Shown: positions 1 through 64,000 of the stretch, in pieces
Layout of the letters: every line of letters begins with the position of its first letter
Position numbering within the stretch: position 1 is the stretch's first letter
Assembly (NCBI RefSeq): GCF_038443385.1
Contig: NZ_CP151726.1
Location: 310,001 to 374,000 of the forward strand
Length of the DNA: 64,000 nt
From: Stieleria varia
GTDB lineage: Bacteria; Planctomycetota; Planctomycetia; Pirellulales; Pirellulaceae
Reading direction: 5' to 3'
Notes under the pieces: generated by a model
Seen by the model: the letters and a program-made list of their open reading frames with translations, nothing else
Database searches by the model: none
Told to the model about the DNA's origin: nothing
Made by a program: the position numbers and the translations under genes

Positions 1-990
1 GACGAACTGGGTGGCTTGATCTGTGCCGATTGCCGTCGCTGGCACCAAGACGGCATCGTAGGCGTCGGATACCGGAACCTTCAAACGCACAAACATCCCG
101 GGCTTTAGCAAACCATCCTTGTTCTCGAACACGCCACGCAATTGTGAGGTGCCGGTTTGCTGATCGACCTTGATTTCCGCGTACTCCAGAATCCCCTCAT
201 GGGGAAAGTCCTGTTCGTCTTGCAACTGCAAGTAGCACGGGATCTGTAACTCCACCAGTTTGTCGACCTCCTTGAAATCCTCGCCACCCACCTCCCTTTG
301 TCGACGCATGAATTTTAGTCGGACGTTCTCATCCACGCTGGCTACAGCCTTGATAGGCCGGTCGTTGACCACCGTTGCCAGGAGCGTACCGCCGACCAAC
401 CCACCGGTCACGTAGTTGCCGTCGTCCAACAAAGCACGATCAACACGCCCCGAAATGGGTGAGATGATCTTGGTGTAATCAAGATCCAGTTTGACGCGAG
501 CTGCATCCGCCTCGGATGCTTTCAGGTTGGCCTGTGCTTCGGCGACGGCAGCTTGATTCTGCTCAAACTCTTCTCTGGAGACCGCGTTCTTGTCTAGCAA
601 TTTCTTGGAACGAGCAAAGGTCTTTTCGGCTAGGTCCAGCTTTGTTTTCGCAACGTCAATCGCTGCGAGAGATTGATTGTAGATCGCTTGATATTCATCC
701 GGTTCGATCGTGAACAGCGGGTCATCCTTGTTCACTTGTTGACCATCAACAAAGTGCGTTGTGAGCAAAAAACCCGAGACACGCGACTGAATGTCGACGG
801 TTTCATTCGCCGCCAGACGTCCCACCAGCTCTACGAAATCAGTCACTTTATCTTGCTTGGCCGGAACGAAAGCGACCTTTTGAATCGGCCGCTCGCGTTG
901 GGACGACGCATCCTTGGCACCACGGCATCCACTCAGGACGAACAACATGCAAATTCCGGGGAGTAGTGTTTGGTAACATTGTTTGATCAT
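1..990 (-). CDS. RND efflux periplasmic adaptor (membrane fusion protein), C-terminus cut by window edge
   Basis: The frame is open from an ATG at 990 to the window edge, giving 330 residues. The N-terminus has a hydrophobic stretch ending in LSGC, a good lipobox, so this is probably a lipoprotein. After it come an AANETVDIQSRVSGFL segment typical of the biotinyl-lipoyl part of HlyD/AcrA-type adaptors, a coiled-coil hairpin (about residues 90-140) and the DYTKIISPISGRVDRALL motif that closes the lipoyl fold. In the family, these proteins link an inner-membrane RND pump to an outer-membrane channel. The pump gene would lie further left, outside the window. The substrate cannot be told. Confidence 0.9.
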   Translation of the reverse strand, partial: MIKQCYQTLLPGICMLFVLSGCRGAKDASSQRERPIQKVAFVPAKQDKVTDFVELVGRLAANETVDIQSRVSGFLLTTHFVDGQQVNKDDPLFTIEPDEYQAIYNQSLAAIDVAKTKLDLAEKTFARSKKLLDKNAVSREEFEQNQAAVAEAQANLKASEADAARVKLDLDYTKIISPISGRVDRALLDDGNYVTGGLVGGTLLATVVNDRPIKAVASVDENVRLKFMRRQREVGGEDFKEVDKLVELQIPCYLQLQDEQDFPHEGILEYAEIKVDQQTGTSQLRGVFENKDGLLKPGMFVRLKVPVSDAYDAVLVPATAIGTDQATQFV

Positions 991-1213
991 GATGAATTTG
1001 CCAGAAGGTGTGCCGTCGATGAAATCAGTGCCGGCAGATGGATATCAATCTTGGGGGGGCCTGCAAGTTCTCAAACGCCAAGACTCCCAACAGCGTGCAA
1101 AGTCAGGGCGGATTTCATACGGCAGGCATTTTGAAATGTATCCGATCTGCCTCTCTCCGTAACACCGCGTCCCGGCAAATTTCAGTGTTACGCCGCAATG
1201 ACAGCCCTCGTGT

Positions 1214-2050
1214 GTGGTCAAATAGCAAAGCCCGACCACGGAGTGATCAAACAGCAGAGCGCGGACCACGGAGCGGTCAAACAGCAAAGCCCGGGGTCGC
1301 GTAGCGCACCCCGGGATGGGGCAATCAAGAAACGGGAACCACATCGGGGATCAACAATCCAACCGCGTCGTTCGTGATTGGTTGTGCAACCCCGTTGGGG
1401 TTGATGTTGAATTCGCTGTGAGAACCTGGGGTGCGCTTCGCGACCCCAGGCTCTGTTGTTAAACGCCTTCGGCGTGAATCACGTGGCAATTACCCGACCA
1501 CGAAGTGGTCAAACAGCAAAGCCCGGGTCGCGAAGCGCACCCCGGGATGGGGCAATCCAGAAACGGGAACTCCAACGGGGATCAACAATCCAACCGCGTC
1601 GTTCGTGAATGGTTGTGCAACCCCGTTGGGGTTGATGTTGAATTCGCCGTGAGAACCTGGGGTGCGCTTCGCGACCCCAGGCTGTGTTGTTAAACGCCTT
1701 CGGCGTGAATCACGTGGCAATTACCCGACCACGAAGTGGTCAAACAGCAAAGCCCGGGGTCGCGAAGCGCACCCCGGGACGGGGCAAGCCAGAAACGGGA
1801 ACCCCATCGGGGTTCGACAATCCAACCGCGTCGTTCGTGATTGGTTGTGCAACCCTGTTGGGGTTGGTGTTGAATTCGCTGTGAGAACCTGGGGTGCGTT
1901 TCGCGACCCCAGGCTGTGTTGTTAAACGCCTTCGGCGTAAATCACGTGGCAATTACCCGACCACGAAGTGGTCAAACAGCAAAGCCCGGGGTCGCGAAGC
2001 GCACCCCGGGGATTCGACAAGACGAAAACGGGAACCCCAACGGGGTTCGA
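1214..2050. repeat. About 231-bp tandem repeat array built of multiple small palindromes
   Basis: Equivalent points of the unit fall at 1271, 1501, 1732 and 1964, a period of 230-232 bp; the last copy is cut off near 2050. Each unit carries several hairpins in a row: GACCAC-gaa-GTGGTC, CCCGGGGT-cgcgaagcgc-ACCCCGGG, CAACCCC-gt-TGGGGTTG, CCTGGGGT-gcgcttcgcg-ACCCCAGG and ACGCC-ttc-GGCGT. At its left end (1214-1290) the first part is itself repeated about three times with a period near 30 bp. Open frames run through it in several registers but have no protein character. No protein-coding gene is seen between 991 and 2142. Confidence 0.9.
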
Positions 2051-2142
2051 CATCCCAAATGCATCTAGGGGCACATCCAAGTACAATTCATGGCTCCCAC
2101 AGACCATTGGATTGGCTGATTGACCCAAAACCGAGAAACCGC

Positions 2143-3696
2143 ATGAGTTGTTTACGCCTCCTCGCCATCGTCACCACAATGCTGGCGACTTTCACTACAA
2201 GCAACCTCTGTGCCCAAGGATCCAAACCCAACATCCTGTTCATCATTGCCGACGATCAGTCACCGATGGATTTTGGATTTTACAATCCCGACGCGTCGCT
2301 GCAGTCGCCGGTTCTGGATCAACTGGCCAAGGAAGGAATGGTGATCGATGGCGCCTACCACATGGGCTCCTTTTCCGGAGCGGTTTGCACGCCGTCGCGG
2401 CACATGGTCATGAGCGGTCGCAGTGTTTGGCACCTGCCGATCGGACCAGGCGCCAAAGAACACTGCCCACCGAAACTCGATGAGAACACAATGGCGGCAG
2501 TGTTTAATCGCGCGGGCTACTCAACGATGCGGACTTGCAAGAAAGGCAACAGCTATTCTGCCGCGAACAATCAATTCACCGTCGTGCATGACGCGACCAA
2601 ACGTGGCGGCACGGACGAGTCTGGCAGCGCATGGCACGCAGAACAGGTCTTGAACTACTTGAGCGATCGAGAATCCACCCAAGACGAAAAACCATTCCTG
2701 GTCTACTTCGGATTCTCTCATCCGCACGACACGCGAGACGGAACGCCCGAGTTGCTCGCCAAGTACGGCGCGGTTAATCACCAGGACAAGCAGTCGCTGC
2801 CGCCGAGCAATCCAAAGCAGCCCGCATTGCCGCCCAACTATCTGCCCGAGCATCCCTTTCCCCATGGCCATCCTGGACTACGCGATGAAGTCGCCGTCAG
2901 TGGTGTCGGGGAAAAACGAGACCCGCAGACCATTCGCAACGAAGTCGGTCGTTACAACGCGTGCAGTGAGAACATCGACATCCAAATCGGACGGGTTTTG
3001 CAGAAGCTGGATGCGATGGGGGAACTGGACAACACGTACATCGTTTACACCGCCGATCACGGCATGGCGATCGGTCGACACGGCTTGCAATGTAAACAAA
3101 ACCTCTACGAACACACTTGGCGGGTTCCCTACGTCGTCAAAGGTCCCGGCATCAAGCCCGGATCACGTTCCCAAGGTAACATCTACTTGATGGACACGCT
3201 GGCCACCCTCTGCGATTTGGCCGACATTGATGCACCGGATAGCAATGAAGGAATCAGCTTCAAACCGGTGCTGCAAGGCACTCAATCAACGGTTCGAGAC
3301 GTTCTCTACGGCGCATACTGCGGCGGCACCAAACCCGGCATGCGTTGCGTGCGAAAGGGCGACTGGAAGCTGATTGTGTACGACGTGTTGGACGGGTCTG
3401 TCCGCGAAAAGCAGCTCTTCAATCTTGCCGAGAACCCCAACGAATACCTCACACAACATCATGCCGACGGGGTGACGAAGCTGACCGGAGTCACCCCGAA
3501 ACCCGGCCAAGTCAATTTGGCGGATGATCCAAAGTACGCGTCGCAGCTCGGTGATATGGAGTCTCTGCTGCTTTCGGAAATGCGTCGCCTGGACGATCCC
3601 TACCGACTTTGGTACCAACCCGATGATGGACTCACTCCACCACCGCCGGTTGCGGCTCGACAGAAGGGCAAACGTGCGAAAAAGCAGGCCCAATAG
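2143..3696 (+). CDS. Sulfatase (formylglycine-type, exported)
   Basis: 517 aa. The frame is open further upstream through the repeat array, but the ATG at 2143 gives a proper signal peptide (MSCLRLLAIVTTMLATF, ending near LCAQG) directly before the sulfatase domain, so it is chosen. The domain shows the metal-binding DDQSP near the mature N-terminus and a CTPSR motif whose Cys (about C82) is the residue converted to formylglycine; YTADHGMAIGRHGL supplies further metal ligands. The family hydrolyses sulfate esters, in planctomycetes mostly of algal polysaccharides. Substrate unknown. A C-terminal basic tail (KGKRAKKQAQ) is present. The next gene, on the same strand, starts 74 bp later. Confidence 0.93.
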   Translation: MSCLRLLAIVTTMLATFTTSNLCAQGSKPNILFIIADDQSPMDFGFYNPDASLQSPVLDQLAKEGMVIDGAYHMGSFSGAVCTPSRHMVMSGRSVWHLPIGPGAKEHCPPKLDENTMAAVFNRAGYSTMRTCKKGNSYSAANNQFTVVHDATKRGGTDESGSAWHAEQVLNYLSDRESTQDEKPFLVYFGFSHPHDTRDGTPELLAKYGAVNHQDKQSLPPSNPKQPALPPNYLPEHPFPHGHPGLRDEVAVSGVGEKRDPQTIRNEVGRYNACSENIDIQIGRVLQKLDAMGELDNTYIVYTADHGMAIGRHGLQCKQNLYEHTWRVPYVVKGPGIKPGSRSQGNIYLMDTLATLCDLADIDAPDSNEGISFKPVLQGTQSTVRDVLYGAYCGGTKPGMRCVRKGDWKLIVYDVLDGSVREKQLFNLAENPNEYLTQHHADGVTKLTGVTPKPGQVNLADDPKYASQLGDMESLLLSEMRRLDDPYRLWYQPDDGLTPPPPVAARQKGKRAKKQAQ

Positions 3697-3770
3697 CGTC
3701 GGCGATTGTTGACTGTGCACTGCAAACGGTCAGCGGCGAAAATGAATCTCCCTTGCAAACTCCTATCCAA

Positions 3771-4733
3771 ATGTCATCCTCCGACAAGCAAAATCTCAGC
3801 CGAGCCACGCAGATGATTCGCCAGGGCTTGCTCGTCGGGTTTCCGACCGAGACCGTGTACGGTTTGGGTGCTAACGCGTTGGATGCCACTGCGGTCGCTG
3901 CAGTCTTTGCGCTCAAAGAGCGGCCGAAGTTTGACCCGCTGATCGTTCACATCGCCGACCCCAGCGACTTGAGCGATTTGGTGAAAGATATCCCGGCCGC
4001 CGCCAAGACATTGATCGAGCGATTTTGGCCGGGGCCGCTGTCTCTGGTCCTTGTAAAGCAGGACTGTGTTCCGGACATCGTCACCGCCGGCTTACCCAGC
4101 GTCGCGGTCCGCTGCCCAGGACATCTCATGGCGAGGACGTTGATCCGCGAGGCGGGAGTCCCCATCGCCGCCCCGAGCGCCAATCGTTTCGGCATGGTCA
4201 GCCCGACCACCGCCCAGCACGTGCGGGAACAATTCGGCGACCGACTCTCTATGGTCCTGGACGACGGGCCGTGTCGCGTGGGTGTGGAATCCACCGTGAT
4301 CTCTTTTGTGGAATCGCCCAATGGAATGGCCACGTTGTTACGCCCGGGTGGTGTGCCACTGGAAGAAATCGAAGCGGTCATCGGCCCCATCGAGAAAAGC
4401 ACTCATCAACCGTCGCGTCCCAGCTCACCCGGTCAACTAACGAGCCACTACGCGCCTCGAACTCCCTTGGTGATCGCGGATCAAGACACCACGTACAACG
4501 ATCATCAAAGGCGAGGCTTGCTATGCCTCAAAACGCCGACGAACGCGGCCTCTTTTTCGGCGATTGAAGTCCTCTCGGAATCGGGTTGTCTGCGCACCGC
4601 AGCGGTCAACTTGTTCGCAGCGATGCGTCGACTCGATGCGATTGGTCTGGATTGCATCATCGCCGAACCGGTTCCCGAAGTGGACCTTGGCTTGGCGATC
4701 ATGGATCGGCTACGCCGTGCCGCAGCGAAATAA
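3771..4733 (+). CDS. L-threonylcarbamoyladenylate synthase (Sua5/YwlC/TsaC family)
   Basis: 320 aa from the ATG at 3771; a TTG at 3753 is possible but less likely. The enzyme makes threonylcarbamoyl-AMP from threonine, bicarbonate and ATP for the t6A modification of tRNA. The YrdC domain is clear (GFPTETVYGLGANALD, LKERPKFDPLIVHI, WPGPLSLVL, APSANRFGMVSPT, LLRPGGV). A linker with SSPGQLTSHYAPRTPLVI and a C-terminal Sua5 domain follow, so this is the long Sua5 form rather than the short TsaC form. It is a housekeeping cytoplasmic enzyme with no functional link to its neighbours. Confidence 0.95.
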   Translation: MSSSDKQNLSRATQMIRQGLLVGFPTETVYGLGANALDATAVAAVFALKERPKFDPLIVHIADPSDLSDLVKDIPAAAKTLIERFWPGPLSLVLVKQDCVPDIVTAGLPSVAVRCPGHLMARTLIREAGVPIAAPSANRFGMVSPTTAQHVREQFGDRLSMVLDDGPCRVGVESTVISFVESPNGMATLLRPGGVPLEEIEAVIGPIEKSTHQPSRPSSPGQLTSHYAPRTPLVIADQDTTYNDHQRRGLLCLKTPTNAASFSAIEVLSESGCLRTAAVNLFAAMRRLDAIGLDCIIAEPVPEVDLGLAIMDRLRRAAAK

Positions 4734-4898
4734 AGGCCCAGCGAAATAGTGGCCCAGCGAGCAGTCAATCTCTCAACAGCAGTAACGCTGCGAAAACACG
4801 GCAAAATCGCTGCCAACGGCGATCGATTCTACTTGACTTTCGTGTTTCGTTGTTTTGAGGCGAGCACTCGTTCAGATGGAACCCGTCTCGCGAATGGG

Positions 4899-6974
4899 TT
4901 AGCGGATAGATGTGAGCTTTGGCTGTTCGGAGGAACTGAGCGCGTCTTGTTTCTTGGGATGAACGGGTGTGAATTCCGTCGGGCCCAAGTTGGAGACCAT
5001 GCAGTGCAGTGCTCCGCCACGATCGCGTAGTCGCGTGCAATCCACGAATCGAATTTCCCAATCTGGCAACAGCTCTGAGTAAATGGACTTCACCTGTGAT
5101 TCAACTTCTTGGGGTTGTCCTTGGTAGGACGGGACCAGCAACATTCCATTGGCGAAGACGACATTCGTATAGGTTGGGAATGTATCGTCCTGGCTCTCTG
5201 GCATCGGGATTCGCACCACCGTCAACGGTTTCCCGTCGACAATGACTCCTTCGAGTTTCTGTGCGACGCGATCCAAGACGACAGAGTTCGGGTTGTTACG
5301 ATCTGAGTACTTTCCGACCACCACCGTTGTCGGCGTGACAAAGGTCATGAACATGTCGATGTGTCGGGTCGGCTCTCCCATGAGTGTGTCGATCATGACG
5401 AGTTGTTTCGCACCCGTTACCCGTAGGGTTTCCTTGCGAATCACGGCGTCAGAAAAACCGTACAGTTGGTTCAGCGGAATGATGTGGTTTGATGCGACGG
5501 TCAAGCCTCGGCCGTTGGAAAGCAGCATGCCGCCCTCCAAATGAACCGGCACATCCGCCACACGAGTCCTCCAGTTTCGACGAAGTGCGTTGGGCAATGC
5601 GTCCAGCACGATGCGTCCTTTGCGGTCTTCGCGTGTCAACCGAGAGTCGAACCAAATCGTTTCTCCAGACGACGACACCGACACGATTGGCCCTTGGTCG
5701 CGAAACCAAGGCGTCTCACAGTCGATGATCGCAAAGCGAATATTCTCTAGCGGCACTTCGGCAGCCTCCAATGAAGCTTGCGCCTGCTCCATCGACTCTT
5801 CGTTGTCCGCAACGACAACCAAGCGGACGCGATCATGTAATTGCCTGGCGATGTCCGTTACCACAGAATTTGTCCAGTCGAACATGCCCCAGGCCAAGGC
5901 CAACCCGTTTTGTGGCTCAAACTCAGCCACCATCGTTCCGGACATCGAAAGATGGTTCGATACCAACTCGGTATTCAAATCGACCAGCGGACTCCATTGC
6001 CAGCGACTAGCGGTTTTCCCAAGTTCTGACCGGCTCGCCGTCTGCCCAAAATCATTGGCGATCTGCCGGAGCGATTGCAAATTACGTTGGGCGAACATCG
6101 TTGCGTTGTTGTAACGATTCAAAGCAATCAAATGCTTGTCCAGGTTCGGCAACTCAGTGTGAACGATCTGCGATGTCAAACTATCGAGCGTTTGTTGCGC
6201 GAGAGATGCTGCTTTTTGCAGCTCACCTTGTTCCCAATAAACTTCACAAAGCGTCATGCGAAGATCTTGCAGCATTTCATTCGTCAAACCGTATGTTCGA
6301 CTGTCAGGGTCTTGCTGCTGAATGAGAATCGCTTTTCGAATCGGCTCTGTAGCGTCCAGACCCAACGCCCGATTCGTCAGCCCGAGGTTGCGCAGTGCAA
6401 TGGCCAGCACGTTTTGATGGTCGCTACCGTGTTGAGACTGCAGCAGGCGACAGCATTCGTAAAATGATCGCTTGGCTGCGTTGTGATCACCCAGGACTGA
6501 GTCCAGGCAACCCAAGGTGTTCAGGGCGTATCCCCAGAGAACCTGATCTTGGTTGGATTTCGACAATTCGATTGACTGATCAATCCAATTTCGGGCCATA
6601 GAGTTATTGCCCTGAATACTGCAGATTCGCCCCAAATGCAACTTTGCCAATGCGACCTGATGTGGCAGCCTGCTGTGATGTCGAGGGTCTTCGACAAACT
6701 GCTGCAAAGAATGCTTCAACTCCTCGATCAGATAGGTCCACTCCATCCGGGGCTGAGATTGCCTGGCCAGGATCAGCGTCAGGTCATTCCAGCGTGAAAA
6801 GACACTGTTGATGCTTGCGAGCGCGAATTGATCCCGGGTGTCCAATGACAGCTCAGCTTCATTGAGCCGCTGTTCCGTTGATATTACCGCGCGAGCACTG
6901 GCGACAGCCACAATCAAGCACAGGGCGGCCGCAGAGGCGGAGCCCAAGTAGGCATATTTGGGGGGGATTCTCAA
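4899..6974 (-). CDS. Membrane-anchored TPR protein fused to an agmatine deiminase/PAD-like domain
   Basis: 691 aa from a TTG at 6974; no ATG fits and the next Met would remove the membrane segment. Residues about 8-30 form one transmembrane helix. Residues about 100-300 are TPR-like helical repeats (LGRICSIQGNNSMARNWIDQSIELS, LGCLDSVLGDHNAAKRSFYECC). Residues about 345-670 carry the guanidino-deiminase signature of the agmatine deiminase/bacterial peptidylarginine deiminase family: WFRDQGP (423-429), LEGGMLL (479-485), HID (538-540) and the presumed nucleophile Cys658 in GGALHCMV. The family hydrolyses guanidino groups to ureido groups plus ammonia. The substrate may be agmatine or protein arginine; the TPR part suggests a protein partner, which is inference. 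The gene stands alone. Confidence 0.82.
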   Translation of the reverse strand: MRIPPKYAYLGSASAAALCLIVAVASARAVISTEQRLNEAELSLDTRDQFALASINSVFSRWNDLTLILARQSQPRMEWTYLIEELKHSLQQFVEDPRHHSRLPHQVALAKLHLGRICSIQGNNSMARNWIDQSIELSKSNQDQVLWGYALNTLGCLDSVLGDHNAAKRSFYECCRLLQSQHGSDHQNVLAIALRNLGLTNRALGLDATEPIRKAILIQQQDPDSRTYGLTNEMLQDLRMTLCEVYWEQGELQKAASLAQQTLDSLTSQIVHTELPNLDKHLIALNRYNNATMFAQRNLQSLRQIANDFGQTASRSELGKTASRWQWSPLVDLNTELVSNHLSMSGTMVAEFEPQNGLALAWGMFDWTNSVVTDIARQLHDRVRLVVVADNEESMEQAQASLEAAEVPLENIRFAIIDCETPWFRDQGPIVSVSSSGETIWFDSRLTREDRKGRIVLDALPNALRRNWRTRVADVPVHLEGGMLLSNGRGLTVASNHIIPLNQLYGFSDAVIRKETLRVTGAKQLVMIDTLMGEPTRHIDMFMTFVTPTTVVVGKYSDRNNPNSVVLDRVAQKLEGVIVDGKPLTVVRIPMPESQDDTFPTYTNVVFANGMLLVPSYQGQPQEVESQVKSIYSELLPDWEIRFVDCTRLRDRGGALHCMVSNLGPTEFTPVHPKKQDALSSSEQPKLTSIR

Positions 6975-7086
6975 GGGATATCTCTGAATAACGCAAAATC
7001 ACAACCCTGTGAAACCCTGGTCAGGTGTTCTAGTCTCGTAAGAACGTTGGAAATTGAGGCAAATTGATGTCCGGTAGGCGGCGATC

Positions 7087-7917
7087 TCAAGCCGTCGATA
7101 CGGCGACCTGTCCCTTGTCACGCTCATTGGGTTGCGAAAGATTCGCCCACACATTTTTCTCCTGCATCACCGCTGAACCCGTCAGAGTGCAAAAGGCGAC
7201 GTCCGCTGCGTCCCTGCCAACCCCGATGCGGACCAAACCCAAAGTGGAAGCCAAGCGAGTGGGATCAAAGAGATACCAGTGACCATCCAAGAATGCTTCC
7301 ATGAACCCGTGGTAGTCCGGCGGTTGCAAATTGGCTGCATACCCAGAGACGTATCGTGCGGGGATGCCAATGCCTCGACAAAGCGTGATCGCCAAGTGAG
7401 CGTAGTCGCGGCAAACACCCGTACGCTGCAACAGCACGTCTGATGCAGTTGTCGTCGCATTGGTACTGCCGGAGGTGTAGTCCAAATGTTCGTAGACCCA
7501 ATTGCAAATGGTCTCCACCCGCTGGAATCCCCCGGGCAGACGTCCGAATTCTTCGAATGCGAATCGGGCCAATAGATCGCTCTCGCAGTATCGACTCGGA
7601 TTCATGTAGGTCAGCACTTCTGGCGGCATCTGGGACGCTTCGGTCTCAGCGACGTCTTGAGGCTGATCGATCCCAGGCGACAGCTCTGCCGTCGCCTGAT
7701 AGTTGATGGTCAACTGACATGGTTGCACCATGCATCGCTGCATCCGATTTCCGTCTGGACCAATCTGACACTGTTCCAACTGTACCAGCGGATCGAGCGT
7801 AAGATTCTCATCAATGATTGTTTGATGCTCGGTGTAGGCAGCCGCAATCTTTAACAAAAAGACAGTGGGCTGCCGTACGTCATAGCGAAGCGTGCTGCCG
7901 ATTTGAATTTGTGTCAT
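7087..7917 (-). CDS. Transglutaminase-like family protein
   Basis: 276 aa from an ATG at 7917. It has an N-terminal beta-rich domain followed by a transglutaminase-like core with a complete Cys-His-Asp triad: Cys169 in TGVCRDYAHL, His203 in DYHGFMEAF and Asp218 in YLFDPTR. Such bacterial proteins are usually predicted cysteine proteases or amidases; the substrate is unknown. No signal peptide is visible, so it is probably cytoplasmic. Its start lies 3 bp after the stop of the DUF1328 gene, so the two are probably co-transcribed. Confidence 0.9.
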   Translation of the reverse strand: MTQIQIGSTLRYDVRQPTVFLLKIAAAYTEHQTIIDENLTLDPLVQLEQCQIGPDGNRMQRCMVQPCQLTINYQATAELSPGIDQPQDVAETEASQMPPEVLTYMNPSRYCESDLLARFAFEEFGRLPGGFQRVETICNWVYEHLDYTSGSTNATTTASDVLLQRTGVCRDYAHLAITLCRGIGIPARYVSGYAANLQPPDYHGFMEAFLDGHWYLFDPTRLASTLGLVRIGVGRDAADVAFCTLTGSAVMQEKNVWANLSQPNERDKGQVAVSTA

Positions 7918-7920
7918 GAC

Positions 7921-8088
7921 TCAGACCACTGGCCCACGACGTCCCATGACCAGTCCGACGATGAACAGGATCAGGAAGACAACAAACAGAATCTTTGCAA
8001 TCGATGCAGCGGTACCGGCAACCACGCCGAACCCCAGCACGCCAGCGATCAATGCGACAACAAGAAAGGTTAATGCCCAGCTCAACAT
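7921..8088 (-). CDS. DUF1328 small membrane protein (YtjA-like)
   Basis: 55 aa, ATG at 8088, with a clear GGAG ribosome site 7-10 bases upstream. The product is two hydrophobic helices joined by a short turn ([20 protein letters not shown], then [19 protein letters not shown]) and a short basic tail. This matches the DUF1328 family in length, in the MLxWAL opening and in the GxxxxGxA turn. Function is unknown; homologues are often stress-related envelope proteins. It overlaps no other gene and is followed after 3 bp by the transglutaminase-like gene. Confidence 0.88.
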
Positions 8089-8246
8089 GGCTATTCTCCA
8101 AAGGTGAAAAGTTATCTCGCGTAGTTGTGAACATCACTTCTGCCGCGTTGGGTTTGGAGTAATGCGATTGTTGTGCCAAAGGATCGCATTGACGAGAATC
8201 CTTTGAGTGCAGCGTCGATTAAAACGATTTGGAGTCGCCAACGGAC

Positions 8247-8283
8247 GAAAAAAGACGCCACCGAAGTCGATGGCGTCTTTTTC
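8247..8283 (-). terminator. Rho-independent terminator after the glycogen phosphorylase gene
   Basis: A 10-bp perfect stem (AAAGACGCCA at 8251-8260 with TGGCGTCTTT at 8271-8280) is flanked by an A run on the left and a T run on the right, so it could act in both directions. It lies 60-90 bp past the phosphorylase stop. Confidence 0.85.
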
Positions 8284-8339
8284 TGATTGTTCGATTGAGC
8301 GTGATTGCCCGTTTAGCGATCAGCTTGTCGGGAAAACGC

Positions 8340-10823
8340 TCATTTCTCGTCCTGATTCAGCGATTTGACGTGCCAGATCTCGTCGGCGTATTGCTGAATG
8401 GTTCGATCGCTGGAGAACCAGCCACTATTGGCGGAATTCAGAATGCTCATCCTCGTCCACGCTTCACGGTCCTGGTAGGTCTGTTCGACCTGACGTTGCG
8501 TATCGATAAAACTTCTGAAATCTGCAATCGTCAGCCATTGATCGTGAGGGTTTCTGAGTCCACTGATCAGATGGTGAAAAATTCCTGGCTCGGTGGAGTT
8601 GAACAATCCTCCTTCCAGCAGTTCCATGACCCGGGCAATCTCTGGATCCTCACCAATGATGGCGTTGGGGCAGTAGTTCTTCTTCGTTTCCTCGACCTCG
8701 GCGGCACTGAGTCCGAACAGAAAGAAGTTTTCCGCACCGGCCTTCTCGCGGATCTCGATGTTTGCACCATCGAGCGTTCCGATCGTCAAGGCACCGTTCA
8801 TCATGAACTTCATGTTCCCGGTTCCGGAAGCTTCCTTTCCTGCGGTTGAGATTTGCTCTGACAGTTCGGTACCTGGGCAAATCACTTCCATGGAGGAAAC
8901 GCGATAGTTGGGAAAGAACACCATCTGTAGCAGGCCTTTGCTCCTGGGGTCTGAATTGACCACTTGGGCAACTTCATTGATCAACTTGATGATCAGCTTG
9001 GCCATGAAATAGCCCGGGGCTGCTTTTCCACCGATCAACACGCAACGAGGCGTCATGTCGGCGGTATCTCCTTTCATGATTCGGTCATACAAGTGGATCA
9101 CGTGCAGTACGTTGAGTAGCTGGCGCTTGTACTCGTGAATCCGCTTGACTTGAACATCAAAGATCGCATTGGTATCAAACTCAACGCCCGTATTTTCCAG
9201 GACGTACTTGGACAAACGTCGCTTGTTGGTCAGCTTGACCGCATCCCAACGTTCGCGGAAGGAAGCGTCATCGACCAAGGGAGCAAGATCGGAGATCAGG
9301 GAGAAATCGCGTTGCCACTGAACTCCGATGGACTCGTTGAGCAACTCCCGCAAGTCGGGATTGCAGTGTGAAAGCCAACGTCGCTGAGTGACGCCATTCG
9401 TCTTGTTATTGAACTTGGTCGGCCAGATTTTGCAAAAGTCCGCGAACAAACCGGAACGCAAGAGATCCGTGTGCAACTGGGCAACGCCGTTGACAGAAAA
9501 GCTGCCGACGATGCTCAGATAGGCCATGCGGATATGCGGATGGTGGCCGCCCTCGACCAACGAGACTCGATCCCGCAGTCCAGGATCATCCGGAAACTGC
9601 GTGGTCACCATCGCCAGGAATCGTTCATTGATCTCATAGATGATTTCCAGAATTCGCGGCAACAGCCGGCTGAACAACTGCACGGACCACCGCTCCAATG
9701 CTTCGGGCAACAGCGTGTGATTGGTGTACGCCATGCATCGAGTGACGATCTCCCAGCTTTCATCCCACTCCAACCCGTGTTCATCCATCAACAGACGCAT
9801 CAACTCGGGGATGGCGCACGCGGGGTGTGTGTCGTTGAGTTGGAAACAATTCTTGCCGCCGAAGTCTTTGAAGTCCTTGCCGTGCTTTTGCACCCACTTG
9901 TTCAGCACGTCTTGCAGGCTGGCGGAGACGAGGAAGTACTGCTGCTTGAGTCGAAGCTCTTTGCCGTTCTCACTGGAGTCGTTCGGATAGAGCACCATGG
10001 AGATCTGTTCGGCATCATTCTTTTTGGCCACCGACTCCGGGTAACTGCCTGCGTTGAACTCATCGAGATCAAAATCGTCCGTCGTGGTCGATTTCCACAA
10101 CCGCAGCGTATTGACGATCCCGTTCTTGTAGCCGGGAATCGGCATGTCGAATGGAACCGCCAGTACATCGTGGGTAGCTACCCAACGAATTTTTGGACGT
10201 CCGCTCTCGTCCTGATAACGCTCGGTGTGTCCATAAAAGCGGATCGTCTTGGTGTCTTCGGTGCGTTCGATTTCCCACGGGTTACCGTTTCGCAGCCAGC
10301 GATCAGGGGCTTCGACCTGATGCCCCCCCTCGATTCGCTGATGAAACATCCCGAACTCGTAGCGGATGCCGTAGCCGGTCACGGGCAAAGCAAGATTGGC
10401 ACAGCTGTCCAGAAAGCATGCCGCCAGTCGTCCCAGACCACCATTGCCGAGACCGGCGTCGTGCTCTACGTCCGCGACTTCTTCCAGATCAAGTCCGACC
10501 CCGTGAAGCGCATTACGCAGGTTCTCGTCAATTCCAATGTTTTGAATGGCGTTGTTGAGCGAACGACCCAACAAGAACTCGAGCGAGAGATAGTGAACAC
10601 GACGCACATCGCCCTCGGATGCACGGCCTCGCGTCTGACGCCAGTCGCGATGCAGCCGGTCACGAACCGCAATCGCGCAAGCCCGATAGTAGGCGTTGCG
10701 GTCCGCGTCTTCTGAATCGAGTGTGAAGTGCAGGTGACGACGGAGTTCCTTTGGCAGCGGCTCCAAAATCGGATCGTGAGCGTGCGAATCAGTGAGGCTT
10801 TTCGGTTCGAGCGTGTTTGACAT
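8340..10823 (-). CDS. glgP: Glycogen/starch/alpha-glucan phosphorylase
   Basis: 827 aa, ATG at 10823, full family length. It cleaves terminal alpha-1,4-glucose from glycogen with phosphate to give glucose-1-phosphate, using pyridoxal phosphate. Visible signatures: VHYLSLEFLLGRSLNNAI, DAGLGNGGLGRLAACFLDS, GYGIRYEFGMF, NDTHPACAIPELMRLL, VKRIHEYKRQLLN and the PLP-lysine region EASGTGNMKFMMNGALTIG. It is monocistronic, with a terminator directly downstream. A long open frame on the opposite strand is an antisense shadow. Confidence 0.97.
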   Translation of the reverse strand: MSNTLEPKSLTDSHAHDPILEPLPKELRRHLHFTLDSEDADRNAYYRACAIAVRDRLHRDWRQTRGRASEGDVRRVHYLSLEFLLGRSLNNAIQNIGIDENLRNALHGVGLDLEEVADVEHDAGLGNGGLGRLAACFLDSCANLALPVTGYGIRYEFGMFHQRIEGGHQVEAPDRWLRNGNPWEIERTEDTKTIRFYGHTERYQDESGRPKIRWVATHDVLAVPFDMPIPGYKNGIVNTLRLWKSTTTDDFDLDEFNAGSYPESVAKKNDAEQISMVLYPNDSSENGKELRLKQQYFLVSASLQDVLNKWVQKHGKDFKDFGGKNCFQLNDTHPACAIPELMRLLMDEHGLEWDESWEIVTRCMAYTNHTLLPEALERWSVQLFSRLLPRILEIIYEINERFLAMVTTQFPDDPGLRDRVSLVEGGHHPHIRMAYLSIVGSFSVNGVAQLHTDLLRSGLFADFCKIWPTKFNNKTNGVTQRRWLSHCNPDLRELLNESIGVQWQRDFSLISDLAPLVDDASFRERWDAVKLTNKRRLSKYVLENTGVEFDTNAIFDVQVKRIHEYKRQLLNVLHVIHLYDRIMKGDTADMTPRCVLIGGKAAPGYFMAKLIIKLINEVAQVVNSDPRSKGLLQMVFFPNYRVSSMEVICPGTELSEQISTAGKEASGTGNMKFMMNGALTIGTLDGANIEIREKAGAENFFLFGLSAAEVEETKKNYCPNAIIGEDPEIARVMELLEGGLFNSTEPGIFHHLISGLRNPHDQWLTIADFRSFIDTQRQVEQTYQDREAWTRMSILNSANSGWFSSDRTIQQYADEIWHVKSLNQDEK

Positions 10824-11167
10824 GTTTTCTTGGATCTACCCAATGGTGAACTAAAGCTCCGAAAAGGGAGCAAGGCAAAAGACTGCCGTTGACCGCCTGG
10901 GATAAGTGTAAGTGGCAATCATGTGTGTCGAGTGCTAAATCGTTATTCGGCATCTCAGCGGCAATTTCCGCACCACAATTGAGGTGTAGTAACGGCCAGC
11001 GGACGCAGGTCGCCGGGGGGAATGCAGCCCGAGGCCAGAAAAATCCTTACATATCACCCGATTTGACTGCAAGACGGGTTTCACCCAGGCATCGCCAATG
11101 TGTGGTATATGGACGCTGATTGATGGCAATGCGGCTCCCTGACGCGTCACGTCGCCCCCCCCTCCTA
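10824..11167. other. Intergenic region, no gene seen
   Basis: 344 bp between the NosR-like gene stop and the phosphorylase start, both on the minus strand. It must hold the phosphorylase promoter. No ORF with protein character, no repeat shared with the other intergenic regions and no convincing terminator was found. It has a short C-rich tract near 11155-11163. Confidence 0.5.
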
Positions 11168-12952
11168 TCATTTCCACCAGGACCAGCTCCAGGCGAACAA
11201 GAGCAGGCCAATCGCAATGACATCGGCGAGCTGGATTTGTGCGCTGCTCGCTTTTCGACGAAGATGATCCAACAATCGCCCCGTCGGACATCCCAAACGG
11301 CAGTACGCCATGGGAACAAACGCGGAAATGACAAGCGTTCCTGCTGCTAGCAACAAGGCCCCCCATGGAGCGATGCGAAACAAGTAGGCGTGAAACGGTT
11401 CCCAGGAGGAAACATCCAGCGTCGGATAAAGCACCAGGCCAACGTAAGCAACCACCAGCATCGTTCCCGGCAAAAAACTCAACCAGCGAACCAGACGCCG
11501 CGGTGGGCTCCACTTGCGTTTGCTCTTTGCCGAAGGCTTGATCCACTGCTGCAGCGCGCCATGCGGGCAAAGGTGGTTGCAATATGGATTGGACTTGGAC
11601 AGCGGCGGTGACAGGAATGCCACCAACGCGATCAACGTCAAACCAGGTGCCAAACGCCAAGCCACACCCTCGGCGGACCATCCGGCCACCAAAGACATCG
11701 ACAACAGGTTGCCCGCCCACAATCCGATCACGATCACAACCGTGGCCAACCAAAATCGTCGCCACCACGGTCGACGAAACCATCCACGCATGCGAAACCA
11801 AACGGCGGCGATCAACACGGCAACGGTTGCGATGTCAGGAAGCGACCAACGCGTCGCCGTTACCAAGTCTTGCCACCATGTCGTTGGTTCGGCGATCGGT
11901 TGAAATTCCTGCTGTTGATATTTCTTTGCCGAGGCAACCAACGTCTCCGCGACCGCCATGCTGGTCATCGTCGCCCCAGAGACTCCCTCGACCTCGGCGG
12001 CAACCAAATCAAACTCGGCCAGTTGCTCCATCGTCTGCTGTTCAAAGATCGGCCAAAATCCGTATTCATCTCGGACATATCCGACATAGGGTTCGTTATC
12101 AAATGAGGAGCGGATACGTATCGCTTGGATCGGTCCGTGTGGGTTCTCGCCCAACCGCAACAGCATCTCCGTCGGTCCCTGGTATCCGTCGATCGAGTCC
12201 GCCAGTGGGCCGGTGCGAATCACATGACCGATGACTTGCCCCTTGCTGTCGCGGATCACGTGCATCGCAGGCCGACCGCCCATCGCATCCGCTCGCGCGG
12301 CGTTCGGAAACCACTGCTGGACTTCGGCAACCGCTACGTTGTCGGGAAACACGAGCGACGGACGATCACCACCGATTCGTTTCAGGACGCCGCCGGCGAT
12401 CGCCAAGCTCGTCAAGGTTGCTCCGGAAACGGCATCTACCTTTTGACCGGTTGGTGGTCCGCCCCAACTCCAACTGTGGAACTGCTGAAAGAATTGCGAA
12501 TCGCGTTGAACCGCCTCGACATGCTCACTCGTGTCCGAGCTGTGGATCAAGGCCACCGCGATAACATGCAGTTCGGTGTCCAAGGCGATCAATGATTCAC
12601 TGGGACCTCGATAGCCGACGATCGACTCGGCGATCGGCAACGTGCGTGTCACCGATCCGATCATGCGTCCCTGTTCGTCGCGGACGCTCCATAATCCGCT
12701 GGCATCTGCCTGCGGATCGATTGATTGGGCTGTCGGTATCAAGCCTTGCACCATCGCCAATTCGGGCACCTGCCCGACGTCATCATGGCGTTCTGACGGC
12801 GATCGAATCGCCAGCAGCATTCCGATGACGATCAACAGTCGCAAGACGTGAACGACCGAGGCACGATGCTGTTGCACACGTCCGTTTCGCGAATGAGAAC
12901 GCACTGCAGCACGCACTGCAGAACGCGATGGCTCAGGCAGAGATTCCTGCAC
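11168..12952 (-). CDS. NosR/NirI-like membrane flavoprotein with two FMN-binding domains and CX3CP Fe-S motifs
   Basis: 594 aa, probable GTG start at 12952. One transmembrane helix lies near residues 35-52. Two FMN-binding domains follow, each ending in the covalent flavinylation-type motif: DAVSGATLTS and EGVSGATMTS, where the Thr normally carries FMN. The C-terminal half has about five transmembrane helices and two CX3CP clusters, CNHLCPHGAL and CRLGCPTGRL, as in NosR/NirI/NapH-type proteins. The family moves electrons across the membrane between quinol or ferredoxin and periplasmic or cytoplasmic partners. No nos, nir or rnf gene is nearby, so the partner is unknown. It begins 17 bp after the FAD oxidoreductase gene. 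Confidence 0.85.
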   Translation of the reverse strand: MQESLPEPSRSAVRAAVRSHSRNGRVQQHRASVVHVLRLLIVIGMLLAIRSPSERHDDVGQVPELAMVQGLIPTAQSIDPQADASGLWSVRDEQGRMIGSVTRTLPIAESIVGYRGPSESLIALDTELHVIAVALIHSSDTSEHVEAVQRDSQFFQQFHSWSWGGPPTGQKVDAVSGATLTSLAIAGGVLKRIGGDRPSLVFPDNVAVAEVQQWFPNAARADAMGGRPAMHVIRDSKGQVIGHVIRTGPLADSIDGYQGPTEMLLRLGENPHGPIQAIRIRSSFDNEPYVGYVRDEYGFWPIFEQQTMEQLAEFDLVAAEVEGVSGATMTSMAVAETLVASAKKYQQQEFQPIAEPTTWWQDLVTATRWSLPDIATVAVLIAAVWFRMRGWFRRPWWRRFWLATVVIVIGLWAGNLLSMSLVAGWSAEGVAWRLAPGLTLIALVAFLSPPLSKSNPYCNHLCPHGALQQWIKPSAKSKRKWSPPRRLVRWLSFLPGTMLVVAYVGLVLYPTLDVSSWEPFHAYLFRIAPWGALLLAAGTLVISAFVPMAYCRLGCPTGRLLDHLRRKASSAQIQLADVIAIGLLLFAWSWSWWK

Positions 12953-12969
12953 CGGCAGTCACACGCCTT

Positions 12970-15360
12970 TCATTTCGTGGGCATCAACGCGACGGCGTCG
13001 GCGTGTACGTTTCCGTCGGCACCGTCCGTGCTGAGTGTGACCACCACGTCACCGGGCTGACCAACGGTCACCGTGCCGACGGGGATCGAAAGCTTACCAC
13101 TGACCGTACGCTGATCGATTCGATGTGACTGCGTCTCTCCGTTGGCGGCGACCGTGACCAAGGTACGCGTCGAGCGATTTTCATGCGGACCGCTGTAAAC
13201 GTGCACTTGGTACGTTCCCGGCGTCGTGACCTTGAGCGTGAACTGAGCCGTCGCGTTGGTCTTGGGCCCTGCGTACTGATACGAATAGCCCACGTAATTG
13301 GGCAGACCGGTTCCGCTTTGCCAGGGGCCGGACAGTTTCGCATCGACATCATCGACGACGATTCCCTCCAACTTGGCAGGGTCGAGTCCTGTCGGCGGTC
13401 CGTTGGGGCCGGCAAGCGGCAATGCATCGGCGGGAATCGAGACCGGCGCGGTCGGCGTACTGCGTCGCGCCTTTCCGGGCAGTTTCAGCATTTCGAGCAA
13501 GTCATCGAGATGGCTTTCGTAAACGTCTCGCGGCAGACAGCCTTCTTTGGCGCAAATCGACGCGGCTTTGCCGACGACCTCGCCCATCATGCCGCAGGTT
13601 TTCATCACACGAACCGTTCCCAAGGCTTCGTGAGTGACACTGACGCAGCGACCTGCCATGAACAGGTTGTCGACATTGCGACTGTAAAAACATCGATACG
13701 GAACAGGGTATCCGTACGATCGATCGACGCCTTTGCCGTGTTCGGCGATGGAGATGAATGGGTTGTCGGGGAATTTTTCCGCGTACTGTTTCTTGGGGTA
13801 GTGCAAATCGATGGACCACGTGCTGGGCACACAGCCGTCCGGAAAATCTCTCTTGCTGACGATGTCTTCTTCGGTCAACACCACGTCACCCATCAACCGT
13901 CGGCTTTCACGAGGCCCGCCGATGAAGGCGACCCAGGTCAAGAACGCGCCGGCGTGCTTGTCCGCACCGTCCCGGTTCTTCATCGCATTGAACGCGCCGA
14001 AAACCGCTCGCAGATTCCAATCTCGGATGGCTTCTGCGTCGCCCAGTGGATCCTTGTCGAAACCGCTCTCCCAAAACCATTGACCGTGGTGGTCACGCGG
14101 GTAGGGAAAATCAGCCATGTTCAAGTCCAACGCCCAAGGTGTTTCGGGAAAGTCGACCGACTGGGGTGTTTCGTCCCAGGCCCACATGTTGCTCATGCCC
14201 ATCCGGCCGGTCGGTGTCTGATCCAAGTCGGCTTTGGCCCATGCGCCGATCCATCCGTGTCCGGTGCAATCAGAGAACAGCTGGCCCAGGATCTCGACTT
14301 CGGATCCGGTTCTCGTGTCGAACGCGAGTACAGACTTGATCTTGTTGCCGTCCATTTTGACGGCGTGAGCATGATGGTTCAGCAGCAAGTCGATGTTGTC
14401 TTCTGCGCGGACGATTTTTTCTTTGACGTCGTCGCCAAACTCTTCGTACTTGCCGGGCGACTTGGTCGCGTTGTCGGCGAACTCTTCGATGATCTCACCG
14501 ATGCGTGGAAACTTGCCACGACGGATGTTTCCCATCGCCCACACACGAACTTCGCTGGAACCGTTGCCACCCAGAACACTACGGTCTTGAACCAGTGCAA
14601 CACGACATCCCATTCGAGCAGCGGAAATCGCTGCCCCCATGCCGGCATACCCGCCGCCGACGACCACCAAGTCATACGGTCCACGAACCTGTGGTTCCTC
14701 CGGCAAACCGAGTTGATCGCGCCGCCATGGTCCCAGGACCGAGTCCGCTTGTGGCGGCTGGTTGTCCAGGTCGGTGGTGAAGTAGATACAGTCACAGCGA
14801 CCGTCGAATCCCGTCAGGTCGTGCAACGCGAGGGCATGTTCGCCGGCGGAGATCTCGACCACACCGCCATCGTGCCATGACCATGTTGCAAACTTTGTCC
14901 CAAAAGTTTCCGCGAGCGGTTTTCCATCGATGTGAATTTCAAACTGTCCGGGCGGCGGTGAAGCGTCCCATCGCGCCACCCAGTCTTTTGTACGCACCCA
15001 CACTCGGTACTTGCCCGCTGTTGCAAATTCAACCTTGGTCGTCGCGTCCTGGACGGGCTTTCCTAAGCCGTGCGCGAGCAAGTATGGCGATCCCATTTCT
15101 TGAATGAACTGTGTGTCCAATTTCCAGCCACCGGGATCGGCAAAACTTTCCGATTCGACGAAAACCTCGGCCGCTGAGCCAGAGGTGACCCAGCCGACGA
15201 TGAGCAGCATCGCCATCATGCTGTTTAGAATCGGGCGGAACAGAATCGGGCGGAACATCGAGCGGTATTTTGATTCAGAGACGTAGGACTTCATCATCGA
15301 CACGGGTGGGAGGTAGGACCGTTGCGGTAGAAATGGCTGCGAGCCTTTCAGCAGCGACAT
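12970..15360 (-). CDS. Exported FAD-dependent oxidoreductase with flanking beta-sandwich (golvesin/CBM-like) domains
   Basis: 796 aa from an ATG at 15360; the real start may be a later Met (MMKSYV or MFRPIL), since the signal peptide FRPILNSMMAMLLIVGWVTS ends near SGSAAEVF. After an N-terminal beta-sandwich (GKYRVWVRTKDWV, ISAGEHALALHDL) comes the FAD-binding motif DLVVVGGGYAGMGAAISAAR. The FAD_oxidored core includes GGNGSSEVRVW, GPRESRRLMGD and NLFMAGRCVSVTHEALGTVRVM. The C-terminal domain (about 670-796: NYVGYSYQYAG, TPGTYQVHVYSG) looks like the golvesin/Xly carbohydrate-binding-like domain. Substrate unknown; polysaccharide or sugar-acid oxidation is a guess. Followed closely by the NosR-like gene, a possible electron acceptor. 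Confidence 0.85.
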   Translation of the reverse strand: MSLLKGSQPFLPQRSYLPPVSMMKSYVSESKYRSMFRPILFRPILNSMMAMLLIVGWVTSGSAAEVFVESESFADPGGWKLDTQFIQEMGSPYLLAHGLGKPVQDATTKVEFATAGKYRVWVRTKDWVARWDASPPPGQFEIHIDGKPLAETFGTKFATWSWHDGGVVEISAGEHALALHDLTGFDGRCDCIYFTTDLDNQPPQADSVLGPWRRDQLGLPEEPQVRGPYDLVVVGGGYAGMGAAISAARMGCRVALVQDRSVLGGNGSSEVRVWAMGNIRRGKFPRIGEIIEEFADNATKSPGKYEEFGDDVKEKIVRAEDNIDLLLNHHAHAVKMDGNKIKSVLAFDTRTGSEVEILGQLFSDCTGHGWIGAWAKADLDQTPTGRMGMSNMWAWDETPQSVDFPETPWALDLNMADFPYPRDHHGQWFWESGFDKDPLGDAEAIRDWNLRAVFGAFNAMKNRDGADKHAGAFLTWVAFIGGPRESRRLMGDVVLTEEDIVSKRDFPDGCVPSTWSIDLHYPKKQYAEKFPDNPFISIAEHGKGVDRSYGYPVPYRCFYSRNVDNLFMAGRCVSVTHEALGTVRVMKTCGMMGEVVGKAASICAKEGCLPRDVYESHLDDLLEMLKLPGKARRSTPTAPVSIPADALPLAGPNGPPTGLDPAKLEGIVVDDVDAKLSGPWQSGTGLPNYVGYSYQYAGPKTNATAQFTLKVTTPGTYQVHVYSGPHENRSTRTLVTVAANGETQSHRIDQRTVSGKLSIPVGTVTVGQPGDVVVTLSTDGADGNVHADAVALMPTK

Positions 15361-15416
15361 CTGATGTCACAGCTTGGAAATTCATTGTAGCTGCAATCAG
15401 TCGTCCGCGTAGACGC

Positions 15417-15992
15417 TCATTTTAGCGGAGGACGCCCGTGATGAACGCGAACTCGGTTGACCCACTCGAAAGCGGCAGGGTGCGATTTCAGGAACGAAAT
15501 GATGCCGCTCGTGCTGATTTTCCAGCGTTTTGCCACCAAGCTGGGCTGACCGCCGGCGGCGTGCAAATCGTTCAGCAGCAACGCCAACACGCCGGGTTTT
15601 GCCTCGTTGGTGTCGTTCATCCGCAGGCGTGCTGCGAAATGCCGCTGCCGCACCTGGGCTTCGTCTGGATCGTGAGGCGGATCGATGGCAGATTGTTCGA
15701 CGGGGCGTTTCCCATCGACGGCATCCAGACTGCTGGGCGTTCGCAGGTCCAACGCAAGGCGAAATCGCAGTCGCTGCAATGCCATGCGATGATTCTCCGC
15801 CTGGCTTCTCTTCTCAGTCGCTTCGCCAACAATCCCCGTCGGTAGATGCGTCAAAAACACACCGGTGTCTGTCTTGTTGCGATGCTGTCCTCCTGGGCCG
15901 CTGCGACGCTGAGTTCGACGCTGACAATGCTGTACCAGAACATCGGGATCCAAGACCGCCGGGTGCGGGGAGGAAACCATCGTGACAGGCAT
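15417..15992 (-). CDS. Peptide chain release factor-like protein (GGQ domain)
   Basis: About 191 aa from the ATG at 15992; a further ATG at 15980 and an upstream TTG at 16052 are alternatives. The sequence RRSGPGGQHRNKTDTGVFL is the class I release factor catalytic loop with the GGQ motif that triggers peptidyl-tRNA hydrolysis on the ribosome. The codon-recognition domains of RF1/RF2 are absent, so it belongs with the ArfB/RF-H-like small rescue or accessory factors. The C-terminal part (LALLLNDLHAAGGQPSLVAKRWKIS) looks like a winged-helix segment and holds a second, non-catalytic-looking AGGQ. Role in ribosome rescue is inferred. Confidence 0.82.
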   Translation of the reverse strand: MPVTMVSSPHPAVLDPDVLVQHCQRRTQRRSGPGGQHRNKTDTGVFLTHLPTGIVGEATEKRSQAENHRMALQRLRFRLALDLRTPSSLDAVDGKRPVEQSAIDPPHDPDEAQVRQRHFAARLRMNDTNEAKPGVLALLLNDLHAAGGQPSLVAKRWKISTSGIISFLKSHPAAFEWVNRVRVHHGRPPLK

Positions 15993-16077
15993 CCGCTGGG
16001 ACGCAGGGGCCAAGGAAGCATCCGAGCGCCGGGGATCTTCTGAGCGACTCAATGAATGGATGCCGTTGAACGGGAGG

Positions 16078-17379
16078 CTATGGAGTGGGAACGCGCCGCA
16101 TGGTTCCGTTGATAAATCGCATCGGGGTGGGGTCGATCAGTCCCGCTGGTGGTGATGATACCAACTCCGGCAGAGAAAAGATGTGGACATCGTTGTAAAG
16201 CGTTACGTCATCACCGATCACCGAGCCGGTGACCCAAATCGGACTGCCGTCGCTGGTGGCATACACGGTGACATCGTCTGAGCTGTAAATCAAACCCCGA
16301 AATTGCGTGTCGTACTGATCATCAATTGTCGTGTTGCTGATGCTGCCGCGGAAGGGCGATGACGAGGGGTTAAAGTTCACGCCCAACGTCGACTCGCTGA
16401 GCACCGGCTCGATCGCATTGAAATAGATGGGGGCATCAGCGACCAAAATGGCTTCGGGCACCGCAGCGTATTCCCAAACAATGGCTCCGGTCAGTTCAAT
16501 GGACGACGCATCGTAGATCGCCAAAGTGCAACCGAGCCGTGAGTTCGTGATTCGCACGTGGCTGCCACCCGCATCGATCCAGTACACGCCATTAGCGTCA
16601 GTGCTGCCATACGGATTGGTGCCTGCCGTCAGCACGGCGTTGCTGATCGTACGTTTCCCGCTTTGCCAGGGGAGCGAAGAAACAGGGATCTGGGTGCCAG
16701 ATTGCATGTAGACGTCCACCACGTCGTGGGTCGGCCCGGCGACATTCTCGCCCGCAAACGCGCCGCGTATCGCGGGCATGATCGTACCACTGCACTCCGT
16801 GAGCGGGGACACAATGGTGCCACTGGTGGATGTCAGGCAATCATCCGCGACCTGAACGGCGGACTCTGAATTCAATACCGCTCCCCATTCCACACGCAAA
16901 TCATCCAGCGCGGTCACGCCATAGCCTAGCAGCTCCAGCCCACGGTACGCTGGTTGCAATTGCACCGTGATCGCCGATTGCGAGTCGCCCACTCGCGCGT
17001 GTACGGTCAGTTGCACATCGTCGAAATCGTCATCCGACAGATCGCCATCGACGTCACTGAGCTGATAGCGAACCGAGGCTTGATCCGTGCTGGAGACGAC
17101 CAACCCAGTAGCGTTTAACCAGGACGAGTACGCTCCGTCTGTGTGATTGTTCCGCCAATTCGCGTCTGATGACAATCGCGACGCTTGGCGGTGCATTTCA
17201 CTCTCGGCAAGCCTCATCGCCGCCATTCGGTTGACACGATCGATCTGAGATCGCAAGCCACTGGTTGATACCGATAGCGAAGCAGCAACGGCCGCCGAAA
17301 CGATCAACGCCGTGAACAGCACAGCCAAATAGACATATCCGGCGCGACAAAGCCGACCATCGATTGAGTGTTGTCTCAT
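16078..17379 (-). CDS. Pseudopilin-operon membrane protein (GspK/PilX-like position), function unknown
   Basis: 433 aa, ATG at 17379. An N-terminal hydrophobic segment (AGYVYLAVLFTALIVSAAVAASLSV) begins about 14 residues in and resembles a pilin-like helix, but the usual GFTLxE motif is absent, as in PilX/GspK-type minor components. The rest (about 380 residues) is beta-rich with repeated short strands, suggesting a parallel-beta or adhesive fold. It starts 5 bp after the preceding minor pseudopilin and closes the operon. A role as a large minor subunit at the filament tip is inferred from position. Confidence 0.65.
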   Translation of the reverse strand: MRQHSIDGRLCRAGYVYLAVLFTALIVSAAVAASLSVSTSGLRSQIDRVNRMAAMRLAESEMHRQASRLSSDANWRNNHTDGAYSSWLNATGLVVSSTDQASVRYQLSDVDGDLSDDDFDDVQLTVHARVGDSQSAITVQLQPAYRGLELLGYGVTALDDLRVEWGAVLNSESAVQVADDCLTSTSGTIVSPLTECSGTIMPAIRGAFAGENVAGPTHDVVDVYMQSGTQIPVSSLPWQSGKRTISNAVLTAGTNPYGSTDANGVYWIDAGGSHVRITNSRLGCTLAIYDASSIELTGAIVWEYAAVPEAILVADAPIYFNAIEPVLSESTLGVNFNPSSSPFRGSISNTTIDDQYDTQFRGLIYSSDDVTVYATSDGSPIWVTGSVIGDDVTLYNDVHIFSLPELVSSPPAGLIDPTPMRFINGTMRRVPTP

Positions 17380-17384
17380 GCGAT

Positions 17385-18023
17385 TCAGTACCCCATCGTC
17401 GGATGATTGCGAAGAGGCACGACGACATCCAACACGCGATCGGACGAGAATGTGAATCGGTCGCGGCGAAGTCGTGCGTAGGATGTCGTCTCCGGCAAGT
17501 CATCGGGCACATCGGAAACAAGCGTCGATTGAGTTCCCACGTATCCATCGGGTGCCGTGCAGGTCACCGTGATGACACGAAACGGATCCTTTGGATCAGC
17601 GGTCAAGGTCACACCGGAGGCGGAATAGACTGCCGGAGTCACAGAGACCGAGACGCTCCAAAGAACGAAACCCACCATCGCAGTTCCGTCGCGATGAGTC
17701 GGTGAGGTTGTGGAATAGCCGTGATAGTCGTCCACGTCGTCATAGGCACTGCGCACACCGGCCGTCTCGCCCGTCTCCAAACCAAACGTCCCAGATGATT
17801 CCAGATCCTGAAAACTCATTGCGGAGATTTCGTCCAGCCACATGCCGCCGAGTTCTCGCGATTGAACCGCCGTCGATCCGATCGACTGGATACGTAGTAA
17901 TCGCCCCGATGCTTGGAGGGAGACCAGCAACAGCGATGAAACCAGAATCAACGAGATCACGATCTCCAGCATCGTCAAACCTTGGCGATCTCTGGTGCGA
18001 CCATCAAGCACTGTGTCACGCAT
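17385..18023 (-). CDS. Type II secretion/type IV pilus minor pseudopilin (GspI/PilV-like)
   Basis: 212 aa, ATG at 18023, overlapping the upstream gene by 8 bp. The class III prepilin signal is clear: a basic leader ends RDRQG, followed by LTMLEIVISLILVSSLLLVSLQ with Glu at +5 of the mature form. The globular domain is of typical minor pseudopilin size. It should be cleaved and N-methylated by a prepilin peptidase, which is not in this window. Confidence 0.85.
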   Translation of the reverse strand: MRDTVLDGRTRDRQGLTMLEIVISLILVSSLLLVSLQASGRLLRIQSIGSTAVQSRELGGMWLDEISAMSFQDLESSGTFGLETGETAGVRSAYDDVDDYHGYSTTSPTHRDGTAMVGFVLWSVSVSVTPAVYSASGVTLTADPKDPFRVITVTCTAPDGYVGTQSTLVSDVPDDLPETTSYARLRRDRFTFSSDRVLDVVVPLRNHPTMGY

Positions 18024-19083
18024 CGGGGCCTCCGATTCTGACGCTCAACATCGCCCAGGGGGCATCCTGCTGAAACCAAACCCTGGGCGCAAAGGTGGTG
18101 GAAATCGGGCCATTGCGAGTTGCGGAACCAGAAGAGAATCGTTTGGAGCTATAGGGGGCAACCGTCCGCCGTATCACATCCGTGAACCCAGGCATCCCAA
18201 GCGTCGATGATGCGATGGGAGATTCATCTGCGATGATCAATTGCAGATTCAAGTCACCTTCAGCATGCGTGCCGCTTTGTAAAGCCGCTGGATGCGACAG
18301 TGAATTGCCCGCATAGGCCTCTCCTGACGAACTCACCGAACCCAAAATCGGTGAGTAAGGATGTGCGTTCTCGATCGCATAAATGCTGATCCCAATTTCT
18401 CCGGTATCAAAAAAGAAGAACGCGGTGACGTCCGGTGGCATCGACGAGTTGTAGTAAGTGTATCTCGCATCGATGACCATCCCATCACGATACGCAAAGT
18501 TGATGAAGTTCCAGCCGCCGGGTGAAATCAGCACAAAAGGTGCAGATCGATACGTAGTGACCAGCAGTAACAGGTCGCCGTCTTTCACGCCGTTAGGCAA
18601 CGGACAACTGAGGCTGCCGACGGTGCCGGGACTGGCCACCGAGTTGACCGCACGCACTCGGGGGTAATAAGCTTGCGATGCCGAAGTCGGCGCGCTGTAG
18701 CCATCGACATGCGACTGATGCGACGGCGCGGCGATATCCAACGTCACCGAAGCGTCGCCATTGACTCCGCGAGTCAATCCGTCGATATAAGATTCGTAGG
18801 AAAGCGATTCGGAGGAACCCGTCGTGACGCTGGCTCGCGTCACATTGAAACCGTAAGACGGAGACGAATCGATCGCCGTCGCGTATCGCAGATCCGATGA
18901 GATCCGATCCTCAATGCTCCGGTCACGCGTCTCCTGCTGAGCTGACGTGTTTGGCTGCAACAATGACGTCGCAATCAACACGGTGGCCAACAACGAGACC
19001 ATCAGCACCGACGCCGCGGCCATCGCGGCGATCAACTCGATGAATGTAAAACCTGCTCGCTCCCGACCCAGTGTTGATCTCAT
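18016..19083 (-). CDS. Type II secretion/type IV pilus minor pseudopilin (GspJ/PilW-like) with extra C-terminal domain
   Basis: 355 aa, ATG at 19083, overlapping the GspH-like gene by 4 bp. The prepilin motif is ERAGFTFIELIAAMAAASVLMVSLL with Glu at +5. Beyond about residue 140 it carries an extra domain (NGVKDGDLLLLVTTYRSAPFVL, PGGWNFI, AFFFFDTGEIGISIYAIENA) not usual in GspJ. It resembles a beta-sandwich segment with a GDLLL...GW pattern seen in some tail-fibre and surface proteins; this comparison is from memory. It makes the protein about 150 residues longer than typical. Confidence 0.8.
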   Translation of the reverse strand: MRSTLGRERAGFTFIELIAAMAAASVLMVSLLATVLIATSLLQPNTSAQQETRDRSIEDRISSDLRYATAIDSSPSYGFNVTRASVTTGSSESLSYESYIDGLTRGVNGDASVTLDIAAPSHQSHVDGYSAPTSASQAYYPRVRAVNSVASPGTVGSLSCPLPNGVKDGDLLLLVTTYRSAPFVLISPGGWNFINFAYRDGMVIDARYTYYNSSMPPDVTAFFFFDTGEIGISIYAIENAHPYSPILGSVSSSGEAYAGNSLSHPAALQSGTHAEGDLNLQLIIADESPIASSTLGMPGFTDVIRRTVAPYSSKRFSSGSATRNGPISTTFAPRVWFQQDAPWAMLSVRIGGPDA

Positions 19084-19583
19084 GGAGAGGGACTCCCGCC
19101 GCTGGGAGCGGTAAAGGAAACTCCGCCAAGCCCAGGCAGGACATACAACGTCCGAGATTGTGAATCGCTGGTCAGCGTGATCGTTCCCGATTGCATGGCC
19201 GTGCTGCCGACGATCGGAGCCCCCTCCAAATCGAACGACAAGGTGTCTTGACCGTCAAAGCTGGCCGTCAATTCGATCGAATCGTCGTACTCGCTCTTAA
19301 GATCGATGGAGATCGAACTGCCAGCTTGGGTGACAGCGTCCACATCCGTGCTGGTCACCTTGTCCGTTGAGGCATCGAACACAATGGTTGTCGTACGTCC
19401 ATCATTGAGCGCGACATGACGCACGTACTCGATGGTCGATGCGATGCGGGATGCCGCAGCGCTCAACTGATTCGCCGTCAGTGTTTGAGTGAATCGGGGC
19501 GTAGCGATCGCTGCGAGCAAACCGATCACCAGCAGGCCAATGGTGACCTCCAGCAGAGTCATCCCGCGTCGGGCAGCAGACAT
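19080..19583 (-). CDS. Type II secretion/type IV pilus minor pseudopilin (GspH/FimT-like)
   Basis: 167 aa from the ATG at 19583; a GTG at 19640 would only lengthen the leader. The motif ARRGMTLLEVTIGLLVIGLLAAIATPRFTQTL is a textbook prepilin cleavage site and N-terminal helix, and the following SAAASRIASTIEYVRHVALNDGR is the GspH/FimT helix pattern. It is the first gene of a four-gene operon (H, J, I and K-like order) whose genes overlap or nearly touch. No ATPase, platform protein or major pseudopilin gene is present in the window. Confidence 0.87.
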   Translation of the reverse strand: MSAARRGMTLLEVTIGLLVIGLLAAIATPRFTQTLTANQLSAAASRIASTIEYVRHVALNDGRTTTIVFDASTDKVTSTDVDAVTQAGSSISIDLKSEYDDSIELTASFDGQDTLSFDLEGAPIVGSTAMQSGTITLTSDSQSRTLYVLPGLGGVSFTAPSGGSPSP

Positions 19584-19764
19584 GTCGTTGAAATACCTCG
19601 GCGTCGCAGTGGTCGGACCGGCTTTCGACTCACCGCTCACACGGAGAGTCGATCACCACAGTCAAACATACGTCGCTCTGTGAGGTCATCACGTCGTCAG
19701 AATGGCCAACCTATTGGCATGACCGGCACAACCCAACCGAGATCTGCAACTGAGATCTGGCTGC

Positions 19765-20742
19765 TCACCATCCCAGAACGTAGGCAAAGATCAGGGGCGC
19801 GACGATGGACGCGTCACTCTGAATCATGAACTTGGGTGTTTCCAGTGACAGTTTTTCCCAGGTGATCTTTTCGTTGGGAACGGCTCCGCTGTATCCGCCA
19901 TAGCTGGTGGTCGCATCGCTGATCTGGCAAAAGTAAGACCACAGCGGAATGTCCTCACGCAAGTCCTGACGCATCAGCGGCACCGCACAAATGGGAAAGT
20001 CGCCCGCGATGCCGCCGCCGATTTGAAAGAATCCGATCGGATGATCGGGCGAGGTTGCCTTGTACCACTCAACCAGCCGCTGCATCTGATAGGTTCCGTG
20101 AACAATCGCATTGTGATTTGGAACCGTGCCGTCGATCACGCGAGCGGCAAAGATATTGCCCAGCGTGGAGTCTTCGAAACCAGGTGTGAAGACGGGGATG
20201 CCGGCGTCCTTGGCTGCGGCCAGCCAACTGTCACTGCGTGGCACCTGATAGTGTTGCGTCAGACTTTCGTCGTCCAAGATCTCGTACATGAAATCGCAAG
20301 GCATCTTGGGGGTACCCGATGCTGCCGTCTCCGCCCATCGTCGTGTCAGGTTTCCTTCGATGTGCCGCATCACCGTCTCTGGAATGCACGTGTCGGTCAC
20401 ACGGTTGAAACCTTCGTCCAGCAAAGCCTGTTCATCCGCGGCCGACAAAGCTCGCCAGTCTTCGATGACCCGGTACTCGTTGTGGGCAAACAGATTGAAA
20501 ATGTCTTCTTCCAGGTTCGCGGCCGTGCATGTGATCGCATGGACCTTGTCCTGACGAATCATTTCCGCCAACGAAAGACCGATTTCACCCGTACTCATGG
20601 CACCGGCCAACGTGACCATCATCTTGCCGTTGGACTCGCTCAGCAAAGACCGATAGGCACGAGCCGCTGCCACGGTCTCACGGGCGTTGAAGTGACGATA
20701 GTGGTGATCCAAAAAGTCGCTGACGTTCACGGGGAAATCCAA
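19765..20742 (-). CDS. Deoxyhypusine synthase-like protein
   Basis: 325 aa from a TTG at 20742; no ATG precedes the conserved VSDFLDHHYRHFNARE region. It matches the deoxyhypusine synthase family: AGAMSTGEIGLSLAEMIRQDKV, NLEEDIFNLFAH, FFQIGGGIAGDFPICAVPLM. The C-terminal SGAVPNEKITWEKLS contains Lys297 at the place of the catalytic lysine of eukaryotic deoxyhypusine synthase (SGARPDEAVSWGK). The eukaryotic enzyme transfers the aminobutyl group of spermidine to eIF5A. Bacteria lack eIF5A, and characterised bacterial homologues work in polyamine metabolism such as homospermidine synthesis. The acceptor here is unknown. Confidence 0.9.
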   Translation of the reverse strand: MDFPVNVSDFLDHHYRHFNARETVAAARAYRSLLSESNGKMMVTLAGAMSTGEIGLSLAEMIRQDKVHAITCTAANLEEDIFNLFAHNEYRVIEDWRALSAADEQALLDEGFNRVTDTCIPETVMRHIEGNLTRRWAETAASGTPKMPCDFMYEILDDESLTQHYQVPRSDSWLAAAKDAGIPVFTPGFEDSTLGNIFAARVIDGTVPNHNAIVHGTYQMQRLVEWYKATSPDHPIGFFQIGGGIAGDFPICAVPLMRQDLREDIPLWSYFCQISDATTSYGGYSGAVPNEKITWEKLSLETPKFMIQSDASIVAPLIFAYVLGW

Positions 20743-20836
20743 GTGGGTGGGAAAGGGGGCGTTTCAGCTCGGCCACACGCATTTGATAACCATTCTATCG
20801 TCCAACGAAAACCTGGCATCGATCGGCGAAGAGGTT

Positions 20837-21280
20837 TCACCCGCCGCTGGACTCGCCTGCAGGTTGCTCGGTGGATTCACCATCGCCATCGGTTCCTACC
20901 TCGGGGCGTGCTTCAGAACTCTGCTCGTCCGAGTCAGGTGTCGCGTCAGGACTTGAGGTAGGCCCCAAGCTATGTCCCGAACTAGGCCCCAAGTCACGTC
21001 CCATTGCGGCTGGCCCCTGATTGGAGGATCCGCTGTCGTTGGCCGACGCCGACTGGGCGCCTGCTGTATTGAGTTTATTTTCCCGTGACTGACTGTCTTG
21101 CAGGGTTTTCCAAAAGACTCCACCCAGCACGATCGCAGCAATCGCGATCGCACCCACGCCGATGCCGGCGAGTTTCAGCACCGAGCTGCCACCTCCGCCG
21201 GACGCCGAAGTAGCCCCCGCAGCCTTGCCATGGGTATCGTTGGTGAGGGAATCTGTGGGGGTGCTAGAATCGTCAGCCAT
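20837..21280 (-). CDS. Small single-pass membrane protein, unknown
   Basis: 147 aa from the ATG at 21280 (MADDSSTPTDS); the frame is open to 21349. The N-terminus is short and Ser/Thr/Gly-rich. One transmembrane helix (VLKLAGIGVGAIAIAAIVLGGVF) spans about residues 35-58. The rest is a low-complexity Ser/Gly/Asp/Glu tail with short repeats (DLGPSSGHSLGPTSS). No domain is recognised. Composition suggests a membrane-anchored disordered tail. It sits between the anti-sigma gene and the deoxyhypusine synthase-like gene on the same strand. Confidence 0.6.
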   Translation of the reverse strand: MADDSSTPTDSLTNDTHGKAAGATSASGGGGSSVLKLAGIGVGAIAIAAIVLGGVFWKTLQDSQSRENKLNTAGAQSASANDSGSSNQGPAAMGRDLGPSSGHSLGPTSSPDATPDSDEQSSEARPEVGTDGDGESTEQPAGESSGG

Positions 21281-21409
21281 TTGTTCGAGTCCGTCAGTTG
21301 GGAGGGGAGAAACGCACATCGTAGCCCATCGACCATGTTGCCGCGCCACCTCGACTCAGAAACCGACGCTGGAAAGTTCACCGGTAGACGTTGTTAGCAA
21401 CCAACGATG

Positions 21410-23491
21410 TCAGCGACCAACGAATTGCCGCCAGCCGTTGGCCATTCGCTGCAAGGCGGCATTGTTCGCGGTGGGATCGTAGACCGGCAGCGGCTGACTG
21501 CTGCCTCGGTAGAAATATCGCAGTAGGTAATCCGCCATCGCGCGTGACACCACGTCGGGGGCTCGCAAGTCATCCACCAAGCCGCTGATTTGCGCGGCCA
21601 ACGGGACCTCTCCGTTCTGGGCCATCAATGCAAGCCGTTTCAGGCGATTCAGTCGGGTCGGGTCGTTCACCGACGCACCCACGGTTCGCCAAAGTCCTGC
21701 GTAGCGAGGATCTCGTGGAGAGAATGTCAGCACTCTTTCCAATACCATCGCCCGAACCATTGGTACGGGACGATTCAATAGTCGCAATGCGTTGGTGCCC
21801 GCCAGCGAAACTTGCCATCTGGCCAGCAACTCCAACGCCGGGACATCCGGGTTGCGTCCATTGGCCAACACCGCAATCTGCTCATTGACGCCACGGGCGA
21901 CATCTTTGCTTGTCGAGATCTGTCCCAGCACAACCGGTTTGATCGGGATCGAGTGAATCGGTTGGTTCACCCACCTGGGCATTCGCTTGGGTTGGGGCAT
22001 GTCCTGGATCGTTTGATTGTCAACGACCAGCATCGCTGCGTCGGTTGCTTTGCGATCATTGATCTGCACGGTCCCACCATTCACGGTGATCTCAACGCCG
22101 AGGGAGGATTGCTGCAACACCGCCGTTGCTTTGGTCTCAAAGGTCAGACTTGCAACAATTTGATTCGCGTCACGCAAACGAACGACGGTACCGATCGGAA
22201 TGTCGACCAAAGCCACCGATCCGAATTGCAGCTCCAAATCCGCAGACGCGCCGGACATTCCACCGGCCAATCGCATCGTGGTATCACCATCCATCACCAA
22301 TTGGCCTCCAGAGTCCAGCTCGGCTTCGGCGCGACACAGGGGCAACGTTTGCAGCGTCTCAGGTCCCGAACGATCGGGAACGATACCGGCCGGCTCGTTT
22401 TCCGAATGCAAGGGCAGCGTTGTCGTCGACCCTTCGCTCACTCCGCTCCATGACAGTCCACGTTGGGACGCACTCTCCGCCGGCGACGGGGGGCTCTGCT
22501 GTGCCAACAATCCCGTCACGCGTGTCCAACGCAACTCACCGATTGCGGCCAATGCGGGCGGCGCCAACACGTTCTCTGGCGCCATGGGGACGACGCGAAG
22601 GGGCGGCTGGGAATCGGCAGGATCGACCACGATCGAAGTACTGGGCACGTCCGCGCCAGGCACGTCCAGGCCACGCACGTCCAGGCTGGGATTCCGCTGC
22701 GCTGCATTGCGTGGTCCCACCATAGGATCGTTCTGCTCGGGAGCGAACGGCGGTGTGGTAGACCCATCGTCGGCCAAACGCGTGCTCGGCGAATCGTCGG
22801 GAACAACTTCACGATGATCTTGGGGGCTGGGCAGCGCATCCGTGTCGGTCTCGGGCGGAATGATTTCGGGCGAACTACCGGTTCGCGTCAACTCGCTTTC
22901 ATTGGGCAGCCGAGCGCCGTCACGCTGCCGCCAGACGAAGAACACTGCGACGGCTGCTGCCACTGCCAACAGTGCGACCGCGATCTTTCGCGTCGAGTGG
23001 GATGCACGGCGTCGTCGAGCCGGCGATGCTTTCTCCGGAGCTACAGAAATGAACTCAGTTTTCGGTAACGACTCAGGCAACGCGACGCGGTCTTGCCCGG
23101 GCGTATCGATCAAGTTTGACTCCGATGCGTTCCCGGCCAACACACTGCACATCGTCATCAGCTGCGCCGACAGCGAATCGCTCAATGAGGGCATCGCATC
23201 AACGGACTCTTCAGCGCAGCGAGTGGCCGCAATGATTTCCGACAACACGCGACGATCCGACATCGCCGCCCGATACAATTCTTCGGACTCTCCGAGCGAA
23301 AGCTTGCCATCGACAAACGCAGCGACTCTCTCCAATGGCACAATCAGAGATGTAGATTGCCCTGAATGAGCAATACTGGGATCATCCAGCACCCGTTGCA
23401 CGATCTCTCCCAACGGGCGCACTTCTCCCGTCTCCGCGAGGCTTTCTCGCAGGTGGCGGTTGATGGCGGCTAGGAGTGTTCGTCGATTCAC
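21410..23491 (-). CDS. Membrane protein with anti-sigma-like N-terminus and FecR-like domain
   Basis: 693 aa, GTG at 23491, 54 bp downstream of an ECF sigma factor gene. The N-terminal 110 residues (PLERVAAFVDGKLSLGESEELYRAAMSDRRVLSEI) look like a zinc-less anti-sigma domain. A single transmembrane helix lies near residue 175 (KIAVALLAVAAAVAVFFVW). A Pro/Asp-rich linker and a FecR-like beta domain (AEAELDSGGQLVMDGDTTMRLAGG, LELQFGSVALVDIPIGTVVRLRD, VEITVNGGTVQIND) follow. A helical C-terminal region holds HEAT-like helices. Pairing and domains suggest it holds the sigma factor at the membrane and releases it on an outside signal. Confidence 0.75.
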   Translation of the reverse strand: MNRRTLLAAINRHLRESLAETGEVRPLGEIVQRVLDDPSIAHSGQSTSLIVPLERVAAFVDGKLSLGESEELYRAAMSDRRVLSEIIAATRCAEESVDAMPSLSDSLSAQLMTMCSVLAGNASESNLIDTPGQDRVALPESLPKTEFISVAPEKASPARRRRASHSTRKIAVALLAVAAAVAVFFVWRQRDGARLPNESELTRTGSSPEIIPPETDTDALPSPQDHREVVPDDSPSTRLADDGSTTPPFAPEQNDPMVGPRNAAQRNPSLDVRGLDVPGADVPSTSIVVDPADSQPPLRVVPMAPENVLAPPALAAIGELRWTRVTGLLAQQSPPSPAESASQRGLSWSGVSEGSTTTLPLHSENEPAGIVPDRSGPETLQTLPLCRAEAELDSGGQLVMDGDTTMRLAGGMSGASADLELQFGSVALVDIPIGTVVRLRDANQIVASLTFETKATAVLQQSSLGVEITVNGGTVQINDRKATDAAMLVVDNQTIQDMPQPKRMPRWVNQPIHSIPIKPVVLGQISTSKDVARGVNEQIAVLANGRNPDVPALELLARWQVSLAGTNALRLLNRPVPMVRAMVLERVLTFSPRDPRYAGLWRTVGASVNDPTRLNRLKRLALMAQNGEVPLAAQISGLVDDLRAPDVVSRAMADYLLRYFYRGSSQPLPVYDPTANNAALQRMANGWRQFVGR

Positions 23492-23545
23492 GTATGGTTT
23501 TCTGTTGTTGATATTCGGAAAGGGAATTTTGGGCTTGCCACTGTC

Positions 23546-24169
23546 TTACAGGTTTTCCTCTTCCATCCATTGCCTTAACTTCGCTTCGGCGCGACGCAAC
23601 GTGGGTCCGATCGATCCGATCGGTATCTGCAGCGATTGGCTGATTTCGGTGTAGCTGGCCGCGTGCAAATGAAACCTCTCCACGATCTCCCGCTGCTTCT
23701 CCGGCAATCGTTCCAGGAGCACATGCAGCCGATGATTCTGTTCACGACGGATTGCTCGCTGAGACGGATCGGTGACACCCTGATCGACCGCGAGATCCAA
23801 ATCCAGCAGTTGACCGGGCGAGCCCACAGCGATCCTTCGTCGCGAAAATCCCCGCGTCGCACTTCGCGTTGCGATCACCGCCACATAGGTTCCCAACGAA
23901 GATCGTCCTTGGAATGCCCGCAGCACCGCAGCGTTGTTGCCCAGCAGAGCCGCGAACACCTCCGCTGTCGCATCATCGATCGCGGAATCGTCACCGGCTC
24001 GACCGAACGAGTGGGCGACATCGGCCACCCGTGAGCGAACCAAACGGCCGTAGCGATCGACAAAGGTCTGCCAAGCGCCGGCGTCTCCGCGCAATAGATC
24101 CTCCACCAGCAGTCGATCTGCGGCGTGGGGCGGTGTCGCGACGGTGGAGGTGACGTCGGTTTCAGGCAA
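23546..24169 (-). CDS. ECF-type RNA polymerase sigma factor
   Basis: 207 aa, apparent TTG start at 24169; no in-frame ATG precedes it. Region 2 (LLRGDAGAWQTFVDRYGRLVRSRV, DDATAEVFAALL) and region 4 (LERLPEKQREIVERFHLHAASYTEISQSLQIPIGSIGPTLRRAEAKLRQWM) of sigma-70 family ECF factors are both clear. The gene is followed after 54 bp by the membrane anti-sigma/FecR-like gene and is divergent from ligA. The target promoters are not known. Confidence 0.9.
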   Translation of the reverse strand: MPETDVTSTVATPPHAADRLLVEDLLRGDAGAWQTFVDRYGRLVRSRVADVAHSFGRAGDDSAIDDATAEVFAALLGNNAAVLRAFQGRSSLGTYVAVIATRSATRGFSRRRIAVGSPGQLLDLDLAVDQGVTDPSQRAIRREQNHRLHVLLERLPEKQREIVERFHLHAASYTEISQSLQIPIGSIGPTLRRAEAKLRQWMEEENL

Positions 24170-24303
24170 AATCCAGTTCAGTTCCCTTGGTCGGTCGAAA
24201 CAGTCGACAGATCCATCAGTGGCAGCCCGACGGCAATTTCTTACATCAATCTGAAAAGATTTTCCCAGTTTACCCCGGCAGCACTCCTCTGGGGTCTCCC
24301 TGA

Positions 24304-26448
<2,145 letters not shown>

Positions 26449-26462
26449 TATGTTGCGGGCGA

Positions 26463-26486
26463 GTCAGGCTAGAAAGCCTGACGTAC
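26463..26486. repeat. Short palindromic intergenic repeat, also at 39599-39622
   Basis: An 8-bp perfect stem, GTCAGGCT and AGCCTGAC, encloses AGAA, followed by GTAC. The same 24-base element occurs in reverse orientation at 39599-39622, with 21 of 24 bases the same. It lies 15 bp after the ligA stop; no T run follows directly, so a terminator role is doubtful. Confidence 0.7.
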
Positions 26487-26725
26487 GGATCGCATAGGGT
26501 TGTTTTTTGCGTAACGCAAGATCGAATGAACTTGGAGCCCGAATGCCGCAGGTCTCGGTAATTGTGGTACCGTTGGTGCTCATCCGTTCGGGTCACCCAC
26601 GTGGGGCGATGGGCACAATAACATATTCTGAAAATCGTCTCGGCGTTCATCACCAACTCAGCCGCTCCTGACTCATGGCTTCATCGCTCACCAAACCGCT
26701 CCTCTTCTTCGCACGTGAATGAATC

Positions 26726-29700
26726 ATGTCTGTACCCATCGTCGCCCTAATTGTCGGCATCGATCATTGGCTCAAAGAAGACCTGCACAAACTCAAAGGC
26801 GCCGTCAATGACGCCCGGTTGATGCAGCGTGTCCTGCAAGATCGCTTCGGGGCGACCGATGAAAACGTCCGCATGTTGCTCAATGAAGAGGCAACGCGAG
26901 AGGGAATCACGAAAGCCTTTCAAGAACACTTGATCGATCGAGCCAAATCTTGGAGGGACGCCAATTCTGGGGAACCGTCACCCGCGTTCGTTTTCTTTTA
27001 CGCCGGTCACGGTAGCCGAGCGACCGACCCGACGGGGACGCAACCCGATGGCAAAGACGAAACCATCGTTCCCTACGATAGCCGTGTCGGCGAGGTCTTT
27101 GACGTCAAGGACTGGGAGATCGGTGGATGGCTCGATCAACTGACTCAGTACACCGACAACGTCACCGTGATCATGGACTGCTGCAACTCCGGCAGCGGGA
27201 CTCGTGACATCGATGAACCGGGCACGGCACGGGTTTGCGAAGCCGACGAGCGTCCTCAGCCGACCGGCCGACCGATCAGCGACCAGCCCAAAACCGAATC
27301 GGTCTCTGTCGACGTGGATAACGACAACGAAATAGACGACGAGCACGCAACGACTCGTGGTTCATCAGATGATCAGCCCGCCACAGGCAGTGGATCAGGT
27401 TCGATCGATCGATACGTCGCCTTTGCCGCCTGCCGCAGCTATGAAGCGGCCAAGGAGTACACGGTCAAGAAAGAGGAGAGCAAATTCGAAGACAAACGTC
27501 GCTACAAGCAGGGCGCGTTCACTTGGCTGTTGGCCAAAGAGATGATGAAGCTGCCACCGGACGAAAAGATCACCTATCAAGAACTGTTCGAACGGGTTCG
27601 ATACCAAGTCCATCGCATGTATCGATCTCAGATGCCGCAGTGCGAAGGCGACCGCAATCGGCTGCTCTTCGGCGGCGTCCGCGTCACCCGTGACCCCATG
27701 GTGACCGTCATCGAATCGGGCAAGAACGGTATTTGGATCGACGTGGGTGCCGCCCACGGTTATAGCGTGGGTGCAAAGTTCAACGTCTACCCAGAGAACA
27801 CGCGAACGGTTGACGCAAATACTCTTCCGATCGCGACCATGACGGTGGCGGCGACCCAAGCCGTTCGCAGTCTGTGCACCAGCGACGATGACCGCCAGAT
27901 TCCGGAACTCTCTCGCGCAGTCATCATCGGATCGCCATCGTCGCTGTCCCCCAGCAACGTGTTCATCGAGGCCGACGATGAATTCGTGCAATCGGAGATC
28001 ACCGATCGCTTGGCTCAGCAGGACATCGCGGGTTACATCACGATCACTGACGACAAAGACAACTCGGACTTTCGCATCGGTGTGTCCAAAGACGGCGACA
28101 ACGTCACCCTGCGTGATCGAGCCGGCAAGCTCTTGGTCACGCCGACCAGTGTCGACGAACTGGATCTGTTGGCCGCTGATCTGTCAGGTCTGTGCCGCTA
28201 TCACAATGTGTTGCAACTGGAGAACCGTTCCACCGAGACCCATTTGCAAGGCAAGGTCACCGTCGAGATCCATGCGATCGACGACGACCCCACTGCGATC
28301 GTGCCCAATGCGACCATGGGCGCGGAGGACGACAAGAACAACGGACGTCGCGTGCTGGGCATCAAGCCCATCGAAAAGACCGTCGACGGGATACCCATCG
28401 TTCCGATCGATGCCCCCATCGCGATCGGCATCACCAATCACTCCGATGAACCGCTGTACTGTGAAGTCATCAGTTTTGGCTACGACTATGCCATCGTTCC
28501 GTTGATCAGTTTGACCAGCGGCGGATCACTCAAGCGTGTCATGCCCGGCGGAACCATCTGGCTGGGGCGAGACGAAAATGGACTGAAACTCAAGTTCCGC
28601 TGGCCCAAGGACCCTGACGCCAAGAAATACTTTGTCGAGGGTCGCGAGTTTCTCAAGGTCATCGCGACCAAGGATGAACCCAACTACCTGATGCTGCAAC
28701 AAAACGGACTCAGAGTTCCCTACCAGAAGGAAGAAGGCACACGAGCCAGCGGCGGTTCTGATCTTGATCAACTGTTCAATCAAGCCATGGCGGGTTCTCG
28801 GGCGCTCGGCCTGGAAGCGGAAAAGACGATCAAGCACGACTGGACCACGAGCGACCTGGAGTATTTGATCGTTCGACCGGATGACCAACGCAGTCAATCC
28901 ATCCCGGCAGGCAAGAGTACGGACCTGGATCAGTTTGACATCACCGTCACAACACCCAAGAGCCTGTCCTGTGAAATCAAAGTCCTGACCGAGCAGGAGA
29001 CCACACGATCGACGCAAGCGGAATCGATTAGTCGCCCGACCGCAATGGTGTGGAACACCGACACCCTCATGCCGGTCACCGTGACCACCCGCAGCAGCAC
29101 CGCTCCCGAGGGCGTCGCCATCGAGATCAACGCGGACGCGTCGGACTTGGACTCGCTGTCACCCGATTCGCCGCTGACGTTGGAACTCAACGGAGAGGAA
29201 GACACAGAGGGCACACTGATGGCCGTCGCATGGGATGGCCAAACAGCCATCCCCGTTGCGGTTTCGAAAGATAATCGACTGGAGATCTCGTGGTTGCCAC
29301 ATACCGCGGTGCCCGCGGCAGGCTCTGCCGATCAAGATGAGTCCCAGGAAACCACTCGCAGTTTGCTGCGGACGATCAAATTGTATTTGTTCCGGAGTGT
29401 CAAAATCCCGTCGCCTGAACTAGGACTCCATCATGTTCGATTCGTCCCGACCGAGCGAGTTGCAACGGAGCCCTTGAGGACTCAAGAACGCACCGAGTCG
29501 ATCTCCTCAGGGGAGGTTCGCTATCGCCCCGTCACTGCCCAGCAGCCACAGTCGGGGCAACGCGTTGCTGTTCTGGTTCACGGTTTTGCATCTGACAGCA
29601 AGACAATCCTGACAGAGCTATCTATTCTGATTGGTCCCCAGTTGTCTCGGTACGATCACGTGTTGGCATTCGATTACGAAAGCTACAACACGCCAATTTC

Positions 29701-30331
29701 CGAAAACGGAAAGACGCTGGCGGAGCAATTGACCGAAGCGGGGATGAACGCCGATGACGGGATCGAACTCGATGTCTTTGCGACTTCCATGGGTGCCTTG
29801 GTCGCCAGATCGATGGTCGAGCAACATGGCGGTGGTGCCTTTGTCGATCGCTGTTTCTTGGCGGGGCCGCCCTCTGCTGGCAGTCCTGCGATCCGCGCCA
29901 AGATGGCGGTGCCGCTGTTGGCCGCCACGATTGTCAACTTGGCCTGCCCTGCGATCGTCAACAGCTTTCTCAACGCAGGCATTCGCAAAATCGAGCGAGA
30001 CGCGGTCGGGCTGAACGACATGTCACCCGGGTCCGATTTCCTCAAGGCACTGCACAAGGCTGGCAAACCGGATTCCACTCGTTACTGCATTCTGGCCGGC
30101 AATTTTGACCCGTCGCGGATGGCCAACCCCTGGACTCGGTTGCTGGCGACCACGGCCGACGTGGCTCTGAACCTATTTTTTGCCGACAATCACGACCTGA
30201 TGGCGAGCACCAGCAGCATCACGACCGTCAACGGCAAGAATATCGAGATCGCGACGGTGCCCTGTCATCATTTTCAGTATTTTCAGACTCCAGAGTGCGG
30301 CAGTAAGCTGGAATCCTGGCTCGGAATGTGA
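26726..30331 (+). CDS. Caspase-like (peptidase C14) protein fused to a C-terminal alpha/beta hydrolase
   Basis: 1201 aa, ATG at 26726. Residues 1-330 are a caspase/metacaspase domain: VALIVGIDHW strand, KGAVNDARLMQRVLQDRFG, catalytic His95 in FFYAGHGS and catalytic Cys153 in VIMDCCNSGSG, with a long acidic insert (about 160-225). Residues about 335-920 form a middle region with short beta-rich modules that I do not recognise. Residues about 940-1200 are an alpha/beta hydrolase: oxyanion motif VLVHGFAS (His952), nucleophile elbow FATSMGALVARS (Ser1021, with Ala in place of the first Gly of GxSxG) and late NHDLMAS and CHHFQYF for the acid and His. No signal peptide or membrane helix. Caspase domains in bacteria often serve in cell suicide or defence; here that is inference. 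Confidence 0.88.
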   Translation: MSVPIVALIVGIDHWLKEDLHKLKGAVNDARLMQRVLQDRFGATDENVRMLLNEEATREGITKAFQEHLIDRAKSWRDANSGEPSPAFVFFYAGHGSRATDPTGTQPDGKDETIVPYDSRVGEVFDVKDWEIGGWLDQLTQYTDNVTVIMDCCNSGSGTRDIDEPGTARVCEADERPQPTGRPISDQPKTESVSVDVDNDNEIDDEHATTRGSSDDQPATGSGSGSIDRYVAFAACRSYEAAKEYTVKKEESKFEDKRRYKQGAFTWLLAKEMMKLPPDEKITYQELFERVRYQVHRMYRSQMPQCEGDRNRLLFGGVRVTRDPMVTVIESGKNGIWIDVGAAHGYSVGAKFNVYPENTRTVDANTLPIATMTVAATQAVRSLCTSDDDRQIPELSRAVIIGSPSSLSPSNVFIEADDEFVQSEITDRLAQQDIAGYITITDDKDNSDFRIGVSKDGDNVTLRDRAGKLLVTPTSVDELDLLAADLSGLCRYHNVLQLENRSTETHLQGKVTVEIHAIDDDPTAIVPNATMGAEDDKNNGRRVLGIKPIEKTVDGIPIVPIDAPIAIGITNHSDEPLYCEVISFGYDYAIVPLISLTSGGSLKRVMPGGTIWLGRDENGLKLKFRWPKDPDAKKYFVEGREFLKVIATKDEPNYLMLQQNGLRVPYQKEEGTRASGGSDLDQLFNQAMAGSRALGLEAEKTIKHDWTTSDLEYLIVRPDDQRSQSIPAGKSTDLDQFDITVTTPKSLSCEIKVLTEQETTRSTQAESISRPTAMVWNTDTLMPVTVTTRSSTAPEGVAIEINADASDLDSLSPDSPLTLELNGEEDTEGTLMAVAWDGQTAIPVAVSKDNRLEISWLPHTAVPAAGSADQDESQETTRSLLRTIKLYLFRSVKIPSPELGLHHVRFVPTERVATEPLRTQERTESISSGEVRYRPVTAQQPQSGQRVAVLVHGFASDSKTILTELSILIGPQLSRYDHVLAFDYESYNTPISENGKTLAEQLTEAGMNADDGIELDVFATSMGALVARSMVEQHGGGAFVDRCFLAGPPSAGSPAIRAKMAVPLLAATIVNLACPAIVNSFLNAGIRKIERDAVGLNDMSPGSDFLKALHKAGKPDSTRYCILAGNFDPSRMANPWTRLLATTADVALNLFFADNHDLMASTSSITTVNGKNIEIATVPCHHFQYFQTPECGSKLESWLGM

Positions 30332-30398
30332 GACACTCTGGGCGATTCGATGCCGGTGGCCAGAAGTCTTCGTACCCTTGCCCGTTGTGATCACTGAA

Positions 30399-31475
30399 AT
30401 GTTACGCATCCAGATCCCACTCGCTGTCTTGGTTTTGACCTTGGTATCAGCGATCTCCCCGCCGGCGTACGGCGGAATCGTGCTGGACTACAGCAACGAC
30501 CAAGCCAATGGGGACTTCTTTGGCAACAACCCAACCGCCAAGAATGCGTTGGAAGCCGCCGTGGCGGACATCAACGCTGTCCTGAATCTCAACCTCGGCG
30601 CGATCACCAATGACGTGGCCACTGGCACCAGCGGCGGTGGGTCGACGGAACTCAACTTTGATTTCAGGTATTCGTACACCAACCCGTCCACCGGAGCATC
30701 GGTAAACATCGCGGATACCACGTTGCCCGCCAACGAGATTCGCATCTTTGTTGGTGCTCGTAACCTGGGAGGGACGACGTTGGGTCAAGGTGGGCCGACG
30801 GGTTCGGGTATCAACATCTCGGGATTTGTTGGTGGCGGCGACGCCGCCGATGCGGTGGCTGACGCGATGACAAACTACCACCACCGAAGAGGCGACGGTC
30901 CGGTCATCTCGAATTTCAGTGGTTCGGTTGCCGGTGCCGCCTACTCATTCGACATGGGGCCCACGATCGGAAACCTGTGGTTCGACCAAGACACAGACAA
31001 CGATGGCAACGCGGATGACTCCGCGTTGCTCAATGCCAACTGGCATTTCGATCACACCACCAGTGTCGCTACCGGCAAGAGCGACTTTTACTCCGTCGCG
31101 TTGCACGAGACGATGCACGCAATCGGTGTGGGGGTCTCAGACAGTTGGGATTCGCTCGTTTCGGGAACCGATTGGACGGGTGCCGAAGTCATCGCCCTCA
31201 ACGGCACAGGCACCGGAATCATCGACGGCGGAGGAGGACACTTTGCCGAAAATCTGATGAGCATTTCCGTCGTGGACGGTTCGGCACAAGAAGTAGCGAT
31301 GGATCCCAACATCACCGACGGTACCCGCAAGTATCTCACGCTGCTGGACATCGCCGTGCTCCGCGATATCGGCTATTCCAACGCTTCGGCCGTGCCCGAG
31401 CCATCAAGTCTTGCCGCGATTTGCCTGCTGGCCGGTTCCCTGTCGTTGCGACGAAGGCGGCGAGCGACCGCCTGA
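30399..31475 (+). CDS. Exported zinc metalloprotease-like protein with PEP-CTERM anchor
   Basis: 358 aa from the ATG at 30399, with signal peptide MLRIQIPLAVLVLTLVSAI ending near PPAYGG. The metal-binding motif is FYSVALHETMHAIGVGVSDSWDS: the HExxHxxG core places it with matrixin/metzincin-like proteases, though the third ligand (Asp instead of His) is unusual. The C-terminus VPEPSSLAAICLLAGSLSLRRRRR is a PEP-CTERM sorting signal: Pro-Glu-Pro, helix, Arg cluster. It would be exported, processed by an exosortase-type system and held at the surface. It starts 67 bp after the caspase-hydrolase gene on the same strand. Confidence 0.85.
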   Translation: MLRIQIPLAVLVLTLVSAISPPAYGGIVLDYSNDQANGDFFGNNPTAKNALEAAVADINAVLNLNLGAITNDVATGTSGGGSTELNFDFRYSYTNPSTGASVNIADTTLPANEIRIFVGARNLGGTTLGQGGPTGSGINISGFVGGGDAADAVADAMTNYHHRRGDGPVISNFSGSVAGAAYSFDMGPTIGNLWFDQDTDNDGNADDSALLNANWHFDHTTSVATGKSDFYSVALHETMHAIGVGVSDSWDSLVSGTDWTGAEVIALNGTGTGIIDGGGGHFAENLMSISVVDGSAQEVAMDPNITDGTRKYLTLLDIAVLRDIGYSNASAVPEPSSLAAICLLAGSLSLRRRRRATA

Positions 31476-31818
31476 TTGGATCGGGTTTTCGACGCGGCAG
31501 GCGGGTTCTCTTTCATCGGTCGGTGAAGCCGTGTTCGGCCCAAACTGTCCAATTCCGGCATCGCCGGGTGGAAATATTCCGCTCTTGATCCATTGCGGGG
31601 GTCTAATGGTGGCTTGATTGCCTTCGGGCTAGAACGTGTTTTCCACACAGCCGATCTGACTGTCATAATCTGCGTTGACCGTTCGTTCGCTCAGGCTTGC
31701 GAGCGTTTTGCTTGACGAAACGGGTCGGCCCCTCGCTAATGGTAATTACGATGACGGGCTCGATTCACCCCGCTCCCCCTTCATCCGAGACAACGTCTTG
31801 ATCACTCAGGCGGACCGC
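31476..31818. other. Intergenic region upstream of the exopolysaccharide kinase, no gene seen
   Basis: 343 bp. A frame continuous with the kinase is open from a TTG at 31675, but the residues it would add look nothing like the kinase family. The region should hold the kinase promoter. No clear terminator follows the metalloprotease gene. Confidence 0.45.
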
Positions 31819-34215
31819 ATGGCACCGACAAACAGCCAAAACCCAAACAACAATCCGCGCCGACGCTCCGCCAAAACGACGTCCGAAAACGCGGACTCAC
31901 TGGACGTCTTGGAAACCATCACCAGGCAACGATGGCTGCTCGCGTTCTTTGCCATGCTGGGCTTGGTCGTCGGCGTTGCCTACTCGCTCAATGCACAGAT
32001 TTGGTACAAGTCCAACGCAAAGGTCTTGATCGCGGAGAAGACCGCCGGACTGGGTGAAGGCAGCGCCACCGGTCAAGGCATGGTGGAAGAGGACACGCTG
32101 GCCAACCACATGGAACTGATCGCCAGTCGGATGATCGTCGGCGATGCGTTGCAAGAGACTCAAGTTCCTGGCCAAGACTACTCGCTGATGGAACTGCCGT
32201 CGATCAAGGCTCAGCTGAGCGACACCGAAGACGCAATCGATTACGTCATCGATCACTTGGAGTTGGTCAAGGGCGGTGAAGGTTCTGCGAAGACCGCACG
32301 CAGTCTCAACGTCAGCTTCAAACATACCGAGCCGGATGATGCTCAGTTGGTTCTGACGGCCGTGATGAAACGCTATGAGCAATTCATCATCGACCAAGTC
32401 GAGCAGGTGATGGGCCGCGCCAACGAGTTGGTACAGACAGCAAAGTCAGAGGTCGAAGCCGAGCTCAATGCCGCAGAACAGGAACACTTGGCCTCTCGCA
32501 AAGCCGCCCCGCTGTTCTTTCAAGGCACCGGCAGCAGCAACGTCTATCAAGATCGTTACCGTCGACTGCAAGAAGAACTGCTGGATCTGGACATCAAGGA
32601 GTCAACACTGCGTACCCGCATGGAGCGAGTGCAGGCGACCCTGGAGGATATGGACACCTCCACCGATCCCGTCGATCACTTGGACAAACTCGCGTTGATC
32701 GACAGCGAAAGCCTGGAACGGCTGGGATTGTTTGCCGGACTACAAATGAATTCCTCCAACACGGCTGAATTCAAGGCTGCGATGCCGGCCAAGATGGAGG
32801 AAGCCCGTACACAGATCACAGGCCTGTTGCGACTGAACAGCGAAAAACAACGCTTGACCGCTGTCTTCGGTCCCGGACACCCAAAAGTCCAAGAGCTCGA
32901 AAATGAGATCCAACTCGTCAAACAGTTCTTGCAAGACAACGAAGAACTCACCAACGTCTCGACCGGATTCTCTGACACCATGCTGACTCCGGAAAGCCTG
33001 TTGAAGGCTTACATCGGGTTCGTCAATCATGATATCGCAGCTCTGGGTGAACGCCGCAAGGAACTGATCTTCCTCAGCGAAGACGCGGAAACGAAGGCGA
33101 AGGAATTGATCGACTATGAACTGCAGGACATGGTGATGCTGAAGAAGATCGATCGCCAAGAAGCTCTTTTCGAAGGCGTCGTGAGCCAACTGCGCGACCT
33201 CGATACCGCCAGCGGATTGAGCGGCTATCTGTACGAGTTTTTGGAATTGCCACGTATCGGCCGCAAGGTCTGGCCGAGCCTGCCGATCTGTGGCCTGGGC
33301 GGCTTGATGCTCGGGCTGGCCACCGGCGTCTTCCTTGCGTTTGCCAACGAGATTCGCGACGGACGATTCCGGACGGCTGCCGAGTTGGACGAAGCGATCG
33401 GACTGCCCAGCTTGGGGCGAGTCGGAAAACTCAACTCGATCGACATGGGAATCCGTGGTCTTGTTTCCGCCGAACTGTCGCCCGATGCGGAAGCGTTCCG
33501 GTTGGGGCGTACCGTTCTGTTGCCCGAGATTCGTTCCGGAAAGCTGCAAACGATCGGTTTCACCAGCCCGATGCAGGGAGACGGAAAATCGACCGTCACA
33601 TCGAACTTTGCCGTGTCATTTGCCCAACTCGGTTTGAAAACCGTCGTGGTCGACGCCGACTTGCGACGCCCCAGCATTCACCGCTACTTCAGCGTCTCCA
33701 AGACCGGCGGCCTGTGCGATGTGCTGGAGGGCCGACTGCAACTCGCCGATGTCATCAAAGATACCGATGCGGAAAAAGTGTCGGTTATCACCGCCGGCTC
33801 GTCGTCCAAGATGCCCGCAGAACTTCTGCAAATGGAGAAACTGGACGAACTGCTGGAAGAATTGAAGCAACAATTCGATGTCGTCCTGGTCGACTTGCCA
33901 CCCGTGCTGGCCGTCTCCGATCCGGTGGTCGTCATGCCACGACTCGATGGCGGCGTCTTGGTCATTCGCGTCGCTCGTGTTCGTCGCGATGAGGTCATCA
34001 ACACCATGCGACGCATCCGCAGCTCCGGTGGCAACTTCGTCGGCTGCATGCTCAATGCTCTGGGTGCCGGTGCCAACTTCGACGGCGCCGGAGGCTACTA
34101 CGGTTACTACCGCAGCGACTACACCCGCAAAAAGAAAAACGGCCGGGCAGAAGCCGCCCGGCCGATCGGTTCGCTGCCAGCCGCAGCGAAGACGGAGAAT
34201 GAATCGGACGCGTGA
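31819..34215 (+). CDS. Exopolysaccharide chain-length/tyrosine autokinase (Wzc/BY-kinase type)
   Basis: 798 aa from the ATG at 31819. The N-terminal Wzz domain has two transmembrane helices (LLAFFAMLGLVVGVAYSL near residue 40 and the one around WPSLPICGLGGLMLGLATGVF) with a long periplasmic coiled coil between them. The C-terminal cytoplasmic kinase has Walker A SPMQGDGKST (Lys590), Walker A' VVVDADLRRPS and Walker B VVLVDLPPVL. A tyrosine cluster near the end (GGYYGYYRSDY) is the usual autophosphorylation site. It regulates polymer length and export together with a Wza-type channel, here the convergent gene downstream. The last part of the coding region also contains the terminator of that convergent gene. 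Confidence 0.93.
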   Translation: MAPTNSQNPNNNPRRRSAKTTSENADSLDVLETITRQRWLLAFFAMLGLVVGVAYSLNAQIWYKSNAKVLIAEKTAGLGEGSATGQGMVEEDTLANHMELIASRMIVGDALQETQVPGQDYSLMELPSIKAQLSDTEDAIDYVIDHLELVKGGEGSAKTARSLNVSFKHTEPDDAQLVLTAVMKRYEQFIIDQVEQVMGRANELVQTAKSEVEAELNAAEQEHLASRKAAPLFFQGTGSSNVYQDRYRRLQEELLDLDIKESTLRTRMERVQATLEDMDTSTDPVDHLDKLALIDSESLERLGLFAGLQMNSSNTAEFKAAMPAKMEEARTQITGLLRLNSEKQRLTAVFGPGHPKVQELENEIQLVKQFLQDNEELTNVSTGFSDTMLTPESLLKAYIGFVNHDIAALGERRKELIFLSEDAETKAKELIDYELQDMVMLKKIDRQEALFEGVVSQLRDLDTASGLSGYLYEFLELPRIGRKVWPSLPICGLGGLMLGLATGVFLAFANEIRDGRFRTAAELDEAIGLPSLGRVGKLNSIDMGIRGLVSAELSPDAEAFRLGRTVLLPEIRSGKLQTIGFTSPMQGDGKSTVTSNFAVSFAQLGLKTVVVDADLRRPSIHRYFSVSKTGGLCDVLEGRLQLADVIKDTDAEKVSVITAGSSSKMPAELLQMEKLDELLEELKQQFDVVLVDLPPVLAVSDPVVVMPRLDGGVLVIRVARVRRDEVINTMRRIRSSGGNFVGCMLNALGAGANFDGAGGYYGYYRSDYTRKKKNGRAEAARPIGSLPAAAKTENESDA
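34128..34163 (-). terminator. Rho-independent terminator of the minus-strand export gene, inside the kinase coding region
   Basis: Read on the minus strand: GGCCGGGC, a 7-base loop, GCCCGGCC, then GTTTTTCTTTTTG. This is an 8-bp all-GC stem followed by a T-rich tract, lying 86-121 bp past the stop of the export lipoprotein gene and within the 3' end of the convergent kinase gene. Confidence 0.8.
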
Positions 34216-34227
34216 AGCACGCGTCCG
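34205..34227. repeat. Hairpin overlapping the kinase stop codon
   Basis: CGGACGCGT and ACGCGTCCG form a 9-bp perfect stem around GAAGC; the kinase TGA stop lies at 34213-34215. No T run follows, so it is probably an RNA-end structure or a small repeat rather than a classical terminator. Confidence 0.55.
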
Positions 34228-34248
34228 TGGTGAAAACCAGCCGACAGA

Positions 34249-35595
34249 TCAGTCGGCCGCGTTGACCAAGAACGCGTTGGGGATCCATTGGCCGCCGATC
34301 CAGTTCATCGTGACGTTCAAGAATGAACCGGACGGCTTTTGGTAGACCATGACGACGTCATCGGGCAAGATGCGGATTCGCTCCTTGGGGTCTTTCATGG
34401 CACGATCAAGGTCGACGCGGATGGGCAACTGGCGTCCGTCGCAAAGCGTCCGCAGGATCATCACCCGAGTGGCTTCTTTGATGTACCCGGGGTTGCCGTT
34501 GGCCAGCACGGCTCCGGAAAGTCCCAATGGGCCGCCTGGTGAACCACTCGACATCGCGATCGCTTCGATCACGTCAATGTCTTCGTCGCGTGGCAGTGCG
34601 ATGCGAGCACCCGGCAGCAGTCCCCCGGTGACGAAGTACTCGTTGCGACGAGGGACGAACAACACGTCGCCTTGATTGAGCACGATGTCCGCCGGTGTGA
34701 AGGTCAACGGATCACAGGCTCGTGCGGCCAATGGAATACGGATGACGTGTGGATTGGCCGACTGGCAACCCTGAGCACATGCCTTGTTCAGTTCTTTGAC
34801 GTTAAAGGCTTGCGGGCTCATCGACGCTTCACGGCGGATCACGTAAATCTCACGAGCCGCGTCCGTACCCGGCAAGCCGCCGGTGGCTGCCAAAGCGTGC
34901 AACACGTCGTTTTCGTACACGGGCAAGTCGATGACTTCACCCGATCCACGATGGATCTCGTCATTGGTTTCTGGAAAGACCAACGAGACGTTTGTCGCGG
35001 GCGTGTCCTCACGTAGAACCACCACGCGTTTGACTCGTGGGGTCAGCAGTCCGACGGTGACTCGCTCGGAACCTTCCTTGAGAACCTCTTCCTCACGATA
35101 GACCTCGGTGATCTTGTCGACGGCTTGAGGAATCGTCAATCCAGCGATGTTCAACCGACCGATCAATGGCAGGTCGATTGTTCCGTCGGTGTGAACGCGG
35201 ACGGGTAAACCTGTTGACGGTCCGACCACGGCACCGTGCGGCGGATAATAACGCTGGTTGATCGCCTGGGCCCGTTGCTGAACCGGCGTCGCGTCTTGGT
35301 CCGGCGGGAAAACGCCGTAGACGTAGATCGACAGCGTGTCGTCGCCACCGATGACGTGTTCATCCGGCGGTTGCTGGCCCAGTGCGGCGAACGGAATCGG
35401 TGACAGGTCCTCTCGCGGACAATCGAACAGCGACGGATCCAGGCGATGAGCCGGAATCGCGTGGTTGGCCGATGAGACCATGTGACAGCCGGTCGAACAT
35501 GCCAGCAATCCGATCATCATCGTCGCGATGACTGGAGTGGTGACTCTGTTCGCTTGAGCGGCCGTGCTCGTTGACGTTTCGTATTTACGAATCAT
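34249..35595 (-). CDS. Polysaccharide export outer-membrane lipoprotein (Wza-like)
   Basis: 448 aa from the ATG at 35595, which has AAGGGA 9-14 bases upstream; a TTG at 35613 is also in frame. A signal peptide with lipobox (GLLACSTGC) suggests a lipoprotein. The polysaccharide export (Poly_export) domain begins at DEHVIGGDDTLSIYVYGVFPPD; SLBB-type segments follow (RVHTDGTIDLPLIGRLNIAGLTIPQAVDKI and the segment from GTDAAREIYVIRREAS onward). It should form the outer-membrane exit channel for the polymer controlled by the kinase. It carries an additional Cys-containing segment (NKACAQGCQSANPHVIR) that is not usual. The Cys-rich lipoprotein gene lies upstream on the same strand. Confidence 0.9.
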   Translation of the reverse strand: MIRKYETSTSTAAQANRVTTPVIATMMIGLLACSTGCHMVSSANHAIPAHRLDPSLFDCPREDLSPIPFAALGQQPPDEHVIGGDDTLSIYVYGVFPPDQDATPVQQRAQAINQRYYPPHGAVVGPSTGLPVRVHTDGTIDLPLIGRLNIAGLTIPQAVDKITEVYREEEVLKEGSERVTVGLLTPRVKRVVVLREDTPATNVSLVFPETNDEIHRGSGEVIDLPVYENDVLHALAATGGLPGTDAAREIYVIRREASMSPQAFNVKELNKACAQGCQSANPHVIRIPLAARACDPLTFTPADIVLNQGDVLFVPRRNEYFVTGGLLPGARIALPRDEDIDVIEAIAMSSGSPGGPLGLSGAVLANGNPGYIKEATRVMILRTLCDGRQLPIRVDLDRAMKDPKERIRILPDDVVMVYQKPSGSFLNVTMNWIGGQWIPNAFLVNAAD

Positions 35596-35734
35596 CGCTG
35601 AATCCCTTCGCAATGTTCTGGTTTTAGTTGATGGTGTGAGAGCTTGCAGCCATTTGTGAGCTGCTTTGTCGGATCAATCCCTGATCCGACGTGTTGGATT
35701 ATTCGGCGAGCCGCCTGCTCCGCCCAATCCGGCG

Positions 35735-36640
35735 TCAATCTTCTTCCGTTTCGATCAGTCCGAAACCGCCCAAGTCTTCATCGCCAAAGGTGAAGTCAAA
35801 ATCGGCGACCGTGCCGGTGACCACTCCGCTGCGTGCGTCCGATGGTGACCCCGCTTCACCCTCTCCGGTGAAATCGATCACGATCCCACCGTCATCGCCG
35901 AAGTTGTATTGTGCGGCCGACTCGTCGTTGGACGGTTTGGGCAACGTGTCCTTCTCCGCCTTCGGTACGGGCAAGTCCTCGGTCGGCTTCTTCTTGTTGA
36001 CCTTGGGGGCCGGCATGGGGGCCGAATCTTCCGCGTCGACCTTGGCCTTGGCGGCGGACGTCTTTGCAGGCTTGTCCACAGGCGACTTCTCAACCACAGG
36101 TGCGGGCGGCATCGGCATGGATTCCATTTGCATGTCCACTGGCATGTCAACGATGGGCATCTCGGTTTCAACGAAACCCTCGTCCATCATCAGACCGCCC
36201 GGAACACAACCGCATGTTCCACCCAAGCAACTTTCCTCGCAACGAGGAAACGGGCACTCGCATGTTTCATAGATTCGCAAGTAATGCGTATCGGGAAACT
36301 GACTGGCGCGAGAGGCACCGTCTTGCCAACCGCTGTAATAAGCGTGGCGACGATTGTCGCAGTCGTCCAAGATTTGATCGGGATCCCAATAGCAAGCAGG
36401 TGCAATGGCAGGTGGGCATGATGAATCACCCGTCGCCACGGCATAGAATCCATCCTTCCATCCACGCTTGTAGTCGTGTGGATAGTTCGAACAATTCGCT
36501 TTGCCGCACTCGCGGAACTGGGCGGACGCACGCATCCGCTGTTTCTGCTCGTAGCTGTAGTCTTGCAGAGATGCACATCCGCTCAGTATGGGCATACCGA
36601 GCAGTGTGGTCAGGATGATGGATTGTAGGTTGATACGCAC
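35735..36640 (-). CDS. Cys-rich lipoprotein of the exopolysaccharide locus, unknown family
   Basis: 301 aa from a GTG at 36640, which has GGAG at good spacing; the frame is open to 36736 but the upstream part is not needed. A short signal peptide ends in a lipobox (LLGMPILSGC). The first 160 residues are Cys- and Tyr-rich (RECGKANCSNYPHDYKRGWK, CYWDPDQILDDCDNRRH, CECPFPRCEESCLGGTCGC). The remainder is an acidic Pro/Lys/Ala low-complexity tail. The position 139 bp upstream of the Wza-like gene on the same strand suggests a part in polymer export or surface structure. I do not recognise the domain. Confidence 0.65.
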   Translation of the reverse strand: MRINLQSIILTTLLGMPILSGCASLQDYSYEQKQRMRASAQFRECGKANCSNYPHDYKRGWKDGFYAVATGDSSCPPAIAPACYWDPDQILDDCDNRRHAYYSGWQDGASRASQFPDTHYLRIYETCECPFPRCEESCLGGTCGCVPGGLMMDEGFVETEMPIVDMPVDMQMESMPMPPAPVVEKSPVDKPAKTSAAKAKVDAEDSAPMPAPKVNKKKPTEDLPVPKAEKDTLPKPSNDESAAQYNFGDDGGIVIDFTGEGEAGSPSDARSGVVTGTVADFDFTFGDEDLGGFGLIETEED

Positions 36641-37153
36641 GCTAAGCACTCCGTTGCTATAGATGGTGGCTACCGCTTGAATCGACCAGCCCGCTGTGAC
36701 CAGCGAAGTTTTGTGAGCAAAAACCATGCACACCAAAAAACAGCTTCGTTAGGATTCGAATCGCTACTACATCCGGCAGAAACCAACCAATTGACACCAC
36801 CCGAACGAGGGGTGCTCTGATTGGTGCGTTTTGCACCGTTTACCGGGGTGGAATGGTGCGGGATACAGCCTCTGGGCAAAATTGCGCGACGTTGTCTTTT
36901 TCCTGAATTGTCGTCGACTAGGATGACGTCCTAAGGAGACTGGGGCCACGAGGGACATCCCTACTGTGTCACCAGCACAAGGAAAATAGGCCTGGGTGAT
37001 GGAGTTTTTATCCATTCCTCACCAGGGCATCAGTGAGATCAAGGGCATTCGTCCCAACGATGGGATGGTGTGATCACACCAGGGTCAGCGAGCACGGATC
37101 GGGAAAGCTCAACACAACGGCAGTACCTGTTCAGCCAGTCGGAAAAGCTCTCC
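36641..37153. promoter_or_regulatory. Divergent intergenic region of the exopolysaccharide locus
   Basis: 513 bp between the minus-strand Cys-rich lipoprotein gene and the plus-strand sugar transferase gene, so both promoters should be here. An interrupted palindrome at 36786-36825 pairs ACCAAT with ATTGGT and, inside it, CACC-CCC with GGGGTG, a possible operator or RNA hairpin. No gene was found. Confidence 0.45.
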
Positions 37154-38728
37154 ATGTCAATTCATTTCGAAAACCTCAACTTGCCCGTCGGCGTCGTATC
37201 TGCCGATGCGATTGAGCAGTTGGATCCGTTCATCCCCAATTCGGCGGTTGAGGATCATCGGGCCAACTCGAACTCCGAAGCAGGACCGGGCCGGCAAGCC
37301 ACACTGCCCCGCAGCTATTGGCAAGTTATCTTCACCGCAGTGCCTCTGATCGTCGCCGACTTCGCGGTCTTGCTGATTTCGACAGTCGCCATGGCGGCGG
37401 TGTTCTGTCTCTGGATGGGAACCAGCCTGCCGCCAACCCTACCCACTCAACTTAGTTGCATCCTGAGCGGCTACTTTCTGTTCGGCGCCATGTTGGGGTT
37501 GTTCCCCGCCACTGGCATCAGCCCCGTCATCGAGCTGCGTCAGTGTGTTCGAGCTGTCGCTGCGTCCTCCGTCCTGATGCTGGTCCTCAACGAAATTTTT
37601 GCAAACGTGACGGCTCCGGAAATCTTTGTGGGTGTTGTCGGCGGCTTGGTGGCCATGGTGGCCGTACCGCTGAACCGCTTGTTTGTTCGCAAGTACCTTG
37701 CCAAGGCGGCTTGGTGGGGTGAACGAGCAGTGATCATCGGAGGAGGCGCCCAGGGTCGCGCGTTGTACCGTTTCTACAATCGTGCCACCGAACGCGGACT
37801 ACGTCCGATCGGTCTGGTCGACGTGGATTCACGCAGCGACTATGAGGAACGATACGAGGACTTGTCGCACCAGCCCTACCTGGGATCGATCCTGAACCTC
37901 AACCGCATCCAAAGAAGACATCGTTTGCGATGGGCCATTGTCGCCCCCGGCGGATGCGAAGCGTTGGACATGAACCAAGTCATGTCACACGCGAGCAATC
38001 TGCCCAACCTACTGATCCTGCCCTCGCAGTTTCTGCTGCCCAGCTTGTGGGCCAGTACCCGTGAATGCGGCGGCGTCATGGGCGTCCACTTGCGAGACCA
38101 TCTGCGCAGCCCGATCGCACGCAGCGTCAAACGTATGATCGATATCGTGATCACGCTGGTCGCCCTGATTTGTTTGCTGCCCGTGTTGCTGGTCATCGTG
38201 GCGTGGGTCAAGCTGAAATCACCCGGACCGGTTTTCTACGGTCATCAGCGTATCGGAAAACGCGGCGCGTCGTTTAAGGCATGGAAATTCCGCACCATGG
38301 TCCAAAATGCAGACGAGGTGCTCGAAGAGTACTTGGAGAACGACCCTGAGGCTCGACAGCAATGGATCGAAGACCAGAAGCTCAAGGACGACCCTCGCAT
38401 CATCTCCGGAATCGGACACTTCCTGCGTAAAACCAGCTTGGATGAATTGCCCCAACTGTGGAACGTTCTCAAAGGCGAAATGAGCCTGGTCGGACCACGG
38501 CCGATCGTGAAATCCGAAGTCGACCGCTATCGCGAGATGTATCCGCTGTATTTGCGAGTCCCGCCAGGGATCACGGGTCTGTGGCAAGTTTCTGGTCGCA
38601 ACGATACCAGCTACGAACAACGCGTCCGTTTGGATAGTTACTACGTTTGCAACTGGTCGATTTGGTTGGACCTGTACATCGTCCTTCGCACCGTGCGTAC
38701 GATCCTGATGCGAGAAGGCGCCTACTAG
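37154..38728 (+). CDS. Undecaprenyl-phosphate sugar phosphotransferase (WbaP/exopolysaccharide glycosyl-1-phosphate transferase)
   Basis: 524 aa from the ATG at 37154; a GTG at 37070 is in frame. Four transmembrane helices come first, then a Rossmann-like CoA-binding region (RAVIIGGGAQGRALYRFYN). After a fifth membrane segment comes the bacterial sugar transferase domain: KRMIDIVITLVALICLLPVLL, SPGPVFYGHQRIGKRGASFKAWKFRTM, LRKTSLDELPQLWNVLKGEMSLVGPRP and PGITGLWQVSGRNDTSYEQRV. It transfers a sugar-1-phosphate from a nucleotide sugar to undecaprenyl phosphate and so starts the repeat unit of the exopolysaccharide. The sulfotransferase follows 43 bp downstream. Confidence 0.94.
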   Translation: MSIHFENLNLPVGVVSADAIEQLDPFIPNSAVEDHRANSNSEAGPGRQATLPRSYWQVIFTAVPLIVADFAVLLISTVAMAAVFCLWMGTSLPPTLPTQLSCILSGYFLFGAMLGLFPATGISPVIELRQCVRAVAASSVLMLVLNEIFANVTAPEIFVGVVGGLVAMVAVPLNRLFVRKYLAKAAWWGERAVIIGGGAQGRALYRFYNRATERGLRPIGLVDVDSRSDYEERYEDLSHQPYLGSILNLNRIQRRHRLRWAIVAPGGCEALDMNQVMSHASNLPNLLILPSQFLLPSLWASTRECGGVMGVHLRDHLRSPIARSVKRMIDIVITLVALICLLPVLLVIVAWVKLKSPGPVFYGHQRIGKRGASFKAWKFRTMVQNADEVLEEYLENDPEARQQWIEDQKLKDDPRIISGIGHFLRKTSLDELPQLWNVLKGEMSLVGPRPIVKSEVDRYREMYPLYLRVPPGITGLWQVSGRNDTSYEQRVRLDSYYVCNWSIWLDLYIVLRTVRTILMREGAY

Positions 38729-38771
38729 GCAATGACCACTAGGCAATGACTTTTCTTTCCTTTTCTGTGTG

Positions 38772-39590
38772 ATGATCCGCGTGACTGATCCTGCCATTCC
38801 GCAAACCAAGTGCATGATCCTGACCAGTCAACGGTCGGGATCCGTGTTCTTGCAAAAGTACTTGCATTCGCATCCAGAGATCTGTTGTCACGGTGAAGTC
38901 CTGTTGGGGCTCGGCGGACCCTGCGGCTGCGAGCCGCCGGCCTTCCTGAATCGGCATCGTCGCGCACGATTGGCATGGGCCTGGGTGTTCAGCGGCGCTG
39001 CGATCTCGCCCAATCGCGTCATCGACCGTACGCTAGATTCCGCACCCGACGCCCGTGCCGTCGCGTTCCGTGGCATGTACAACCAGCTGCAGCGGCAAAG
39101 CATTGTCGAGCACCTACTGAAAATCCCAAACCTCAAGATCATCCACTTGATGCGTGACGACTTGCTGCGCCAGTATGTTTCTCGCAAACAAATGCATCAT
39201 CGATACAACTTGCACGGCAAGGGATCAGCCCACACCAGCAAACCGCTGAAACTCAATGCGATCTCAATCTCACCAGCGGCTGCCATCGCCGAGATGACGA
39301 CGATGGCCCGCAGCCGTGAAACCCTACATAAAGCGTTCGAGAACAACGGCAACGAAATCCTGACGTTGCACTACGAACGTTTGCTGCAGTCGGGCAGCGT
39401 GGAGGATTCGGATCGATCACAGCTCTGCGATTTTCTCGGTGTCAGTGACCAAGAGATGACATCTGATTTGGTCAAAATGAGCAAGGCGCCATTGGAGGAC
39501 TTGGTCGACAACTATGACGAACTCAAATCCGTGCTGCAGGATACTGAGTTCGCCGACTTGCTCGACGCCGAGCAGCCCGTGTTGGCATGA
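38772..39590 (+). CDS. Sulfotransferase (PAPS-dependent, Stf0-like)
   Basis: 272 aa from the ATG at 38772. The 5'-phosphosulfate loop is visible as CMILTSQRSGSVFLQKYLHSHP and the 3'-phosphate motif as LKIIHLMRDDLLRQYVSRKQ. It carries no signal peptide, consistent with cytoplasmic use of PAPS. Lying 43 bp after the sugar transferase gene on the same strand, it probably sulfates a sugar of the repeat unit or a lipid-linked intermediate; that is inferred from position. The C-terminal third is Asp/Glu-rich. Confidence 0.85.
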   Translation: MIRVTDPAIPQTKCMILTSQRSGSVFLQKYLHSHPEICCHGEVLLGLGGPCGCEPPAFLNRHRRARLAWAWVFSGAAISPNRVIDRTLDSAPDARAVAFRGMYNQLQRQSIVEHLLKIPNLKIIHLMRDDLLRQYVSRKQMHHRYNLHGKGSAHTSKPLKLNAISISPAAAIAEMTTMARSRETLHKAFENNGNEILTLHYERLLQSGSVEDSDRSQLCDFLGVSDQEMTSDLVKMSKAPLEDLVDNYDELKSVLQDTEFADLLDAEQPVLA

Positions 39591-39598
39591 TGCACAAG

Positions 39599-39622
39599 GT
39601 ACGTCAGCCTTTCCAGACTGAC
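39599..39622. repeat. Short palindromic intergenic repeat, inverted copy of 26463-26486
   Basis: It starts with GTACGTCAG and ends with GACTGAC, matching the reverse complement of the element after ligA at 21 of 24 positions. It lies 8 bp past the sulfotransferase stop, between convergent genes. Confidence 0.65.
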
Positions 39623-39665
39623 ATGCTCCTCACTACGCCGCGTCATTCCCAACCAGCGCAGCAAC

Positions 39666-41240
39666 TCACTTTTTCGCGTCCTTTACTGGCGCATCCAACG
39701 GGATCAACGGAAAATCATCCGATGGTGTACGAACCTCGGACATCATCTTGGTCATCTTGGCCACCAAATCCGGATGCTCGCTCGCGACATCCTTGGACTC
39801 CGAGATGTCTTCGGCGATGTTGTAGAGTTCCACGGTCAGATTGCCCCGTGTCATGTTTTGACGAACCGCTTTCCAGTCGCCCATTCGCAGCGACTGCTGA
39901 CCGCCGTAACCGGAAAACTCCCGGTACAAATAAGGTCGCTCCGGCTGTTGTTGTCCCAGCAAGGTCGGCAGCAATGAAATCCCGTCGATTCCCTCAGGCA
40001 AGTCGGCCTTCGGATCAACGACCTCCATCAGCGTCGGCATCCAGTCCTCGAATCCACTGACACGATCGCTTGCACTACCAGCGGCGATGCGACCGGGCCA
40101 CTTGGCCAGCGTGGGGACACGAACGCCGCCCTCGTACAGTGAGCCCTTCAAACCGCGTAGTTCTCCAACGCTCTTAAAGAACAAGTAGTCGACCTCTTTG
40201 TCCAAGTGTGTTGTTCCGTTGTCGCTGCTGAACACGACCAAGGTGTTTTCGGTCAGTCCTTGCTTGTCGAGTTCATTCAAAACATTTCCCACATAGCGAT
40301 CCAAACGCGTGATCATCGCCGCGTAAGCCGCACGCGGCGTGAAGTGCGGTGTGTAGCCGTAACCATCGTCGCGAGTGAAGGGCGGATCGTTCCAACCCAA
40401 ATCCCGATAGGGCTGCAACTCTTCGTCCGGAACGTGCAAAGCGACGTGTGGAATCACCGTCGGATAGTACAGAAAAAACGGTTCGCTTTTGTGATCACGA
40501 ATGAACTGCAGCACTTGTGCGTTGATTCGATCCGGCGCGTAATCGGTTCCCTTGAATTCATCATAACTTCGGGGGTCATTCGGGTCGGCGTCTTTGGCCA
40601 ATGATCCGTGACCGGGGATTTCCGGGTCATTGCTCAATGCGATGCGTTGCTCATTGTCCCAAAGGTACGACGGATAGTAGCTATGAGCGTGACGCTGGCA
40701 GTTGTAGCCAAAGAATCGATCGACGCCTTGGTTGAGCGGTCGGCCATCGGTCGCCGGCCCGCCCAAACCCCACTTACCAAAAGCGCCGGTGGCGTAGCCC
40801 GCCCGCTTCATCAACTCGGCAAGCGTGATTTCCGAGTCGGGAATGGGATGCTGTCCCTCGGGTTTTGATTCACGATTGTTTCGTACAAATGCGTGCCCAG
40901 GATGTTTGCCTGTCATCAGCACACAACGCGACGGAGCGCACACCGCGTTGCCGCTGTAGTGCTGAGTCAACCGCATTCCTTCGGCTGCCAATCGATCCAA
41001 GTTCGGCGTCTTGATCAATTCCTGTCCAAACGCCCCCATTTCCCGATACCCCAAATCATCCGCCAGGATAAACACAACATTGGGACGAGCCGCTGATTGG
41101 GCATGGAGCGGTTTGGGAGCAGAACCGAGTAATAGGACCGATAGGACCAAGGCGACGTAGAAGCACCTCGTGGAAAATCTCATCGAGCGTCCGCACTCGC
41201 GAGCAGATGGGTTCGGAGAAGAAAGGGACGTTGGCAACAT
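39666..41240 (-). CDS. Arylsulfatase (formylglycine-type, exported)
   Basis: 524 aa from the ATG at 41240 (GAGAG upstream); an ATG at 41183 (MRFSTRCFYVALVLSVLLLGS) would give a more usual signal peptide. Motifs: VVFILADDLGYREMGAFG (metal ligands), Cys101 in CAPSRCVLMTGKHPGH (formylglycine), and the later segments HVALHVPDEELQPY and VFSSDNGTTHLDK. It is of typical single-domain length. It sits directly beside the exopolysaccharide sulfotransferase, convergent to it. Confidence 0.93.
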   Translation of the reverse strand: MLPTSLSSPNPSARECGRSMRFSTRCFYVALVLSVLLLGSAPKPLHAQSAARPNVVFILADDLGYREMGAFGQELIKTPNLDRLAAEGMRLTQHYSGNAVCAPSRCVLMTGKHPGHAFVRNNRESKPEGQHPIPDSEITLAELMKRAGYATGAFGKWGLGGPATDGRPLNQGVDRFFGYNCQRHAHSYYPSYLWDNEQRIALSNDPEIPGHGSLAKDADPNDPRSYDEFKGTDYAPDRINAQVLQFIRDHKSEPFFLYYPTVIPHVALHVPDEELQPYRDLGWNDPPFTRDDGYGYTPHFTPRAAYAAMITRLDRYVGNVLNELDKQGLTENTLVVFSSDNGTTHLDKEVDYLFFKSVGELRGLKGSLYEGGVRVPTLAKWPGRIAAGSASDRVSGFEDWMPTLMEVVDPKADLPEGIDGISLLPTLLGQQQPERPYLYREFSGYGGQQSLRMGDWKAVRQNMTRGNLTVELYNIAEDISESKDVASEHPDLVAKMTKMMSEVRTPSDDFPLIPLDAPVKDAKK

Positions 41241-41473
41241 GATGTCTCTCTATCGTTAGAAGCAGTGGTTTTCCGGGCTGCGGCGGTATCGCAAAGCTGC
41301 TTCCACACGCTTCCCGCCTTAGTTTCCTCGCTTCAGCCATCGGAGTCAAATCCAGAGCAAGCGAGTCAGATGTAGCTGCCCGCTTTGACATCGGGGGTGC
41401 CGATTGAGATAGAATCCTTTTGAGAGCGATCGAACGCTCCCATCCAAGTCCTTTGGGCCGCAAACGTCGGACA

Positions 41474-42601
41474 ATGTTCACGATTCTACTGGTCGCTGCG
41501 GTTTCCTACACCACATTCTTTGGTCTCGTCGCCGTACCGATCGCGCTGAGCAACCGTCATTGGCTACAGCGACTGGGCCTTTTTGTCGTGGTGTCTATCG
41601 TCTTTGCCCTCGTTCCCCCGGTGCTTGCGGTGAGAAGCGAGGCGGCAATCGGGTTGGCCATTTCGATGCTGTTGCTGTGTCTGGCATTTGTTGTCGAATC
41701 AATGCCTGCAAGAATTACTGCCATCGCGATTGCGACTGCCGTAGCATTTCTTTCGTTTGGGATGGTCCCTTGGAATCGCTTTGAGTCCACGGACTGTGTT
41801 CGGAACCTCACTGCGGTCGGACTTCTCGCACTCCTTTTTGGTACGTTTCGCGTTGTCGGATTTCGTCTCGTTCAGATGACAAAAGTCCGTTGGGAAACGG
41901 AGTTTGAGATTGCGACGGGGCGAGAGATGGATGCTTGGTGCGTTTGGTTTCGAACAAATGATTTCCACAACCTACGTCGGAGTTCACAGATTGCCCTTTT
42001 GCGACAGCAGGGGATTGACTGCACTTGGGACCAGCAACTGATAGACTTGTGTAACCTTTACTGCGGGCTCACACCGATCGAGCGTTTCAAAGAGAATTCA
42101 AAGAAGCTCTTCGCGAAACAGTATCATGAATCTTGGCAAAGATCATTTCGAGAGACGCTGAAAGCGACGCAGTTCAGCATCTTTCAAATGCTGAGTTGGA
42201 CAACTGTTTTGGGTGCATGGTTTGCATTGCTCGCCTCTCACCTTGGTGCAGACGGCTTTCTAACGGCTGACGACATTCTTTTTGGTCTCGTTTCTCTGCT
42301 GATCGTTTTTCCAGTGGTGTCTGGAATGATGTTGGTGGAGTTGTTCGTTCCAACGAAAACCGTCGTTTCTCTGCTTGCCTGGGGAATCCCGATTTTTTGT
42401 GCAATTGTAACTTTGTTAGCGACTTGGTCGTGGCTGGGAAGTTTTGAATCGGTGATCGCCGTCACCATTTCAATCGTGATTTGTTGGGTGATTGCGTTTG
42501 CGGGGAGTTCCCTGGCAAAGGCGAGAAACTGGCGGATTCTGATGTGCGTCAAGAAAGGGGGGGACGAAACCGCAAACCCGAAGATCGCGAACGGACAGTG
42601 A
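41474..42601 (+). CDS. Multi-pass membrane protein, unknown
   Basis: 375 aa from the ATG at 41474; a TTG at 41420 is in frame. Four to five helices lie in the first 130 residues (MFTILLVAAVSYTTFFGLVAVPIALS, LGLFVVVSIVFALVPPVLA, AIAIATAVAFLSFGM). A soluble stretch of about 110 residues follows, then four C-terminal helices. No known family is recognised. The base composition is lower in GC than its neighbours. Confidence 0.65.
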   Translation: MFTILLVAAVSYTTFFGLVAVPIALSNRHWLQRLGLFVVVSIVFALVPPVLAVRSEAAIGLAISMLLLCLAFVVESMPARITAIAIATAVAFLSFGMVPWNRFESTDCVRNLTAVGLLALLFGTFRVVGFRLVQMTKVRWETEFEIATGREMDAWCVWFRTNDFHNLRRSSQIALLRQQGIDCTWDQQLIDLCNLYCGLTPIERFKENSKKLFAKQYHESWQRSFRETLKATQFSIFQMLSWTTVLGAWFALLASHLGADGFLTADDILFGLVSLLIVFPVVSGMMLVELFVPTKTVVSLLAWGIPIFCAIVTLLATWSWLGSFESVIAVTISIVICWVIAFAGSSLAKARNWRILMCVKKGGDETANPKIANGQ

Positions 42602-42682
42602 CGTGGTGTCAGAGAAAGAGATCGCGACTGAGGGTTGAATCGGAATGCAGTGACTGACGCGGCTAATGACTGAGAGTACAGT

Positions 42683-43498
42683 ATGAGGCTTCGGCTCGTG
42701 TTTTCACTGACTCTCATACTGATTTTTCGCGTGGTCCCCATGTCTGTTCGCAGCTTGCTCGCCGGCTTTTGTTGTTTGATCATTTCCTCCGTTGTGTCGG
42801 CGCAGACGAGCGACGCTGTCTCGGACCCTGATCTGGTAGCACCTTATCGTGCGGCGGCAGTGGAGCGTTGGGAAGACGATATCCAAGCGTTGGAGGCGTT
42901 GGACGCGGAGTTGGAACCCAATCCGGATGCCGTTCTCGTGATCGGCAGTAGTTCTGTTCGCCGCTGGTCCACGATCCAGCGTGATCTGGCTCCCTATCGG
43001 CCAATCCGTCGTGGTTACGGGGGTGCCAAGTTCACCGACATGGCCGTCTTTGCGGAGCGTTTGATTTCGCCACACCAGTTTCGCGCGATGCTGATGTTCG
43101 TGGGCAACGGCATCACTGGGGCGGACGACGATCATACACCCGAACAGATCGATAGCCTGGCGCGATCCATCGTTGCCGTCGCCCATCGGCATCAGCCTGA
43201 CGCGGCGGTGTTTCTGATCGAGATCACGCCTTGCGAAAAACGCTTCGCTGCGTGGTCAAAGATCCGTGATGTCAATGCGGTGCTGCGGGAGATCGCGTTG
43301 ACGACTCCGAACACCTACTTCATCCCGACCGCGGGGCTGTATTTGGACTCCCAAGGAAATCCCCGTGCGGAGCTTTTCGTGGAAGACAAGCTCCACTTGA
43401 ACGATGCCGGTTACCGTCAATGGGGACGCTTGATCCGCAGCCGTTTGGATGAGACACTGCGGATGATTGCCGAGGAATCACAGCATCTTGCGCGATAG
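42683..43498 (+). CDS. Exported SGNH/GDSL-type hydrolase
   Basis: 271 aa, ATG at 42683. A signal peptide is followed, after about 55 residues, by SGNH blocks: VLVIGSSSVRRW (block I Ser), RGYGGAKFTDM (block II Gly), LMFVGNGITG (block III, Asn in a GNGI setting rather than GxND) and VEDKLHLNDAGYRQWG (block V Asp-x-x-His). It is probably an esterase of the periplasm or surface; the substrate is unknown and deacetylation of a polysaccharide is one possibility. Confidence 0.83.
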   Translation: MRLRLVFSLTLILIFRVVPMSVRSLLAGFCCLIISSVVSAQTSDAVSDPDLVAPYRAAAVERWEDDIQALEALDAELEPNPDAVLVIGSSSVRRWSTIQRDLAPYRPIRRGYGGAKFTDMAVFAERLISPHQFRAMLMFVGNGITGADDDHTPEQIDSLARSIVAVAHRHQPDAAVFLIEITPCEKRFAAWSKIRDVNAVLREIALTTPNTYFIPTAGLYLDSQGNPRAELFVEDKLHLNDAGYRQWGRLIRSRLDETLRMIAEESQHLAR

Positions 43499-43554
43499 TG
43501 GCGTTCCATCCCAAACAGCTCAACCTATCGAAGCGGATGACGCAATCAAACGCC

Positions 43555-43580
43555 GTGAGCCGCGACGCGTGAGCGGCCGG
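43555..43580. repeat. 26-bp intergenic repeat, further copies at 43898-43923 and 49079-49104
   Basis: The element reads GTGAGCCGCGACGCG... on this strand and is the reverse complement of the copy at 43898-43923 with one mismatch. A more diverged copy lies at 49079-49104. The core is GCCGCTnACGCGTCGC. Confidence 0.8.
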
Positions 43581-43762
43581 TTAATGCACCTAGTAAGCAT
43601 CCATTTCAGTGCGTAACACCCGTGGCCTAACGGGCAGCGGCTCAGGGCGTATGTCACCAAAGAACGTTTAATAGCACAAGCAGGCTAAGCGTGGACTGCT
43701 CAACGTTTGGTGTTGACCTTGTTTTTTCAGTCGATGTTTTCGTTCCATGCATCGCAATCAAA

Positions 43763-43997
43763 GTGAGCCTCAGGCGCTAGCCGTGGGCCGGCACCACAAT
43801 CCGCCTCGGGCCCACGGCTAGTGGCCTGTTGATTTAATCGAAATTGGGAACGCAAGGGTGAGCCGTGGGCCGTAAGGCACCGGGCAATGCGGTAGGCCCG
43901 GCCGCTTACGCGTCGCGGCTCACTAAATCAACAGCCCGCTAGCCGTGGGCCGGCACCACAATCCGCCTCGGGCCCACGGCTAGCGCCTGAGGCTCAC
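43763..43997. repeat. Three-level nested palindrome
   Basis: The outermost arms, 43763-43789 and 43971-43997, are perfect 27-bp inverted repeats. Inside are two identical 45-bp copies (43777-43821 and 43939-43983) of a hairpin with arms CTAGCCGTGGGCC and GGCCCACGGCTAG. An 11-bp pair follows (CTGTTGATTTA at 43826-43836, TAAATCAACAG at 43924-43934) and a central pair GTGAGCCG/CGGCTCAC (43858-43865, 43916-43923). No ORF lies in the 43499-44121 gap. Confidence 0.92.
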
Positions 43998-44121
43998 AGG
44001 GGCCACCAGCTGCGCCGGCAGTAGAGACACAGACTTGCGCGAACCCAAAAAGACACAACCCCATCGTTTTGACAGCCAAGTGTGTTGCGTTGACTATCGT
44101 GAGGCGCGTCAATAATCCGGG

Positions 44122-45288
44122 CTAGGTGGCCACGGGCGTCGAATCGGGGTGCGATTCACCTTTGCGATTTTCTCTCGTGGTTGCGCGGCGGAACAAGTTG
44201 ATGATTTCGCCCGTCAAGCTGCTTGCGGTCGTCTTGTGATACGGTGACTCCGGCGGCAGACCAGCGGCCAGTCGACGGTGGGCTTCCGGCATGCTGTGGT
44301 AAGGAAGCCTGGGGAACAAATGGTGCAGGGCGTGGTAACGCGTGCCGATCGGCCCCCAAAGTTCGGTGATCCAAGCGTGGTTGGGGTAGTTGACCGAGTC
44401 GAGCAACTGTTCTTCGAATGACATCTCGCCGCCTTGATTCATCCAGCGGTGGGCACCGAGTGTGCGGATTTCATTCAACGTCAAAATCCCCACTCCTAAC
44501 GCGTACGCGACGATCCAAAAAGGATTGAAGAAAACGCCTTTCATGATCAGGTGCCCGAAAATCAGCCCCATGCCGACCACGAAGCAACCGATTTCTTGTA
44601 GCACGACGATCCGCATCAGCTTGGGCGATCCGTCGGTGCGTTCATAAAAGGGATCCACGACCATGGTTGACGCATGCCGGTGCACGTATTGGCGGGCACC
44701 CGGGATCAACCAGCAGATGGGGCTGAGAACGACGAATCGAAAGATGCCGAGAAAGGGAATCACCAAGGCTTGCAGGATAAAACCGACGATGAGCCAAGGG
44801 CTGCGATGGCTCAGTTCCAAGTACTCGCCATCGTGATCGGTCCCGTAATGTTTTCGCCGATGATGGTCGACGTGTGGGTAGTAGAGAAATGACGGGATAA
44901 AGAACGGGATGCCGCAAAGCAGGTTCCATGCGATGCGGAAACCTTTGAAACCGTCTCGTGGTAAATGAACCAGCTCGTGAATGAACATCACTGCACGCAT
45001 GCAAGCGATGACCGCCAAGATGTAGGCAACCGGCAACGCGATCCACACCCAGGACTCGCCCCAGCGTTCGTCGACCATTGCTCTCATTGCGAACAGCATG
45101 GCGTGGGCGACGACGATCGTGACCAGAAAGTCGGTCCAGTAAATGAGCGGGTTCGGCTTGCTCAGGTCGCCGATCAACGTTCGGGCTTGGGCAAACGAAA
45201 ATTCAGTGCGCGCGGAGACCTTGGGCGGATGCGGCTGATCGCTGGTTTCGTCGTTCTGCGGTAAATCCGGTGTGGGTGCCTGTGACAT
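44122..45288 (-). CDS. Fatty acid desaturase family membrane protein
   Basis: 388 aa, ATG at 45288. The three histidine boxes of the di-iron desaturase/hydroxylase family are visible: FIHELVHLPR, YYPHVDHHRRKHYG and YHALHHLFPRLPYHSMPEAHRRL, spread among about four to six transmembrane helices (VVAHAMLFAMRAMV, VAYILAVIACMRAVMF, PWLIVGFILQALVIPFLGIF). The family introduces double bonds or hydroxyl groups into acyl or related chains. The substrate is not told by the sequence. Confidence 0.9.
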   Translation of the reverse strand: MSQAPTPDLPQNDETSDQPHPPKVSARTEFSFAQARTLIGDLSKPNPLIYWTDFLVTIVVAHAMLFAMRAMVDERWGESWVWIALPVAYILAVIACMRAVMFIHELVHLPRDGFKGFRIAWNLLCGIPFFIPSFLYYPHVDHHRRKHYGTDHDGEYLELSHRSPWLIVGFILQALVIPFLGIFRFVVLSPICWLIPGARQYVHRHASTMVVDPFYERTDGSPKLMRIVVLQEIGCFVVGMGLIFGHLIMKGVFFNPFWIVAYALGVGILTLNEIRTLGAHRWMNQGGEMSFEEQLLDSVNYPNHAWITELWGPIGTRYHALHHLFPRLPYHSMPEAHRRLAAGLPPESPYHKTTASSLTGEIINLFRRATTRENRKGESHPDSTPVAT

Positions 45289-45633
45289 GGTTGCAATAAC
45301 GATGTGGTAAACCGGGAGCTGGTGAACTGAGACCGCTCATTGCCGAGATCGGATGGCTCGAACTCAGATGACCCGACATCAGTTCGTTCGTCATCTGCTG
45401 GATTTATCGGCTATCCAATGCAATCGGATGATCATTCATCTCGATCTTGGTCACTTGGTGGTTCATCCACAACCCGAAAAACGAAAATGAACAAGTCTCC
45501 TGGATTGTCATACCTTACCAGGGCAGCCCGTAGTGACAAACAAAACTCGGAGTTGTCATAATGTCGCATTCTGGTCGATCTCCGCCCGCTTTTTTCCCAT
45601 CACCTCCTCTCACGGACCCCCGCCATCGACTCA
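45289..45633. promoter_or_regulatory. Divergent intergenic region between desaturase and flavoprotein genes
   Basis: 345 bp between two divergent genes, so both promoters should lie here. No gene and no shared repeat were found. A short imperfect palindrome CTGG-attgtcatacctta-CCAG lies near 45501-45522. Confidence 0.4.
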
Positions 45634-46893
45634 TTGCCCATCCACATCGTGGTGATAGGAGCTGGGGCCGCCGGAATGGTCGCCGCTGCGCAGGCCGCCA
45701 AAAACGGAGCGAAGGTGACCTTGCTGGAGAAAAACTCCAAGACCGGGGTCAAGATCCTGATGTCCGGCGGGACACGCTGCAATTTGACCCACCAAACCGA
45801 CGCCAAAGGGATCGCCGCCGGATTTGGGGCAAATGGGCGTTTCTTGCAGCGCAGCGTGGGAGCATTTGGGCCTCGCGATGTCGTGCAGATGTTCAACGAT
45901 CTGGGCGTCGCGACCAAGGTGGAGTCCACCGGCAAGATCTTTCCCTCCAGCGACCGGGCGTTGGACGTCCGAAACGCACTGCAGCATGACGTGCTGCGAT
46001 CGGGAGTGGAGCTACGACTCAACTCGGGGGTCGAGCGAGTACAGCGGGACGGCGACGGTTGGTCGGTGATGACGGGCAGTGAAACCGTGTTCGCCGATCG
46101 ACTGATCGTGACTGCGGGCGGCCGCAGTTGGCCGAAATGCGGCACCAGCGGCGACGCCTATCAGTGGCTCTCGGATCTGGGACACACCATCGTCCCCACC
46201 CGCCCGGCCCTGGTGCCGTTGGTCGGTGGCCTGGCGTGGACCCATGACTTGTCAGGACTGACGCTGGAGGACTGTGAAGCCTTTGTTTATCGCTTGGACA
46301 AGCCGGGCGGATCGGCAGTCGGCAAACCGCTTGCCCGTCGTCGCAGCTCTTGGCTGTTCACCCACTTTGGTTTTTCCGGGCCTGTTCCGATGGATGTCAG
46401 TGGAACGCTCACCGCTGCTGACTCGTTGGCAGATGTCGGACTGCGCGTGGACTTGTTGCCCGATGTGACGGCAGACGAATTGACGCGGCAATTGAGCGAT
46501 CGCTCGGGTGGCCGCGGTCGACGCACGGCCTCGTCGATTCTGAGGGAGTGGTTGCCGCAACGATTGGCCGACGCGATCGCCACCCAGGTCGGTTACGACG
46601 GCATGCTGTCCGAGCTACCCAAACGCCACATGCAGCAGCTCGTCACCCACATCAAACAACTGCCGTTGCCCGTCAACGGAACACGCGGGTTTGCGAAAGC
46701 GGAGGTTACCGCGGGAGGTGTCTCGCTGGGCGAAGTCGATCCCAAGACCATGGCCAGTCGAATCGTTCCGGGACTCTATATCGCCGGCGAAGTCCTGGAT
46801 CTGGATGGCTGGATCGGCGGATACAATTTCCAAGCCGCTTTCAGCACCGGACGCGCCGCAGGCATTGCGGCAAGCCTGCGGGATGCCAGTTGA
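45634..46893 (+). CDS. HI0933/YhiN-family FAD-dependent oxidoreductase
   Basis: 419 aa from a TTG at 45634, the only start that keeps the FAD motif near the N-terminus (IHIVVIGAGAAGMVAAAQAAK). Family features: KTGVKILMSGGTRCNLTH, KVESTGKIFPSSDRA, LIVTAGGRSWPKCGTSGDAY, THFGFSGPVPMDVSG and the C-terminal LYIAGEVLDLDGWIGGYNFQAAFSTG. The physiological reaction of this family is not settled. It is followed by endonuclease III after 63 bp. Confidence 0.92.
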   Translation: MPIHIVVIGAGAAGMVAAAQAAKNGAKVTLLEKNSKTGVKILMSGGTRCNLTHQTDAKGIAAGFGANGRFLQRSVGAFGPRDVVQMFNDLGVATKVESTGKIFPSSDRALDVRNALQHDVLRSGVELRLNSGVERVQRDGDGWSVMTGSETVFADRLIVTAGGRSWPKCGTSGDAYQWLSDLGHTIVPTRPALVPLVGGLAWTHDLSGLTLEDCEAFVYRLDKPGGSAVGKPLARRRSSWLFTHFGFSGPVPMDVSGTLTAADSLADVGLRVDLLPDVTADELTRQLSDRSGGRGRRTASSILREWLPQRLADAIATQVGYDGMLSELPKRHMQQLVTHIKQLPLPVNGTRGFAKAEVTAGGVSLGEVDPKTMASRIVPGLYIAGEVLDLDGWIGGYNFQAAFSTGRAAGIAASLRDAS

Positions 46894-46956
46894 CACAGCG
46901 TTCGCGCGCCACAAACCTTTCGATTCATTCCCCGCTTGTCGACACCGTTGAGACCG

Positions 46957-47610
46957 ATGCGAAAACAACAGCGAGCCGACATCGTTCGAGATCGACTCGG
47001 CGAGCTTTATCCCGATCCTCCAATTCCGCTCGACCACGTCGACGATTTCACGTTGCTGGTCGCGGTCCTGCTGAGCGCTCAATGTACTGACAAAAAGGTC
47101 AACGAAGTCACACCGGAATTGTTTCGTGTCGCGGGTGACCCGAAACGAATGTACGAACTGGGTGAAGCACAGATCCTGGAGATCATTCGACCGCTGGGGT
47201 TGTCCAAGCAAAAGGCAAAGAACTTGGAGGGGTTGTCCAAACGGTTGCTCGATGACTTTGGTGGCCAAGTCCCCCGATCGTTTGAAGAGCTGGAGTCATT
47301 GCCCGGTGTCGGCCACAAGACAGCCAGCGTCGTGATGGCCCAAGCCTTTGGAGTGCCCGCGTTTCCCGTCGACACACACATTCATCGATTGGCACAGCGT
47401 TGGGGACTGACCAGCGGCAAAAGCGTGACGCAGACCGAAGCCGATTTGAAACGATTGTTTCCCGAGTCGAGCTGGAACGACTTGCATCTGCAGATCATCT
47501 ACTACGGACGCGAACACTGTACCGCACGAGGATGTGACGGCACGAAATGTGGCATCTGTCGCGAGCTGTACCCCAATCGTCGCAAGCCGCCGACCACTAA
47601 GAAAGCGTGA
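46957..47610 (+). CDS. nth: Endonuclease III (base excision repair DNA glycosylase/AP lyase)
   Basis: 217 aa from the ATG at 46957 (a TTG at 46936 is in frame). It removes oxidised pyrimidines and cuts the AP site. Motifs: LLVAVLLSAQCTDKKVN, helix-hairpin-helix ESLPGVGHKTASVV with the catalytic Lys in GHKTA, and FPVDTHIHRLAQRWG with the catalytic Asp. The C-terminal cluster reads HCTARGCDGTKCGICREL, that is C-x4-C-x4-C-x2-C; the fourth Cys of the usual C-x6-C-x2-C-x5-C is missing while an extra Cys is present, so the [4Fe-4S] site is non-canonical. Confidence 0.94.
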   Translation: MRKQQRADIVRDRLGELYPDPPIPLDHVDDFTLLVAVLLSAQCTDKKVNEVTPELFRVAGDPKRMYELGEAQILEIIRPLGLSKQKAKNLEGLSKRLLDDFGGQVPRSFEELESLPGVGHKTASVVMAQAFGVPAFPVDTHIHRLAQRWGLTSGKSVTQTEADLKRLFPESSWNDLHLQIIYYGREHCTARGCDGTKCGICRELYPNRRKPPTTKKA

Positions 47611-47660
47611 GCGGCGTCTGTTGTTGTGGGGCAAGCGAACGCCTCACCCCGTTTTGACCC

Positions 47661-47740
47661 GTAGCCGACAGGCGCAGGCGGAAGCGGCTCAGACTCCGCG
47701 GTGCAAGCCGTCTGGTAGCGGCTCCTACGCCTTCGGCTAC
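47661..47740. repeat. Imperfect inverted repeat after nth
   Basis: GTAGCCGACAGGCGCAGG at 47661-47678 pairs imperfectly (about 16 of 18) with CCTACGCCTTCGGCTAC ending at 47740. It lies between the nth stop and the larger palindrome at 47770. Confidence 0.6.
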
Positions 47741-47769
47741 TGCTGACTTTGTCGTGTTGCGTTATCTCT

Positions 47770-47849
47770 GTGAGCCGATGGCGCTAGCCGCGGGCCTCGA
47801 AGGGTTTGGTCAACACCATGAGGCCCGCGGCTAGCGCCTTGCGGCTCAC
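47770..47849. repeat. Large hairpin of the GTGAGCC/GCGCTAGCCG family
   Basis: Outer arms GTGAGCCG and CGGCTCAC (47770-47777, 47842-47849), inner perfect 19-bp arms starting GGCGCTAGCCG (47780-47798) and ending CGGCTAGCGCC (47820-47838), loop of 21 bases. It shares its outer and inner motifs with the nested palindrome at 43763-43997. Confidence 0.88.
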
Positions 47850-47899
47850 AAAGTTCGCAGTCTCCGATAGGCGAAGCCGGCGTTGGACTCGGCTGCGGC

Positions 47900-49030
47900 T
47901 CAGACGTTCTTCCAGGCTCGTTCGTCGGCGCTGGCCAGGACCGCGTCGCAGACGCGTTGGGTTTCCAATGCGCTTCGGAAACTCGGTTCAATCGGATCGC
48001 CGGTCTCCAGCGACTTCAGGAAGTCCGCGACTTGGTGGATGAAGGTGTGTTCGTAGCCGATGTTCAGACCGGGAACCCACCAGTTGCCCATGTAGGGCAT
48101 GTCGCCATCACTGATGTGAACGCTTCTCCAACCACGGACGATCGAGTCGTCGCTGTAGTCGAAATATTCCAAGCGGTGCAGATCGTGCAGGTCCCAGCGG
48201 ATGGATGCGTTTTCGCCGTTGATCTCAAATGTGTACAACGCCTTATGTCCACGTGCGTAACGAGTGGACTCGAACAGACCCAACGAGCCGTTGTCGAAGT
48301 GGCAGTGGAACAAACAGGCGTCATCGATCTTGACGGGTTTCTTCTCGCCGGTCTCTGCGTGCGTGCGTTCTTTGACGAACGTCTCAGTCATCGCTGAGAC
48401 ATCGGAGATGCTGCCGTTGAGCCAAATGGCGGTGTCGATGCAGTGCGCCAGCAAGTCGCCGGTGACGCCGCTACCGGCTGCCTCAGCATCCAGACGCCAC
48501 GTCGCCGCACCGCCTTGGGGAACGTCGGCGTTGATCGTCCAGTCTTGCAAGAAGTTCGCGCGGTAGTGAAAGATCCGCCCCAAGCGTCCTTCGTCGATCA
48601 ACTGCTTGGCCAACGTGACCGCAGGGACTCGGCGATAGTTGTACCAGACCATGTTGGCCACGCCGGCCTTTTCGACCGCTTGGCACATTTCCTCGCCGTC
48701 GGCAGTGTTCATCGCCAGCGGTTTTTCGCACAGCACCATCTTGCCTGCTTCGGCAGCCGCGATGGAGATTTCCTTATGCAGGTTGTTTGGTGTGCAGACG
48801 TCGATGGCATCGATATCGTCTCGTTTGATCAACTCGCGCCAGTCGGTTTCAACGCTTTCGTAACCCCATTGGTCGGCAAACGATTGAGCCTTGTCCTTGT
48901 TTCGCGCGCAAACGGCTTTCAGGACGGGCTTGTACTCCAGGTCAAAGAAATGGTTGGCTTGGCAGTAACCATTGCTGTGGGTACGGCCCATGAATCCGTA
49001 GCCGACCATGCCGATGTTGAGAGGTTTCAC
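47900..49030 (-). CDS. Gfo/Idh/MocA family oxidoreductase
   Basis: 376 aa, GTG start at 49030. The N-terminal Rossmann domain reads [19 protein letters not shown], and the family signature is [17 protein letters not shown], with the EKP lysine. [24 protein letters not shown] and the C-terminal alpha/beta domain ([16 protein letters not shown]) complete it. Members oxidise or epimerise sugars or inositols with NAD(P). It is the third gene of a minus-strand cluster (cupin, isomerase, dehydrogenase) for use of an unidentified sugar or polyol. Confidence 0.93.
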
Positions 49031-49078
49031 GAGTGCTTCTGGGGTTGGAGGGAAAGGTATTTGGAAGGTGCGATTGGC

Positions 49079-49104
49079 CCGGCCGCTGACGCGTCGCTGC
49101 TGAC
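49079..49104. repeat. Diverged copy of the 26-bp GCCGCTnACGCGTCGC repeat
   Basis: It reads CCGGCCGCTGACGCGTCGC and continues CTGCTGAC, the same element as at 43898-43923 and, inverted, at 43555-43580. It sits in the gap between two cluster genes. Confidence 0.7.
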
Positions 49105-49133
49105 AAGTTGAATCGACGGACTAAACGTTTGGA

Positions 49134-50144
49134 TCAAATCGAGTTGTCGCGGACTTTGATCATGGTGTCCAGGATCGTGTTCCACGTGCTTGGGTCCTCG
49201 AGTGTTTCGTTGGCAAACATACAGCCGTCCCAGCAGATGTGTTTGATTCCGCGTTCTTGGTAATCCTTGAGCCAATAACTGGCGCAACGAACGATGTCGA
49301 GTTTGCCGTTGGGGTCATCCGCTTGGCAGTGCTTGCCCGTCTTGTCGTGATCACCTGCGCCTTTGACATCGCCGTCGTTTTGGGCGACGTGAAAGTCGAT
49401 CGTCCAGGGACGCAGTTTGTCGGTCATGACTTCGTAGGCCGCATAGAACTCTTCTTCCGTGTAGCCTTCTTTCAACAAGGCGTGTTCGGGAGCGTTGTAG
49501 CCCATCAGGTAGAGGTAGGTGTGGGCAAGGTCGGCTTGAAAACCGAGCGACTGTGGCATGCCGACTTCCTCAAGCAAATCCAGCATGTCTTTCCAACTGT
49601 GCATCCCGGCCCAGCAGATTTCACCTTCGGCAGCCAAACGTTCGCCGTGATCGGCAGCGATCTTGGCTGCTTCGCGAAACGTGTTGGCGATCTTGGTCGT
49701 GTTGCCCTTGGCATCCTCACGCCATTTGTCCAAGCCGAACTCGGCGCTGTCGATGCGGATGCATCCGTATTCGCGGACGCCGTGATCGTTAAAGATTCCT
49801 GCGATACGGCAGGCCATCTTGACGGCCGAGAGGAATTTATCGACTTGTTCTTTGTCGCCCATGGCGGAGTCACCGATGGTGCCTGGCCAAACTGGTGCCA
49901 CCAACGAGCCGACTTTGAATCCTTTTGATTGGATCATGTCGGCGATCTTGCGAAGATCCTCATCGCTGGCTTCCGGGTCGGTGTGCGGCAGGAACAGGAA
50001 GTAGTCGATGCCGTCGAACTTCTGCCCGTTGACTTCCGCCGCAGCAGTCAAATCCAGCATCTGTTCCAGCCCGATCGGTGGCTCCTGGTCCGGTCCGTCG
50101 CCTTTACCAACCAGGCCGGGCCACATTGCGTTATGAATTTTCAT
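49134..50144 (-). CDS. Sugar phosphate isomerase/epimerase family protein (xylose isomerase-like TIM barrel)
   Basis: 336 aa from the ATG at 50144 ([15 protein letters not shown]); a longer frame is open to 50207. TIM-barrel features: [78 protein letters not shown] (metal-binding Asp and His), [11 protein letters not shown] (His) and the C-terminal [10 protein letters not shown]. Members isomerise or epimerise keto sugars or inosose. It lies 103 bp upstream of the Gfo/Idh/MocA gene. Confidence 0.87.
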
Positions 50145-50271
50145 GGGGAGAGTTTCGTCGTTGGGGTGAGGATGATGGGAGGAGATGAACCGGAGCGTCG
50201 CCGACACGACGACAGATCGGGCGTTGTCGCCCGATCGTCAATGGGTTACCCGATGGGCGTTTCAGCCAAGA

Positions 50272-51522
50272 TCAGCTGCCGGCGGTCGGCAGGTCACTGT
50301 GAACGTTGGGGCCAAAGTATCGCAAGCCGACCAAGGGCTCCGTGCCCAGGTTTTCGATCTCGACACCGCCGGTCGCCGCTACGTGTGAAATGAACACTTC
50401 GTCGGTCGTGTTTTCGCCGAAGCGAATCATGGCCGGCGTTTGCAAATCCAGTTTGCCCATTCGCCCGCGTCCTTGGACCGTGATCCAACTACTGGCACCG
50501 GGATCTTTCAGCGTGCACTTGGCACCTGGATCGATGGTCAACTCTTTGGCACTGAATAACTGTTCGCCATCGACAGTTCCATAGACGATCCAGCGATCGG
50601 TGTATCCGTCGCCGCTGCGGTTTTCGTCGACGACGGGCTCCAGATAGTTGCTTTGTTTGAAGTGCGTATCGACGTTCTTGTCCCAGTCCAATTGTCCGAC
50701 GATGAAATCGAGATCCTGGTGTTTGTCTTCCGGCATGTCTTTGACCAGCAGTGACCAAGGCACGTAGCGGCCTTCAACGATCGACTGGTACATGCCGAAC
50801 ACGTCGCTGCCCCACTGGGGCTCGTAAGTGCACAGCGATCCGGGGGCGTGCAGCACGCCGGGCGGAATCAGCCAGCCGGTCCCACGTTTGAGGCGGTAAG
50901 CACGGCTGAGATCCAGCATGCCGTTGTCACCTTTGTTCCAATCTTCTAGACAGCGTCGGACGTCTTCTTTGGTCGTTCCCGGCTCCAACCCCATGAACGT
51001 GTAGGCAAAGTTGTTGTCGACGTTGTTCAGTTGCGGAGGAAAGTAGTAGCTTTCCGGCTTGCCTTCTTGGCCCACCAACGCGGCGTCTTCAAAGGACTGG
51101 TGCATGTGGTGTGGGATCGGTCCCATGTTGTCAAAGAATTTGCTGTACACAGGCCATCGATCGTACTTGCTGAAGATCGCTTCGCCGACCAAGTCCTTTC
51201 CGCGTTCGGCGACGGCATCGCGGAGCAAGAATTTCTGGCCTTCGAACAGGCAGAACGAGAGCCCCTCGTGCCACACACGGCCTTCGTTGGCTGCTTCGGT
51301 CGTGCTGCCGAACCAGCGTTCGTCGATGCCACCTCGGTCGGCACCAAAACGATAGTAGTCGTTGGGGTGCAACTTGATGCGTCGTCCCGGGTGCAGGAAG
51401 GAGCGTGGCACCCAGGTGGGAGTCAGCCGCAGCAAACCGTCGCCCGCGTTCATTGCCGATTCCAAGATTCCGGCGACACTATCGCCTTGCACCAATCCGT
51501 CGTCCAAGTTCACGTCAGTCAT
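50272..51522 (-). CDS. Cupin/type I phosphomannose isomerase-like protein of the sugar cluster
   Basis: 416 aa from the ATG at 51522 (MTDVNLDDGL); the frame is open to 51642. The sequence GPIPHHMHQSFEDAALVG gives a cupin metal site, and GTGWLIPPGVLHAPGSL a second His block, as in cupin-fold isomerases. A C-terminal cupin part is also present (LTIDPGAKCTLKDPGASSWITVQG). It is first in the minus-strand cluster and divergent from the epimerase-like gene, with 162 bp between. It is probably an isomerase or lyase of a sugar; substrate unknown. Confidence 0.75.
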   Translation of the reverse strand: MTDVNLDDGLVQGDSVAGILESAMNAGDGLLRLTPTWVPRSFLHPGRRIKLHPNDYYRFGADRGGIDERWFGSTTEAANEGRVWHEGLSFCLFEGQKFLLRDAVAERGKDLVGEAIFSKYDRWPVYSKFFDNMGPIPHHMHQSFEDAALVGQEGKPESYYFPPQLNNVDNNFAYTFMGLEPGTTKEDVRRCLEDWNKGDNGMLDLSRAYRLKRGTGWLIPPGVLHAPGSLCTYEPQWGSDVFGMYQSIVEGRYVPWSLLVKDMPEDKHQDLDFIVGQLDWDKNVDTHFKQSNYLEPVVDENRSGDGYTDRWIVYGTVDGEQLFSAKELTIDPGAKCTLKDPGASSWITVQGRGRMGKLDLQTPAMIRFGENTTDEVFISHVAATGGVEIENLGTEPLVGLRYFGPNVHSDLPTAGS

Positions 51523-51684
51523 GGTTTGCAAATATTCTGCATCAAATGGGTATTTGTGGGTGGGGAAAGTCCCCGCATGTTTTATTCGCTGGCAACCTGA
51601 GGTACAAGAACGGCAGCCCGGAGGTCGCTGAAATCGCGTCATTTCCTCCGCTCTCCATCATCCGTCATCTCCCATCAAACGACC
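51523..51684. promoter_or_regulatory. Divergent promoter region of the sugar cluster
   Basis: 162 bp between the cupin and DUF4432 genes, transcribed outward in both directions, so it should hold both promoters and any operator. No clear palindromic operator was identified by eye. Confidence 0.5.
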
Positions 51685-52860
51685 ATGTCCGAAATCGTCA
51701 CCGCTCGATCCCACGAGAATCGCGTCCAGAGCATCCGCTGGAACGATCAGTCCCCACTGACGATGGCCTTGGAGACTCGCCGCGGGATGATCCACTGTGA
51801 GCACGGCATTTTCGTGGGCGGCAAGGCCGATGGGGTGGAAGTGGTCCAGATCGACACAGGGGTCGCCAAGGTCATGGTGCTGCCGACACGTGGGATGTCC
51901 ATTTGGCAAATCGAGTGTGACGGTGTGCGTTTCGGGTGGAATTCACCCGTGGCGGGTCCCGTTCACCCATCGCTCGTCCCGATCAGCGAAAACTCCGGAC
52001 TGGGATGGCTGGATGGTTTCGACGAACTGGTGGTCCGCTGCGGACTAGAGAGCAATGGAGCCCCCCAGCACGATAGTGCCGGACACCTCGTATACCCTCT
52101 GCACGGTCGAATCGGAAATCTGCCCGCCGACTCGCTATCGATCGAGTACGACGAAGCGTCGGGGCGGTTGGAGCTGATCGGCGAAGTCTGCGAGTCTCGA
52201 CTTTTCTTTACCAACCTGCGTTTGCAAAGCCGACTGCGGGTCAACGCCGGGTCCGCCGATATCGAACTGCTAGACAACGTCACCAACGAGCGCAGCACCG
52301 CTGCAACGATGCAGTTGCTCTATCACATCAATGTCGGCAAGCCGGTGTTGGGCGAAAACGCCAAGCTGCTGGCTCCGCTGGAGGAACTTGCCCCCAAAGA
52401 CGACCGATCGGCTGCAGAGATCGACCAGTGGAATCAGTTCGGGCCGCCGGAATCGGGCTACGCCGAACGAGTCTACTTCGCCAAACTTCGTGGCGACGAT
52501 TGCAACGACACGTCTGTGATGTTGCACAATGCGGAGGCCAGCAGAGGACTGGCGGTGACGTACAACCTCGCCGGCTTGCCGAACTTTGTCCTTTGGAAGA
52601 ACACCGCCGATGAAGCCGATGGCTACGTCGCGGGACTCGAGCCGGCAACCAACTTTCCCAACACACGAGCCTTTGAAGAATCACAGTCGCGTGTGGTGAA
52701 ACTCAAGTCCGGTCAGACAGCAGCATTTCGCGTGACCATCCATCCGATCACGAGCAGCGAAGCGGTGACCGAGATGGAATCAAGAATCAAGAGCTTGGCG
52801 GGCGATCATTCACCAGAGATTCACTCGTCCCCCAAGTCGGGCTGGTCCGCCGGTGTGTAG
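51685..52860 (+). CDS. DUF4432 family protein (aldose 1-epimerase-like)
   Basis: 391 aa, ATG at 51685. The family pattern is present: GVEVVQIDTGVAKVMVLPTRGMSIWQIECDGVRFGWNSP, GWLDGFDELVVRCGLESNGAP, YPLHGRIGNLPAD (active-site His region) and LLYHINVGKPVLGENA. The galactose-mutarotase-like fold suggests anomer conversion of a sugar. Divergent from the isomerase/dehydrogenase genes and probably part of the same pathway. Confidence 0.88.
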   Translation: MSEIVTARSHENRVQSIRWNDQSPLTMALETRRGMIHCEHGIFVGGKADGVEVVQIDTGVAKVMVLPTRGMSIWQIECDGVRFGWNSPVAGPVHPSLVPISENSGLGWLDGFDELVVRCGLESNGAPQHDSAGHLVYPLHGRIGNLPADSLSIEYDEASGRLELIGEVCESRLFFTNLRLQSRLRVNAGSADIELLDNVTNERSTAATMQLLYHINVGKPVLGENAKLLAPLEELAPKDDRSAAEIDQWNQFGPPESGYAERVYFAKLRGDDCNDTSVMLHNAEASRGLAVTYNLAGLPNFVLWKNTADEADGYVAGLEPATNFPNTRAFEESQSRVVKLKSGQTAAFRVTIHPITSSEAVTEMESRIKSLAGDHSPEIHSSPKSGWSAGV

Positions 52861-53109
52861 CTGTAGCTCGACGCTCCAAGTCGTTGGCGACAAATCTTGA
52901 CTTGACGCCTAATAAACGGTCCCGCCAATCGTATTTTCCGATGGTGTGTTGCTGCTGAATTCCCGGCCTGCGGCCATTTTTGCACGCTATCAATGCGAAA
53001 ATCCGCCGTTTTTGGAAACGTTCGGCGTTGTCGATTCGTCATACTGAAATCGCGATATTGAGTATCGCGGCGTCAACTTGTCTGTTCTCCTCTGTCCCCT
53101 GACAGCTCC

Positions 53110-56100
53110 ATGAAACGTCTTTTTGTCCCCTTTCTGATCCTGGCAACTCTGTTGGTCGTCTATCGAACCCATACCGCGGCGGAACCACAGCAACCTCAGG
53201 AACAGCAATCTCAGGAACAGTGGACGCGGGTGAAAGACGCGATGAACCAAGGGCTGCCGAAAACGGCGATCGAGGAACTTGCACCGATCATCGAGCGTTC
53301 CAAAGCAGAATCAAAATTCGACGAGTGGATCCACGCCGTGACGCTTCAGATCACCCTGGAGTCGAACATCGAAGGCAACCAACCGGTCGAAAGGATCACG
53401 CGTTTGGAAAAGGCGATTGAGACCGCTCCGCCGGAAACCAAGGCCGTGATGAACACTCTGTTGGCCAATTGGTACTGGAATCACTTTCGACAAAACCGCT
53501 GGCGTTATCAACAACGAACCCAATCCAGTGGCGGCGGCAGTGATGACATCGAGACCTGGGACTTGCCCCGCATCTTGGCCAAAGTCGACGAAGTGTTCAC
53601 GACGGCACTGAGTGATAAAGCAGCACTGCAGCAGATCCCGATCGAACGTTTCGGCGAAGTCTTTGTCCCCGGCAACGTCAGCGACGCGTATCGGCCGACG
53701 CTGTTCGACGTGCTCGCTCACGACGCGTTGGAGTTCTACACAGCGGGAGAACAGGGGGGATCGAAATCACAGGATTACTTTGAGCCCGCCGCGGAAAGTC
53801 CGATCTTTTCCGACACCGCCGACTTCATCGCCTGGGAGCCCGAAACGACCGACGCGGACTCACCCACGCTGCGAGCGATTCGGCTGTATCAAGACCTGTT
53901 GCGATTTCATGAGTCCGATGAAGACGTCACAGCGTTTGCCGACAACGATCTTTCTCGCATCGTGCTGGCCAGCGCCAAAGCGGTCGGCGCTGAAAAACAA
54001 GATCGCTACCTCGCGTCGCTGCGTCGTTTGATCGAGCGATACGACGATCATCCCGTTTCAGCGCTCGCCCGACACTACCTAGCACAACAACATCACAACA
54101 ATGAAGACTTCGTCCTGGCACACGAGATCGCTTCGGTCGCGGTCGAGCGTTTCGCCGACAGCGTGGGCGGTCGTCGCTGCCACAATCTGATCCAACAGAT
54201 CGAAGCCAAGCAACTCGAAGTACGAACCGAACGCGTTTGGAACGGCGACCAGCCGGAGCTCCTGGTCGACTATCGCAACATCACCGAAGTCCACTTCAGA
54301 ATCGTGAGGTTTGATTTTGAAACTCACATTCAAAGCTCACAACGCGAGCCCCATTATGTCTACAACAATGAGTTACAGGAGTTATTGGCCCGCCCATTTC
54401 TCAAATCCTGGTCCGTCGAATTGCCTGCGACGGAGGACTACAAGGCACGAATCGAAACGCTGGAACCGCCCGCCGGGTTGCCGCCGGGATCGTACTTGTT
54501 GATCGCAAGCGGCAAGCAGGACTTTTCGCTGGACGAGAACCAGATCTCAGTGGTCGAGATCTGGGTCAGCGATTTGGCACTGGTCGTACGAACTTCATTC
54601 AACAGCACCGTGGTCAACGGATTTGTTTTGGATGCTCAGTCCGGTGAACCCATCCGGGGTGCTACGGTCGACGCATGGATTCGTCAGCGTGACGGACGTA
54701 GCACGCGGAGCATGTCGGTGCGAACCGATCAAAGCGGATTCTATGAGTTTCAACCGACCCCTCGTCAGCAACTGACGATCCATGCACGGCACCGCAATCA
54801 ATCGCTGTCGTCGGACAACGTGATTTCGGTGCGGGCGCGGCGTGACCAAGAAGAGCTCGTTCGCGCGACGAAATTCTTTACCGATCGCTCCATTTACCGC
54901 CCCGGTCAAACCATTCAGTACAAGGGCATCTGCCATTCGTACAACCAAGCCGACGGCGATTACAAGACATCGCCCAACATGCCGGTTACGGTTGCCCTGT
55001 TCGATGCCAACAACCAGGAAATCCATCGGCAAGAACATCGCTGCAATGCGTACGGCAGCTTCAGCGGCAGCTTCACCGCCCCGGCAGATCAACTCACCGG
55101 TCGCATGTCCATACGCGTCGTCAACGGTCCCAATGGACAAGCTCAGGTTTCCGTCGAACAGTACAAGCGGCCCCAGTTCAAGACAGAACTGGATGCACCG
55201 GAGGTCGCTGCAAAACTAAACGAACCTGTCGAGCTGACCGGACACGCCACCGCGTACAGCGGCGCACCGATGAACGGTGCGACCGTTTCCTATCGCGTGG
55301 TTCGCGAAGTTCGCTATCCCGGTTGGTGGTATTGGCGTTGCTGGTGGGCTCCACCGCTGGCCAACAGCCAAGAGATCTCGCACGGAACGACGGAAGTAGG
55401 CGATGACGGAACGTACAAGATCTCTTTCGTCGCCAAACCCGACGCCTCTGTCCCTTTGGAGAGCGAGCCCACATTCCGATACACGGTGTTTGCCGATGTG
55501 ACCGATACCACGGGCGAGACGCGATCGGATTCCAAGACCGTTCAAGTCGGCTACACGGCATTGGCGGCGACGCTGTCGACAGACTCATGGCTGGTCAGCG
55601 ATTCCGGCGTTCCGCTTCGCATCGCCACGAAAACACTGGACGGAGTCGGCCAAGCCGCCAGTGGTGAAATCAAAATCCATGTGGTCCAGCAACCCGAAGA
55701 AGTGATTCCGCCGCGATTGTTAGCGAGCAATCAGTACTACCGTGGCAACACGGAACCGGAGAAGCCCGATCCGTCCGTGCCCTCCTCGTGGGAACTCGGT
55801 GAACTGGTCGAAGAACTGTCGTTCGAAACCGACGCCGGTGGCAACGCCGAGTTGAAAACCAAGCCACTCGCCCCGGGAATCTACCGAGCGTTGCTGTCCA
55901 CCGAAGACCGATTTGGAAAGTCGGTTTCCGCCGTCGTTCAGTTCCACGTCTTCGATCCTGATGCGAAACAATTTTCAGCCAAGCTGCCCAGTAAGTTCTT
56001 GGTCAAAGACACGACGGTCCAACCGGGCGACACCTTGGTCGCGATCTGGGGCAGTGGGTACACCAAAGCCCGTGCGTACATCGAGATCGAACATGAAGGC

Positions 56101-59100
56101 AGGATCATGCGAGGATTCTGGACCACGCCTGGCCAGACCCAGATGAAACTGGAGCAGCCGGTGACCGAAGACATGCGTGGCGGCTTTACTGTTCGGATGA
56201 CGATGGTGCACGACAATCGTATTCACGAACACTCTCAACGCATTCCCGTGGAATGGAACAACAAGAAGCTGTCCGTCAGTTGGGAACACATGGTTTCCAA
56301 ACTCGAACCGGGCAGCAAGGAGACTTGGACAGCGACCGTCACCGGCCCCGATGCAGAGAATCGATTCGCCGAGATGGTCGCCACCCTCTACGACGCGTCT
56401 CTGGATGCGTATCAGTCTCACACATGGTCCAGTACTTTCGGTGTGTTTTACCAAGACCATACGCGGATACGTTTGATGTTCGCCAATTCGTCAAAGAATT
56501 TCCATCGTGTGCATCAAACTTGGGGACAGCAGTATCTGGATCCCGCGCTCACCTATCGGCATTTCCTGCCGGAACTGACGTACAACTATCACGGGTTCCA
56601 AATGGCGCGCATGCGTCGGGGTGGATTCAGTACAGGCGCGCCCATGCCGATGGCGGCAGCCGAGGGGATGATGGATGGCGAAGCTGCCTCAGCGCCAATG
56701 GATGGTGTGGCGTTGTACTCCTCCGTCGCCCCGATGGCCAAAGCGACGGCCGAACAAGCATCGGGCCAGCAAGACGCCTCCCAGCCGGACTTGAACCAAG
56801 TCGCTCTGCGAAAGAACCTCAATGAGACCGCGTTCTTCTTTCCCCACTTGCTCTCCGACAAGGATGGCCAGGTGAAGCTCGAGTTCGAGATGCCCGAAGC
56901 GTTGACGGAGTGGAAATTCATGGGCTTTGCCCACGACAACGACCTGAGTGCCGGCCTACTGACCGGTTCGACCGTGACGCAAAAAGACATCATGGTCCAA
57001 CCAAACCCACCTCGATTCTTGCGAGACGGAGATCAGTTGGAATTCACGGTCAAGGTCAGCAACCTTTCGCCGACCCGTCAGACCGGCACGGTCCGCTTGA
57101 GTTTTCTCGATGCCCGCACCGAAGAGAGCATCGACGACCAAATCGCGAATCGTGACAGTGATCAAGACTTTGCGATCCCGGCTGGTTCCTCCGAAACATT
57201 TTCTTGGAAAATCAGCATCCCCGACGGCACGCCTTGGTTGATCTATCGCGCCGTCGCTTCGACTGGAAAACTCTCCGACGGACAACAAGACTTCCTGCCG
57301 GTCCTTTCCCGCCGTGTCTTGGTCACCGAATCGATGCAATTGCCGATTCGTGGCCAACAGACCAAGCAATTCGAGTTTGACAAACTACGAGACTCGGGGA
57401 ACTCGGATTCGCTGACGCACCAATCCTTGACCGTGCAGATGGCGTCCAATCCATCATGGTACGCCGTGATGGCGCTGCCCTACTTGATGGAATACCCCTA
57501 CGAGTGCAACGAACAAACATTCAATCGGATGTACGCCAACTCGCTGGCACAACACATCGCCGGTAGCGATGCACGGATAGAAAACGTGTTCGCCCAGTGG
57601 CGAGGGACGAAAGCACTGGACAGCCCACTGGAAAAGAACGCGGAGCTGAAGTCTGTCATGCTGCAGGAAACGCCTTGGCTGAGTGACGGCAAAGACGAAT
57701 CAGCCGCGCGACGCAACGTGGGGATATTGTTCGAAAAGAACCGCTTGGCTTCCGAGCTGAAATCGCAACTCAAGAAACTGACCGAAAACCAGTTGCCCGG
57801 CGGCGGATGGTCGTGGTTCCCCGGTGGTCGTGAAAACGAGTTCATCACCTTGTACATCACGACGGGATTCGGGCGTCTGAGGCACTTGGGTACCGACGTC
57901 GATGTCTCCGCAGCGGTCAAGGCTCTGGCATTCCTGGATGCGGAGATGACCGAGCGATACACTCGCATTGACGAGGGCAACCGAAAGGACAACCAGCTCA
58001 GTCCCCACGTCGCGTTCTATCTCTACGGTCGCACGTTCTTTCTGAAAGATCACCCCATCGACGACAGCAATCGCGTGGCGTTCGACTATTGGAAATCACA
58101 AGCTCAGAAATACTGGTTGGATCTGAACAACCGCCAATCGCAAGCCCACATCGCAGTTGCCCTCAAGCGACTGGGCGATGCACCCACGGCCAACGCCATC
58201 ATGCGATCGATCGATGAGCGTAGCGTGTCCGATGAAGAAATGGGCATGTACTGGCGAGACACCGAGCGTTCTTGGTGGTGGTACCGAGCACCGATCGAAA
58301 CACAAGCGATGATGATCGAGGCCTTCGATGAAGTCGCCGATGATGCGGAGTCGGTCGAGGCGTGCAAGGTTTGGTTGCTGAAACAAAAGCAAACGCGAGA
58401 CTGGAAGACCACCAAGGCAACCGCCGACGCCGTCTACGCGCTGCTGTTGCGGGGAACTGATCTGCTGAGAAGCACAGAATTGGTCATGGTCGAACTAGCC
58501 GGCGAGGCGGTTCAGCCTGAATCGGTGGAGGCAGGAACCGGCTACTACGAACAGAAATTTTTGGCCGGCGACATCAGCGCAGAGCAGAGCCAAGTCACCG
58601 TGATCAAGAAAGACCCCGGCGTGGCCTGGGGCAGCGTCCACTGGCAGTATTTGGAAAACATCGACAAGGTGACCACGCACTCCGATGGACCGCTGAGTTT
58701 GACGAAAGAGTATTCGATCAAGCGAAACACAGCGGACGGCCCCAAGTTGATTCCGATCACGGAAAATGAATCACCACAGGTGGGCGACGAACTGGTCGCC
58801 CGGATCGTCGTGAAGACGGATCGCGACATGGAGTACGTTCACTTGAGGGATCAACGTGGCAGTGGAACCGAGCCGGTCAATGTGCTTTCCGGGTACCGAT
58901 TCCAAGACGGGCTAGCGTACTACGAGTCCACTCAAGACACCGCCTCGCATTACTTCATCGATTACCTACCCAAAGGCACCTATGTCTTCGAGTACAGCGT
59001 GCGAGTGCAACATCGCGGGCAGTATCAAACCGGTCTGGCCAGCATCCAATGCATGTATGCCCCCGAGTTCAACAGCCACAGCGAAAGTGTCGAGCTGCGG

Positions 59101-59109
59101 GTACGGTGA
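53110..59109 (+). CDS. Alpha-2-macroglobulin family protein with thioester motif
   Basis: 1999 aa, ATG at 53110, with a signal peptide (MKRLFVPFLILATLLVVYRTHTAAEP) but no lipobox. The first 330 residues look helical (TPR-like). MG2-type domains follow (RTSFNSTVVNGFVLDAQSGEPIRGATVDAW, FFTDRSIYRPGQTIQYKGIC). A Met/Ala/Gly-rich stretch (about 1168-1225) fits the bait region. The A2M middle domain is NETAFFFPHLLSDKDGQVKLEFEMPEALTEWKF. The thioester motif CNEQ lies at about 1466-1469 (YPYECNEQTFNRMY), then an alpha-toroid (LPGGGWSWFPGG). Such proteins trap proteases that enter the periplasm. The usual partner pbpC is not next to it. Confidence 0.92.
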   Translation: MKRLFVPFLILATLLVVYRTHTAAEPQQPQEQQSQEQWTRVKDAMNQGLPKTAIEELAPIIERSKAESKFDEWIHAVTLQITLESNIEGNQPVERITRLEKAIETAPPETKAVMNTLLANWYWNHFRQNRWRYQQRTQSSGGGSDDIETWDLPRILAKVDEVFTTALSDKAALQQIPIERFGEVFVPGNVSDAYRPTLFDVLAHDALEFYTAGEQGGSKSQDYFEPAAESPIFSDTADFIAWEPETTDADSPTLRAIRLYQDLLRFHESDEDVTAFADNDLSRIVLASAKAVGAEKQDRYLASLRRLIERYDDHPVSALARHYLAQQHHNNEDFVLAHEIASVAVERFADSVGGRRCHNLIQQIEAKQLEVRTERVWNGDQPELLVDYRNITEVHFRIVRFDFETHIQSSQREPHYVYNNELQELLARPFLKSWSVELPATEDYKARIETLEPPAGLPPGSYLLIASGKQDFSLDENQISVVEIWVSDLALVVRTSFNSTVVNGFVLDAQSGEPIRGATVDAWIRQRDGRSTRSMSVRTDQSGFYEFQPTPRQQLTIHARHRNQSLSSDNVISVRARRDQEELVRATKFFTDRSIYRPGQTIQYKGICHSYNQADGDYKTSPNMPVTVALFDANNQEIHRQEHRCNAYGSFSGSFTAPADQLTGRMSIRVVNGPNGQAQVSVEQYKRPQFKTELDAPEVAAKLNEPVELTGHATAYSGAPMNGATVSYRVVREVRYPGWWYWRCWWAPPLANSQEISHGTTEVGDDGTYKISFVAKPDASVPLESEPTFRYTVFADVTDTTGETRSDSKTVQVGYTALAATLSTDSWLVSDSGVPLRIATKTLDGVGQAASGEIKIHVVQQPEEVIPPRLLASNQYYRGNTEPEKPDPSVPSSWELGELVEELSFETDAGGNAELKTKPLAPGIYRALLSTEDRFGKSVSAVVQFHVFDPDAKQFSAKLPSKFLVKDTTVQPGDTLVAIWGSGYTKARAYIEIEHEGRIMRGFWTTPGQTQMKLEQPVTEDMRGGFTVRMTMVHDNRIHEHSQRIPVEWNNKKLSVSWEHMVSKLEPGSKETWTATVTGPDAENRFAEMVATLYDASLDAYQSHTWSSTFGVFYQDHTRIRLMFANSSKNFHRVHQTWGQQYLDPALTYRHFLPELTYNYHGFQMARMRRGGFSTGAPMPMAAAEGMMDGEAASAPMDGVALYSSVAPMAKATAEQASGQQDASQPDLNQVALRKNLNETAFFFPHLLSDKDGQVKLEFEMPEALTEWKFMGFAHDNDLSAGLLTGSTVTQKDIMVQPNPPRFLRDGDQLEFTVKVSNLSPTRQTGTVRLSFLDARTEESIDDQIANRDSDQDFAIPAGSSETFSWKISIPDGTPWLIYRAVASTGKLSDGQQDFLPVLSRRVLVTESMQLPIRGQQTKQFEFDKLRDSGNSDSLTHQSLTVQMASNPSWYAVMALPYLMEYPYECNEQTFNRMYANSLAQHIAGSDARIENVFAQWRGTKALDSPLEKNAELKSVMLQETPWLSDGKDESAARRNVGILFEKNRLASELKSQLKKLTENQLPGGGWSWFPGGRENEFITLYITTGFGRLRHLGTDVDVSAAVKALAFLDAEMTERYTRIDEGNRKDNQLSPHVAFYLYGRTFFLKDHPIDDSNRVAFDYWKSQAQKYWLDLNNRQSQAHIAVALKRLGDAPTANAIMRSIDERSVSDEEMGMYWRDTERSWWWYRAPIETQAMMIEAFDEVADDAESVEACKVWLLKQKQTRDWKTTKATADAVYALLLRGTDLLRSTELVMVELAGEAVQPESVEAGTGYYEQKFLAGDISAEQSQVTVIKKDPGVAWGSVHWQYLENIDKVTTHSDGPLSLTKEYSIKRNTADGPKLIPITENESPQVGDELVARIVVKTDRDMEYVHLRDQRGSGTEPVNVLSGYRFQDGLAYYESTQDTASHYFIDYLPKGTYVFEYSVRVQHRGQYQTGLASIQCMYAPEFNSHSESVELRVR

Positions 59110-59134
59110 GCCACGGGCTCAGCGAGCACCCCGG

Positions 59135-59210
59135 GTTGGAGTCCAGGCTTCAGCCGCTCAGCACTGCACGCCCGCGTTGGAGTCCAGGCTTCAGCTGCTC
59201 AGCACTGCAC
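59135..59210. repeat. Direct repeat, two 35-bp copies
   Basis: Copies at 59135-59169 and 59176-59210, period 41 bp, beginning GTTGGAGTCCAGGCTTCAGC and ending CAGCACTGCAC, with one mismatch (C/T). Confidence 0.85.
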
Positions 59211-59336
59211 TCGCCACTTCACGTAGCAGCGTCTCTCGGGACGTGAAGTTTATTGCTGACGTCTTTGATTACCCATCTGTATGGGGACGGATTCGGGAAA
59301 GCGAAATTGGATCCCGCGAGGGATCGCAGAAGGTAG

Positions 59337-59364
59337 CCACGGGTCGCCGAAGGCGCACCCGTGG
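59337..59364. repeat. Small palindrome with a GCCGAAGGC core
   Basis: CCACGGGT and ACCCGTGG form the stem; the core TCGCCGAAGGCGC has the same layout as the TCGCGAAGCGC hairpins in the 1.2-2.05 kb array. Confidence 0.8.
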
Positions 59365-59385
59365 TATGCGACGCCCCTGTTGAAT

Positions 59386-59444
59386 CGACCCCGCAGGGTG
59401 TCGCAGACTTCTCAGAATCTGGGCTGCGACACCCTGCGGGGTCG
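59386..59444. repeat. Perfect 21-bp inverted repeat
   Basis: Arms 59386-59406 (CGACCCCGCAGGGTGTCGCA plus G) and 59424-59444 are exact complements, with a loop of 17 bases. No T run follows. Confidence 0.9.
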
Positions 59445-59764
59445 GTTCGCGTCAGGCCGACTCAACCGGCGATGGTCGCTGCGCTATATCGCCGGCTACC
59501 GTCTGCGACCGCTTCACGGTCATATGCAGCAAAAATTCTATTCACGTTCTCCGAGACGCTCACCTCAGCGAGCGAAGCGAGCAGTCCCATGTGCCGCAGC
59601 CCAAACAACCAAGCACGACGCGCAAGCAAGTGAATCTAACGAATCACTCACGATCGCTTCGGACACGATCCGAGGGACACAGCACTTTGCTGCGTTGGTC
59701 AAACGTGTCGATTGATGTTGGCCATGGAGCATGAAAACTTCCTCTGCGCGTGACCGCTTCCAGG

Positions 59765-59851
59765 TGCGGAGGCAGCGACAGCATAAAGCGTGGGGCGTCA
59801 GCCTCACGTCCAACCGACAATCATCCCATCAAGCTGCGGAGGCAGCGACAG
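59765..59851. repeat. Direct repeat, two 17-bp copies
   Basis: TGCGGAGGCAGCGACAG occurs at 59765-59781 and 59835-59851, 70 bp apart. Confidence 0.8.
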
Positions 59852-59857
59852 ATACTG

Positions 59858-60262
59858 CTAATTTCGTAAGATGGGACTCCCCTCCAGGTCCGAGCCGAAG
59901 TCCTGCGATTGCTTCCCAGCATCTCCAGGCTCACCCTTTTGCTGGGACCGTTGAATTCTCCGCAGAGTCTCACACACTTCTTCCAAACGCGGGCACTCTT
60001 CCCATCGTTTCCGCCGGCGAAACTCCAGCAGCGCTTCTGCCACTTTCGTGCGTTTCCAAATGGGCATGCCGTCGGCTTTGACGCTAATCAGGTACGCAAC
60101 AACATGCTCGCCATCAAACTTCCACCGCTCGCGCTGGGCAATCTGGTGATGCCGTCGCAACTTCGCGTACCAGATTGCTGGCCAGTCCGGTTTTCCTGAA
60201 GCGAGAACGATATCAAGAGCCCTACCGTGCCCACTATCCCGCCTGCTCTCAAATCTTGTCAT
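59858..60262 (-). pseudogene. Truncated integron integrase-like ORF (N-terminal part only)
   Basis: 134 aa from the ATG at 60262; a GTG at 60295 is also in frame. The sequence DWPAIWYAKLRRHHQIAQRE...DGEHVVAYLISVKADGMPIWKRTKVAEALLEFRRRKR resembles, from memory, the N-terminal region of planctomycete integron-type tyrosine recombinases. The catalytic domain with the R-H-R-Y residues is absent; the frame stops at 59858 and nothing like it is seen further left. Position and strand fit an intI: divergent from the cassettes, 262 bp before the first cassette junction. It could instead be a whole small protein of unknown function. The integrase assignment is inferred. Confidence 0.5.
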
Positions 60263-60353
60263 TGCATGCCCCTCGAATCGGAAATCCAAATGCACAAAAT
60301 GTCAGTGCTGTCAGAATGCAAGCCCTGTCAAGCGGTGTCACCCCCACCCGAGA

Positions 60354-60382
60354 TTGTATTCAAAACTGCAACTGCCTAGAAT
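60354..60382 (+). promoter_or_regulatory. Candidate cassette promoter (Pc-like)
   Basis: TTGTAT, 17-base spacer, TAGAAT: the -10 box matches the sigma-70 consensus in 5 of 6 and the -35 in 4 of 6. It points towards the cassettes and lies about 140 bp before the first cassette junction, where a Pc promoter is expected. Confidence 0.4.
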
Positions 60383-60519
60383 GCTAGGCGTTCTTATTGG
60401 TCAGTTGCTGTGAAGCCTGAGCAAAACCAGTCAACAGCCAATAAGTCCGGGAGAAATCGAGGCGTAACCGCCCATAAAGCGTCAAATAACCAACCGCCAA
60501 GTCCTGACTCCCCCTAATT

Positions 60520-60532
60520 ACAAGTTCGTCGA
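60520..60532 (+). other. Candidate attI site, junction with the first cassette
   Basis: AAG|TTCGTCGAA: the presumed exchange point is after G60524. The eight bases GTTCGTCG are the exact reverse complement of the R'' box CGACGAAC (61102-61109) at the end of the first cassette, which marks this as the cassette's 5' boundary. The sequence to the left is then attI. Confidence 0.6.
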
Positions 60533-60560
60533 ATAGGGCATTTCGCAGAATCTCAGTTTC

Positions 60561-61100
60561 ATGCTTTCACGCCTCCGTCGATCAATTACGCTCATCCGCC
60601 AGCGGTTAACTAACTCGGTATTCCTGGAACGTGACGACGTCTCTCGCGCGTTCATGATCCGGAGTCTGGACCGACCTGAGCTCTCAGAGACGCTTCCATA
60701 TACGTGGAAGGGCGAGTCATTTTTCCGGTTCTGGAACGCGACGCTCGACTTGGAAGTGACAACATCACATGGAACGCTAAACGAAGCGCAGAACCAAGCA
60801 GTGTTGGCAGCTACGACGTGCGACGCCCCGATGATCAAGCAAGATTCTCTCGATCAAATTGCCGATTGGTTCAACGCAACCTATGCTAATCACGAAATCC
60901 TTGTGGATGACGAGATCCACAATGCCCCGCTTCGGACACATGATGACGTAGTCGCAAAGGTTTCACTGCCGCGTGTAGTCATTGATTTATCGGAGACAGC
61001 GGTGCCTGGTCGCTTTGAGCTGCATTTTCCATGGAGAACTCACAACTTTTACGACTTCACTGTGGATGTTAACTTATGGGCAGTCCAGGGTAAGACATGA
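60561..61100 (+). CDS. Cassette 1 protein, unknown
   Basis: 179 aa, ATG at 60561, 36 bp into the cassette (60525-61205), as is usual for cassette genes. It is soluble, with no signal peptide and no recognised domain; a beta-rich pattern (SETLPYTWKGESFFRFWNATLDLEVTTSHG, VVAKVSLPRVVIDLSETAVPGRFELHFPW) alternates with helices. Its stop at 61098-61100 lies directly before the attC site. Function unknown. Confidence 0.65.
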   Translation: MLSRLRRSITLIRQRLTNSVFLERDDVSRAFMIRSLDRPELSETLPYTWKGESFFRFWNATLDLEVTTSHGTLNEAQNQAVLAATTCDAPMIKQDSLDQIADWFNATYANHEILVDDEIHNAPLRTHDDVVAKVSLPRVVIDLSETAVPGRFELHFPWRTHNFYDFTVDVNLWAVQGKT

Positions 61101-61101
61101 C

Positions 61102-61210
61102 CGACGAACCATGTGGTGCAACGGAGGACGGGTGGTGCGTTTTTTTGTCTGCTTGCACGTCGTTTGCCCGTCCCCGCTGATCACCGCCGATCAACGCGGC
61201 TAGCGTTCGA
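61102..61210 (+). other. attC site of cassette 1 (diverged)
   Basis: The R'' box CGACGAAC is the reverse complement of the cassette's own start. The stem GGTGCAACGGAGGACGGG pairs imperfectly with CCCGTCCCCGCTGATCACC, with extrahelical bases. The 3' end GCG|TTCGAG gives the junction at 61205/61206. About 16 extra bases between the stem and the 3' core make it longer than the other attC sites here. Confidence 0.6.
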
Positions 61211-61270
61211 GTACAGTGTGGAGGCAGAGACGGAGCGGAGTTCTTGATGAACCCACGGTCGAGTTGACCG

Positions 61271-61319
61271 GGTACAATGGCAACGAGCGACGCTGGTTCC
61301 GGCCGTCGCTCCTTGTACC
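61271..61319. repeat. Nested hairpin in an ORF-less cassette
   Basis: Outer arms GGTACAA and TTGTACC, inner arms GAGCGACG and CGTCGCTC. It lies within the segment 61206-61406, which is bounded like a cassette but has no ORF. Confidence 0.7.
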
Positions 61320-61324
61320 GCGAT

Positions 61325-61410
61325 GATCCATGTCGATGCACCCAAGCCGCGGGTGTTGTCGTTACGCACCACAAGAGACCACCGCCGCGGCTGGGTGATC
61401 TCTGCGTTAC
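61325..61410 (+). other. attC site of the ORF-less cassette (R'' box degenerate)
   Basis: GATGCACCCAAGCCGCGG (61335-61352) pairs with CCGCGGCTGGGTGATC (61385-61400), with the extra G and A bulges typical of attC. The 3' core GCG|TTACG gives a junction at 61406/61407. The expected R'' box matching the start TTCGAG is not visible, so the site may be damaged. Confidence 0.6.
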
Positions 61411-61422
61411 GTGACGAAAACG

Positions 61423-62247
61423 ATGGACGAAATCGACCGCCAGAATCAGCGTGAAGACAAGCTCTACGAGCAGCTACTAGCATCACCCGTGGTCGAGTTG
61501 GCGGGAGTTGTCAGCCCAAGCGGTGTCGGTGCGGGCAAGTCTCGCGGACAACAACTGTGGTCACTGTTGCTTTCGTTTGACGCTTGGCGGATCAACGGTG
61601 GACCGATTCGCACGGAATCGCTCACGATTCGCCGCCGCGTCACGGACGATGAACTTCGCGAATTCCAGTCAGCCATTGATGCCGAAACGGTTGTCCGAAT
61701 TCGTGCCCGCGTCGCAGAAGACAATGTCTTCGGCTTTGTGCAAGCCTATATTGAAGAGCATATAGGGCTCGCGGATGACCGCGAGCTTCAGGCACGATTG
61801 GACGAACTCCAAAAACCGAAGACCGTCGAGGACGACCAGTTTGGCACATTCACGTTTGATCGTCGTGTCTCATGGTACTCTGCACAAGTCGAGTGGGTGG
61901 GCGAAACGATTGATCTCACGCTCAACGCCGAAGAACCGGATGAGATCAAGTCATGTTTGAAGATCGCTCGCGACCTGTGGTCGCAGCAATCGTCATGGAA
62001 AACTCGCGTCGACGATTACGCCGTTCAAGAACTGTTGGCACTCAAGAACGATACGTGGCTTGGTGATGACGAAACCGAATTGTCACCAGAGGAATTCAAG
62101 AGCAAGATGACGTTGCAGTCGATCTCCATCTACCCAGATGACGACTTTGACTTCTGGCATGATGACGGCGATTTATTCTGGGGCCACTCGATACAGGTGT
62201 CTGGTAGTCTCGCTGGCGGTCCCACCTCCGCCGACATCCCCGGATAG
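61423..62247 (+). CDS. Cassette protein with DUF2262 domain
   Basis: 274 aa from the ATG at 61423; a GTG at 61411 is in frame, 4 bp after the cassette junction. The C-terminal half, from DDQFGTFTFDRRVSWYSAQVEWVGETIDLTL through QELLALKNDTWLGDDETELSPEEFKSKMTLQSI to FWHDDGDLFWGHSIQVSGSL, matches the DUF2262 family as I recall it. The N-terminal 125 residues are unrecognised. Function unknown; DUF2262 proteins often lie in mobile or toxin-immunity settings. Its stop lies 1 bp before the TCACGTAAC box of the attC. Confidence 0.78.
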   Translation: MDEIDRQNQREDKLYEQLLASPVVELAGVVSPSGVGAGKSRGQQLWSLLLSFDAWRINGGPIRTESLTIRRRVTDDELREFQSAIDAETVVRIRARVAEDNVFGFVQAYIEEHIGLADDRELQARLDELQKPKTVEDDQFGTFTFDRRVSWYSAQVEWVGETIDLTLNAEEPDEIKSCLKIARDLWSQQSSWKTRVDDYAVQELLALKNDTWLGDDETELSPEEFKSKMTLQSISIYPDDDFDFWHDDGDLFWGHSIQVSGSLAGGPTSADIPG

Positions 62248-62340
62248 TCACGTAACAACACAATGCACCCGAGCGGGCGAACTAGGTGTTTTTGAAATGG
62301 ACAGTCAACCGCGCCCGCCGGGTGATTGTGAGCGTTATGT
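62248..62340 (+). other. attC site of the DUF2262 cassette
   Basis: The R'' box CACGTAAC (preceded by GT) is, over ten bases, the reverse complement of this cassette's start GTTACGTGAC (61406-61415). CACAATGCACCCGAGCGGGC (62259-62278) pairs with CGCCCGCCGGGTGATTGTG (62312-62330), leaving single extrahelical G and A on one arm, the attC hallmark. The 3' core is GCG|TTATG. Confidence 0.9.
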
Positions 62341-62366
62341 CGCTAACTTCGCCGCAGGCCGATGCG

Positions 62367-62873
62367 ATGACTGACACTGACTACTCTGCGGTGATTGACG
62401 AATTCGATCGGCATGTCCGCAACTATTTCGCCTACCTCGAAACCGAATACGGCTTTGCTGCATCGCCGACCCGAACTCGCGACATACACGAACCTCGCGA
62501 CGCTGGTGTGTCCATACGCTACAAGACCGATGCCGTCGGCATTACGATCGGATTGTCTTTGATTGGTGCCGGGATCGCTGTCACGTTCAAGAATCTGAAT
62601 TGGATCGACATCCCGAAGAACAAACGTGTGAAATACGTGTCACTTGATTCTGTGATCGCGTATCGAACGACCGGAACTGCCAAGTCCCTACTGCATGAAT
62701 TGACCTCAGCACGTCGCAAATACTGGCCGGATGGATTCCTGATCAACAACATGGAATTGGCTATTCAATCACTCGCATCTCAACTAAAACAACACGCAGC
62801 CGATATTATCAGCGGGGATTTGTCATCCTTGCCGGACATCGCTGCTCTTGATCGCGGACAAATCGCAACATAA
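62367..62873 (+). CDS. Cassette protein, unknown
   Basis: 168 aa from the ATG at 62367, which has AGG about 11 bases upstream; an ATG at 62337 lies within the attC core and is less likely. A central apolar segment (AVGITIGLSLIGAGIAVTF) could be a membrane helix or a buried strand. It is otherwise soluble, with no recognised domain. Its stop (62871-62873) lies within the R'' box of its attC, as often seen in integron cassettes. Confidence 0.65.
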   Translation: MTDTDYSAVIDEFDRHVRNYFAYLETEYGFAASPTRTRDIHEPRDAGVSIRYKTDAVGITIGLSLIGAGIAVTFKNLNWIDIPKNKRVKYVSLDSVIAYRTTGTAKSLLHELTSARRKYWPDGFLINNMELAIQSLASQLKQHAADIISGDLSSLPDIAALDRGQIAT

Positions 62874-62961
62874 CCAACGGGTGAACGCGAGCCGGAATCG
62901 GCCGGGTGGCTCGCTTCGCTCGGCAACGTTTACTCCCGGCCGCGTTACCCAAAACGTTCGT
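62868..62961 (+). other. attC site of the cassette at 62335-62955
   Basis: The R'' box ACATAAC is the reverse complement of the cassette start GTTATGT. GGGTGAACGCGAGCCGG (62879-62895) pairs with CCCGGCCGCGTTACCC (62935-62950), with extrahelical G and A. The 3' core is ACG|TTCGTGG. Confidence 0.88.
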
Positions 62962-62973
62962 GGATCAAAGACC

Positions 62974-63360
62974 TTGGCACCGCTCGAATTACCGTTTGAC
63001 CCCAAGTCTTTCCCTTGGCCACGTGATTGGCAAGCGATTCCACCAGGCTTCGAAGAGGCTTCCGCCGATGCCTTAGGGCACATGGAAACATTTGGAACCT
63101 ATGAGGTCCCAGCGATCAATTTCGTTTCGGAACTTCGACGAGAGATATGTGCGGATCACCCATTATTCCACCGATGCTTTATTGCGATTGCATGTATTAC
63201 GATTGACCCTGACGATGTTCTGTTCTTCACGGACGATCCAAACGAACCATTCGCGTTCGTTCACCTAACGTGGCACATTGAACGAACCGCAAACTTTCCC
63301 TGGTGCCGCACGTTCGCGACAATTGACTCATTCCTTGAACATTGCTCTGATGGGAGCTGA
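62974..63360 (+). CDS. Cassette protein, unknown
   Basis: 128 aa from a TTG at 62974, the first in-frame start after the cassette junction; the frame is open to 62848, but that would run through the attC of the previous cassette. Soluble, rich in aromatics (FDPKSFPWPRDWQAIPPGF, FVHLTWHIERTANFPWCRTFATIDSFLEHC). No domain recognised. The true start is uncertain; an ATG at 63082 would shorten it. Confidence 0.5.
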   Translation: MAPLELPFDPKSFPWPRDWQAIPPGFEEASADALGHMETFGTYEVPAINFVSELRREICADHPLFHRCFIAIACITIDPDDVLFFTDDPNEPFAFVHLTWHIERTANFPWCRTFATIDSFLEHCSDGS

Positions 63361-63377
63361 GACGTTCGCCAACAGAT

Positions 63378-63467
63378 CCACGAACAATCCGATGAACCCA
63401 AGCGGCGGATCGGGCGTTTCCTGACTACAACATTTTTCGCCGCCGCTGGGTTATCGGTAGCGTTCGT
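63378..63467 (+). other. attC site of the cassette at 62956-63462
   Basis: The R'' box CCACGAAC is the exact reverse complement of this cassette's start GTTCGTGG (62955-62962). CCGATGAACCCAAGCGGCGG (63389-63408) pairs with CCGCCGCTGGGTTATCGG (63440-63457), with extrahelical G and A. The 3' core is GCG|TTCG. Confidence 0.9.
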
Positions 63468-63495
63468 CGCATCGACATTTTGGCACGAAAATACA

Positions 63496-64000
63496 ATGAA
63501 CAAGACATTTGATCGCCGCAAGTTGCTTGCAACCGGTTCCGCCTTAGGGCTTGTAGGCCTCGCGCCGCGATCCAGCGCCGAAGACGGATCCTCGTCTTCA
63601 AAGCCAATGGTTTCCCTTCGTGGTCGGATTGAGGCCGAACCGAATTGGTTGATGCCGATTCACTTTGGCCCAATCGAATGGGGTGGCGATCAGCAAGTTG
63701 GTGCACCACAGTACGAGGTAACAGCGATTTCGCTGAAGTACGTCACCGACGAAGAGCAGCTAACCAAGTACCTTCCAGTAGGATTTGAGCTCGATGGACC
63801 ACCGCTGCTAAACATCACCTATTCGCAGAACACCGAGATCAGCTGGCTTGCCGGCGGACAATATAACATTGTGGCAGTCACTGCACATGTCAGGTTCAAT
63901 GGTGAACAAGACGTGCTGACCGGTGAATACGCCCTTGTCTTGTGGGAAAACCTTGCTGAACCCATCTTGGCTGGAAGAGAAGCACTCGGGATTCCAAAGA
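63496..64000 (+). CDS. Acetoacetate decarboxylase-like protein with Tat signal (cassette gene, cut by window edge)
   Basis: 168 residues visible from the ATG at 63496, 33 bp into the last cassette. The N-terminus DRRKLLATGSALGLVGLAP is a twin-arginine-type signal (RRKLL rather than RRxFL), so export in folded form is likely. From about residue 40 the sequence follows the acetoacetate decarboxylase fold: KYVTDEEQLTKYLPVGFELDGPP, YNIVAVTAHVRFNGEQDVLTGEYALVLWENLAEPILAGREALGIPK, where GREALGIPK matches the family's REExGxPK block. The catalytic Lys region lies at or past the edge. Substrate unknown. Confidence 0.75.
   Translation, partial: MNKTFDRRKLLATGSALGLVGLAPRSSAEDGSSSSKPMVSLRGRIEAEPNWLMPIHFGPIEWGGDQQVGAPQYEVTAISLKYVTDEEQLTKYLPVGFELDGPPLLNITYSQNTEISWLAGGQYNIVAVTAHVRFNGEQDVLTGEYALVLWENLAEPILAGREALGIPK

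Follow-up and report, generated by a model that had tools for sequence, protein, structure and literature searches.

Integron array and cassette genes

The window (the whole 64-kb stretch of Stieleria varia DNA analysed) carries a truncated integrase gene on the minus strand near its right end, which faces away from an attI site and a row of small plus-strand ORFs arranged as an earlier note on this DNA had described. The features are as follows.

59667..59880, no strand assigned: 3' flank of the type-A platform and left end shared by the platform units (GATCCGAGGGACACAGC...)
59858..60262, minus: truncated intI, 134-aa N-terminal extension alone
59880..59881, no strand assigned: deletion junction; ~2 kb is missing, and with it the SAM-like and catalytic domains of the integrase
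60465..60524, plus: attI core, crossover G60524^T60525
60525..61189, plus: cassette 1; ORF 60561-61100, 179 aa, no known domain
61103-61195, plus: attC of cassette 1, 57.3 bits with model R1
61190..61406, plus: gene-less cassette from a 218-bp family whose core is G^AT, 21 full copies aligned
61322..61412 (limits by eye), plus: attC belonging to this gene-less cassette, with GATGATC as R''; partial R1 match at 61335-61400, 31.0 bits
61423..62247, plus: ORF of cassette 3, DUF7021 and DUF2262 (Pfam E 2.3e-24 and 1.2e-42)
62250-62340, plus: attC of cassette 3, R1 81.8 bits, E 5.5e-20
62367..62873, plus: ORF of cassette 4, no Pfam match above cut-off (tested as 62364-62873)
62868-62961 (model limits), plus: attC of cassette 4, R1 35.6 bits; R' GTTCGTG from 62956 by eye
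62971..63360, plus: ORF of cassette 5, start uncertain, no Pfam match (tested as 62965-63360)
63379-63468, plus: attC of cassette 5, R1 69.9 bits
63496..64000, plus: ORF of cassette 6, 309 aa, crossing the window edge, acetoacetate decarboxylase family

The attC sites were searched with a home-built covariance model, R1, which is distinct from that of IntegronFinder and was trained on sites of the same genome that all lie outside the window locus. With R1, five attC (one of them a partial match; E 7e-6 to 6e-20) are found at 61.1-63.5 kb of the window and 13 more beyond its right edge, all on the plus strand. The array thus comprises 18 attC in one orientation over ~15 kb, where two or more with R'', L'', L' and R' boxes define an integron array or CALIN, and ends at G000:385468, 11.5 kb past the window edge. 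Neither the rest of the window nor the 20 kb preceding it (L028) contains an additional R1 match at E up to 1. A 20-kb control stretch (L015) gives a single match at E 0.4, and none is found at E 0.01 in a further 190 kb of control DNA, made up of the metG regions from ten relatives. A home-built architecture filter retains two window sites (scores 32.5 and 28.8), compared with six hits in ten dinucleotide shuffles of the window (top score 28.0). An Rfam search at gathering level returned no match.

The attC-form palindromes claimed in the earlier note, for which it had proposed a covariance model search, are therefore confirmed. One detail is corrected: the site at ~61.32-61.41 kb is part of a cassette whose R boxes have GAT/ATC in place of GTT/AAC. 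R' of the cassette 1 attC reads GATCAAC, because the following cassette begins with AT.

Cassette 1 recurs in another genome of the genus (contig C193 of G296) with 90.9% identity and the same ends at the cores, and the 21 full copies of the 218-bp gene-less cassette have different neighbours. Judged from these alignments, both cassettes are mobile as exact units. Reading the palindromes as ordinary repeats or terminators in intergenic DNA, and the genes as fixed chromosomal genes, is highly improbable: the architecture matches that of intI-adjacent sites, cassettes are exchanged at the exact core, cassette 1 is mobile as an exact unit, and no attC lies beside metG in the ten relatives. No support for that explanation was found, the four terminator sites at 59.8-64 kb being a chance number (mean of 4.6 in shuffles). 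In 14 other genomes, nothing matches the left neighbour at E 1e-100. The comparison with relatives suggested earlier thus shows a gene order that is not fixed in those examined (metG regions in ten, left neighbour in 14).

The sequence TACAAT is conserved in 19 of the 21 copies of the 218-bp cassette. A sigma-70 scan at TACAAT found no site, and the promoter and terminator scan of 59.8-64 kb found nothing above chance, so the idea of a promoter in this cassette has the conserved TACAAT as its sole basis. The in-window part of the cassette 6 ORF (full ORF, L014:1496-2425) matches PF06314 with E 2.8e-21. None of ten cassette proteins of the array matches the anti-phage library PADLOC at E 0.01. 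A 422-bp gene-less cassette is absent from the window array, although the compared stretches of the six intact arrays contain 38 matches to it.

Integrase deletion and attI platform

The minus-strand ORF spans 59858-60295, with a probable start at ATG 60262 that gives 134 aa. Over 134 aligned residues, the fragment shares 74-75% identity with the N-termini of two full-length integron integrases of the genome (L006 and L007; E 4e-67 and 9e-68, blastp against eight proteins), so the label of integrase-like fragment given to it earlier is correct. It has no Pfam or PDB match, and in NCBIfam one chance-level match (E 0.26) and none that is significant. The stretch 59660-59880 aligns with L006:3666-3446 and 59881-60531 with L006:1468-810, with a short shared CTCC at the joint. 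The truncation is thus a ~2-kb deletion of the core domains, which leaves the N-terminal extension as the only part of a divergent integrase at the locus. The genome has 37 matches to TIGR02249, all of them outside the interval from 43.7 kb to 1292 kb.

The same junction is present at two other platforms, 1974k and 5126k. A single inherited deletion in these three was considered and rejected, since they do not group in a tree of the 290 bp adjacent to attI. Among six deleted intI copies examined, the frame is kept in three (window, 1974k and 5126k) and lost in three (176k, 2553k and 5745k), and dN/dS among five deleted copies is 0.40-0.68; a stand-alone role of the N-terminal fragment was rejected on these grounds.

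The attI adjoins the first cassette, and the same 60-bp core with crossover G^TT is found at 13 loci. The flank at 59667..59880 shares 92-93% identity with its counterparts at the two intact type-A platforms, and platform homology starts at this flank in 11 other copies too.

attI platforms on one chromosome

The chromosome holds 18 attI, 13 of type A and five of type B (16 of 16 candidates scored for each type). A full-length integrase adjoins only six of them (two type-A, four type-B), and the other 12 platforms lack one. All six integrases exceed the TIGR02249 cut-off, and the alignment of the type-A integrase to the solved IntI4 (2a3v, E 1.7e-66) takes in the HxxRH and Y motifs. A similarity search of other genomes' contigs, from which the own genome and very near genomes were perhaps left out, gave only four distant integrase matches with 27-30% identity.

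The 13 type-A attI all end in CAAG^TT and continue into 13 unrelated sequences, among which 13 stretches of 220 bp have no mutual blastn match at E 1e-3. Pairwise, the type-A sites are 89-97% identical over the final 60 bp of attI (20-bp bins); further upstream, identity is 80-84% at 60-130 bp and then 77-78% at 130-300 bp. At two integrase-less platforms the first cassette is identical or nearly so to a cassette of an intact array: 176k and the 5376k array agree at 100% over 420 bp, and 2553k and the 8365k array at 98.6% over 501 bp. In both cases the cassette ends are exact, at the core on both sides. The integrase-less pairs 2553k/5745k (96.0% over 1155 bp) and 7189k/1417k (95.5% over 290 bp) have different first cassettes.

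Shared deletions beside different cassettes would be no proof of capture in trans if a deleted copy had overwritten the integrase side of intact platforms by gene conversion. Homology among platforms is long, and 176k is a hybrid of a type-A flank and a type-B attI. Furthermore, the attI-proximal tree is at odds with the deletion class, both for window/1974k/5126k and for 2553k, which in this stretch shares 93.4% with its near-duplicate 5745k and more, 95.5-95.9%, with the intact copies. This mismatch makes recurrent deletion or gene conversion possible, so the shared joints alone cannot date the deletion before the captures. We nevertheless consider gene conversion rather unlikely as the explanation, as it must postdate a very recent capture, given the 98.6-100% cassettes at the attI of integrase-less platforms.

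Probable cassette loading at integrase-less platforms

Cassettes join and exit arrays through G^TT recombination at attI or attC, with IntI acting on folded single-stranded attC. The window locus is very probably a sedentary chromosomal integron without its own recombinase, a non-autonomous member of a multi-platform system, as suggested by the intact platforms of the same type and the fresh-looking cassettes at integrase-less siblings. An internal deletion removed the integrase core and left the N-terminal extension, attI and the array. The platform is unable to supply IntI itself, and the integrases of the six intact platforms probably serve the 12 integrase-less ones. For the first cassettes of 176k and 2553k, loading in trans seems the simplest explanation. 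By inference, the window platform would be loaded in the same way, its attI would still be in use and the intact integrases would be active.

Alternatively, the window array may be a dead relic, an ordinary CALIN whose cassettes were frozen after integrase loss and are decaying; this is a serious possibility, somewhat short of even. Consistent with it, no recent loading is seen at the window: no ORF cassette exceeds 95% identity over 200 bp to any cassette of the intact arrays, and the one cassette that does is the gene-less one of 218 bp (best match 96.4%). Two window attC are weak (31.0 and 35.6 bits), an IS91-like element in the array is reduced to two end pieces, and constraint on the integrase fragment is somewhat relaxed (dN/dS 0.40 against the 1974k copy, 0.31 against an intact copy). 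However, the last 50 bp of the window attI are 48/50 identical to an intact copy, with the remaining ~50-bp bins across the platform ranging from 39/56 and 37/50 up to 48/50, and sibling platforms without integrase carry fresh cassettes.

The identification of an integron with gene cassettes, attC and a truncated integrase in a planctomycete is upheld. The proposed assignment as CALIN-type is right by definition and incomplete: attI is recognisable, and the locus is one of 12 integrase-less platforms beside six intact integrons. In the sections of the IntegronFinder 2.0 paper covered here (PMC9024848), CALINs average almost six attC, are taken as degraded integrons and, in a large genome survey, number 2961 against 2760 complete integrons. 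The window array resembles them in its 18 attC and the lack of a nearby integrase, whereas it keeps attI and an intI remnant. In the part of Nemergut 2008 covered (PMC2426708), a survey that included Planctomycetes found about one third of intI genes to be pseudogenes, some inactivated by intragenomic duplication, and more than one intI in 20% of carriers. The integrase is likewise inactivated here, although by a large internal deletion with attI retained, and this at several platforms of one genome.

Sedentary chromosomal integrons, such as the superintegrons of Vibrio, have intI divergent from attI and long attC arrays, with gene-less cassettes and many cassettes without assigned function, according to the part of Blanco 2024 covered (PMC11014356). 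The present system shares these features. Unlike Vibrio-type sedentary integrons, six intact and 12 integrase-less attI platforms share one chromosome, the integrases have a ~135-aa N-terminal extension, and the window platform lacks the catalytic domain. Ghaly 2021 (PMC8352920) provides a Planctomycetes-specific attC model, one among 11 taxa, and the part of that paper covered makes no mention of multi-platform genomes. Among titles and abstract beginnings in part of the literature, no description of multi-platform integrons in Stieleria or other planctomycetes was found. The element is thus of a known kind, an integron or CALIN, in an unusual multi-platform arrangement.

Among MITEs and similar non-autonomous transposons, copies with internal deletions are more numerous than autonomous elements and depend on proteins supplied in trans. 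The present platforms are similar by analogy only, in that integrase-less copies outnumber intact ones and proteins would act in trans; unlike MITEs, the platform is not known to be moved by IntI, and its left end has no recognisable att site. Tentatively, and with close to even chances, the platform (from its GATCCNNGGGACACAGC-proximal left end to attI) may amplify with autonomous and satellite members, the 12 ports being loaded in trans by two integrase lineages from a shared cassette pool. In that case, an array classed as CALIN could be a functioning port for cassettes instead of a fossil.

On this chromosome one attI exists as 13 natural replicas, each followed by a different first sequence, and GAT is a natural variant of the usually fixed GTT core. 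CALINs are usually read as degraded leftovers; here attI is kept at integrase-less platforms, and some of these carry fresh cassettes. The question of whether a CALIN is dead or still supplied in trans can thus be put to a direct test in this genus, which has members in culture.

attC sites and extent of the cassette array

The row of small plus-strand ORFs with palindromic spacers that the earlier note described at the right end of the window is present. Rfam gave zero matches at gathering level on this region. A filter for attC architecture (R'' ending AAC, short spacer, L'' with an extrahelical G, L', spacer, and R' beginning GTT) picked two window sites with scores of 32.5 and 28.8, and gave six matches, top score 28.0, in ten dinucleotide shuffles of the window. 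Many further filter sites lie elsewhere in the S. varia genome (G000), adjoining integrase genes. This genome is one contig of 9,719,866 bases, and the window covers its positions 310001-374000. A covariance model (R1) was built from 19 sites, all from outside the window locus, thinned from 33 filter sites with scores of at least 28 by keeping equal-length sites only if less than 90% identical. In the R1 alignment 95.2% of cells are paired, a figure inflated because the training sites were selected partly for pairing, and 118 cells are changed on both sides; the shuffles gave 66.5% and 39.0. Within the window, R1 matches at five places:

61103-61195, plus strand, attC site
61335-61400, plus strand, attC site (partial match)
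62250-62340, plus strand, attC site
62868-62961, plus strand, attC site
63379-63468, plus strand, attC site

The 11.5 kb to the right of the window hold 13 additional R1 sites, all on the plus strand, the last ending at G000:385468. The array therefore comprises 18 attC over about 15 kb, and the attC sites first proposed from the palindromes are recovered by a covariance model, albeit our own. At E up to 1, R1 has zero further matches in the rest of the window and none in the 20 kb before it. The control stretch L015 gave a single match (E 0.4), and the metG regions of ten relatives (190 kb) gave zero at E 0.01.

The left neighbour of the locus (53110-59109) is a 1999-aa bacterial alpha-2-macroglobulin gene by Pfam; a search of 14 other genomes found no match to it at E 1e-100. 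The right neighbour, metG, is conserved in 28 of 30 genomes; its 3' flank in ten relatives (20 kb in nine of them and 10 kb in the tenth) contains neither attC nor the window's neighbours. Thus in the relatives examined the array is not a fixed gene order, the alternative that the earlier note had named.

The first cassette recurs as an exact unit in another genome of the genus (G296), with 90.9% identity. Pfam matches over the cut-off in the array are DUF7021 with DUF2262, an acetoacetate-decarboxylase family protein, TPR repeats, a calcineurin-like phosphoesterase, DUF6386, WG repeats, a response regulator receiver and SUKH/SMI1-KNR4. The remaining cassette ORFs tested have no Pfam match over the cut-off, and none of 10 array cassette proteins matches in PADLOC.

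An IS91-family element, encoding an IS91 transposase and a XerC/integron-integrase-like tyrosine recombinase, sits at attC cores (L022:4253-7209 and four more copies). The window array contains end pieces of it, located at G000:385461-385657 and 378346-378604. The element has the R'-like sequence GTTGAAC at its left end, and GTTC or GTTT comes directly after it; GTTC is an IS91 target. An IS200-like (Y1) transposase (L014:14018-14704), with a below-cut-off NCBIfam match to the REP-associated type, lies directly past the array end.

The integrase remnant and the attI crossover

Searches of Pfam and PDB with the minus-strand ORF 59858-60295 gave no match, and its sole NCBIfam match has an E of 0.26. 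It is, as had been supposed, an integrase-like fragment, aligning at 74-75% identity with the N-terminus of two full-length integron integrases of G000 (134 aligned residues; E 4e-67 and 9e-68). The remnant corresponds to an N-terminal extension found in these integrases ahead of the standard domains. Specifically, in the type-A integrase, the type of the window, a SAM-like domain begins at residue 142 and the integron integrase profile TIGR02249 at residue 141. dN/dS between the window fragment and an intact copy is 0.27-0.28, or 0.31 on a slightly different codon set. The extension is about 135 aa long without a Pfam domain (L007:1081-1500 and L008:1093-1500, in two stretches of G000), and open frame lengths of 459-613 aa point to such an extension in most relatives of the genus.

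At the DNA level, the platform (3' flank, remnant and attI, 59660-60531) is collinear with intact type-A platforms apart from one deletion. Positions 59660-59880 match the 3' flank of the intact platforms (92-93%), 59881-60531 match their 5' part and attI (85%), and about 2 kb is absent in between. The integrase was thus cut short, as claimed earlier, by a single deletion. A dispersed repeat of about 90 bp lies at 59762-59851, with more than 20 other weak genome matches (41-94 bases, 73-88%).

A 70-base query from the window found 13 copies of its attI in G000 (16 of 16 candidates scored). Because all 13 end in CAAG^TT and 13 different sequences come next, with no blastn match at E 1e-3 among them (220 bp each), the window crossover is placed at G60524^T60525. 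Counting back from the crossover, the mean pairwise identity of these copies is 89.1, 97.1 and 91.0% in three successive 20-bp bins, then 80-84% between 60 and 130 bp and 77-78% between 130 and 300 bp. Type-B attI has 5 copies, giving 18 platforms; a full-length integrase adjoins 6 of these and is lacking at the other 12. Correctly oriented attC lie downstream of the type-A platforms; at 7912k (names give genome position in kb) only one was found, and it is weak (25.3 bits).

Integrons and gene-less cassettes across the genome and phylum

Six full-length integrases of G000 exceed the TIGR02249 cut-off. Four are type B, 98-99% identical over about 1.7-2.2 kb (integrase and attI). In one type-B pair the alignment extends into a first cassette of the 422-bp family described below (95.6% in all); the arrays and flanks of the four otherwise differ. 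The two type-A integrons are 98.2% identical over 2.85 kb. R1 has 327 matches at E 0.01, the weakest of which may be chance, in about 688 kb of G000, mostly stretches picked for holding matches, after removal of three duplicates and three other-genome matches. A direct genome scan gave at least 150 matches, all those scored, of 3749 first-look candidates.

All 14 genomes of the genus have attC matches (best 72 or fewer candidates scored per genome). An integrase over the cut-off occurs in 12 of the 14, one or two each and six in G000, and in 50 of 294 genomes of a phylum sample; draft assemblies may undercount. The maximum in the phylum sample after G000 is four, fragments counted (best 7 or fewer candidates scored per genome). 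In a sample of relatives, one family genome also has four integrases, one with a stop and one partial.

The component parts of this system are of known kinds. Nemergut et al. (PMC2426708) name Planctomycetes among intI carriers and report about one third of intI as pseudogenes, some via intragenomic duplication, and Ghaly et al. (PMC8352920) include a Planctomycetes attC model. The IntegronFinder 2.0 survey (PMC9024848) gives more than one integrase in 22% of integrase-bearing genomes and a maximum of four complete integrons.

The cassette at 61190-61406 has no gene and is a member of a 218-bp family. Matches to this family number 23 across the window array and the four type-B arrays; the compared stretches of the two type-A arrays contain none. 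Among 21 full copies aligned (61190-61406, 19 in the type-B arrays, and G000:384130-384347 in the window array), 20 begin AT where cassettes normally begin TT (core G^AT versus G^TT), and R'' shows a compensating change, ATC for AAC. TACAAT is conserved in 19 of the 21. In the best 166 of 192 distinct attC matches, R' is GTT in 133 and GAT in 24, and 19 of these 24 stand before a 218-bp family cassette. A second gene-less family measures about 422 bp, has a conserved TACAATCCA and is exemplified by the first cassette of the 6858k array; the compared stretches of the six intact arrays contain 38 matches to it over 300 bp, and the window array lacks it. Blanco et al. (PMC11014356) demonstrated promoter activity in gene-less cassettes.

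Probable cassette loading in trans at platforms without an integrase

The 12 integrase-less platforms carry deletions of a few kinds. In platforms 7187k, 7189k, 7912k and 1417k the joint is the same to within a few bases, and a tree of the 290 bp before attI places these four together (support 0.85); a second joint is common to 176k, 2553k and 5745k. The pairs 7189k/1417k (95.5% identical) and 2553k/5745k (96.0% over 1155 bp ending at attI) each have different first cassettes. The first cassette of 176k equals a cassette of the intact 5376k array (100% over 420 bp), and that of 2553k matches one in the far part of the 8365k array (98.6% over 501 bp); on both sides, these identities begin and end at the recombination core. 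The 176k platform (G000:176044-176782) is a hybrid: its flank and integrase remnant are type A, its attI is type B, and its cassettes match those of intact arrays at up to 100% identity. Among the other integrase-less arrays compared, 1974k, 5745k, 7187k, 1417k and 953k each have between one and three stretches in common with intact arrays at 95% identity or more, and 5126k, 7912k and 3534k have none.

Gene conversion among platforms may have occurred, since the deletion joint that the window shares with 1974k and 5126k is at odds with the tree and since, over the last 290 bp before attI, 2553k resembles the intact copies more closely than it does 5745k. For the window platform the case for loading in trans is weaker than for its siblings; no ORF cassette of its array is at least 95% identical to one in an intact array. 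In the literature searched, we found no description of a single chromosome with 18 attI platforms of which two thirds lack an integrase and some are freshly loaded. Overall, the integrase-less platforms look to have been loaded in trans, because a platform with no integrase of its own depends on one encoded elsewhere for precise exchange at attI; the six intact integrases of the genome are the obvious source.
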